Below are positions 1 through 34,854 of a stretch of DNA of 34,854 nt, piece by piece. The stretch comes from Alphaproteobacteria bacterium (GTDB lineage: Bacteria; Pseudomonadota; Alphaproteobacteria; Caulobacterales; Aquidulcibacteraceae): positions 1 through 34,854 of the forward strand of contig JAIYAO010000103.1 of the NCBI GenBank assembly GCA_027488965.1, read 5' to 3'. The number at the start of each line of letters is the position of its first letter. The stretch's first letter is position 1. The position numbers were made by a program, and so were the translations under genes. The notes beneath the pieces were generated by a model, which saw only the letters and a list, made by a program, of their open reading frames with translations, was not told the DNA's origin and made no database searches.

Positions 1-34
1 AATCGCGTCATCGCGGAAGCGGCGTAGCGCCCCT

Positions 35-72
35 GTCATCCCGGATCGCGGCTTTGCCGCGTCCGGGAAGAC
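35..72. repeat. Short intergenic hairpin repeat (REP-like)
   Basis: This is an imperfect hairpin starting GTCATCCCGGA and ending TCCGGGAAGAC, with a TTT loop inside CGCGGC/GCCGCG arms. It lies just downstream of the minus-strand gene ending at 80, so it could also act as a transcription end. It shares the GTCATYCCGG start with the larger repeat at 2391-2503, which suggests one dispersed family. Seen directly; the family assignment is inference. Confidence 0.55.
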
Positions 73-79
73 AATGCCC

Positions 80-1231
80 TCACAGCATCGAGTCTTCCGT
101 CGGCAGGCCCAGCAGTGCGCGGCCCGTCACTTCCAGCGTCGGCGGCGCCACCATCATGTGCTGGATCATCACGTGCGCGTCGCGGAAGCGGCGCTGCAGC
201 GGGTTGTCGAGATAGACGGCCGCGCCCCCGGCGAGATCGTAGAGATCGCGGCAGACGTCGGCGCAGGTGCGTGTGGCGTGCGTGGCCGCCAGCCGTAGCC
301 GGGCGCGGGCTTCCAGTGTCAGTTTGCCGCCCTGGCGCGCCTCGTCCCATGCGGCCTCGACGGTTTCTCGGAACCAGGCGCGCGCGCCGCCGTGGGCGGC
401 CGTCGCCTGCGCGAACACCATCTGCGTGTGCGCACGCTCCGCCAGCGTGCGCGAGGAGGCGGCGGGCTTCTTCTTCACGGCGAGCGCGGCGAACTGCTGC
501 AGCGCCGCCGCCGCGTTGCCGAGCGCCACGGACGCGATGCCGGCCGCAAGCAGCCCGAACGCGGGGAACGCGTAGAGCGCGCCTGTCTCCACCGGCGCAT
601 CGTGCACGAGGGAGACCGAGCGCGCCTTCGGCACGCGCACGCCTTCCACGGAATAGTCCGTGCTGCCGGTGCCGTTGAGGCCCATCACGCGCCACGTGTC
701 GTGGAACGTCACGTCGGCGGCGTCGAAGATCATCATGCGGTGATAGGGCGCCCCATCCGGGCCCTTGGAGGGCTTTTCGCCGTCCATCACCATGGCGCCG
801 CCGGCGATCCAGCGGGCGTTCTGCGTGCCGCTGCCCCATGCCCAGCGGCCGGTGACGATATAGTCTTCGCCGTCCGGCACGGCGCGGCCCATGGGCGCAT
901 AGACGCCGCAGATGATGGTGGCGGGATCGTCGAACACGCCGCGCGCCACTTTCGGCGGCAGGTACGCGCCGTTGAGCGCGGTGGTGGACCCGATCATGAG
1001 GCACCACGCGGCGGAGGCGTCCGCCTCCGCGATGGCGGCGATGGTCTCCACGATGGTCCACGGCGGCGCTTCGTGGCCGCCGAGGGACTTCGGCAGGATC
1101 ATGCGGAAGAGGCCCGCCTGCGCCATCAGCGCGGCCACATCGGGCGGCAGGCGGCGCGCGGCCTCGATCTCGTCGCTGCGGGCGGCGATGGCGGGCGCGA
1201 GCGCGCGGGCGGTGGCGAGAAGCTCGGTCAT
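80..1231 (-). CDS. Acyl-CoA dehydrogenase family protein, DszC/HsaA-like type (lacks evident catalytic Glu)
   Basis: The 383-residue protein has the acyl-CoA dehydrogenase (ACAD) fold, with an N-terminal helical domain (residues ~1-110), a middle beta domain (~115-215) and a C-terminal helical domain. The C-terminal part, around NPLQRRFRDAH and ending TGRALLGLP, resembles the Acyl-CoA_dh_2 type found in flavin-dependent group D monooxygenases such as HsaA and DszC. I see no glutamate at either usual ACAD base position (the Y-E-G-T site or the LDLER helix). Its ATG overlaps the stop of the next gene upstream on this strand (ATGA, 4 bp), so the two are translationally coupled and may form a mixed complex. 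It could be an FMN/FAD monooxygenase, or a non-catalytic partner of its neighbour. The fold is secure; the substrate is unknown. Confidence 0.85.
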   Translation of the reverse strand: MTELLATARALAPAIAARSDEIEAARRLPPDVAALMAQAGLFRMILPKSLGGHEAPPWTIVETIAAIAEADASAAWCLMIGSTTALNGAYLPPKVARGVFDDPATIICGVYAPMGRAVPDGEDYIVTGRWAWGSGTQNARWIAGGAMVMDGEKPSKGPDGAPYHRMMIFDAADVTFHDTWRVMGLNGTGSTDYSVEGVRVPKARSVSLVHDAPVETGALYAFPAFGLLAAGIASVALGNAAAALQQFAALAVKKKPAASSRTLAERAHTQMVFAQATAAHGGARAWFRETVEAAWDEARQGGKLTLEARARLRLAATHATRTCADVCRDLYDLAGGAAVYLDNPLQRRFRDAHVMIQHMMVAPPTLEVTGRALLGLPTEDSML

Positions 1232-2379
1232 GCGGGCAGCCCCAGCAGTGCGGCGATGTTGTTGCGTTGCATGTTGGACGAGCCCCCCACGATCGCCATG
1301 CCGAGGAGGTCGCGCACGTGGCGCTCCATGTCGTAGGCGTCCGACAGCGCGTAGGCGCCGACGACGCGCTGGCAGATGAGGGCGATCTCCGCGACCGTCT
1401 CGCCGATGAACAGCTTCGCCATGGAGGTCTCCACCGCGCACGGCGCGCCGGCCTGCGCCAGCCGCGCGGCGTGGTAGAGCATCTGCCGGCAGGCTTCGAG
1501 TTTCGTGCGCGCATCCACGAGGGCGTGGCGCACCGCCTGGTGGCCGCTGATGGGCTTGCCGAACTGGCGCCGCTCGCCCGCGTAGGCCCACGCCTCGTCC
1601 ACCGCCGCCTGTGCGATGCCGAACGCGGCGGCCGAGATCTCGATCTTCTCCACGTCCAGCGCGCGCCCCGCGAGCATGCTCCAGCCGTGGTTCCACTTCT
1701 CCATGCCGCCCACGATGTTGGCGGCGGGCACGCGTACGCCGTCGAAGTGCACGTCGCTGGACAGCGTGTAGCGCAGGTTCACATGGTCGATGGGCGTCAG
1801 CGTCACGCCCTTCGCCGTGGGCGGCACGAGCACGAAGGAGAGGTTGCGGCGCTTGTCCTCTGGCGGGCCGGAACGGACGAGGCAGTAGATGTAATCTGCA
1901 AAGTCCGCGCCCGTGCACCAGCGCTTGGCGCCGTCGATCACGACTTCATCGCCGTCGAGGCGCGCGCGCGTGGTCACGGCGGAAAGGTCACCACCCACGT
2001 CGGGCTCCGACAGGCCGTACGCGAACAGCATCTCGCCGCGCGCCAGCTTCGGCAACAGTTCCTGCTTCTGTGCGGGCGTGCCGTTCTCGGAGATGTTCAT
2101 GCCGCCGTAGAACGCGCAGTGGATGAACGGGCCCGATAGAAACGCGCCCACGCGCGAAAGCTCCTCGATCACCACCACGGCGGCGACGATGTCCTGGCCC
2201 AGCCCGCCGTACGCTTCGTCGATGGTCAGCCCGCACAGGCCCATGTCGGCGAGTTCGCCGAAGAGATCGCGCGGCCAGGTGTGGTCGCGGTCCCAGGCGC
2301 GGCGCTTCTCGCGCGGCGCCTTTTCGGCCACGAAGCGGCGGAGCTGGTCGCGCAGGGCGGTGATCTGTTCTGCGTCCAT
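1228..2379 (-). CDS. Acyl-CoA dehydrogenase family protein (IVD-like base position)
   Basis: The 383-residue FAD-dependent acyl-CoA dehydrogenase would desaturate an acyl-CoA at C2-C3 and pass electrons to ETF. The FAD/substrate signature YGLSEPDVGGDLS lies at residues ~121-133. The C-terminal position that holds the catalytic Glu in medium-chain enzymes (Y-E-G-T) is replaced by Gly365 in V-G-G-S-S-N-M-Q-R. A Glu is present instead at residue 244 in A-L-D-V-E-K, which matches the LDLER site used by isovaleryl- and long-chain acyl-CoA dehydrogenases. The gene is first of a pair with the 80-1231 gene (4-bp overlap). The start is the ATG at 2379; a repeat-bearing gap separates it from the crotonase further upstream. 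The substrate is not predictable, though a sterol, terpenoid or branched chain is possible. Confidence 0.9.
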   Translation of the reverse strand: MDAEQITALRDQLRRFVAEKAPREKRRAWDRDHTWPRDLFGELADMGLCGLTIDEAYGGLGQDIVAAVVVIEELSRVGAFLSGPFIHCAFYGGMNISENGTPAQKQELLPKLARGEMLFAYGLSEPDVGGDLSAVTTRARLDGDEVVIDGAKRWCTGADFADYIYCLVRSGPPEDKRRNLSFVLVPPTAKGVTLTPIDHVNLRYTLSSDVHFDGVRVPAANIVGGMEKWNHGWSMLAGRALDVEKIEISAAAFGIAQAAVDEAWAYAGERRQFGKPISGHQAVRHALVDARTKLEACRQMLYHAARLAQAGAPCAVETSMAKLFIGETVAEIALICQRVVGAYALSDAYDMERHVRDLLGMAIVGGSSNMQRNNIAALLGLPA

Positions 2380-2390
2380 TATCTCATGCC

Positions 2391-2503
2391 GTCATTCCGG
2401 GGCGCGGCGTACGCCGCGAACCCGGAACCCAGATGTTCAAGCGCGATTGTCGGAGCCCAGTCCCCTGGGTTCCAGGTTCGGCCTTTGGCCGCCCTGGAAT
2501 GAC
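2391..2503. repeat. Intergenic inverted repeat (REP/REPIN-like)
   Basis: The left arm starts GTCATTCCGGGGCG and ends GGAACCCAG (2391-2432). The right arm starts CTGGGTTCCAGG and ends CTGGAATGAC (2465-2503). The arms are imperfect reverse complements around a ~32-bp centre. It fills the gap between the acyl-CoA dehydrogenase pair and the crotonase. A piece resembling the left arm recurs at the window end (34808-34843). Confidence 0.8.
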
Positions 2504-2526
2504 GAACGGAACGGCGCACGCTCACC

Positions 2527-3318
2527 TCAATCCCCCGTCAGCATTGGCTTGCGCTTCTCGACGAAAGCGCGGACTGCTTCGCGGCGGTCGGCGGTCATGT
2601 TGCTCGCCATCTCGTAGGCGATGGAGGCGTCCATCAGCTTGTTGGCGAGGTCCTTCAGCGCGATGTTCGCCACGGTCTTCGTCCAGCGCACGGCCCAGCG
2701 TGGATTGCCGGCGATCTTCTCCACGATCTCGGCCACCTTGGCGTCGAGCGCATCGGCGGGCACCGCGTGGTTGATGAGGCCGATCTCGGCGGCGCGTTTC
2801 GCCGTCATGAGGTCTCCCGTCATCAGGAATTCCTTGGCGCGCGCATAGCCGATGAGCTGTGGCCAGATCACCGCGCCGCCGTCGCCCGCCACGAGGCCCA
2901 CCTTCACGTGCGGATCGCCGATCTTGGCGGTCTCGTCGGCGACGATCACGTCGCACAGCAGCGCCACGGTGGCGCCGAGGCCGGCGGCGGCGCCGTTCAT
3001 GCGGCAGATGATGGGCTTTTCGAGATCGAGCAGGCCGAAGACGATGCGCTTGGCGTCATGGCCGATGGCGCGGAACGTGTCGGGCTTGTCGATCTGTTCC
3101 TGGAACCAGTCGAAGTCGCCGCCCGCGCAGAAGGCGCGGCCTGCGCCGGTCAGCACGATGATGTCGCTGTCGGGATCGCGCTGGAGGTCGGTGAAGACGC
3201 GCGCGAGGTCGTCGTGCATGGCGGCGTCCACTGCGTTCACGGCGTTGCCGCGCAGCGTCACCGTGAGCACGCGGCCTTCGTAGCTGAAGTCCATGCGGTG
3301 GTAGTTTTCGAAGATCAT
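2527..3318 (-). CDS. Crotonase (enoyl-CoA hydratase/isomerase) family protein with atypical active site
   Basis: The 263-residue crotonase-fold protein acts on a CoA thioester. The oxyanion-hole segments are visible as AFCAGGDF (~62-69) and NGAAAGLG (~108-115). The two glutamates of classical hydratases are both absent: the first position is Thr117 in G-L-G-A-T-V-A-L-L-C-D, and the second is His137 in G-D-P-H-V-K-V-G. An Asp is present at 146 in G-D-G-G, as in several isomerase-type members. True hydration is therefore doubtful, and isomerisation or another CoA reaction is possible. The ATG at 3318 lies 7 nt after the stop of the MDR gene transcribed just before it, so they form one operon. 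Family sure, reaction unsure. Confidence 0.9.
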   Translation of the reverse strand: MIFENYHRMDFSYEGRVLTVTLRGNAVNAVDAAMHDDLARVFTDLQRDPDSDIIVLTGAGRAFCAGGDFDWFQEQIDKPDTFRAIGHDAKRIVFGLLDLEKPIICRMNGAAAGLGATVALLCDVIVADETAKIGDPHVKVGLVAGDGGAVIWPQLIGYARAKEFLMTGDLMTAKRAAEIGLINHAVPADALDAKVAEIVEKIAGNPRWAVRWTKTVANIALKDLANKLMDASIAYEMASNMTADRREAVRAFVEKRKPMLTGD

Positions 3319-3325
3319 GTGCGCC

Positions 3326-4339
3326 TCAGAGATCCACGATCCTGCGTCCAAACGCGTCGCCGCTTTCAAACAGGCCGCAGAACGCGCCCGGCATGGCGTC
3401 GAGACCCTTGAAGCGCTCCTCGCGGTACTTGAACGACCCGTCGGCGATCCAGCCGGCCATGGTGTCCTGCGCTTCGGGGAACGCGCGCACGTCGTCGAAC
3501 ACCACAAGGCCTTCCATGCGCAGGCGATGGGTGATGAAGCGGTCGGTGTTCTTCAGGCCCGCGCGGTCCGCCGGCGCGGCCGAGTAGTCCGCCACCTGGC
3601 CCGACACGACGATGCGCCCGCGTGGGCGCATCAGCGGCAGCACGGCGTCGATCGTGGCGTTCCCCACGTTGTCGAACAGCACGTCCACGCCCTTCGGTGC
3701 GAGCGCTTTCGCGGCGGCGGCGAGATCGGGCGTCGCGTGGCGGTCGATGGCGGCGTCGAAGCCGGCCTCGCGCGTGAGCCACGCGCACTTCTCAGGCCCG
3801 CCCGCCACGCCGATCACGCGCATGCCGGCCTTCTTGCCGATCTGTCCCGCGCTTGCGCCCACGGGGCCGGCGGCGGAGGTGACGAGCAGCGTCTCGCCTT
3901 CCTTCACGGTCGCCACGCGATGCAGGCCGAACCACGCCGTCATGCCCGGCACGCCCAGCACGCCGATCCATGTGGTCAGCGGCGGGCGCGGATCGGTGAT
4001 GCGCTGGAGGTAGCCCTTGCCGTCGGAGACGAAGTGGCTGGCCCAGCCCGCGACGAGCGCGGCGAGATCGCCCGCTTTCCACTTCTCGTGGCGGCTCTCG
4101 ATCACCTCGCCGATGGAGAAGCCGTCGATGGTTTCGCCGGGCTTGAGGGCGGCGGAGTAGGAGTCTCCGCCAGATAGGCGCGAGCGCACGCCCGGGTCCA
4201 CCGAGGCGTGCAGGATGCGGAACAGGATCTGTCCCTCGCCCGGCGCTGGCAGCGCCTCGTCCACGATCCTGAAGTCTGCGGGTTCAGGCCTGCCCACTAT
4301 CGGGGCGTTCAGCACCACCCGGCGCAATGTGTCTCCCAT
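3326..4339 (-). CDS. NADP-dependent oxidoreductase, MDR superfamily (LTB4 dehydrogenase/CurA-like)
   Basis: The 337-residue medium-chain dehydrogenase/reductase belongs to the zinc-free group that reduces alpha,beta-unsaturated ketones or enals with NADPH. The nucleotide-binding loop is AAGPVGASAGQIGK at residues 156-169, preceded by G-V-P-G-M-T-A-W-F-G-L (~129-139), both typical of the CurA/leukotriene B4 dehydrogenase group. No zinc-ligand cysteine cluster is present. It is the first gene of a minus-strand run with the crotonase (7-nt gap). Its place in a fatty-acid-like catabolic cluster fits reduction of an unsaturated intermediate, though the true substrate is unknown. Confidence 0.9.
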   Translation of the reverse strand: MGDTLRRVVLNAPIVGRPEPADFRIVDEALPAPGEGQILFRILHASVDPGVRSRLSGGDSYSAALKPGETIDGFSIGEVIESRHEKWKAGDLAALVAGWASHFVSDGKGYLQRITDPRPPLTTWIGVLGVPGMTAWFGLHRVATVKEGETLLVTSAAGPVGASAGQIGKKAGMRVIGVAGGPEKCAWLTREAGFDAAIDRHATPDLAAAAKALAPKGVDVLFDNVGNATIDAVLPLMRPRGRIVVSGQVADYSAAPADRAGLKNTDRFITHRLRMEGLVVFDDVRAFPEAQDTMAGWIADGSFKYREERFKGLDAMPGAFCGLFESGDAFGRRIVDL

Positions 4340-4390
4340 GCGCCCACGTTCCGACGGGACGGCGGCGATGTCCAGTGTCGCCCGTCACCG

Positions 4391-4424
4391 GTCCCCGGAT
4401 TCGCCGCAGGCGAAGTCCGGGGAC
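4391..4424. repeat. Hairpin repeat downstream of sppA
   Basis: The left arm GTCCCCGGATTCGCC and right arm GGCGAAGTCCGGGGAC pair with one bulged base around a 3-nt loop. It sits between the sppA stop (4435, minus strand) and the MDR start (4339). It may be a REP unit or serve as the sppA transcription end. There is no clear U-tract, so a simple intrinsic terminator is not proven. Confidence 0.6.
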
Positions 4425-4434
4425 TGGCGCCGTG

Positions 4435-6204
4435 CTACTGCACCGCCACGCGCGCCTCGGCGCGCACGCCCTGGCGCTCCTGCATCACTTCGCGCAGCAG
4501 CACCGACACCCGCTCGTCGCCCACCACGGCCGCGAGGGCGGCGGCGGCGCGCGCGTTCGTGGCCGAGACGCCGAGCAGCTTCTCGATGGCCTCGAACGGG
4601 CTCTCCTGCTGCGGGAACACGCGCAGCTGCACGGCGCTGTCGGCTTTGATGCCGGCGAGCGCCTTGGCGCGGTCGATGGCGACGGCGAGCCCGCCCATCG
4701 TGTTGACCAGCTTGCGTTCCTGCGCCTGGGCGCCGGTCCACACGCGGCCCTTGGCCACGTCGCGCACCTGGTCCGGCGTCAGGCCGCGGCCATCGGCCAC
4801 CAGGGCGATGAAGTCGGCGTAGGCGCGGTCCACGCCCGCCGCGAACGCGGCCTGCTGGGCGTTGGTGAACGGCTCTGCTGAGGTGAACGCGTTGGCGTTG
4901 GGCGAGCCGATCTGGATCGCCTCGGTGCGCGCCGAGAGGTAGTACTCCAGCGCATCGCCAAGGATGATCTTGCCCGCCACGACGCCGATGGAGCCGGTGA
5001 TGGTGGTGGGCCACGCGACGATCTCGTCGGCGCCGGCGCTGACGTAGTAGCCGCCCGAGGCCGCATACGCGCCCATCGAGATCACCACCTTCTTGCCGCG
5101 CTTCTGGGCGGTTTCCACCGCGTGCCAGATCTGGTCGGACCCGACAACGGAGCCGCCCGGCGAGGAGACGCGGAAGACGATGGCCTTCACGTCCTTGTCG
5201 TCGGCGGCGTCGAGCAGCGCGCGGGCGATCACATCGCCGTTCATGCTCTGCTCGCCGCCGAAGGGAGAGCCGTCCTCCGGGCCCGACACTATGGCGCCTT
5301 CGCCGGTGACGAGCGCGATGACCGGGCCCGACGGGGGCTTCGGGTTGTAGTCCTTGATCTCCACGATGCCGGCGGTGTCGGCGCCGCCGCCGCGCTCGAG
5401 CGCCGCAAACTCGGCGTCCTCGGGACGGCCGAGCTTGTCGACGAGTTTCAGGCGCAGCGCCTCCTCACCCGTGAGCGGGGTGGCTTCCACCGCCGCGCGC
5501 ACGCTGGCCGGAGTCAGGCCCTGGGCCTTGCGGCTGTCGGCGATGGCGACGAGCAGGCGGTCGTAGATGTCGGTGAGCAGCACCGTGGTGGATTCCCGGC
5601 TCGCGGGCGTGAAGCCCGGGCGCAGGATGTCGTCGGCGGCGTTCTTGTATTCCTCGCGCGTCTGGAACTGCGCGCTGATGCGGAAGCGCTTCAGCGTGTC
5701 TGCGAAGAACGTGCGCTCCGAGGTGAGGCCCATGGCCGCCATTTCGCTGGCGTCCTGCAGCCAGACCTCGTCGGCGCCGGCGATGGTGGCGTAGCCGGCG
5801 ATGGAGGCGGTGACGCCGTCGTTCTGGATGTGGGCGACGATCCACTTGCCGGAGGCCCGGAAGCGGGCGAACGCGTCGCGGATTTCCTCGGCGTGGGCGG
5901 GCGCCATGCCGCCGGTGTTGGCGCGCACGTAGAGGCCCTTCACCTTGTCGTCCTTGGCGGCGCCTTCGAGGGTGCGCACCAGTTCGATCACGGAGGTGCT
6001 GCCGCCGAAGTCGAACGGGGAGGTGGAGGGCCCGTCGTTCAGGCCTTCGCGCAGGTCGATGCCGAGCACCGTGGCCGTGGGCTGGGAGTCTGCGTGGCGC
6101 TGGGCGGCGCTGCCGATCGATGCGCCGATGAGCGCCACGCCCACGAACACGCACAGGACGAAGCCGACCAGCACGCCGGCCACCGTGATCAGAAACTGTT
6201 TCAA
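4435..6204 (-). CDS. sppA: Signal peptide peptidase SppA, 67K type
   Basis: The 589-residue membrane-anchored serine protease (family S49) degrades cleaved signal peptides. It has one N-terminal membrane segment (~4-29) followed by two tandem S49 domains, as in the long E. coli-type SppA. The predicted catalytic dyad is Lys187 (E-E-Y-K-N-A-A, first domain) and Ser383 (A-A-S-G-G-Y-Y, second domain). The start is a TTG at 6204, chosen because it directly precedes a typical anchor and has GGAG about 9 nt upstream on the coding strand; no ATG fits. A good promoter with an inverted repeat over its -10 lies at 6278-6305. The gene appears monocistronic, with a hairpin after it. Confidence 0.95.
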   Translation of the reverse strand: MKQFLITVAGVLVGFVLCVFVGVALIGASIGSAAQRHADSQPTATVLGIDLREGLNDGPSTSPFDFGGSTSVIELVRTLEGAAKDDKVKGLYVRANTGGMAPAHAEEIRDAFARFRASGKWIVAHIQNDGVTASIAGYATIAGADEVWLQDASEMAAMGLTSERTFFADTLKRFRISAQFQTREEYKNAADDILRPGFTPASRESTTVLLTDIYDRLLVAIADSRKAQGLTPASVRAAVEATPLTGEEALRLKLVDKLGRPEDAEFAALERGGGADTAGIVEIKDYNPKPPSGPVIALVTGEGAIVSGPEDGSPFGGEQSMNGDVIARALLDAADDKDVKAIVFRVSSPGGSVVGSDQIWHAVETAQKRGKKVVISMGAYAASGGYYVSAGADEIVAWPTTITGSIGVVAGKIILGDALEYYLSARTEAIQIGSPNANAFTSAEPFTNAQQAAFAAGVDRAYADFIALVADGRGLTPDQVRDVAKGRVWTGAQAQERKLVNTMGGLAVAIDRAKALAGIKADSAVQLRVFPQQESPFEAIEKLLGVSATNARAAAALAAVVGDERVSVLLREVMQERQGVRAEARVAVQ

Positions 6205-6266
6205 GCGTCAGACTCCGACGGACCCCGGCGCCCACCTGGCCGCCCCGTGGCCCACCCGGGCCGGTC

Positions 6267-6285
6267 CTTATCGATAAATGATAAG
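6267..6285. promoter_or_regulatory. Inverted repeat overlapping the sppA -10 (candidate operator)
   Basis: CTTATC-N7-GATAAG is a perfect 6-bp inverted repeat. It is an AT-rich island in GC-rich surroundings and covers the predicted sppA -10 element. It could be a repressor site or simply part of an AT-rich promoter; no regulator is identifiable. Confidence 0.45.
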
Positions 6286-6305
6286 AGCTGCCGGCCGAAG
6301 TGCAA
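6278..6305 (-). promoter_or_regulatory. Predicted sppA promoter
   Basis: Read on the minus strand, TTGCAC (6305-6300), a 16-bp spacer and TATCAT (6283-6278) make a close match to a sigma70-type promoter. Transcription would start near 6271, giving a leader of about 67 nt before the TTG start at 6204. Confidence 0.6.
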
Positions 6306-6335
6306 GGGGAATAGGTGGTTTACGGGCGCGCCGGA

Positions 6336-7427
6336 TCACCACAGGTCGAGCTGGTCGCCGGCCTTCGGGGGGCGTGCGAACTGGCTCGCGTCCAGCGTCG
6401 AGCGCGCGCGATTGAGGCCGAGCCGGGCGCAGGCGCGCCGGAAGCGGGCCGCCAGCAGGGCCGCGAAGGGCCCCTGGCCGGTCTGGCGCACCCGCCAGCG
6501 GCTGTCGTAGTCGCGCCCGCCGCGCATCTGGCGCATCAGGCTCATCACCCGGGCGGCGCGGTCGGGGTAGTGGCGGGCGAGCCATTCCTGGAAAAGCGCG
6601 CCGATCTCGTGCGGCAGGCGCAGCACCACGTAGCCGGCGGCCGTGGCGCCCGCGGACGCGCCCGCCTCCAGCAGCGCCTCCAGTTCGTGGTCGGTCAGCG
6701 CGGGGATCACCGGCCCCGTCATGATCACCGTGGGCACGCCCGCGCCGGCCAACTCGCGCAGCGTGTCGAGGCGGCGCTGGGGCGTGGCGGCCCGGGGCTC
6801 CATGCGCCGCGCCAGCGTGCGGTCGAGCGTCGTCACCGACACGGCCACCCGGGCGAGGCCTTTGGCGGCCATGGGGGCCAGGATGTCGAGATCGCGCAGC
6901 ACCAGCTGCGACTTGGTAATGATCCCCACCGGGTGGTTGTGGCGCGCCAGCACCTCCAGCACGGCCCGCGTGATGCGGTGCGTGCGCTCGATGGGCTGGT
7001 ACACGTCCGTCACCCCGCCCATCACCAGCGTGGCCGCGGTGTAGCCGGGCGCGGCAAGCTCCCGCTCCAGCAGGGCGGCGGCGTTCTCCTTGGCGAACAG
7101 CAGCCGCTCGAAATCGAGCCCGGGCGAGAGGCCCGCGTAGGCGTGGTTGGGCCGGGCGTAGCAGTAGATGCAGCCGTGCTCGCAGCCGCGGTAGGTGTTG
7201 ATGGTGCGGTCGAAGGAGATGTCGGGGCTGTCGTTGCGGCTGATGATGGTGCGCGCCGCCTCGCGGGTGACGACCGTCTCGATCTGCGGCGGCGCATCGT
7301 CGGCGGTCGCGTCCTCCGCCGTCCACCCATCGTCGAACGCCTCCCGCTGCGCCCGCTCAAAGCGGCCCGACGCATTAGACAGCGCCCCGCGCCCCTTGAA
7401 GTCGCCGCCGTGGTGGGAGGGGATCAT
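6336..7427 (-). CDS. PA0069-family radical SAM protein (SplB-like, COG1533)
   Basis: The 363-residue radical S-adenosylmethionine enzyme has the 4Fe-4S ligating motif C-X3-C-X2-C at Cys82, Cys86 and Cys89, within the typical context N-T-Y-R-G-C-E-H-G-C-I-Y-C-Y-A-R-P. It belongs to the group distantly related to spore photoproduct lyase, whose reaction is unknown to me. The start is the ATG at 7427. Its promoter (7434-7462) is overlapped by a LexA box whose 7-bp spacer is the -35 element, which points to SOS control and a DNA-damage role (inference). The -10 is so close to the ATG that the transcript may be leaderless. The stop at 6336 is followed by the sppA promoter region. Confidence 0.92.
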   Translation of the reverse strand: MIPSHHGGDFKGRGALSNASGRFERAQREAFDDGWTAEDATADDAPPQIETVVTREAARTIISRNDSPDISFDRTINTYRGCEHGCIYCYARPNHAYAGLSPGLDFERLLFAKENAAALLERELAAPGYTAATLVMGGVTDVYQPIERTHRITRAVLEVLARHNHPVGIITKSQLVLRDLDILAPMAAKGLARVAVSVTTLDRTLARRMEPRAATPQRRLDTLRELAGAGVPTVIMTGPVIPALTDHELEALLEAGASAGATAAGYVVLRLPHEIGALFQEWLARHYPDRAARVMSLMRQMRGGRDYDSRWRVRQTGQGPFAALLAARFRRACARLGLNRARSTLDASQFARPPKAGDQLDLW

Positions 7428-7433
7428 GGGCGG

Positions 7434-7462
7434 AGACTAGCGTGCGGGATCGAACAAAACAA
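7434..7462 (-). promoter_or_regulatory. Predicted promoter of the radical SAM gene
   Basis: On the minus strand, TTGTTTT (7462-7456), a 14-bp spacer and GCTAGTCT (7441-7434) fit the Caulobacter-type housekeeping pattern TTGACGS, N10-14, GCTANAWC. Initiation would fall about at the ATG (7427), implying a leaderless or nearly leaderless mRNA. Confidence 0.6.
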
Positions 7463-7466
7463 GAAC
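7452..7466 (-). promoter_or_regulatory. LexA box (SOS operator), alphaproteobacterial form
   Basis: GAACAAAACAAGAAC on the plus strand is GTTC-N7-GTTC on the coding strand, an exact match to the alphaproteobacterial LexA site with the usual AT-rich centre. Its N7 is the predicted -35 hexamer region of the radical SAM gene, an ideal place for repression. No other exact copy was noticed in the window. Confidence 0.75.
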
Positions 7467-7802
7467 AAATGCGCAGTTCATCCTTCCAGTTCGTTGACGA
7501 CCGCCGGCGTCCCAGTCTGCATTTGCCCGCGAACTCGGGGGCGCTCGTGTTGCGGTCGGTCTGTGCGGTGGTCGCGGTCAGCCACCGTGACAGCGCCCCA
7601 CATGAAAGTGCCGCAGGCATCGTGGGCGACGGCGCATGATGCGCGGAACGCGCGCCTGGTCCCTTTGGGCTTGCGGTGTGCGCCGGCGTCGTCAGGCTGC
7701 GGAACGCGCGCGTCATTCGCGCCGGTTCCGTCAAAGCAAACGCCATCTTGCGCGGAGCGAGACACGCGATCAAACACCCGGTGTCTTCTCGCGAGGTCCG
7801 TC

Positions 7803-9080
7803 ATGATTGATCGACGCCGCTTTGTCGCGCACGGCGGGCTTGCCGGTCTTGGATGTATTGCCGGTTGCGCCACTGGCGCCGGCCGGCGCGCGTTATCATG
7901 GCCGGCAGTGCAGACTTTCCTGGATCGCTGTATCGACGACAGCCGCTATGCGGGCGTGGCCGTTGCGCTGCGCTACGGTGCGGATCCCAATGCCTACCTG
8001 TCCGCCGGAACGCTGGCTTTCGATTCTCGGCAGCCCGTCGATCAGGACAGCATTTTCAGGATCTACTCCACCACCAAGCCCATTACGGGCGTCGCCGCAT
8101 GTCTGCTGATGGAGGATGGGGCGATCGCCCTTGACCAACCGGTGGCCCACATCCTTCCCGAGCTGGCTGCACTTCGTGTTGCGATCAATCCCGCCCAGAG
8201 TTTGCAGTCGCGTCCGGTCGAGCGGCAGATGACTATGCGTCAGCTCATGACGCACACGTCGGGGTTCTCCAACTGGCAGCCGATGGTCGGGGATACGCCC
8301 ATCGCGAAGGCGTACCGCGCCTTGGGGCTCACGCCGGGCGCCTTTGTTGACAGGTTCCGGGATGGGTTCGGCCCGCAAGTCGTCGGCCTTGACGCCTACA
8401 TCGCGCAGCTGCCTGAAGTGCCGTTGATCGCCGAGCCGGGAACAGCCTGGAACTACTCCATGGGCCTCGATGTGATGGGCGCCGTGATCGCGCGCGCTTC
8501 GGGAATGGGCTTCGATGCGTTCCTGCGGCGACGGATTTTTGAGCCGCTTGGCATGGCGTCGACCGCCTTCCAGGTCGCGCCGCAGGACGCGCCGCGCCTG
8601 ACGACGCTTTACGGGCGTGAAGGTGGTGAACCCGTGGCCCTGGATCGGGGTTTGAACAGCCTTTGGCTTGAACCCCCAAGCCTGCTTTCCGGCGGCGGCG
8701 GACTGACGAGCAGCGCCCGCGATTTGTCACGGTTTACGCAAATGCTTCTCAATGAGGGCGCGCTTGACGGCGTTCGCGTGATGCGCAAGACCACCGCGCG
8801 CCTTGCCATGTCGAATTTGCTTCCACAGGGCGTCACCTATCGCCCGACGGGGAATGGGTTTGGCGCCGGCGCCGGCGTCGTCATGCCCGGGGTTGTCAGC
8901 GAGATCGGGCCACCCGGGTCCTATGGGGCCATCGGTGCAAGTTCGACACTGATCGTGGTGGACCCCTTGCGGCGCGGATACAGCATCTTTCTCGCGCAGT
9001 TCATGCCATTCTCGGGCCCGTCCAGCGGGTCTTTCCGTCGTGATTTCAATACGGCGCTGGAGGCAGACCTGAAGGGCTGA
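7803..9080 (+). CDS. Serine hydrolase, beta-lactamase/EstB-like fold, probable Tat-exported lipoprotein
   Basis: The 425-residue protein is of the beta-lactamase family (class C/EstB esterase-like). The N-terminus has a twin-arginine-like R-R-R-F stretch (residues 4-7) and a lipobox I-A-G-C with Cys22, so it is probably a Tat-exported lipoprotein. The catalytic S-x-x-K is Ser89-Thr-Thr-Lys92, and the second motif is Tyr218 in W-N-Y-S. The third motif, W-G-G or H-x-G in relatives, is degenerate in the segment Y-G-A-I-G-A-S-S-T near the end. GAGGT lies 6 nt before the ATG at 7803. Codon use is less GC-biased than in neighbouring genes, suggesting later acquisition. Esterase, transpeptidase-like or beta-lactamase activity cannot be told apart here; resistance should not be assumed. 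Confidence 0.9.
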   Translation: MIDRRRFVAHGGLAGLGCIAGCATGAGRRALSWPAVQTFLDRCIDDSRYAGVAVALRYGADPNAYLSAGTLAFDSRQPVDQDSIFRIYSTTKPITGVAACLLMEDGAIALDQPVAHILPELAALRVAINPAQSLQSRPVERQMTMRQLMTHTSGFSNWQPMVGDTPIAKAYRALGLTPGAFVDRFRDGFGPQVVGLDAYIAQLPEVPLIAEPGTAWNYSMGLDVMGAVIARASGMGFDAFLRRRIFEPLGMASTAFQVAPQDAPRLTTLYGREGGEPVALDRGLNSLWLEPPSLLSGGGGLTSSARDLSRFTQMLLNEGALDGVRVMRKTTARLAMSNLLPQGVTYRPTGNGFGAGAGVVMPGVVSEIGPPGSYGAIGASSTLIVVDPLRRGYSIFLAQFMPFSGPSSGSFRRDFNTALEADLKG

Positions 9081-9125
9081 GACGCCTGCCTGTCTGGTGA
9101 ATCTCGGGCGCCGCAGAACGCGTAA

Positions 9126-9237
9126 CGCCGGGAGCGCGGGCGCCCTCGCCCGCGTAATCTTCTTGCAAACCGAGGCATGGGCGGGGGCGCCCATGCTCCG
9201 GGGGTGGCCGGATGGGGCGGGCTTCTCCCTGTTTTGG
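9126..9237. repeat. REPIN-like repeat, copy 1
   Basis: This ~112-bp element contains two hairpins. The first is CGCGGGCG-CCCT-CGCCCGCG and the second is GCATGGGCG-GGGG-CGCCCATGC. They behave as two inverted units of the form GGAGC(GC/AT)GGGCGCC..., followed by a shared tail ending GCTTCTCCCTGTTTTGG. It is nearly identical to the copy at 9661-9771 in the same orientation. Confidence 0.85.
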
Positions 9238-9327
9238 TGTCCTTGGGTCGTAGGCAAAGCGTCTCGTCGCGCCGACAATTCTCGACAGGCGTGTGTGTCA
9301 CCCTCGCAAGTGCGCCCCTTCAAGTCG

Positions 9328-9579
9328 TCATTTGAGAGACTCGCGCCACCCGATGACGATGGCAGCAATCACGCCGAGAAAAAATGCAGACACCCATATC
9401 CGCTTGCTCACACGCGCACTGCCATAGGCAGGCGGGACCTTCGGGAGCCAGACAATGACGGCCAGAAGGGCGAGAAACAGGGGAAAGACACGGAGCCTTG
9501 GATAATCCCCAATGGATATCGCCGCTGCCAGAATCAGAAGCGCGAGCGAGCCGCACACCCTCAGGAGCAGTCCCACCAT
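9328..9579 (-). CDS. Small hypothetical membrane protein (83 aa)
   Basis: The 83-residue protein begins at the ATG at 9579. It has three predicted hydrophobic segments: ~3-20, a short one at ~28-40, and ~60-76. The C-terminus is W-R-E-S-L-K. I do not recognise a family. It lies between two near-identical REPIN-like repeats, and its codon use is less GC-rich than the genome norm. An in-frame start further upstream (to 9702) would read through the repeat and is rejected. It may be a cargo gene carried with the repeats or a chance survivor. Moderate confidence that it is translated. Confidence 0.55.
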   Translation of the reverse strand: MVGLLLRVCGSLALLILAAAISIGDYPRLRVFPLFLALLAVIVWLPKVPPAYGSARVSKRIWVSAFFLGVIAAIVIGWRESLK

Positions 9580-9982
9580 TCGCTTTCCTCGTCCCTGTCC
9601 GAGAAGGGTGACACACACTCCACCGCAGTGAAAATGCCAACAGCAGAACGTCGAATGTTTCGCCGGAGCGCGGGCGCCCCCGCCCGCGTACCCCTTGCGC
9701 AAGGCGAGGCATGGGCGGGGGCGCCCATGCTCCGGGATTGTGGGGATAAGGCGGGCTTCTCCCTGTTTTGGAAAGGGGAGGCCGGGCGGGTTTTGCGCGT
9801 GTCGCGCAGAGGCGGCGCAGTACGGTTTCGCCCCTGCCTACAGGGGTTTTCGTCCCACTGGCCACTTATGAAAAGGATGCCGGCGGTCGCCGGCGGAACG
9901 GGGGGATAGCGCCCTTCAATCCTACACCTGAAATCCCGTGGTAGACTGCGCGCCTCTTCGATCTTGAAAGGACGCCGCCGTT
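9580..9982. other. 403-bp non-coding region containing REPIN copy 2
   Basis: No gene is supported. It contains the second REPIN-like copy (9661-9771), then a stretch with no clear protein. The last part, around GGTAGACT (9940-9947), may be a -10 for the gene starting at 9983, but a good -35 is lacking. Confidence 0.5.
9661..9771. repeat. REPIN-like repeat, copy 2
   Basis: This is a direct repeat of 9126-9237. Hairpins CGCGGGCG-CCCC-CGCCCGCG and GCATGGGCG-GGGG-CGCCCATGC are both preserved, as is the tail GCGGGCTTCTCCCTGTTTTGG minus small changes. Substitutions lie mainly between the hairpins, so the stems seem to be maintained. No RAYT-type transposase gene is in the window. Confidence 0.85.
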
Positions 9983-10363
9983 TTGACCATCGCCACGCTC
10001 ACCCGTCTCATCGTGCTGCTGCTCGCCGTGCTCTGCGCGCCGGCGGGCGCGTTGGCGCGCGTGCGTGGCTTCAATCTCGTGCAGCTGTTTCTTTTCGCGC
10101 GCGGGCTGGAGATGATGCAGGCGCGCGGCGAGAAGCTGCGCCGTCCGGGCGAGAGTCTCGCCACGGTGTATGCGCGCATCGACCTGATGGCGTGGCTCGC
10201 GCTGGATCCGTTTGCGGCGCTGAAGCATATGGGGCGGCGGCTGCGCGGGCGGTCTCGCGTGCGCTGTCTCGCAGTGCTCGCGCCGGCAGGTGCGCCCGTA
10301 GCCGTGATGGGCGCGCCGGTGGTGTGCTTGGTCGCGCCGACGGCGTTCGCGGATTCAAGTTAG
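9983..10363 (+). CDS. Hypothetical protein with N-terminal signal or membrane segment
   Basis: The 126-residue frame starts with TTG at 9983, with AAAGGA 10 nt upstream. Residues 1-25 look like a signal sequence or anchor (R-L-I-V-L-L-L-A-V-L) ending A-L-A. The rest is rich in Arg, Leu and Ala with no domain I recognise. A second hydrophobic stretch at ~100-120 could be a membrane segment. It is followed within 10 bp by a strong hairpin. Reality is moderately likely, because the frame is open and has a start signal, but family support is absent. Confidence 0.45.
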   Translation: MTIATLTRLIVLLLAVLCAPAGALARVRGFNLVQLFLFARGLEMMQARGEKLRRPGESLATVYARIDLMAWLALDPFAALKHMGRRLRGRSRVRCLAVLAPAGAPVAVMGAPVVCLVAPTAFADSS

Positions 10364-10370
10364 AACCGTA

Positions 10371-10424
10371 CCGCCGGCTTCAGCCGGCATTCTCCTGCAA
10401 AAAGTAGCCGGCTGAAGCCGGCGG
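10371..10424. repeat. Perfect 18-bp inverted repeat between convergent genes
   Basis: CCGCCGGCTTCAGCCGGC (10371-10388) and its exact reverse complement (10407-10424) flank an 18-nt loop. It lies between a plus-strand stop (10363) and a minus-strand stop (10479). Each arm itself contains GCCGGC/GCCGGC symmetry, as in REP elements. It could act as a bidirectional terminator. Confidence 0.8.
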
Positions 10425-10478
10425 CGCGTTCTGGTCACGCCGCGCGAAACGCTTCGCGCCGGCGGCGCCTCCGTTGCG

Positions 10479-11231
10479 TCAGGAGAACGCAAGGTCCCGC
10501 GTGCGCGGCCAGAAGCGCAGGCCGGCGTCGGCGTAGATCGTCTGGCCCGTCACCGCGGGCGCCTCGAGCAGGAAGGCGGCAGCGCCGGCGATGTCCTCGG
10601 GCTCTGCGCCGCGGCCGAGCGGCGTCTGTGCGTGCAGGCGGGCGAAGTCCGCATCCGCCTGGCCGGGGGAGGGCAGCGCGTAGCCGGGCGCCACGGCGTT
10701 CACGCGGATCGCCGGCGCAAGCGCGCGGGCGAGCAGCTCGGTGGCGCCCGCCAGCGCGTACTTCGACAGCGTGTAGGAGAAATGATCGGGATAGGGTTGT
10801 GCGAGTTTGAAATCGAGGATGTTGACGATGGCGCCCCGCGCGCCCTCCGGCAGCGCCGCCGCGAACGCCTTCGCCAGCAGCGCGGGCGCCAGCGCATTCA
10901 CCGCCATCTGCCGCGCGAACAGCGCGGGATCGAGGGTGGCCGGCATGTCGTGCTCGAAGAGCGCCGCGCTGTTGACGAGGCCGACCATCGCCACGCCCGC
11001 CGCGACCTGCGCGCGGCCCACCAGCGCTTCGGCCGCCGCAGCGTCGGAAAGATCGGCGCCGAGCGTCACCGTGGACGCGCCCATCGCGCGCGCGGCGACT
11101 GCGGTCTCTTCGGCGCCGGCGGCGGACGCGTTGTAGTGCAGCGCCACGTGCCATCCGCGTGCGGCGGCCTCAAGCGCGATGGCGCGGCCAAGCCGCTGGC
11201 CCGCGCCGGTCACAAGACACCACCCGTTCAT
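10479..11231 (-). CDS. SDR oxidoreductase, FolM/pteridine-reductase-like
   Basis: The 250-residue short-chain dehydrogenase has the T-G-x-x-x-R-x-G loop (residues 8-15, T-G-A-G-Q-R-L-G), which marks pteridine reductase-like SDRs rather than the usual T-G-x-x-x-G-x-G. The catalytic pair is Tyr153 and Lys157 in S-Y-T-L-S-K, and the N-A-G equivalent is N-S-A at 87-89. Its ATG overlaps the stop of folB by 4 bp (ATGA). The pairing with a dihydroneopterin aldolase supports a role in pterin/folate metabolism, such as reduction of dihydropterin or dihydromonapterin (inference). A general SDR function remains possible. Confidence 0.85.
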   Translation of the reverse strand: MNGWCLVTGAGQRLGRAIALEAAARGWHVALHYNASAAGAEETAVAARAMGASTVTLGADLSDAAAAEALVGRAQVAAGVAMVGLVNSAALFEHDMPATLDPALFARQMAVNALAPALLAKAFAAALPEGARGAIVNILDFKLAQPYPDHFSYTLSKYALAGATELLARALAPAIRVNAVAPGYALPSPGQADADFARLHAQTPLGRGAEPEDIAGAAAFLLEAPAVTGQTIYADAGLRFWPRTRDLAFS

Positions 11232-11602
11232 CGTTCGCCCTCCCGCACCAGCGCCACGCGCACTTCGCCCGCGCCGCCCAGCACCGAGGGCTTCTTCACC
11301 TCCACCGCCACCCGCGCCGCCGGGCCTGCAGCGTCGCGGGCATGCGCGATCACCGCCTCCGCGACCGTCTCCACCAGCACATACGGGCCCCGCGCCGGCA
11401 GCGTCTCCTTCAGGAACGCGATGATCGGCGCATAGTCGATGGTGTCGGCGAGCCGCGCTGCGGCGTCGAAGGGCGGGGGATCGCGGCGCGTGATCGTCAG
11501 CGAGATCAGCACGGTCTGGGCCCGCTCCCGCTCCGCGCGCGGCACGCCGAGGTGGAGCGAGACGGGCACGTCGGCGAGGGTGATGGACTGCGTGTCGGTC
11601 AT
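11228..11602 (-). CDS. folB: Dihydroneopterin aldolase
   Basis: The 124-residue FolB-type enzyme converts dihydroneopterin to 6-hydroxymethyl-dihydropterin and glycolaldehyde in folate synthesis. Family features are L-G-V-P-R-A-E-R near residues 18-25 with a conserved Glu24, the T-I-D-Y segment with Tyr57, and the V-K-K-P loop with Lys104 near the C-terminus. The ATG at 11602 opens a two-gene operon with the FolM-like SDR (4-bp overlap) and is divergent from the alkylation-repair genes, 110 bp away. Confidence 0.88.
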   Translation of the reverse strand: MTDTQSITLADVPVSLHLGVPRAERERAQTVLISLTITRRDPPPFDAAARLADTIDYAPIIAFLKETLPARGPYVLVETVAEAVIAHARDAAGPAARVAVEVKKPSVLGGAGEVRVALVREGER

Positions 11603-11712
11603 GGGCCGTCATACAGGGTCCGCGCCGCCAAGCGAAGGGAGGGCGGACGGGCCGGGACGAGCATGTCCGATTCCGGCGAGACGGGGCGGCCGAACCGGGC
11701 CATGATCGCCCC

Positions 11713-13170
11713 ATGCTCGACGATGACGCCCTCCACGCCGCCTGCGAAGCCAAGGACGCCCGGTTCGACGGGCGCTTCTACATCGGCGTCACCTCCACCG
11801 GCATCTACTGCCGCTGCGTGTGCCCCGCGCGCACGCCGAAACGGGCGAACCGGCGGTTCTTTCCGTCCGCTGCGGCGGCGGAGAAGGCGGGCTTCAGGCC
11901 GTGCCTGAAGTGCCGGCCCGAGAAGGCGCCGGGGGCGGCCCCCATCGACCAGAAGGCGCGGCTCGCCTCCCAGGCGCTGGCGCGGATCGAGGCGGGCGCG
12001 CTGGAGGAGCAGGGGCTCGACGATCTCGCCCGCGATCTCGGCGTCACCGGCCGTCACCTGCGTCGCGCCACCGCGGACGCGTTCGGCGCCTCGCCCATCG
12101 ATCTGGCGCAGACGCACCGCCTGCTCACCGCCAAGCGCCTGCTCACCGAGACGCGCCTGCCCGTCACCGAGATCGCCTTCGCCAGCGGCTTCCAGAGCGT
12201 GCGGCGCTTCAACGCGCTGTTTGCGGAGCGCTACGGCTTTCCACCCTCACGGTTGCGCGGCGCGCGCACGGAGGCGCGCGAACCGACGCTGACGCTCGAT
12301 CTCGTGGCGCGCGGCGCCTTCGATCCTGCAGCGCACTTCGCCTTCCTCGCCTCGCGTGCGCTCGACGGCGTGGAGACCTGCACGGGCGGTTACGCGCGCA
12401 CGCTGAAGATCGGCCCGCATGCGGGCTGGATCGCGGTGCGGCCGGGCCCGCGCGGCGTGGCGCTGACGCTGTCGAACGATCTGGCGCCGGCGCTGCGGCC
12501 GCTTGTCTCGAACGTGCGCGGCGCGTTCGATCTCGATGCCGATGTCGCCGCCATCGATGCAGCGCTGGGAGACGATCCCGCGCTCGACATCGCCGCCGAA
12601 CCGGGCGTGCGCATTCCTGGCGGGCTCGATCCGTTCGAGATGGCGGTGCGCGCGGTGCTGGGCCAGCAGGTGACGGTGGGCGCGGGCCGCAAGCTTGCGC
12701 AGAAACTCGTGGACGCGTTCGGCATGCCGATCGTCACGGGCGTCGTGGGGCTCGACCGGCTGTTCCCGGATGCGGCGCGTCTCGCCGCCGTCGACGCTTC
12801 CCACGTGGCGGCGCTCGGCATGCCGCGGGCGCGGGCGGACACGCTGGTGCGTCTTGCGCAGGCGGTGGCGGACGGGCGGGTGACGCTGGCGCGCGGCGCG
12901 ATCGCGGCCGGGCGCGAAGGGCTGGCTGCGCTCGCCGGGATCGGGCCGTGGACCATCGAATACGTGGCGCTGCGCGGCCTGGGCGATCCCGACGCCTTTC
13001 CCGCCGGCGACAGCGCGATCCGCGGCGCACTGCAGATGACGCGCGGCGTCGAAACGCACGCAGCGGGGTGGAGCCCCTGGCGCGCGTACGCCGCCGTGCG
13101 GCTGTGGCGCCGGCATGCCGCGATGGCGACCCAGATGAAAACGAAAGACCGAACCGGAGAGACACGATGA
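11713..13170 (+). CDS. alkA: Ada zinc domain / AraC-type / AlkA 3-methyladenine DNA glycosylase fusion
   Basis: The 485-residue protein has three parts. The first is an Ada-type methylphosphotriester-sensing zinc domain (residues ~10-75) with Cys33, Cys37, Cys64 and Cys67, where Cys33 is the expected methyl acceptor. The second is an AraC-type helix-turn-helix domain (~85-185). The third is an AlkA-like glycosylase with the AlkA N domain (~190-300) and HhH-GPD (~305-470); the hairpin L-A-G-I-G-P-W-T is at 407-414 and catalytic Asp433 is in A-G-D-S. It removes alkylated bases and probably activates transcription when methylated. Its stop overlaps the ogt start (ATGA), so the missing O6-methyltransferase activity is supplied next door. 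Extra Cys35 lies between the first two ligands. Confidence 0.95.
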   Translation: MLDDDALHAACEAKDARFDGRFYIGVTSTGIYCRCVCPARTPKRANRRFFPSAAAAEKAGFRPCLKCRPEKAPGAAPIDQKARLASQALARIEAGALEEQGLDDLARDLGVTGRHLRRATADAFGASPIDLAQTHRLLTAKRLLTETRLPVTEIAFASGFQSVRRFNALFAERYGFPPSRLRGARTEAREPTLTLDLVARGAFDPAAHFAFLASRALDGVETCTGGYARTLKIGPHAGWIAVRPGPRGVALTLSNDLAPALRPLVSNVRGAFDLDADVAAIDAALGDDPALDIAAEPGVRIPGGLDPFEMAVRAVLGQQVTVGAGRKLAQKLVDAFGMPIVTGVVGLDRLFPDAARLAAVDASHVAALGMPRARADTLVRLAQAVADGRVTLARGAIAAGREGLAALAGIGPWTIEYVALRGLGDPDAFPAGDSAIRGALQMTRGVETHAAGWSPWRAYAAVRLWRRHAAMATQMKTKDRTGETR

Positions 13171-13655
13171 CCGCCGTCCACATCCACGACAGCCCCGTCG
13201 GTCCGCTCACGCTCGTCTCCGACGGCGCAGCGCTCACCGGCGTCTTTTTCGAGAAGCAGAAGCATGGCGTGGCGCCCGCCGAGGCGACGAAGCCGGACCG
13301 CATCATCGATGCGGCGCGCAAGCAGCTCGATTCCTATTTCGCGGGGCGCCGCACCGGCTTCGACCTGCCGCTGAAGCCCACCGGCACCGCGTTCCAGACG
13401 CGCGTGTGGGCGGCGCTGACGAAAATCCCCTACGGCGAGACGAAAAGCTACGGCGCCGTCGCCGCCGGCATCGGCTCGCCGAAGGCCGTGCGCGCCGTGG
13501 GCGCCGCCAACGGCCGCAACCCGATCCCCATCATCATCCCGTGCCACCGCGTCATCGGCGCAGATGGAACGCTCACCGGGTTCGGCGGCGGCATGGAGCG
13601 CAAGGCGTGGCTGCTCGATCTGGAACGCGGCGCGCTGTTTCCGGGCGGGCGGTGA
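13167..13655 (+). CDS. ogt: Methylated-DNA--protein-cysteine methyltransferase
   Basis: The 162-residue suicide repair enzyme transfers the alkyl group from O6-alkylguanine in DNA to its own cysteine. The acceptor is Cys126 in the motif I-P-C-H-R-V-I, preceded by the helix-turn-helix region P-Y-G-E-T-K-S-Y-G. Length and order match single-domain Ogt. The ATG at 13167 overlaps the stop of the Ada-AlkA fusion, indicating coupled translation and one adaptive-response operon. A small GC-rich hairpin (13667-13682) follows the stop. Confidence 0.95.
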   Translation: MTAVHIHDSPVGPLTLVSDGAALTGVFFEKQKHGVAPAEATKPDRIIDAARKQLDSYFAGRRTGFDLPLKPTGTAFQTRVWAALTKIPYGETKSYGAVAAGIGSPKAVRAVGAANGRNPIPIIIPCHRVIGADGTLTGFGGGMERKAWLLDLERGALFPGGR

Positions 13656-13746
13656 GCGTGTAACCGGCGCCACCCGTGGCGCGTAGTCGCGACTGGCGCA
13701 GGCAGTGTTCGGCGCAGCTGCGATCACGTGCCGGGGAAACGCGCCG

Positions 13747-14379
13747 ATGTCCACACACACCACCTTCGCCGCGCCCGCCATCAACCTGCGTCTGGTCCTC
13801 GTCGCCGCTTGCGCTCTGGGGCTTGCCGGATGTGTGACGCCGAAGGTTGCGCCTTCCGGATTTCTGGCTAGCTATGCAGGTCTCGACGCCTCCGACGAGG
13901 CGGGGCTGGTCCGGGTGTCGACGTCCGGCGCCGATGTGCTCTCGGCCTACACCACCATCGTCATCGATCCTCCGACGATGATCGAGGCGCGCCTGTCGAC
14001 CAAAGACGAGTCGGACGTGCGCGCCGCTCTCATGGATGCGCTTTCCTCTGAACTCGGCAAGGACCGCATGATCGTTGCGGCGCCATCGGGCGCGACGCTG
14101 CGTGTTCGCTATGCCATTGCGCGGGTGGATACCTCGAACGTGGCGCTGAACGCGCTGACCACGGCCGTGATCGGCGCCGTGGACTACGGGTCGTTGGCGC
14201 TGGAGGTGGAGGTCGTCGATGCCGCCACCGGCGAACGGCGGGCCGCCATGACATGGGCGCGCGGTGCGAAGCCCACCAACGTGCTGGGCGCGTATGCGGC
14301 CACGGGGCACGCCCGCGCGCTCGCGCCCGATTTCGCCCGCCGGGTGGCCCTGCTGATCTCTCCGAAAATGCCCGGTTGA
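13747..14379 (+). CDS. DUF3313-like lipoprotein
   Basis: The 210-residue protein has a lipoprotein signal sequence ending G-L-A-G-C (Cys29), so it is probably anchored in the outer membrane. The mature part starts with the S-G-F-L-x-x-Y segment and later has I-D-P-P (~77-80), both typical of DUF3313. The C-terminal half resembles a beta-rich domain with D-Y-G-S-L-A-L-E-V-E-V-V-D-A-A-T-G-E. The ATG at 13747 is chosen because GGGGAAA lies about 8 nt upstream; an earlier GTG at 13705 has no ribosome site. Function unknown. Confidence 0.8.
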   Translation: MSTHTTFAAPAINLRLVLVAACALGLAGCVTPKVAPSGFLASYAGLDASDEAGLVRVSTSGADVLSAYTTIVIDPPTMIEARLSTKDESDVRAALMDALSSELGKDRMIVAAPSGATLRVRYAIARVDTSNVALNALTTAVIGAVDYGSLALEVEVVDAATGERRAAMTWARGAKPTNVLGAYAATGHARALAPDFARRVALLISPKMPG

Positions 14380-14403
14380 CACTGCCGGACTGAGGCCGGC
14401 TCT

Positions 14404-14586
14404 CTAGGCCAGCCGGAACTGCACGCGGCCCGCATCGTCGGGCGACACCGCGCCGGCGGCCAGCGCCACGCGCCAGGCTTCGGCGAAATAGTCCTGCACC
14501 GAAGCGGGTGTCGATTTCTCGCCCAGCTTGATGCGGCCCTGCCAGACGGTCACGCCGTCGCGGACGAGAAGAATCTCGCGTTCCAT
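14404..14586 (-). CDS. Small hypothetical protein (60 aa)
   Basis: The 60-residue soluble protein starts at the ATG at 14586, chosen because GAGGA lies 4-5 nt upstream on the coding strand; in-frame ATGs at 14601 and 14619 have no ribosome site. It contains I-L-L-V-R-D-G-V-T-V-W-Q-G-R-I-K-L and then an amphipathic helix, an arrangement seen in small conserved alphaproteobacterial proteins, but I cannot name a family. It is convergent with the DUF3313 gene and divergent from the crotonase at 14669. Confidence 0.6.
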   Translation of the reverse strand: MEREILLVRDGVTVWQGRIKLGEKSTPASVQDYFAEAWRVALAAGAVSPDDAGRVQFRLA

Positions 14587-14668
14587 GGCGTCCTCGTACA
14601 TCAATCGCGCGTGACACACACCACCCCGCGCGCAAAATAGAGGCCATTGGCCACATCACGGAGTTCCC

Positions 14669-15466
14669 ATGACCTTTCTCTCGCTCGAGCGCGCCGGTCC
14701 GGTCGTCACCCTCACCATCGAGCGGCCCGACGTGATGAACGCGCTGGGCGAGGACGGCGACGGCGCGGCGTTCGAGGCGGCCTGCGCGGAGATCGCCGCC
14801 GACCGGTCCATCGGGTGCGCGATCCTTACCGGGCGCGGCCGCGCGTTCTCCGCGGGCGGCAACGTCAAGGCGATGGCGGACAAGGCCGGCGCCTTTTCCG
14901 GTGCGCCGCACATGATCCGCGACCGCTACCGGCAGAACATCCATCGCATCGCCCGTGCGCTGCACGCCATGGAGACGCCGCTGATCGCCGCCGTGAACGG
15001 CGCCGCCATCGGGCTCGGGTGTGACGTGGCCTGCATGGCCGACATCCGCATCGCGTCGGAGCATGCGAAGTTCGGTGTCACATTTCTGAAACTCGGCCTC
15101 ATCCCCGGCGACGGCGGCGCGTGGCTGCTGCCGCGCGTGATCGGCCAGTCGCGCGCGGCGGAGCTTCTGTTCACGGGCGACGTGATCGATGCGCGCACGG
15201 CGCTGGAGTGGGGCCTTGTCTCGCGCGTGGTGGACAGCGATGCGCTGATGGGGGAGGCCATGGCGCTCGCCAAGAAGATCGCCCAGCAACCGCCGCAGGC
15301 GCTGCGCCTCGCCAAGACGCTCATGCGCCAGGGCCAGACGACCACCTACGACACGCTGCTGGAGCTGTCCGCCGCCGCTCAGGCCCTCATGCACCATACC
15401 GCCGATCACCACGAAGGCGTGGCCGCGATCCTCGAAAAGCGGGCGCCGACGTTCCGGGGGGAGTGA
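14669..15466 (+). CDS. Crotonase (enoyl-CoA hydratase/isomerase) family protein
   Basis: The 265-residue crotonase has oxyanion-hole segments A-F-S-A-G-G-N-V (~59-66) and N-G-A-A-I-G-L-G (~110-117). At the first hydratase Glu position there is Asp119 (G-C-D-V-A), and at the second there is Phe139 (G-V-T-F-L-K-L-G). Asp148 is in P-G-D-G-G. This pattern resembles isomerase-type or uncharacterised members rather than classical hydratases. It stands alone on the plus strand, not in an operon with the minus-strand beta-oxidation genes. Family sure; reaction not. Confidence 0.9.
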   Translation: MTFLSLERAGPVVTLTIERPDVMNALGEDGDGAAFEAACAEIAADRSIGCAILTGRGRAFSAGGNVKAMADKAGAFSGAPHMIRDRYRQNIHRIARALHAMETPLIAAVNGAAIGLGCDVACMADIRIASEHAKFGVTFLKLGLIPGDGGAWLLPRVIGQSRAAELLFTGDVIDARTALEWGLVSRVVDSDALMGEAMALAKKIAQQPPQALRLAKTLMRQGQTTTYDTLLELSAAAQALMHHTADHHEGVAAILEKRAPTFRGE

Positions 15467-15479
15467 GCCCGGGGCCCGC

Positions 15480-15509
15480 TTGACCGCCTTCGACGGGGCG
15501 ACCTATCGT
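15480..15509 (+). promoter_or_regulatory. Predicted promoter of the S9 peptidase gene
   Basis: TTGACCG (15480-15486), a 15-bp spacer and CCTATCGT (15502-15509) resemble the alphaproteobacterial housekeeping pattern. It is just downstream of the crotonase stop and about 70 nt before the ATG at 15578. Confidence 0.5.
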
Positions 15510-15577
15510 CCGCCATCCAAGGCGTGCGCCATGCGGCGCCGGCGCCTGTCTGCCCATCCCGTTTCTGGAAGGACGCC

Positions 15578-17539
15578 ATGCATCTCCTCCGCTCCGCCGG
15601 CCTCGCCGCCGCGCTCGTCCTTGCGGCGTCCTGCGCCAGCACTGCACCCCCGCCCGCACCCGTCGCTGCGCCCGCACCGGCGCCGGCGGCCGCGCCCGCC
15701 GCGCCCACGTACAGCGCCGCGGCGTTCTTCCAGACCACGTCCTACGGCATGGGCGCCGCAGCCGGCATGGCCTTCTCGCCGGACGGCGCCTCGATCCTCA
15801 CGTGGAACGACGGGTCCGGCGTCATCAACGCCTACGCCCAGCCCGTCGCCGGCGGTCCTGCGCGGCCGCTGACGGCGTCCACCACCAACGCTACGTTCGC
15901 CGTCTCCTACTTCCCGAAGGACGAGCGCATCCTCGTGAGCGCCGACCAGGGCGGCAACGAACTCAACCACATCTACGTCCGCGCCGCCGACGGCGCGCTG
16001 CGCGATCTCACGCCCGGCGAGAAGACGAAGGCGAGTTTCGTGGCGTGGCGCGCCGACGGCGGCGCTTTCTGGCTGACCACCAACGAGCGTGACGCCAAGA
16101 CGTTCGATCTCTACGAATACGACGCCACCACCTATGCGCGCCGGCTGGTGTTCCAGAACTCGGGCCTCGAAATCGCCGATGTCACGCGCGACGGTCGCTG
16201 GCTCGCGCTCGTGCGCCCGCGCACCGCCGCCGACAGCGACATTCTGCTTCTCGACCTGCGCAGCCGCGCGCGCCGCGAACCGCGCCTCATCACCGCCCAC
16301 ACCGGCAACGTCGCGCACGACGTCTATGAGTTCACGCCGGACGGGAAGGCGCTGATCTACGGCACCGACCAGCATGGCGAATTCAACCAGGCCTGGCGCC
16401 ATGACCTCGCCACCGGCCAGAAAACGGCGCTGATCGCGGCGGACTGGGACGTGATGTTCGTCACGCATTCGCCGTCGGGTCGCTACCGCGTTTCGGGCGT
16501 GAACGCCGACGGCTCCACCGCCGTGACCATCCTCGACCTGCAGACCAACCGCCCCGTGCAACTGACGGGCGTACCGGCGGGCGATGTGGGCGGCGTGCGG
16601 TTCAACCGCGACGAGACGGCGATCGCCTTCACTGTGGCCTCAGACACCTCGCCCGCAGACGTGTTCGTGGCGCCGCTCGCCACAGGTGCAGCCACGCGGC
16701 TGACCAAGGCGCTCAATCCCGCCATCAGCGAGGACCGCCTCGTGGAGGCGACGGTGGTGCGCTACCGCAGCTTCGACGGGCTGGAGATCCCGGGCATCCT
16801 CTACCGGCCGAAGACGGCCACGGCGGCCAGCAAGGCGCCGGCCATCGTGCTCGTGCACGGCGGTCCCGGCGGCCAGAGCCGGCGCGGCTATTCCGCCATG
16901 GTGCAGCACCTGGTGAACCACGGCTACGCCGTGTTCGCCGCCAACAACCGCGGCTCTTCCGGCTACGGCAAGACGTTCTTCAACATGGACAACCGCCGCC
17001 ACGGCGAGGTGGACCTGCAGGACATCGTCTATGCGCGCCGCTACCTGGAGACGCTGGACTGGGTGGACGGCAAGCGCGTGGCGATCATGGGCGGCTCGTA
17101 CGGCGGCTACATGGTGGCCGCGGCGCTGGCGTTCCAGCCGGATGCGTTCGACGTGGGCGTGAACATCTTCGGCGTCACCAACTGGACGCGGACGCTGGCG
17201 TCGATCCCGCCGTGGTGGGCGTCGTTCCGCGAAGCGCTGTTCGACGAGATGGGCGATCCCGCCACCGACGCCGAACGGCACCGCCGCATCTCGCCGCTGT
17301 TCCACGCCAAGAACATCCGCAAGCCGCTGCTGGTGGTGCAGGGGGCCAACGACCCCCGCGTGCTGCAGGTGGAGAGCGACGAACTGGTGGCGGCGGTGCG
17401 CGCCAACAACGTGCCCGTGGAGTACGTGCTGTTCCCCGACGAGGGCCACGGCTTCCTGCGCAAGGAGAACCGGGTCACCGCGCAGGACGCCTACCTGCGG
17501 TTCCTCGACCGGCACCTGAAAGGCGCCCCGCGGACCTGA
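15578..17539 (+). CDS. S9 family (prolyl oligopeptidase-like) peptidase, lipoprotein
   Basis: The 653-residue serine peptidase has a lipoprotein signal ending L-A-A-S-C (Cys19), then a Pro/Ala-rich linker (~23-43), a TolB/WD40-like beta-propeller (~55-385) and a C-terminal alpha/beta hydrolase domain (~395-650). The predicted triad is Ser507 (G-G-S-Y-G-G-Y), Asp592 (G-A-N-D-P-R-V) and His624 (E-G-H-G-F). The H-G-G-P-G-G loop at ~427-432 forms the oxyanion region. The ATG at 15578 is preceded by GGAAGGA. A likely periplasmic or outer-membrane-anchored oligopeptidase. A GC-rich hairpin follows the stop. Confidence 0.93.
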
Positions 17540-17547
17540 TGTTCCGC

Positions 17548-17581
17548 CCGCACCCGGCTGCCCGAGAGCGGCCGGGTGCGG
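17548..17581 (+). terminator. Hairpin after the S9 peptidase gene (possible terminator)
   Basis: CCGCACCCGGC (17548-17558) and GCCGGGTGCGG (17571-17581) are perfect 11-bp arms with a 12-nt loop, 9 bp after the stop. There is no U-tract, so the termination mechanism is uncertain, but the position and stem strength fit. Confidence 0.55.
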
Positions 17582-17648
17582 CCATCGCTCCGTCATGTTC
17601 CCGCCCAGAACGTTGCGCCCACTCGGGCGTCCGCGTGTTGGAGTCTGC

Positions 17649-18155
17649 ATGCGCCGTCTTCTGCCCTTCGCCGCCGTGGCCCTCGCCGCCAGTGCGCTCG
17701 CCGCGTGCGCCGGGACGCCTGCGCCCGCGACCGCGCCGACGACGGCTGTGACCTCCGCGGGCACCTGGACCTACGCCTTCGATGCCGGGCCCGGTCTCGC
17801 CAGCGCCACGCTGTCGGGCGCGGACGGGCGCCCGGCGCTGCGCGTGCTCTGCCAGGCGCCGCGCGGGGACCTCATGGTCACGGACTGGACGTTCTCGCGC
17901 GTTCGCCAAGGCGAGACGCAGGCGACGGTGACGGTGGGGCAGGCGGGCAAAACCGTACCCGGCCTCATCGCGGGCGACGGGGCGGGCCGCCAGGTGCTGA
18001 CGTTTGCGCTGCCGCCGCAGGATGCGCTGTTCGCCGCGATGGCGCCGTCCTCAACGGTGAAGACCGCCGCCGCCGGCTTCACCCACACCTGGGCGCCGGG
18101 CGCCGCCTCGCGCCTCAACGACGTGATCAATTCCTGCCGCACCATCGGCAGTTAG
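17649..18155 (+). CDS. Hypothetical lipoprotein
   Basis: The 168-residue protein has a signal sequence ending A-L-A-A-C (Cys20), a Pro/Thr/Ala-rich linker (~21-40) and a small domain rich in beta strands. Two cysteines, one at ~69 (R-V-L-C-Q) and one near the C-terminus (I-N-S-C), could form a disulfide in the periplasm. TTGGAG lies about 7 nt before the ATG at 17649. I do not recognise a family. Confidence 0.7.
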   Translation: MRRLLPFAAVALAASALAACAGTPAPATAPTTAVTSAGTWTYAFDAGPGLASATLSGADGRPALRVLCQAPRGDLMVTDWTFSRVRQGETQATVTVGQAGKTVPGLIAGDGAGRQVLTFALPPQDALFAAMAPSSTVKTAAAGFTHTWAPGAASRLNDVINSCRTIGS

Positions 18156-18180
18156 CCCGCGCCTGACGCTACGGCCGTCC

Positions 18181-18208
18181 TTGCGCCCCCGCCCCGCCCG
18201 CCTATGAT
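18181..18208 (+). promoter_or_regulatory. Predicted promoter of the ABM-domain gene
   Basis: TTGCGC (18181-18186), a 16-bp spacer and TATGAT (18203-18208) give a good sigma70-like match; CCTATGAT also fits the Caulobacter-type -10. Initiation near 18215 would give a short leader carrying GGGAG before the ATG at 18233. Confidence 0.55.
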
Positions 18209-18232
18209 CCCGGCAAAACAGGGAGAACGGCG

Positions 18233-18523
18233 ATGATCGGCCTCGTGGTGACGCTCAAGGTGAAGGACGGCAAGCAGGAGGAGTTCGAGGCCGTGGCGCG
18301 CGAGCTCATCAAGAACGTCCGCGCCAACGAACCGGGCAACGTGCAGTACACGCTCACCCGCAAGCAGGGCTCCACCACCGAGTACGTGTTCCTCGAACAG
18401 TACCGGTCGCAGGCCGATCTCGATGCGCACGGCAAGACCGCGCACTATGTGGCAGGGGCGCCGGCGCTCGGCGCCTGCCTCGATGGCCGCCCCGACATGA
18501 TCCGCCTCGACGTCATCGCATAA
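18233..18523 (+). CDS. ABM-domain (YgiN-like) putative quinol monooxygenase
   Basis: The 96-residue protein has the dimeric alpha+beta antibiotic-biosynthesis monooxygenase fold: a first strand G-L-V-V-T-L-K-V-K, a helix with E-E-F-E-A-V-A-R-E-L, then Y-V-F-L-E-Q-Y-R-S-Q and a D-A-H-G-K-T-A-H-Y helix. Members oxidise quinols or simply bind ligands, and the role here is unknown. Its stop is 11 bp before the downstream FadE-type dehydrogenase start, so both are likely on one transcript from the promoter at 18181-18208. Confidence 0.85.
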   Translation: MIGLVVTLKVKDGKQEEFEAVARELIKNVRANEPGNVQYTLTRKQGSTTEYVFLEQYRSQADLDAHGKTAHYVAGAPALGACLDGRPDMIRLDVIA

Positions 18524-18534
18524 GGACCGCCCGC

Positions 18535-19740
18535 ATGGATCTCGCTTTCAGCGCCGACGACCTGAAGTTCCGCGACGAAGTGCGCGCGTGGATCGCCGAC
18601 AACTACGATCCGAAACTGAAGGCGATGCAGGCGCAGTCCAAGAACGGCTACCTCGACAAGGACGCGATGGTGGCGTGGCAGAAGAAGCTCTACGAGCGCG
18701 GGTGGGTGGCGCCCGACTGGCCGGTGGAGCACGGCGGCGCGGGCTTCACGCCCACGCAGCGTTACATCTTCAACATGGAGATGGCTGCCGCCGGCACGCC
18801 GTCGGTTTCGCCCATGGGGCTGAAGATGGTGGCGCCGGTCATCATGGCGTTCGGCTCCGATGAGCAGAAAGCCCAGCACCTGCCGCCGATCCTGCGCTCC
18901 GACATCTGGTGGTGCCAGGGCTATTCGGAGCCGGGCTCCGGCTCGGACCTCGCGTCGCTGCAGATGAAGGCCGAGCGGGACGGTGATCACTACATCTTCA
19001 ACGGCTCAAAGATCTGGACCACGCACGCCCAGTGGGCGGACTGGATCTTCTGCCTCGTGCGCACCTCGCAGGAAAAGAACCGCCAGGACGGCATCAGCTT
19101 CATCCTGTGCGACATGCGCAGCCCCGGCATCACCGTGCAGGCGCTGCCCACGCTCGATGGCCCGATGGCCGGCCAGCAGGAAGTGAACCAGGTCTTCTTC
19201 GACAACGTCCGCGTGCCCGTCGGCAACCGCATCGGCGAGGAGGGCAAGGGCTGGACCTACGCGAAGTACCTGCTCGAGTTCGAACGTGGCAACGCCTATG
19301 CGCCGGGCCTCAAGGCCGCGCTGGCGAAGGCGCGCCGGCTGGCGCAGTACGAGGGCGTGGGAAACGATCCCGATCTCGCGCGCAAGTTCGCCGAGATGGA
19401 GATCACCATCGCGGCGCTGGACGCCACGGAGCTGCGCATCTTCTCGTCGCTGTCCTCCGGCAAGTCGGTGGGCGCGGCCTCCTCGATGCTGAAGTGCGCG
19501 GGGTCGGAAGCGCAGCAGGCGATCAGCGAACTCGCGCTGGAGGCCGTGGGCGTCTACGCCGCCCCGTTCGTGCAGGACACGTGGGCCGAAACGCTGGGCC
19601 GCTCCAACGCGCCGCGCCCCGGGCCGGACTACGCCGGCCCCGTAGCCCCCTCGTATTTCAACTACCGCAAGACCTCGATCTACGCGGGCTCCAACGAGGT
19701 GCAGCGCAACATCATGGCGAAACTGGTGCTGGGGCTGTGA
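18535..19740 (+). CDS. Acyl-CoA dehydrogenase (FadE type)
   Basis: The 401-residue FAD-dependent acyl-CoA dehydrogenase carries the signature Y-S-E-P-G-S-G-S-D-L-A-S-L (~130-142). As in FadE enzymes of actinobacterial sterol pathways, the C-terminal Y-E-G-T Glu is absent (I-Y-A-G-S-N-E-V-Q-R), and the likely base is Glu250 in L-L-E-F-E-R-G. It is co-transcribed with the small ABM-domain gene just upstream. Chain specificity is not predictable; side-chain or branched substrates are plausible. Confidence 0.93.
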   Translation: MDLAFSADDLKFRDEVRAWIADNYDPKLKAMQAQSKNGYLDKDAMVAWQKKLYERGWVAPDWPVEHGGAGFTPTQRYIFNMEMAAAGTPSVSPMGLKMVAPVIMAFGSDEQKAQHLPPILRSDIWWCQGYSEPGSGSDLASLQMKAERDGDHYIFNGSKIWTTHAQWADWIFCLVRTSQEKNRQDGISFILCDMRSPGITVQALPTLDGPMAGQQEVNQVFFDNVRVPVGNRIGEEGKGWTYAKYLLEFERGNAYAPGLKAALAKARRLAQYEGVGNDPDLARKFAEMEITIAALDATELRIFSSLSSGKSVGAASSMLKCAGSEAQQAISELALEAVGVYAAPFVQDTWAETLGRSNAPRPGPDYAGPVAPSYFNYRKTSIYAGSNEVQRNIMAKLVLGL

Positions 19741-19843
19741 AGCGCCTGCGCGCCCGAAGGTGCGCGCCCATGCGCAGCATGGCGGTTTCCCCCGGGCAGG
19801 CGCCGGTCTAGGAAGGTTGTCTGACCTTACCCAGCGGGGTTCC

Positions 19844-22666
19844 ATGCCTTCGTTCCTGCGCGCGGCCGTGATGGCCGTGCTTGCCGCCTTCCTTCTCGTG
19901 GCGCCGGCCACCGCGCAGCAGCGGCTGCCGCCTGTATGGCCGCACGACGTGTCGGACCTGAAGCCCGATCCCGCGGTGAAGTACGGCCAGCTGCCCAACG
20001 GCCTGCGCTACGCCATCATGCGCAACACACAGCCTGCCGGCATCGCCTCCATCCGCCTGCGTATCGGCGCCGGCGCCATGGGCGAGAGCGACGCCACCCG
20101 CGGCATCGCGCACTTCCTAGAGCACATGGCCTTCAACGGCTCGCAGAACGTGCCCGAAGGCGAGATGATCAAGCTGCTGCAGCGCGAGGGCCTGGCGTTC
20201 GGCCCCGACACCAACGCCTACACCTCGTTCGACGAGACGGTGTACATGCTGGACCTGCCCGACGTGGACGCAGCGACCCTCGACACCGGCCTCTTCATCA
20301 TGCGCGAAACGGCAAGCCGCCTGTTGCTGGCCGCCGACGCCATCGACCGCGAACGCGGCGTGATCCTCTCGGAGGAGCGCCGCCGCGACAGCCCGGAGTA
20401 CCGTGCGCTCAAGGCGCGCTTTGAATTCTGGCTGAAGGGCCAACCGCTGCCCACGCGCTGGCCCATCGGCGCGCCCGAAACCATCCGCGCCGTCTCCGCC
20501 GAGGATTTCCGCGGCTACTACCGCGCCCACTATCGCCCGGAGAACGCGCTGCTGGTGGTGGTGGGCGACATCGATCCCGCGGCCATCGAAGCAAAGATCC
20601 GCGACAAGTACGGCGACTGGAGCCAGCCTGGCGCGGCGGCCACGCGGCCCGATTTCGGCCGGATCGCTCGGCGCGGTCCTGAAGCGGCGCACCGTGCGGA
20701 GGCGGGGCTGCCGGCCAGCGTGAACCTCACGTGGGTGACGCCGTTCGAGGCCGAGCCCGACACCGCCGCCGTGCAGCGGCGCGACTGGGTGCGCGCCATC
20801 GGCTACGCAGTGGTGAACCGCCGCCTGCAGCGCATCGCGCGCCAGGCCGATGCGCCGTTCATCGGCGCCGATGTCTCGCGCGCACCGATGGAGAAGTCCG
20901 CCACGCTCGCGGTGCTCGATGTGTCGCATCGCCCGGGCCAGTGGCGCACCGCAATGGCCGCCGCCGAGCAGGAGCTGCGCCGCGCGCTCCGCCACGGCGT
21001 GACGCAGGCGGAAGTGGACCGTGAGATCTCCGAGTACCGCGCCGGCCTGGAGGCCGCCGTGGCCGGCGCCGCCACGCGCGATACCCGCAGCCTCGCCGGC
21101 GCTATCCCCGCGGCGTTCGACGCCGGCGAGGTGTTCACCCATCCCGCCACGTCGTTCGAGGTCTACAAGGACGCCGTGGCGGGCCTCACCGCGCAACGGG
21201 TGAGCGCGGCGCTGCGCGAGGTGTTCCGCGGGCAGGGGCCGCTCATTTTCGTCTCGAGCGCCGAGCCCGTGGAGGGCGGCGACGCCGCCATCCTCGCCGC
21301 GTACCGGCAGAGCGCGCGCACGCCCGTGGCGCGTCCCGCGGTCCAGGCGGACGCTGCGTTCGCCTACAGCGACTTCGGCGCGCCCGGCGCCGTGGCCGAG
21401 CGCACGCGCAACACGGAGTTCGATGTCGATCTCATCCGCTTCGCCAACGGCGTGCGGCTGACACTGAAGAAGACGCCCTTCCAGGAAAAGCAGATCAACG
21501 TCACCGTGCGCCTGCGCGGGGGCCTGGCGTACGCCGGCGACATGCCGGCGGGCCTGCCCATCCTTGCGCCGTTCGTGATGGGGGAGGCGGGGCTTGGCCG
21601 CATGACCACCGAGGAGATCGAGCGCGCCACGGCGGGCAAGATCGTGGGCGCGGGCTTCAGTTTCGGCGAGGACGACTTCACCTTCTCCGGGCGCACCCGC
21701 ACGGAAGACCTGCAGCTGCAGATGCAGCTGCTCGCCGCCGCCGTGTCCGATCCCGCGTTCCGCCCCGATGGCCTCAAGCGCATCCAGCAGGCGGCGGAGA
21801 ATTTCATCCAGCAGTACGCCACCGCGCCCGACCGTGTGCTTGATCGCGACAGCGGCGCCATCCTGCGCCGCAACGACGGGCGCTGGGCGTTTCCCACGCT
21901 GGCGCAGGTGCAGGCGCTGCAGATCGGGGATTTCGCCGCCGCCATCGGCCCCGCGATCACGGCCCGTCCGCTGGAGATTTCCGTCGTCGGCGACTTCGAT
22001 CCCGAAGCGGTGGTGAAGGCGGTGGCCGAGACCTTCGGCGCCCTGCCGCCCCGCACGGACGCGCCCGCGACCGAGCGCGCGATCGCGTTTCCGCCGGGTG
22101 CGCCCGCGCCTATCCAGCTCACCCACGAAGGCCGGCCCGACCAGGCGGGCGCGTTCGTGGCGTGGCCTGCGGTGGATTTCTCCGATGCGCGCAAGGCCCG
22201 CGCGGTGCGCCTCGCGCGGCTGATCTTCGAGAACGAGCTGACCGAGGAGTACCGCGAGAAGCTCGCCGCCACCTATTCGCCTCAGACGGACGAGGAGCTG
22301 TCCCAGACGTTCGCGGGCTACGGCTACGTGGCGGCGACGGTGGAGACCCCGCCGGCCGACGTGCAGCGCTTCTTCGCCACCGTCGACAAGATCACCGCCG
22401 AACTGCGCGCGGGGCGCATCTCCGACGACGTCATCGAACGCGCGCGGCGTCCCAACGTGGATTCGCTGAAGACCTCCGAGCGCGGCAACGGCTACTGGGC
22501 GGCGGTGCTGGCGGACGCGCAGACAAACCCGCGCCGCTTTGCGCTCATGCGCACCCGCATCACCGACATGGAGGCGATCACCAAGGCCGAGATCGTCGCC
22601 GCCGCGCTCGCGACGTTCGACGACGCGAAGGCGGTGCGGATCGTGGTGACGCCGAAGGCGAAGTAG
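19844..22666 (+). CDS. M16 family metallopeptidase (pitrilysin/PqqL-like), secreted
   Basis: The 940-residue zinc peptidase has a cleavable signal sequence (~1-25, ending A-T-A-Q-Q). The inverted zinc motif H-F-L-E-H gives ligands His90 and His94 with catalytic Glu93, and Glu170 (D-R-E-R-G-V-I-L-S-E-E) is the third ligand. Four M16-type domains fit the length, with only the first carrying the active site. It probably degrades peptides in the periplasm. The ATG at 19844 is in a typical signal context; TCTAGGAA at 19807-19814 could be its -10, without a strong -35. A complex repeat begins 5 bp after the stop. Confidence 0.93.
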   Translation: MPSFLRAAVMAVLAAFLLVAPATAQQRLPPVWPHDVSDLKPDPAVKYGQLPNGLRYAIMRNTQPAGIASIRLRIGAGAMGESDATRGIAHFLEHMAFNGSQNVPEGEMIKLLQREGLAFGPDTNAYTSFDETVYMLDLPDVDAATLDTGLFIMRETASRLLLAADAIDRERGVILSEERRRDSPEYRALKARFEFWLKGQPLPTRWPIGAPETIRAVSAEDFRGYYRAHYRPENALLVVVGDIDPAAIEAKIRDKYGDWSQPGAAATRPDFGRIARRGPEAAHRAEAGLPASVNLTWVTPFEAEPDTAAVQRRDWVRAIGYAVVNRRLQRIARQADAPFIGADVSRAPMEKSATLAVLDVSHRPGQWRTAMAAAEQELRRALRHGVTQAEVDREISEYRAGLEAAVAGAATRDTRSLAGAIPAAFDAGEVFTHPATSFEVYKDAVAGLTAQRVSAALREVFRGQGPLIFVSSAEPVEGGDAAILAAYRQSARTPVARPAVQADAAFAYSDFGAPGAVAERTRNTEFDVDLIRFANGVRLTLKKTPFQEKQINVTVRLRGGLAYAGDMPAGLPILAPFVMGEAGLGRMTTEEIERATAGKIVGAGFSFGEDDFTFSGRTRTEDLQLQMQLLAAAVSDPAFRPDGLKRIQQAAENFIQQYATAPDRVLDRDSGAILRRNDGRWAFPTLAQVQALQIGDFAAAIGPAITARPLEISVVGDFDPEAVVKAVAETFGALPPRTDAPATERAIAFPPGAPAPIQLTHEGRPDQAGAFVAWPAVDFSDARKARAVRLARLIFENELTEEYREKLAATYSPQTDEELSQTFAGYGYVAATVETPPADVQRFFATVDKITAELRAGRISDDVIERARRPNVDSLKTSERGNGYWAAVLADAQTNPRRFALMRTRITDMEAITKAEIVAAALATFDDAKAVRIVVTPKAK

Positions 22667-22670
22667 AGAA

Positions 22671-22831
22671 CCCTCTCCCGCGTGCGGGAGAGGGACAGAC
22701 CGAGCGCAGCGAGGTCAGGGTGAGGGCACGTGAGACGCCGGAGCGCCCTCGCCCTGCGGGCCCTCGCCCTGCGGGCCCTCACCCTGCGTTCGCTCCGCTC
22801 ACGCTGTCCCTCCCCCGCGTGCGGGGGAGGG
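22671..22831. repeat. Complex REPIN with internal 15-bp tandem repeat
   Basis: Unit 1 (22671-22726) begins with the hairpin CCCTCTCCCGCGTGCGGGAGAGGG-type stem and ends GGTGAGGG. Unit 2 (22776-22831) is its inverted counterpart, beginning CCCTCACCCTGCG and ending with a CCCTCCCCC/GGGGGAGGG stem. Between them CCCTCGCCCTGCGGG occurs twice in tandem (22746-22760, 22761-22775), running into a third, divergent copy that starts unit 2. It lies between convergent genes (stops at 22666 and 22841). Confidence 0.85.
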
Positions 22832-22840
22832 AAAACATAC

Positions 22841-23749
22841 TCACCCGCCGTTGAGCTTGCGCATGAACTTGGCGGTCTGGGCGCCGCCCTGTTCGTAGTG
22901 TTCCTGGCCGGCGGGGTCGGTGATTTTCGCCCAGTTGTCGCGCACCTCTTCCGCCGTGATGCCGCCGTCCTTCAGGCACACGCCGTCGGTCTCGTAGATC
23001 GCGGCGACCGCGAACACGCCCGCGCCGGCGGTGAGGATCGTGCCGGTGGGCGCGTCGTCGGACACGAGGTAGATCACGCCCGGCGTCACCAGTTCGGGCT
23101 TCAGGAGATCGAGCAGGGACTCCGGGATGCCGATGCCGGCGGTCATCCGCGTCGCCGCCACCGGCGAGATGGCGTTGACCCTGATGTTGTTCTTCATGCC
23201 CTCGATCTTCATCGTGTTCATGAAGCCCACGAGCGAGAGCTTGGCCGCGCCGTAGTTGGCCTGGCCGAAGTTGCCGTAGAGGCCGGTGGACGACGTCGTC
23301 ACCACGATGCGCCCGTAGTTCTGCGCCTTCATGATCTCCCACGCGGCCTTCACGGGCTTCACGGTGCCCATGAGGTGGACGCCCATCACGGCGTCGAAGT
23401 CGGCGATCTCCATCTTGGAGAAGGACTTGTCGCGCAGGATGCCGGCGTTGGCGATGAGGATGTCGATGCGGCCCCACTGGTCCATCGTCTGCTTGATCAG
23501 GCCCGCCACGCCCGCGTCGTCGGTGACCGAGGCGCCGTTGGCGATGGCCTCGCCGCCCATCGCCTTGATCTCGGCCACCACCGCTTCGGCGGCTGCGGAG
23601 TTGCCGCCCGTGCCGTCCATGGCGCCGCCCAGATCGTTGATCACGACCTTCGCGCCGCGGCGCGCCAGCTCCAGCGCGTGACAGCGCCCGAGGCCGCCGC
23701 CCGCGCCGGTCACGATCGCCACCTTGCCGTCGAAGCGAATGTCGCTCAT
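22841..23749 (-). CDS. SDR oxidoreductase, MFE-2 (3-hydroxyacyl-CoA dehydrogenase) type
   Basis: The 302-residue SDR has T-G-A-G-G-G-L-G (14-21), the N-D-L-G-G segment (38-42) that selects NAD, N-A-G (101-103), Ser153/154 and the Y-G-A-A-K pair Tyr166/Lys170. Its length and C-terminal extension resemble the dehydrogenase part of peroxisomal multifunctional enzyme type 2, so it likely oxidises (3R)-hydroxyacyl-CoA. The start is placed at the ATG at 23749 (M-S-D-I-R-F-D-G), with GGAG about 9 nt upstream. It is divergent from the nucleoside transporter. It fits the acyl-CoA degradation theme. Confidence 0.9.
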   Translation of the reverse strand: MSDIRFDGKVAIVTGAGGGLGRCHALELARRGAKVVINDLGGAMDGTGGNSAAAEAVVAEIKAMGGEAIANGASVTDDAGVAGLIKQTMDQWGRIDILIANAGILRDKSFSKMEIADFDAVMGVHLMGTVKPVKAAWEIMKAQNYGRIVVTTSSTGLYGNFGQANYGAAKLSLVGFMNTMKIEGMKNNIRVNAISPVAATRMTAGIGIPESLLDLLKPELVTPGVIYLVSDDAPTGTILTAGAGVFAVAAIYETDGVCLKDGGITAEEVRDNWAKITDPAGQEHYEQGGAQTAKFMRKLNGG

Positions 23750-23900
23750 CGGTGAATACTCCACTCAGGATCGGGTCTTGGGGGCGCACACACCATGGGC
23801 GCGCCGAACCGGTCAAGGCGGGGGCCGGACCTCGGCGCCTGCCTCTGCGGCGCGGGCGGGGCCCGGCCGCCGCTGCGGGGCCGCACCGGGGCGCCGCCGA

Positions 23901-23929
23901 TTGCCCCCGCCCCCATGCCCCGCTAGCGT
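23901..23929 (+). promoter_or_regulatory. Predicted promoter of the nucleoside transporter gene
   Basis: TTGCCCC (23901-23907), a 14-bp spacer and GCTAGCGT (23922-23929) fit the Caulobacter-type pattern. Initiation near 23936 precedes GGGGAG (23941-23946) and the TTG start at 23956. Confidence 0.5.
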
Positions 23930-23955
23930 CCCCCTCCTGCGGGGAGTGCCGGCCA

Positions 23956-25284
23956 TTGCTGTCCTATGATCTCGACAACGCGCGTCCGCTGGCGGCGATC
24001 GTGCTGTTCATCGCGCTGGCCTGGGCGGTGTCGGAGGACCGGCGCCGGTTCCCGCTGGCGCTGGTGATTGGGGGCGTCGCCGTGCAGGTGGGCCTGGTGC
24101 TGCTGCTGTTCGCCGCGCCATTCACGCAAGGGGCGCTCAACGCCGTCAACGGCGCCGTCGATGGCCTGATGCGCGCCACGGGGCAGGGCACGCAGTTCGT
24201 GTTCAACTATCTGGGCGGGGGCGACCAGCCCTACGCGCCCGCGGCCGAAGGCGTGCCGGCGCCCTTCATCTTCGGCTTCCAGGTGCTGCCGCTCATCATG
24301 GTGGTGTCGGCGCTGTCGGCGCTGCTGTGGCACTGGGGCATCCTGCGGGTGATCATCCGCGGCTTCGGCTACGTGTTCGAGAAGACCATGGGCCTGCGCG
24401 GCGCGTCCGCCACCGCCACCGCCGCCAACATCTTCATGGGCATGGTGGAAAGCCCCATCGTCATCAAGGCCTACCTCGACAGGCTCTCGCGGTCGGAGCT
24501 GTTCCTGATGATGGTGGTGGGCCTCGCCACAGTCGCGGGCTCCACCATGGTGGTCTATGCCAGCGTGCTGGGGCCGACGCTGCCGAACGCCGTGGGTCAC
24601 GTGCTGGCGGCCTCCATCATCTCGGCGCCCGCGGGCATCATCCTCGCGCGCGTGATGATCCCCGAGCGCGCCGACACGCTGGCCGACGACACCGACTACA
24701 CCTCGCTGCTGAAGTACGACAGCAGCATGGACGCCATCAACAAGGGGGTGCAGGACGGCATCCTCGTCATCGTCAACATCACGGCCATGCTCATCGTGTT
24801 CGTGGCGTTCGTGGGCATCGTGAACGAGCTCCTGCCGTTCCTCACCCGGCCGCTGGCGGCGGCGCTCAATCCGATGCTGCCGGCGCATCTCGACATCTAC
24901 CCCGAACGCGCGACGCTGCAGGTGATCTTCGGCTACCTGTTCGCCCCGCTCGCCTGGCTCATCGGCGTGCCGTGGGGCGAGGCGCAGGCGGCGGGCAGCC
25001 TGCTGGGTGTGAAGCTGTTCCTCACGGAGTTCATCGCGTTCATCGATCTGGGCGCCGTGCCGGTCGATGTCCTGTCGGAACGCTCGCGCATGATCATGAC
25101 CTATGCGCTGTGCGGATTCGCCAACGTGGCGTCGGTGGGGATCATGGTGGGCGGCCTCGTCACCCTCATGCCCAACCGGCGCGAGGAGGTGCTGGGGCTC
25201 GCCTGGAAGGCGCTGGCGCCCGGGTTCCTCGCCACCTGCATGGCGGCGGCGGTGGTGGCGGCCCTGCCGCGTGGTATGTTCTGA
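23956..25284 (+). CDS. nupC: Concentrative nucleoside transporter (CNT/NupC family)
   Basis: The 442-residue inner-membrane protein with about ten hydrophobic segments carries CNT family marks: G-T-Q-F-V-F-N-Y-L-G (~75-84), G-M-V-E-S-P-I-V-I-K-A-Y-L (~165-177) and L-T-E-F-I-A-F-I-D-L-G (~356-366). It imports nucleosides with H+ or Na+. The start is a TTG at 23956 with GGGGAG 9 nt upstream; earlier in-frame codons lie upstream of the predicted promoter and encode Arg/Pro-rich sequence. It opens a run with GST, DUF885 and threonine aldolase genes (12-bp gap to the next). Confidence 0.9.
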   Translation: MLSYDLDNARPLAAIVLFIALAWAVSEDRRRFPLALVIGGVAVQVGLVLLLFAAPFTQGALNAVNGAVDGLMRATGQGTQFVFNYLGGGDQPYAPAAEGVPAPFIFGFQVLPLIMVVSALSALLWHWGILRVIIRGFGYVFEKTMGLRGASATATAANIFMGMVESPIVIKAYLDRLSRSELFLMMVVGLATVAGSTMVVYASVLGPTLPNAVGHVLAASIISAPAGIILARVMIPERADTLADDTDYTSLLKYDSSMDAINKGVQDGILVIVNITAMLIVFVAFVGIVNELLPFLTRPLAAALNPMLPAHLDIYPERATLQVIFGYLFAPLAWLIGVPWGEAQAAGSLLGVKLFLTEFIAFIDLGAVPVDVLSERSRMIMTYALCGFANVASVGIMVGGLVTLMPNRREEVLGLAWKALAPGFLATCMAAAVVAALPRGMF

Positions 25285-25296
25285 GCGGAGGCTCCC

Positions 25297-25917
25297 ATGA
25301 AGCTCTACAGCGCGCCCTATGCGCCGAACCCCCGCCGCGTGACCATGTTCCTCGCCGAGAAGGGCGTCACGGACGTAGAAATTGTGACGCTCGACCTGCA
25401 GGCCGGCCAGCACCGCACCGACGATTTCCGCGCCAAGAGCCCGTTCTCCCAGATCCCCACGCTGGAGCTGGACGACGGCCGCTGCCTCACCGAGAGCCGC
25501 GCCATCTGCACCTACCTGGAGAGCCTTTATGCCGAGCCCAACCTCATGGGCGCCGATCCGTTCGAGCGCGCCGAGATCGAGATGTGGGACAGGCGCGCGG
25601 AACTCATGGTCACGCTGCCGATGATGATGTGGGTGCGCCACGGCAACCCGCTGCTCGCGGCGCTGGAGAAGAACCAGAGCCCCGCCATCGCCGCCGCCAA
25701 CGAGGCCACGGCCATGAAGATGGCCAAATGGTTCGACGCCCAGCTCGCCACGCGCGACTTCCTTGCCGGCGACCGCCTCACCATCGTCGATCTCACCGCG
25801 CTGGCGGGCATCGACTTCGCGAAGATGAACAAGTGGCGCCCCGACGACGAGACGCCGAACCTCAAGCGCTGGCGCGCGATGATGGCGGATCGCCCGGCAG
25901 GCAAGGTCGCGCCGTGA
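25297..25917 (+). CDS. Glutathione S-transferase family protein
   Basis: The 206-residue cytosolic GST-like protein has an N-terminal thioredoxin-fold domain (1-80). The cis-proline segment F-S-Q-I-P-T-L-E is at ~50-57, and the glutathione-binding T-E-S-R-A-I follows at ~65-70. A helical C-terminal domain (~88-200) contains F-L-A-G-D-R-L-T-I-V-D-L. The usual catalytic Ser/Cys near residues 9-11 is not obvious (Y-A-P-N-P-R-R). Its stop overlaps the GTG of the next gene (GTGA), indicating translational coupling. Confidence 0.9.
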   Translation: MKLYSAPYAPNPRRVTMFLAEKGVTDVEIVTLDLQAGQHRTDDFRAKSPFSQIPTLELDDGRCLTESRAICTYLESLYAEPNLMGADPFERAEIEMWDRRAELMVTLPMMMWVRHGNPLLAALEKNQSPAIAAANEATAMKMAKWFDAQLATRDFLAGDRLTIVDLTALAGIDFAKMNKWRPDDETPNLKRWRAMMADRPAGKVAP

Positions 25918-27233
25918 TCGTGCGCCGCCTTGCGATGCTGGCGGCGGCTGTGCTGCTGGCGGGCTGCTTCGGGTTCGGTTTCGGCCGGCCCGCGCCGCCG
26001 CCGGCGCCGCCCCGGCCGGCGGTGTCTGTGCTCGATCCGCTGGCGGAGCGCTTCGTGAAGCTCACGCTGCAGATCGGCGAGAAGGAAGCAGGCTACGTCG
26101 ACGCCTACCACGGGCCCCCGGCCTGGGCGGCGGCGGCGAAGGCCGCGCCGCTGTCCCTCGAGGCGCTGGAGCGGGAAGGGGCGGCGCTCTACACCGACGT
26201 GATCGAGGTGCAGCCTTCGAGGCTTTCGCCGCTGGAGGCCAAGCGCCGGCGCTTCCTCTATGAGCACGTGCGCGCCGCGCGGTTCCGCCTGCGCATGATC
26301 GGCGGCCACCGCGTGTCTTTTTACGATGAGGCCGAAGCCCTGTTCGGCGTGCGCCCCCGCGCGCGCAGCCTCGACAGCTTCGACGCCGACATCGCCCGCA
26401 TCGCCGCGCTCCTGCCGGGCACAGGGCCCTTGCCCGCGCGGGTCGCAGCCTTCCGCAAGCGCTACGAGATTCCGCCCGCGCGGCTGCAGGCGGTGATGGA
26501 GGCGGCCATCGCGGAGTGCCGCCGGCGCACGCTGGTCCACATCCCGCTGCCCGCGAACGAGCGGTTCACGCTCAGCTTCGTCACCGGCAAGCCGTGGGGC
26601 GGCTACAACTGGTTCGAGGGCGACGCGAGAAGCCGCATCGAGATCAACACCGATCTGCCCATCACCATCGACCGCGCCGTCGACCTGGGCTGCCACGAAG
26701 GCTATCCCGGCCACCACGTCCACAACGTGCTGATGGAGAAGCTCTACAAGGAGCGCGGCTGGGTGGAGTTCTCCATCTGGCCGCTGTTTGCGCCCATCGG
26801 GTTCATCGCGGAAGGCACGGCCAATGCGGGCGTGGGCCTGGCATTTCCCGGCGACGAGAAGCTCGCATTCGAGCAGCGCGTGCTTTATCCGCTGGCCGGG
26901 CTCGATCCGGCGGGGGCGCCCGCGTTCGCGGCGGTGACGGAGGCGCTGCAGTCCCTGCGGTCTGCGGAGTACGCCATCGCCGACGCCTATCTCGCCGGCC
27001 GCATCGACCGCGCCGGCGCCATCGCGCAACTGGAGCGCACGCAGCTGTCGGCGCCGGCGCGCGCGGCCAAGCGCGTCGACTTCATCGACACGTACCGCAG
27101 CTACATCGTGAACTACGGGCTGGGGGAGGAGATGGCGTCCGCCTACCTGCAACGCCAGCCCGAGGGCGCGCGCTGGGCGGCGCTCACGCGCCTGCTGAGC
27201 GAACCCACCCTGCCGGCGGATCTGGAGCGCTAG
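25914..27233 (+). CDS. DUF885 family lipoprotein (putative metallohydrolase)
   Basis: The 439-residue protein has a lipoprotein signal ending L-L-A-G-C (Cys18) and a Pro-rich linker (~26-36). The DUF885 core contains the signature H-E-G-Y-P-G-H-H (His261, Glu262, His267, His268), which resembles a zinc-peptidase metal site, and a later I-A-E-G-T-A-N segment. The start is the GTG at 25914, overlapping the GST stop by 4 bp; a GTG at 25920 is an alternative. Members are often annotated as peptidases, but activity is little tested to my knowledge. It is shorter than the common ~600-residue forms. Confidence 0.85.
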   Translation: MIVRRLAMLAAAVLLAGCFGFGFGRPAPPPAPPRPAVSVLDPLAERFVKLTLQIGEKEAGYVDAYHGPPAWAAAAKAAPLSLEALEREGAALYTDVIEVQPSRLSPLEAKRRRFLYEHVRAARFRLRMIGGHRVSFYDEAEALFGVRPRARSLDSFDADIARIAALLPGTGPLPARVAAFRKRYEIPPARLQAVMEAAIAECRRRTLVHIPLPANERFTLSFVTGKPWGGYNWFEGDARSRIEINTDLPITIDRAVDLGCHEGYPGHHVHNVLMEKLYKERGWVEFSIWPLFAPIGFIAEGTANAGVGLAFPGDEKLAFEQRVLYPLAGLDPAGAPAFAAVTEALQSLRSAEYAIADAYLAGRIDRAGAIAQLERTQLSAPARAAKRVDFIDTYRSYIVNYGLGEEMASAYLQRQPEGARWAALTRLLSEPTLPADLER

Positions 27234-27238
27234 GCCCG

Positions 27239-28261
27239 GTGTTTGCGTCCGACAACACAGCCCCCGCCCATCCCGCGATCCTCGCCGCGTTGACGCAGGC
27301 CAATGAAGGGATCGCGCCGAGCTACGGCGCCGACACCTGGACGGCGCGCGCCGAGGCGCTCCTGCGCGAGGCGTTCGAGACGGACTGCGCCGTGCTGCTT
27401 GTGCCCACGGGCACGGCGGCCAACGCGCTGGCGCTTGCGGCGCTCACGCCGCCCTGGGGCGCCGTCATCACGCACCGCATCGCCCACATCGTCGTCGACG
27501 AGGGCGGCGCACCGGAGTTCTACACCGGCGGCGCCAAGCTGCTGCTCGTGGACGGGCCCAGCGCCAAGATCACGCCTGCCGCGCTTGATGCGGAAGCCGC
27601 GCGCTATTCCCGCGCCGTGGTGCACGGGGCCCAGCCCTTCGCGGTCTCCATCAGCCAGGTGACGGAAAGCGGCGCGGTGTATGCGCCCGCCGAGATCGCG
27701 GCCCTCGCCGGCGTGTGCCGCGCGCGCGGGCTGAAGCTGCACATGGACGGTGCGCGCTTTGCGAACGCCCTGGAGGCCGCGCGCTGCACGCCGGCGGAGA
27801 TGTCGTGGAAGGCGGGCGTGGACGTCCTGTCCTTCGGCGCCACCAAGAACGGTGCGCTCGCCGCGGAGGCCATCGTGTGCTTCGGCGGCGCCGGCGCCGA
27901 GGTGATGCCGCACCTGCGCAAGCGGGCGGGGCACCTCTTCTCCAAGCATCGCTATCTCGCCGCGCAGATCGCCGGGTATCTGGAGGGCGGCCTGTGGCGC
28001 GATCTCGCCCGCCACGCCAACGCCAAGGCCGCGCAGCTTGCGGGCGTGCTGCGCGATGCGGGCGCCGAGACGATCCACCCGGTGGACGCCAACATGATCT
28101 TCGCGCGTCTTGCGCCCGCGCAGGCCGGGGCCCTGCGGGCGGCGGGCGCTGCGTTCCATCCCTCCGCCGTGGACGGCGCGGGCGCCTACCGCTTCGTGTG
28201 TTCGTGGGCGACGACAGACGCCGAGATCGCGCGGGCGGCGCAGGCGCTCAGCGCGGCCTGA
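27239..28261 (+). CDS. Threonine aldolase-like PLP enzyme (beta-eliminating lyase family)
   Basis: The 340-residue fold-type I PLP enzyme probably cleaves L-threonine or related beta-hydroxy amino acids to glycine and an aldehyde. The Schiff-base lysine is Lys203 in S-F-G-A-T-K-N-G, the cofactor Asp is Asp170 in H-M-D-G-A-R-F, and the phosphate-binding segment is P-T-G-T-A-A-N (~56-62). The N-terminus F-A-S-D-N-T matches the family start, so the GTG at 27239 is chosen (5 nt after the upstream stop). Its last 14 bp overlap the convergent thioesterase gene. Confidence 0.88.
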   Translation: MFASDNTAPAHPAILAALTQANEGIAPSYGADTWTARAEALLREAFETDCAVLLVPTGTAANALALAALTPPWGAVITHRIAHIVVDEGGAPEFYTGGAKLLLVDGPSAKITPAALDAEAARYSRAVVHGAQPFAVSISQVTESGAVYAPAEIAALAGVCRARGLKLHMDGARFANALEAARCTPAEMSWKAGVDVLSFGATKNGALAAEAIVCFGGAGAEVMPHLRKRAGHLFSKHRYLAAQIAGYLEGGLWRDLARHANAKAAQLAGVLRDAGAETIHPVDANMIFARLAPAQAGALRAAGAAFHPSAVDGAGAYRFVCSWATTDAEIARAAQALSAA

Positions 28262-28709
28262 TCTTCTTCAGCGTGCCGGAAAACGCCATGATCGGCTGGC
28301 CGTCCTGCTCCAGCGTGCCCTGCAGGAACACCATGGATTTCGTCTCGCGCACGATGCGGCCTTCCGCATAGACGGGCACGCCCGCAACGCCCGCGCCCAC
28401 CAGTTCGCTGTTGAACGTCACCGTCACCGCGTGCTGGCCCTTCAGCGCCTCGTGCGCGAGGGCGAAAAGCGAGAAATCCGCAAACGTCATCAGCGCCCCG
28501 CCATGCAGCGCGCCGCCGCCGTTCAGGTGGCGCGTCTCCGGCAGGAAGCCCGCGCGCTGGCGGCCGTCCGCCTCGGTGCGGAAGCACAGCGGGCCGCACA
28601 GCGTCTCGAACGGATCCATGCCGGATCCCCACGTCATCCAGCCGGCGAAGGGCCCCTCGGCGAGCGTCGCCGGCGTGCCGTAGCCGCCGTCATGGGGTGC
28701 ATCGTTCAT
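28248..28709 (-). CDS. PaaI-type hotdog thioesterase
   Basis: The 153-residue hotdog-fold protein hydrolyses acyl- or aryl-CoA thioesters. The family motif G-G-A-L-H-G-G is at 65-71, and the likely catalytic Asp78 is in F-A-D-F-S. The strand with V-T-F-N-S-E-L-V-G-A-G follows, typical of PaaI-like enzymes. It is read alone on the minus strand, with its end overlapping the threonine aldolase gene by 14 bp, and is consistent with the acyl-CoA theme of the window. Confidence 0.9.
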   Translation of the reverse strand: MNDAPHDGGYGTPATLAEGPFAGWMTWGSGMDPFETLCGPLCFRTEADGRQRAGFLPETRHLNGGGALHGGALMTFADFSLFALAHEALKGQHAVTVTFNSELVGAGVAGVPVYAEGRIVRETKSMVFLQGTLEQDGQPIMAFSGTLKKIRPR

Positions 28710-28746
28710 GGCCCGGTTCTACCGGCCTGCGGCGGAAAGGGAAGGC

Positions 28747-28774
28747 TTGCCACGCCATCGCCGCCCGCTAGGTT
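28747..28774 (+). promoter_or_regulatory. Predicted promoter of the lipoprotein gene at 28800
   Basis: TTGCCAC (28747-28753), 13 bp and GCTAGGTT (28767-28774) closely fit the Caulobacter-type pattern. The expected start near 28781 precedes GGAGGG and the ATG at 28800. Confidence 0.55.
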
Positions 28775-28799
28775 GCGGCCCGACGGCGGAGGGTGGACG

Positions 28800-29438
28800 A
28801 TGGGCAGGTTGGGGATCGTGGCGATGTTGGCGGGTGCGCTTGCGGCGTGCAGCCCCGGCGATACGGGCAAGGTGGCGCCGGAGCCGGCCGCTGTTGCGCC
28901 GACGCCGTCGGACTCCGCCATACAGACCTTCGCCGGCTGCACCTGGGGCGAGGTGAAGGGCGCCGCGTGGTCCATGTGGAGCTTCGCGTGCGGACCGCAA
29001 TTCGGCGACATCCGCCTCGTGGCGGACGATGCCTTGCCCGGCTTCGTCATCGAGGGCGCCACGCCCGCCGAGCGACGCGTGGTGGTGCAGATTTTCGACA
29101 AGCCGGCCGATGCGGGGCTCGACGCGATCCTGCCGGCCGTGCGCGCCCTGTCGCCGGGGCTTGGCACGTCCTCCTGCATGTTCGAGCCGCTGGCGGAAGC
29201 CGGCAAGGAAGGCCTGTTCGCGTTCGCGCCCACCGGCGTGCTGAAGCAGCAGTATGACGCGGAGAACTTCTCCGACACGGTGCCCGCAATGCCCTGCGGC
29301 CCGCTGGGCGTGGGCCCTGCGGGAGAACGCGTCTTCAAGGTCGTGGACGGCCACCCCGGCAAGGTCGCCTACATCGACTACGGCAGCGAGATCCAGATCT
29401 TCGACGCCGGCACGCTGAAGGCCGTCGACGCGCACTGA
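28800..29438 (+). CDS. Hypothetical lipoprotein
   Basis: The 212-residue protein has a short lipoprotein signal ending A-L-A-A-C (Cys17), a Pro/Ala linker (~25-37), then a domain with four cysteines (C-T-W-G, F-A-C-G-P, S-S-C-M-F, M-P-C-G-P) that could form two disulfides in the periplasm. A strong ribosome site (GGAGGG) lies before the ATG. I recognise no family. It is convergent with the LysR gene (stops 5 bp apart). Confidence 0.75.
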   Translation: MGRLGIVAMLAGALAACSPGDTGKVAPEPAAVAPTPSDSAIQTFAGCTWGEVKGAAWSMWSFACGPQFGDIRLVADDALPGFVIEGATPAERRVVVQIFDKPADAGLDAILPAVRALSPGLGTSSCMFEPLAEAGKEGLFAFAPTGVLKQQYDAENFSDTVPAMPCGPLGVGPAGERVFKVVDGHPGKVAYIDYGSEIQIFDAGTLKAVDAH

Positions 29439-29442
29439 CGCC

Positions 29443-30372
29443 TCAGTCCTGCGCGGCGCGCTGCGGCGTGAGCCGTGAAAGGCGGCGTGCGTCGGCGCGC
29501 ATCTCGGCGCTCACCCAGTCCACGAAGGCGCGCACCACCACGCGGGCGCGATCGTCGCGGCGATGGACGATGAAGTACGTGCCCGCGCTGAGCGGCGGCA
29601 GGTCGAACAACGGCGCAAGGCCGGCCACGCCCGGCGCGTCCCAGATCAGCGGCGCAAGGCCCAGCAGCACGCCGCGCCCCTGCGTGGCGGCCTCCAGCGC
29701 CGAAGGAATCGTATCGAACGAGAGGTTGCCCGCGGGCTTCAGGTCGCCCACGCCGGCGGCGGCGAGCCATTCGTCCCAGCCGGCGCGCCGCGCGCTGATG
29801 TGGATCAGCGTGGCCCGGGCGAGATCGGCGGGCGTCTTCAGCGTCGCGGCCAGCGCGGGCGCGCACAGCGGCACGGCGTGCAGGTCCAGCAGCTTCCTCG
29901 CCGCAAGGCCGGTGGTGGGCGCGAACACATTGCGGATGGCCACGTCCACGTCGTCGCGGTGCAGGTCCACCACGCGGTTGGTGGTCTCGATCTCCAGCGC
30001 CACGTGCGGGTGCGCCTGCGCGAAGCGCGCCAGCCGCGGCACAAGCCAGACGTTGGTGAACAGCGGCAGCGCGCTGACCCTGAGGCGCGTGTCGGCGCCG
30101 GCGGCCTTCGCCTGCGCCGCGCTCTCCGCGAGGGCGTCGAAGGCGCCGCCCGTCTCCCGCGCCAGCGCCGCGCCAAGGTCCGTCAGCCGCACCGCCCGCA
30201 CCGACCGCGCAAACACCGCCGCCCCGAGCCAGTCCTCCAGCGCCTTGACCTGATGGCTCACCGCCGAGGGCGTCACGCCCAGTTCGGCGGCGGCGTCGCG
30301 GAAGCTGCCGAGGCGGGCGGCGGCCTCGAAGGCGCGCAGCGCCGACAGGGGCGGGAGGGGCGGGCGGGTCAT
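29443..30372 (-). CDS. LysR-family transcriptional regulator (GcvA-like)
   Basis: The 309-residue regulator has an N-terminal winged helix-turn-helix (residues ~8-65; recognition part T-P-S-A-V-S-H-Q-V-K) and a substrate-binding domain of the GcvA group (~95-300). The start M-T-R-P-P-L-P-P-L-S-A-L-R-A-F-E matches GcvA-type proteins, so the ATG at 30372 is preferred; an in-frame ATG at 30399 (nine residues earlier) has GAGAAA upstream and cannot be excluded. TCTATATC immediately before the 30372 ATG looks like a -10. It is divergent from the membrane protein and zinc dehydrogenase genes, which it may regulate. Confidence 0.88.
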   Translation of the reverse strand: MTRPPLPPLSALRAFEAAARLGSFRDAAAELGVTPSAVSHQVKALEDWLGAAVFARSVRAVRLTDLGAALARETGGAFDALAESAAQAKAAGADTRLRVSALPLFTNVWLVPRLARFAQAHPHVALEIETTNRVVDLHRDDVDVAIRNVFAPTTGLAARKLLDLHAVPLCAPALAATLKTPADLARATLIHISARRAGWDEWLAAAGVGDLKPAGNLSFDTIPSALEAATQGRGVLLGLAPLIWDAPGVAGLAPLFDLPPLSAGTYFIVHRRDDRARVVVRAFVDWVSAEMRADARRLSRLTPQRAAQD

Positions 30373-30437
30373 CGATATAGATGAGCCTGCCTCAGCCATC
30401 GACAGAATTTCTCATGCGCCCGCGGCGCGGCCGGCCC

Positions 30438-30445
30438 GCTAGCCT
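30438..30445 (+). promoter_or_regulatory. Candidate -10 element for the 30469 gene
   Basis: GCTAGCCT is placed 31 nt before the ATG at 30469, as in the better promoters at 23922 and 28767. No convincing -35 is visible, which would suit an activator-dependent promoter served by the divergent LysR protein (inference). Confidence 0.35.
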
Positions 30446-30468
30446 CCCGCCCATCGCAGGAGCGCGCC

Positions 30469-30885
30469 ATGACCGCACGAACGCTTTCGCCCAACCCGCT
30501 CCGCGCGCCCGGCTACTGGCTGGCGGCGGCCATCGCGCTGCTGCAGGCGTTCAACGCGGTGCGCGCGTTCACCGATCCCGCGGGCTTCGCGGCCTACCTC
30601 GGGCTGCCGCTCGACGCCGGCGCCGATGCGGGCTGGGTGTTCATCTACGGGCTGCGCACGGCGTTCATCGCGCTCGCCGTGGCGGCCCTCCTGTTCACGC
30701 GCAACATGGCCGCGCTCACCTGGAGCGCTGCCGCCGGCATCGTGATGCCCGTGGGCGATGCGCTGCTGGCGCAACGTGCGGGCGCGCCCACGGCCACTGT
30801 CGCACGGCACGCCGCCATCGCCGTCTATCTCGTCATCACCTGCGCAGCCCTTGTTGCGTGGTCGCGCCGTCGTAGCCCTTCCTGA
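30469..30885 (+). CDS. Small integral membrane protein (DUF4267-like)
   Basis: The 138-residue protein has about four hydrophobic segments (~14-34, ~53-75, ~82-100, ~111-132) and the F-A-A-Y-L-G-L-P-L loop with I-Y-G-L-R-T-A-F-I-A-L, as in DUF4267 proteins. AGGAG lies at 30458-30462 before the ATG. It is 9 bp upstream of the zinc-dehydrogenase start and so probably co-transcribed, and divergent from the LysR gene. Function unknown. Confidence 0.75.
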   Translation: MTARTLSPNPLRAPGYWLAAAIALLQAFNAVRAFTDPAGFAAYLGLPLDAGADAGWVFIYGLRTAFIALAVAALLFTRNMAALTWSAAAGIVMPVGDALLAQRAGAPTATVARHAAIAVYLVITCAALVAWSRRRSPS

Positions 30886-30894
30886 GAGACCGCC

Positions 30895-31920
30895 ATGCAA
30901 CAGCTCACCTTCCTCGCGCCCGGCCAGTTCGAATGGCGCGATGTGCCCGCGCCCACGCTGCGCGCCGACACCGACGCAATCGTCGCGCCCATCGCCGTGG
31001 CGCGCTGCGATCTCGATTTCTACATCGCCACCGGGTTCGTCAGCTATCCCGGCCCCTTCGCGTTCGGTCACGAGACGGTGGGCCGCGTGGTGGAGGCGGG
31101 CCCCGCAGCGGGCGTGGCGCCGGGCGATGTGGTGATCGTGCCGTTCCAGCTGTCGTGCGGGCGTTGCGGCGCGTGCCGGCGCGGATTCACCAATGCGTGC
31201 GAAGCGTATCCGTTTGCTGCCGCGTATGGATTGAAACCCACGTCGAAGACCGAGTTCGGCGGCGCGCTGTCGGATCTCATGTACGTGCCGTTCGCCGATC
31301 ACATGCTGGTACGCGTGCCGGACGGCGTGGGGCCTGAGGTGGCGGCGAACGTGTCGGACAACATCGCCGATGGCTGGCGGGGCGTGGCGGGGCCGCTGCA
31401 GCAGCGTCCAGGCGCCAGCGTGCTCGTGGTGGCCGGGCTTGCACAGAGCGTGGGGCTTTACGCGGCAGGCGCCGCCGTGGCGTTGGGCGCGGGCCGGGTG
31501 CTCTATCTCGACGACGACGCGGGCAGGCGCGCACGCGCGGCGGCGCTCGGCGCGGAGGCCGAGCCGCTGGCGCTGGACGGCGGCCGAACGCCGGACGCGC
31601 AGTTCGAGATCGTGGTGGAGGCGGCGGGCAACGAGGCGGCGCTCGCGTTCGCCGTCCACTCGTGCGCGCCCAACGGCGTGATGACCAGCGTGGCGATCCA
31701 CTTCGGCGCCGCCACGCCCGTGCCGCTCACCCGCGCCTACTACAAGGGACTCACGTTCCACACCGGCCGCGTCCATTCCCGCGCCACCTTTCCGGAGGCG
31801 CTGGCGTGCATCGCCTGCGGCAAGCTGCACCCCGAACACGTCACCCACCGCATCGTGCCCTTCGCGGAAGCCATCGACGCCATGACCGATCCCGGCCCCA
31901 AGGTGATCTTCACCCGCTGA
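30895..31920 (+). CDS. Zinc-dependent alcohol dehydrogenase family protein (MDR)
   Basis: The 341-residue MDR has catalytic zinc ligands Cys38 and His59-Glu60 (F-G-H-E) and structural-zinc cysteines Cys88, Cys91, Cys94 and Cys102 (C-G-R-C-G-A-C-R-R-G-F-T-N-A-C). The dinucleotide-binding loop is V-V-A-G-L-A-Q-S-V-G-L instead of G-x-G-x-x-G, so cofactor binding may differ. It follows the membrane-protein gene by 9 bp and is divergent from a LysR regulator. Substrate unknown. A GC-rich palindrome (31924-31937) after the stop may help end transcription. Confidence 0.9.
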   Translation: MQQLTFLAPGQFEWRDVPAPTLRADTDAIVAPIAVARCDLDFYIATGFVSYPGPFAFGHETVGRVVEAGPAAGVAPGDVVIVPFQLSCGRCGACRRGFTNACEAYPFAAAYGLKPTSKTEFGGALSDLMYVPFADHMLVRVPDGVGPEVAANVSDNIADGWRGVAGPLQQRPGASVLVVAGLAQSVGLYAAGAAVALGAGRVLYLDDDAGRRARAAALGAEAEPLALDGGRTPDAQFEIVVEAAGNEAALAFAVHSCAPNGVMTSVAIHFGAATPVPLTRAYYKGLTFHTGRVHSRATFPEALACIACGKLHPEHVTHRIVPFAEAIDAMTDPGPKVIFTR

Positions 31921-31993
31921 GCGGCGCGGCGCCGCGCTTGTCACCTCCGGCGGCGGCGGCGATGGTGCGGGCCAAACGCCGGAGACACCCCCG

Positions 31994-33142
31994 ATGGCCC
32001 TCGATCCCGAAACCCGCGCCGAGTTCACCGCCCAGGTGGCCCGCTTCGTGGAGGCGCGCCTGCGCCCCCTGGAGGCGAAGATCGCCGAAGAGGATGGCAT
32101 CCCCGAGGATGTGATCGGCGAGATGAAGGCGCTCGGCCTCTACGGCCTCACCATCCCGGAGGAGTATGGGGGCCTCGGCTGCGGCATGGAGGATGAAGTG
32201 TCGGTGGGCTTCGAGCTCGGCCGCTGCTCGCCGGCGTTCCGCTCCGCCTTCGGCACCAACGTGGGCATCGGTAGCCAGGGCCTCGTGATGTTCGGCACGC
32301 CCGAGCAGAAGGCCAAGTACCTCCCCGGCATCGCCTCGGGCGAGATCGTCACCAGCTTCGCGCTCACCGAACCGGAAGCGGGCTCCGACAGCGCCAGCGT
32401 CCGCTCCAGCGCTGCGTGGGACGGCCAGGCCTGGGTGCTGAAAGGCGCCAAGCGCTACATCACCAACGCCAACAAGGCCCACCTCTTCACCGTCATGGCC
32501 CGCACCAACGAGAAGAAGGGCGGGGGCGGCGTCTCCGCGTTCCTCGTGCCGCGCGATCTCGCGGGCGTCTCCGTGGGCAAGCCCGAGAAGAAGATGGGCC
32601 AGCAGGGCGCCCACATCTGCGACGTGAACTTCGACGACGTGCGCCTTGCGCCCAACCTGATGCTCGGCGCCGAGGGGGAGGGCTTCAAGGTCGCCATGCA
32701 GGTGCTCGACCGCGGGCGGCTGCATATCGCCTCGGTGTGCGTGGGCGTGGCCGAGCGGCTGATCGCCGATTGCGTGGCCTACGCAGGCGAACGCAAGCAG
32801 TTCGGCCAGCCGCTGGCGAGCTTCCAGATGATCCAGGCACAGCTGGCCGACAGCCGCACCGAAGCCTACGCCGCCCGCTGCATGGTGCTCGACGCCGCGC
32901 GCCGGCGCGATGCGGGCGAGAACGTCACCATGCTGGCCTCCTGCGCCAAGCTGTTCGCCTCCGAGATGGTGGGCCGGGTGGCCGACCGCGCGGTGCAGAT
33001 TTTCGGCGGCGCCGGCTACACCGCCGACCACGGCATCGAGCGCTTCTACCGCGATGTGCGCATCTTCCGGATCTATGAGGGCACCAGCGAGATCCAGCGG
33101 CTGGTGATCGCCCGGGAGATGATGAAGGGCGCGCCGGTCTGA
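31994..33142 (+). CDS. Acyl-CoA dehydrogenase (canonical)
   Basis: The 382-residue FAD-dependent acyl-CoA dehydrogenase has F-A-L-T-E-P-E-A-G-S-D (~122-132) and the canonical C-terminal base Glu362 in I-Y-E-G-T-S-E-I-Q-R. It is the only one of the four dehydrogenases in the window with the standard short/medium-chain arrangement. The ATG is at 31994. Its last codons run into the operator of the toxin-antitoxin operon, which starts within 6 bp of its stop. Confidence 0.95.
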   Translation: MALDPETRAEFTAQVARFVEARLRPLEAKIAEEDGIPEDVIGEMKALGLYGLTIPEEYGGLGCGMEDEVSVGFELGRCSPAFRSAFGTNVGIGSQGLVMFGTPEQKAKYLPGIASGEIVTSFALTEPEAGSDSASVRSSAAWDGQAWVLKGAKRYITNANKAHLFTVMARTNEKKGGGGVSAFLVPRDLAGVSVGKPEKKMGQQGAHICDVNFDDVRLAPNLMLGAEGEGFKVAMQVLDRGRLHIASVCVGVAERLIADCVAYAGERKQFGQPLASFQMIQAQLADSRTEAYAARCMVLDAARRRDAGENVTMLASCAKLFASEMVGRVADRAVQIFGGAGYTADHGIERFYRDVRIFRIYEGTSEIQRLVIAREMMKGAPV

Positions 33143-33147
33143 CAGCG

Positions 33148-33176
33148 TTGACAGCATTGCTGTCAAACTCTACCCC
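33148..33176 (+). promoter_or_regulatory. Promoter and palindromic operator of the toxin-antitoxin operon
   Basis: A perfect 19-bp palindrome, TTGACAGCATTGCTGTCAA, occupies 33148-33166. Its first bases are the predicted -35 (TTGACAG), and after 14 bp TCTACCCC (33169-33176) can serve as -10. An extra half-site TGACAGC lies just upstream over the preceding stop. The antitoxin presumably binds here and represses its own operon. The -10 abuts the first ATG, so the mRNA is probably leaderless from ATG 33183. Confidence 0.7.
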
Positions 33177-33512
33177 ATGCATATGGCCACGCTGACCATC
33201 CGCAACCTACCTGACGCCGTCCGGGACAAGCTGCGCCTGCGCGCCGCCGCGCACGGGCGGAGCATGGAGGCGGAAGCGCGTGCGCTGCTGGAAGCGGGGG
33301 TGGAGGCCATGGCCGGGGTGCGCGAGATGCCGGAAACCTATGAGGGCGGCCCGGCGCCGGAAGCTCTGGACGGTCTCCCGTCATGGGTCGGCGCGCTCAA
33401 GGGTCAACTCCGGTTCGACGGGACGGCGGAGGACTGGGCCGCGCTCGACAAGGAAATCGAGCGCGACTTTCTCGGCGAAGACGTCGAAGACGACGACGAT
33501 GACGACGCGTAG
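33177..33512 (+). CDS. Type II antitoxin, FitA-like ribbon-helix-helix
   Basis: The 111-residue protein has a ribbon-helix-helix DNA-binding domain: the strand A-T-L-T-I-R-N-L-P and the two helices with L-R-L-R-A-A-A-H-G-R-S-M-E-A-E-A-R-A-L-L-E, a FitA-type pattern. The C-terminal half would wrap the toxin and ends in an unusual run of six aspartates (residues ~105-110). The start is ATG 33177 or, more likely if leaderless, ATG 33183 (two residues shorter); no ribosome site precedes either. Its stop is 9 bp before the PIN toxin start. Confidence 0.85.
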   Translation: MHMATLTIRNLPDAVRDKLRLRAAAHGRSMEAEARALLEAGVEAMAGVREMPETYEGGPAPEALDGLPSWVGALKGQLRFDGTAEDWAALDKEIERDFLGEDVEDDDDDDA

Positions 33513-33521
33513 GCGCGCACC

Positions 33522-33914
33522 TTGAAGGTGCTGCTCGACACCATGTTCGTCATCGCGGCGTTCGACGATCCCTCGCGTCTGAGTGAAGGGTTCCTGCGCG
33601 TACTGCGCCACGTCGGCCCGAGCGGCGTCGCCGCGATCAGCGTCGCTTCGCTGTGGGAAATCGGCATCAAGAAGGCGCAGGGGCGGTTGCAGATGACGGA
33701 CGACCTGCCGGCCATGCTGCGCCGTCAGCCGAATGTGCAAGTGCTCCCCATTACTTCCGCGCACGCATGGCGCACGCTCGCGCTGCCGCGCTTCAAGGAT
33801 CACAAGGACCCGTTCGACCGCCTTATCATCGCGCAGGCGCTGGAGGAGAACCTCACGGTCATCACCTCCGACAAGGCGTTCGCCCGCTACAGCGTGAAGC
33901 TGATTACGCCATGA
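33522..33914 (+). CDS. PIN-domain toxin (VapC-like, Sll0205 type)
   Basis: The 130-residue PIN-fold ribonuclease has acidic metal ligands Asp6 (L-L-D-T), Glu46 (L-W-E-I-G-I-K), Asp96/Asp99 (H-K-D-P-F-D-R) and Asp117 (T-S-D-K). The H-x-D-P-F-D-R-L-I-I-A-Q-A segment marks the Sll0205-type PIN group. Such toxins cut RNA when freed from the antitoxin. The start is a TTG at 33522, as no ATG fits and residue order begins as in relatives. Its stop overlaps the DUF3253 gene start (ATGA). Confidence 0.9.
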   Translation: MKVLLDTMFVIAAFDDPSRLSEGFLRVLRHVGPSGVAAISVASLWEIGIKKAQGRLQMTDDLPAMLRRQPNVQVLPITSAHAWRTLALPRFKDHKDPFDRLIIAQALEENLTVITSDKAFARYSVKLITP

Positions 33915-34171
33915 CCGCCCCGAAGAACGCAGAGGAGGCCATCCTCGCGCTCGTCGCCGCGCGCGGGGCTGCAAGCTCGATCTGTCCGTCCGAGGCCGCG
34001 CGCGCGCTCGATGCGGAGCACTGGCGCAAGCACATGGGCGAGGTGCGTGCTGTGGCCGTGCGGCTGGCGAAGGCGGGGCGCATCGTGATCCTGCGCAAGG
34101 GCAAGCCGGTCGATCCCGATGCCTTCAAGGGCGTCATACGGTTGCGCATCGTCGATGCCGACAAGACTTGA
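33911..34171 (+). CDS. DUF3253 family protein
   Basis: The 86-residue protein matches DUF3253: I-C-P-S-E-A-A-R-A-L (~26-35), W-R-K-H-M-G-E-V-R (~40-48), I-V-I-L-R-K-G-K-P-V-D-P and a final I-R-L-R-I. Predicted helices plus a beta hairpin suggest a small winged-helix fold (inference). Translation is coupled to the toxin (4-bp overlap) and to the UDG-like gene (17-bp overlap). Function unknown. Confidence 0.85.
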   Translation: MTAPKNAEEAILALVAARGAASSICPSEAARALDAEHWRKHMGEVRAVAVRLAKAGRIVILRKGKPVDPDAFKGVIRLRIVDADKT

Positions 34172-34736
34172 CGCGCTGGTCGCCGAGATCGCGGCGTGCC
34201 GCGCGTGCCCGCTGCCGCACGAGCCGCGCCCCGTGGTGCGCGTGCACCCCGACGCGCGCATTCTCATCGCAGGCCAGGCGCCGGGACGCCTCGTGCACGA
34301 GACAGGCCTGCCGTGGAACGATCCGTCGGGCGACCGCCTGCGCGCGTGGATGGGGCTCGACCGCGACACCTTCTATGAGCCGCGCAATGTGGCCGTCGCG
34401 GCCATGGGCTTCTGCTACCCCGGCACGGTGAACGGCGCGGACCTGCCGCCGCGAAAGGAATGTGCGCCGCTGTGGCGCGCGCGCCTGCTGCCGCTGCTCA
34501 CGGGCGTGCGGCTCACGCTGCTGGTGGGCGGTTATGCGCAGAAGTGGCATCTGGGGAAGGGCGCAAAGTCCACGCTGCGCGACACCGTGCGCGCCTGGGC
34601 GGACTATGGTCCCGATGCGATCCCGCTGCCGCATCCCTCGTGGCGCAACAGCGGCTGGCTCAAGCGCAATCCGTGGTTCGAGGCGGAGCTTGTCCCCGTG
34701 CTGCGCGCGCGGGTGCGCGAGGTGCTTGAGAATTAG
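34155..34736 (+). CDS. Uracil-DNA glycosylase family protein
   Basis: The 193-residue protein of the UDG superfamily (COG1573-like) has the first active-site loop G-Q-A-P-G (40-44) and the DNA-intercalation loop H-P-S-W-R-N (160-165). It is related to, but distinct from, family 4 enzymes: a C-R-A-C pair at Cys15/Cys18 is present, with further cysteines at 87 and 103, so an iron-sulfur cluster is uncertain. The start at ATG 34155 overlaps the DUF3253 gene. Likely base excision, but enzymatic specificity is unknown. Confidence 0.88.
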   Translation: MPTRLDALVAEIAACRACPLPHEPRPVVRVHPDARILIAGQAPGRLVHETGLPWNDPSGDRLRAWMGLDRDTFYEPRNVAVAAMGFCYPGTVNGADLPPRKECAPLWRARLLPLLTGVRLTLLVGGYAQKWHLGKGAKSTLRDTVRAWADYGPDAIPLPHPSWRNSGWLKRNPWFEAELVPVLRARVREVLEN

Positions 34737-34807
34737 GGCGCGGGTTGGGGCTCATCCAGCGTGTAGGAAAGAGGGCCTGTCCACGTTAACGCCCCTCGCC
34801 ACCGGCC

Positions 34808-34843
34808 TCCGGGGCGTCGCGGCGCGCGACGAACCCGGAGCCC
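34808..34843. repeat. Partial copy of the 2391-2503 repeat, cut by the window end
   Basis: TCCGGGGCG, then GCGGCGCGCGACG and AACCCGGAGCCCAT closely follow the left arm of the repeat at 2391-2432. Any right arm would lie beyond the window. Confidence 0.55.
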
Positions 34844-34854
34844 ATACGCGCTGT

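Follow-up and report, generated by a model that had tools for sequence, protein, structure and literature searches.

Why should the gene for a radical SAM enzyme begin just behind an exact LexA box, and what would such an enzyme do in a cell whose DNA is damaged? These questions are raised by a gene on contig JAIYAO010000103.1 of an alphaproteobacterium from the Caulobacterales (assembly GCA_027488965.1). The whole stretch of 34,854 nucleotides that was analysed is called here the window.

The product of the gene, P0001, belongs to the PA0069 family, whose NCBIfam model (NF033668, typed as "hypoth_equivalog") it matches over residues 11-362, above the cut-off of 360 bits. It is the sole PA0069-type match in its own genome, even at E values up to 1. 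The start codon is fixed, because a TAG stop stands three codons 5' of the ATG and, up to the conserved GRGA motif, the reading frame contains neither a second ATG nor any GTG or TTG. The three cysteines of the CxxxCxxC cluster motif (C82, C86 and C89) are invariant in 44 aligned members of the family. The family is widespread; of 299 genomes sampled evenly over the phylum, 111 contain a protein that scores above the NF033668 cut-off. The features discussed below are collected in Table 1.

Table 1. Features of the radical SAM gene and its upstream region, in window coordinates
Feature	Position	Strand	Basis
PA0069-family radical SAM gene, P0001, 363 aa	6336..7427	-	NF033668 512.5 bits; PF04055
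QLDLW, codons 359-363, putative beta-clamp-binding motif	6339..6353	-	Q359 and L362 invariant; family statistics
Codon 138 (Gly), aligned with SPL catalytic Cys140	7014..7016	-	MAFFT with 4fhc
Radical SAM iron-sulphur cysteines CEHGCIYC, codons 82-89	7161..7184	-	C82, C86, C89 invariant
-10 hexamer TAGTCT, 17 bp after the -35, 6 nt before the ATG	7434..7439	-	sequence and comparison
LexA operator GTTC-TTGTTTT-GTTC	7452..7466	-	exact match; ortholog conservation
-35 hexamer TTGTTT, inside the operator	7457..7462	-	sequence; TTG here in 82/87 loci

The operator and its conservation

The original prediction had taken GAAC-N7-GAAC, upstream of the gene, for an exact alphaproteobacterial SOS operator. 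The sequence there is indeed GAACAAAACAAGAAC, which reads GTTCTTGTTTTGTTC on the minus strand, and the window contains no second exact GTTC-N7-GTTC. A single site of this kind is, of course, not significant alone; 0.61 such sites are expected by chance per window, and the whole genome holds 54 of them, versus 41 of a reversed control pattern. The significance of the operator comes from its conservation in orthologs.

The host genome has a lexA gene, and such boxes stand before several other genes. Its lexA match (G000:C2:59507-60172; 169.2 bits, over the cut-off) has a box at 59436-59450 of the same contig, ending 56 nt 5' of the match. Boxes likewise stand upstream of uvrA and recA, whose matches exceed a curated cut-off, and upstream of an imuA/imuB-like pair. 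The pair is identified by the order of its genes and by similarity, because the profile matches fall below cut-off; for imuA the match reaches 47.8, its cut-off being 150, and the sole models that the imuB-like protein hits are those of polymerase IV, again with scores below cut-off.

The even sample contributes 110 gene-positive loci besides the window, 71 of them from alphaproteobacteria and 39 from other classes of the phylum (37 read by script and two more by eye). A search of ortholog promoters for GTTC-N7-GTTC had been proposed together with the prediction, and it found the site to be conserved. An exact box lies upstream in the orientation of the gene in 66 of the 71 alphaproteobacterial orthologs, one of which also has a reversed box; CTGT-N8-ACAG, the E. 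coli-type box, occurs exactly in none of the 71. In the other classes the pattern is turned around. There, the alphaproteobacterial box is found in none of the 37 loci read by script and an exact CTGT-N8-ACAG in 27 of them, or in 29 of 39 when the two loci read by eye are included. The background is small on both sides, with 0.007 alphaproteobacterial boxes per 540-base window in the alphaproteobacteria and, for the other classes, not one exact CTGT-N8-ACAG in 127 kb. This matching switch of boxes means that, in most of the sampled loci, control of the radical SAM gene appears to have followed LexA through a change in its binding sequence. As judged from the comparison of these upstream sequences, LexA control of the gene is near certain.

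The exceptions deserve equal attention. Five of the 71 alphaproteobacterial loci lack an exact box. Four of these have a site with one mismatch, which is weak evidence because 0.2 such sites are expected per upstream window; the fifth (L169) has no site even at one mismatch. An exact CTGT-N8-ACAG is missing in 10 of the 37 other-class loci. One of the other-class loci (L184) carries TTAG-N6-TACTA, the Xanthomonas LexA motif, another (L221) has a partial LexA site when read by eye, and eight of the 37, including three of the four in family f38, have no LexA box of the types tried. Four box-less loci of families f38 and f59 (L177, L188, L203 and L202) have in common, by eye, a GAGAC followed by a G+C-rich stretch and a TA just before the start, possibly another type of promoter.

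Two further sets consist of nearest relatives and partly overlap, so the even sample is the fairer test. In the first, the 250 nt that precede the match were read in the 80 closest named relatives. GTTC-N7-GTTC follows the orientation of the gene in 70 of them and occurs solely in the opposite one in another (L002), and nine lack it in both. At most 0.012 sites in either orientation are expected in a stretch of this length, a background that counts some true boxes and is therefore too high rather than too low. The second set holds 30 in-order loci, the window included; the box is present in 26 of the 29 that were readable, and the unreadable one (L106) also shows it. The radical SAM gene of two Caulobacter relatives (L053 and L058) has the box GTTCttgttatGTTC. 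The same box, letter for letter, precedes two C. crescentus SOS genes induced by mitomycin C, according to one report (PMC12700426).

Promoter geometry and the start of the message

The original prediction further held that the N7 of the operator is the -35 element of a promoter. This is borne out by the order of elements on the minus strand, where TTGTTT inside the box is followed by 17 bp, TAGTCT, CCGCCC and the ATG (7425-7427). The promoter as first written, TTGTTTT, 14 bp and GCTAGTCT, is this same pair, with a longer word taken for each element. When scanned with a generic sigma-70 model (9 of 12 rule), the operator-overlapping promoter is not called; support for it is comparative.

For this comparison, 155 loci with the box yielded 87 distinct ones, the window among them as L081, in which an in-frame start lies 22-28 nt after the box; the start was picked by this distance and may, in some loci, not be the true one. 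TTG stands within the box in 82 of the 87. The pattern TANNNT lies 4-10 nt before the start in 57, as compared with a mean of 9.3 and a maximum of 19 in 500 shuffles. Within these 57 loci, TANNNT is separated from the start by 6 nt in 33 cases and by 7 nt in 13; its spacing from the position of the TTG is 16-17 in 55. Words resembling a Shine-Dalgarno sequence were found in 13 of the 87.

Recurrence of the leaderless-type geometry in 57 of 87 loci supports the leaderless message that had been foreseen for this gene, and such a message is likely on the evidence of these spacings. The layout does vary. In 13 loci the start follows the box by merely 10-14 nt, and six of these have a TANNNT right before it; the distance from the box to the radical SAM gene is larger in other families of the class. 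As a separate observation, the imuA-like gene of the host (L111; box at G000:C2:1574-1588) starts 23 nt after its box, and the radical SAM gene 24 nt after its own. The leaderless layout may be common to several SOS genes.

An SPL-like scaffold with a clamp-type tail

The AlphaFold model of P0001 (mean pLDDT 86.2) finds its best Foldseek match in spore photoproduct lyase (SPL), with an E value of 9e-9; the PDB entries of the mutants C140A and C140S appear in the same Foldseek search. In a comparison of folds by Z score, six SPL entries reach 18.9-19.2. The next family, lipoyl synthase, reaches 14.7, and Z values of 12-15 are obtained for radical SAM families that act on RNA, nucleotides or peptides. 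Structural alignment with 4fhf (Z 19.2) gives an rmsd of 3.1 over 266 residues at about 14% identity. Sequence comparisons reach less far. P0001 alone finds no match in a search of PDB sequences, the family profile finds weak matches only, the best being radical SAM enzymes, and at 0.001 P0001 is not hit by the Pfam model for SPL (PF20903), which matches 8 of the 44 aligned members at E up to 0.01.

The hydrogen atom donor of spore photoproduct lyase is Cys140. This residue was sought in a MAFFT alignment of the 44 members with the sequence of 4fhc, which is not a residue-level structural alignment. The Cys140 column holds T in 19 members, I in 7, A in 6, V in 4, G in 3, S in 3, P in 1 and M in 1; neither in this column nor within three columns of it does any of the 44 have a cysteine. 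A conserved cysteine outside the cluster is absent from the whole alignment, the commonest such column having Cys in 17 of 44 members. The position of the column rests on MAFFT, because an hhalign comparison of the family profile with SPL spans just 69 columns. Several other core residues of SPL are retained. The equivalents of D143, E206 and Y96 are kept in all 44 members and that of K174 in 43; S142 is replaced by T in all 44.

Thus, the PA0069 family and SPL are alike in a fold of about 265 residues, in the cluster motif and in several core residues. They differ in Cys140, for which the PA0069 family has no cysteine, and in the SOS operator and clamp-type tail that the family adds; the SPL chain itself ends in AYVQYFT. 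On the model and the alignment, the PA0069 family is an SPL-like scaffold without the catalytic cysteine, one of the features that define SPL.

The tail is the second distinguishing feature. Proteins of the PA0069 family end in Q-x-x-L-[F/L/W], after a stretch that is variable in both sequence and length, and both Q359 and L362 are invariant in the 44 aligned members. These ends resemble the motif by which proteins bind the beta clamp, for which one source (PMC13254535) gives a canonical form, QL[S/D]LF, and a revised one, Q-phi-x-[L/M]-[F/L] or Q-phi-x-[L/M]-x-[F/L]. A relaxed form was defined here that allows any second residue and accepts either a pentamer closing in F, L, W or M, or the hexamer.

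Tails were scored over the last 12 residues of 200 distinct proteins, from 206 read; 14 loci were left out (13 without the search motif and one incomplete). The commonest tails are QLSLF (30 proteins) and QLSLL (23). The canonical motif occurs at 32 of the 200 C-termini, against none of 4800 internal windows and none of 425 ends of neighbouring open reading frames, which were called mechanically and include some that are not real genes. The corresponding counts are 111, 1 and 2 for the revised motif, and 189, 6 and 6 for the relaxed one. Allowing the revised motif M at its second place and W at its end raises the number to 152. In 10 of the 200 proteins, not even the relaxed motif occurs among the last 20 residues. 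These sequences are related and come partly from the same genomes, so that the counts are not independent. The window's own QLDLW fits the revised motif apart from its final W. The model confidence of P0001 stays at 80 for residues 351-360 and falls to 50 at 361-363 only, and a long flexible linker is therefore not supported.

From the statistics of these tails, it is quite probable that PA0069-family enzymes dock on the beta clamp (DnaN) by their C-termini. They would resemble known clients of the clamp in the type of motif and, as with one Pol III motif, in its C-terminal position. They would differ in being radical SAM enzymes; no such client, and no publication joining the PA0069 family with clamp binding turned up among titles and the beginnings of abstracts, a search that left most subscription journals outside its range.

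Proposed role, relatives and neighbours

How might these parts work together? In the mechanism that we infer, LexA would bind the direct repeat and cover the -35 element of the only evident promoter, so that the gene is repressed. DNA damage would lead to cleavage of LexA and thereby to induction; transcription would start at or next to the ATG, and the leaderless message would be translated. The tail would then hold the enzyme on the clamp at sites of replication or gap filling. There, with DNA as its substrate, the enzyme would work next to the translesion polymerases, using radical chemistry to reverse a lesion or adduct directly or to convert it. The broad reading, an SOS-induced, clamp-docked radical SAM enzyme that acts on DNA where clamps are loaded, seems to us probable on sequences and model together. 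That its chemistry is directed at DNA lesions is our best guess, which we favour with less assurance. The DNA-damage function that the original prediction drew from SOS control is supported by the conserved operator, by the SPL fold and by the clamp-type C-terminal motif. The narrowest form of the idea, a clamp-tethered repair arm that, where forks stall or gaps remain, directly repairs or converts a DNA lesion by a novel radical reaction, has about an even chance of being correct. Its chemistry would have to differ from that of SPL, because the catalytic cysteine is gone.

Other readings must, of course, be weighed against this one. One was published in 2012, when SOS control of "splB" in alpha- and betaproteobacteria was predicted and its product taken for a photoreactivation enzyme (PMC3323433). 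The gene would then encode a true spore photoproduct lyase outside the spore-formers. This agrees with the closest fold, with the retention of D143, K174, E206 and Y96 and the replacement of S142 only by T, and with the name splB, which is used for the homolog in another account as well (PMC8565304). However, there is no cysteine in the Cys140 column of the 44 members, nor a conserved non-cluster cysteine to take its place, and PF20903 matches few of them. On the absent catalytic cysteine, a true SPL is rejected as the likeliest reading and is held to be quite improbable. A somewhat better case, still an unlikely one, can be made for an enzyme that modifies RNA, a nucleotide or a protein and is placed at stressed forks by SOS control and its tail. 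Radical SAM families with such substrates do appear among the fold matches, and a gene for RNase HII downstream in 30 of the 71 alphaproteobacteria could hint at RNA in DNA. SPL nevertheless scores above all those families, and RNase HII stands beside the radical SAM gene in none of the 39 loci of other classes and is absent from the examined neighbours in the window.

The tail itself might be a structural element with a partner other than the clamp, which is doubtful, yet the least improbable of these alternatives. The published consensus is met by just over half of the tails, the window tail ends in W, and confidence in the model persists almost to the C-terminus. Against this, the motif stands at the very end of the chain after a variable stretch, its Q and L are invariant, and the commonest tails equal or nearly equal the canonical motif. 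That the LexA box is a chance match can be given practically no weight. The number of sites expected per window and a genome count modestly above its control would allow it; conservation of position and orientation across the alphaproteobacterial orthologs, with the matching change of box in other classes, refutes it.

Regulation by SOS is, in any case, not new, having already been predicted for the splB homolog. The published alphaproteobacterial splB genes are presumably members of the PA0069 family. The accounts of COG1533 "splB" (PMC3323433, PMC8565304, PMC7739468) share with the present one a broad family and predicted SOS control, and two of them place a radical SAM protein or splB in the SOS networks of other groups (PMC7739468, PMC8565304). 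The parts of the three that were accessible mention no clamp tail, missing SPL cysteine or leaderless geometry. Elsewhere, a Streptomyces radical SAM gene with a LexA site is described (PMC9380542), and SplB-like enzymes are linked to ImuB-C domains (PMC3765255). Neither the SPL fold without its catalytic cysteine nor the clamp-type tail of the family was found in the portions of the literature that were searched.

To our knowledge, spore photoproduct lyase is in essence the only known case of a radical SAM enzyme that repairs DNA. If the clamp-docked reading is true, a second kind would exist, and with it a new chemical arm of the SOS response. The family that supplies it would be widespread, apparently kept under SOS control despite changes in the LexA site, and apparently carried to damage by the clamp. 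Sequence comparison suggests that in many bacteria the gene is damage-induced and that its product probably mends DNA at damaged replication sites.

More distant relatives show some of the same traits. P0001 scores 207 bits against the related Rv2578c family of actinobacterial radical SAM proteins (NF038135), below the cut-off of 430. Four actinobacterial plasmid relatives, one of them annotated as Rv2578c family, end in QLTLL, QLRLL, QEPLF and QESLF, tails of the QxxLL/QxxLF type. Three of the four have a LexA-like site one or two mismatches from TCGAAC-N4-GTTCGA, a count for which no background was computed. This sequence is the actinobacterial-type LexA motif, a type of box different from that of the PA0069 gene. 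A Legionella plasmid relative (L259) ends in QLDLF and has no CTGT-N8-ACAG site at up to one mismatch; a Paenibacillus relative (L257) has neither a clamp tail nor an exact LexA box. Ten loci were found on viral contigs, of which eight (L242-L249) were examined. Three have no cluster motif near the match and three end before the C-terminus; the two complete ones lack a clamp tail, and in the five viral loci that were read, no exact match to any of the LexA boxes tried is present.

The RNase HII genes mentioned above begin no farther than about 1.5 kb downstream. Of these, 27 run in the same direction as the radical SAM gene (one a partial match; the query was the PF01351 copy of L045) and three run against it, and 17 of the 80 named relatives also have one downstream. 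As an operon partner, RNase HII is not part of the core argument, since it follows the gene in only part of the alphaproteobacteria. A DNA methylase gene (PF01555, the copy of L015) lies downstream in 12 of the 80 named relatives. In two sets of 20 genomes picked by hand, DnaE2 scores over its cut-off in 15 of those that have the radical SAM gene and in 13 of those that lack it. The link is thus unsupported, and a fixed partnership with the DnaE2 mutasome is disfavoured because DnaE2 is about as common where the gene is missing.

In the window itself, the divergent neighbour (7803-9080, plus strand) encodes a Beta-lactamase-family protein (PF00144), and a peptidase S49 protein (PF01343) is encoded at 4435-6204 on the minus strand. 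An alkylation-repair pair lies at 11713-13655, at a distance of about 4 kb. Its first gene encodes Ada metal-binding, AraC-type and AlkA domains, and the reading frame that follows is Ogt-like, as judged from the translation. Two direct repeats of 107 nt (9131-9237 and 9665-9771) are 85% alike and 534 nt apart from start to start; they may be copies of a dispersed element.
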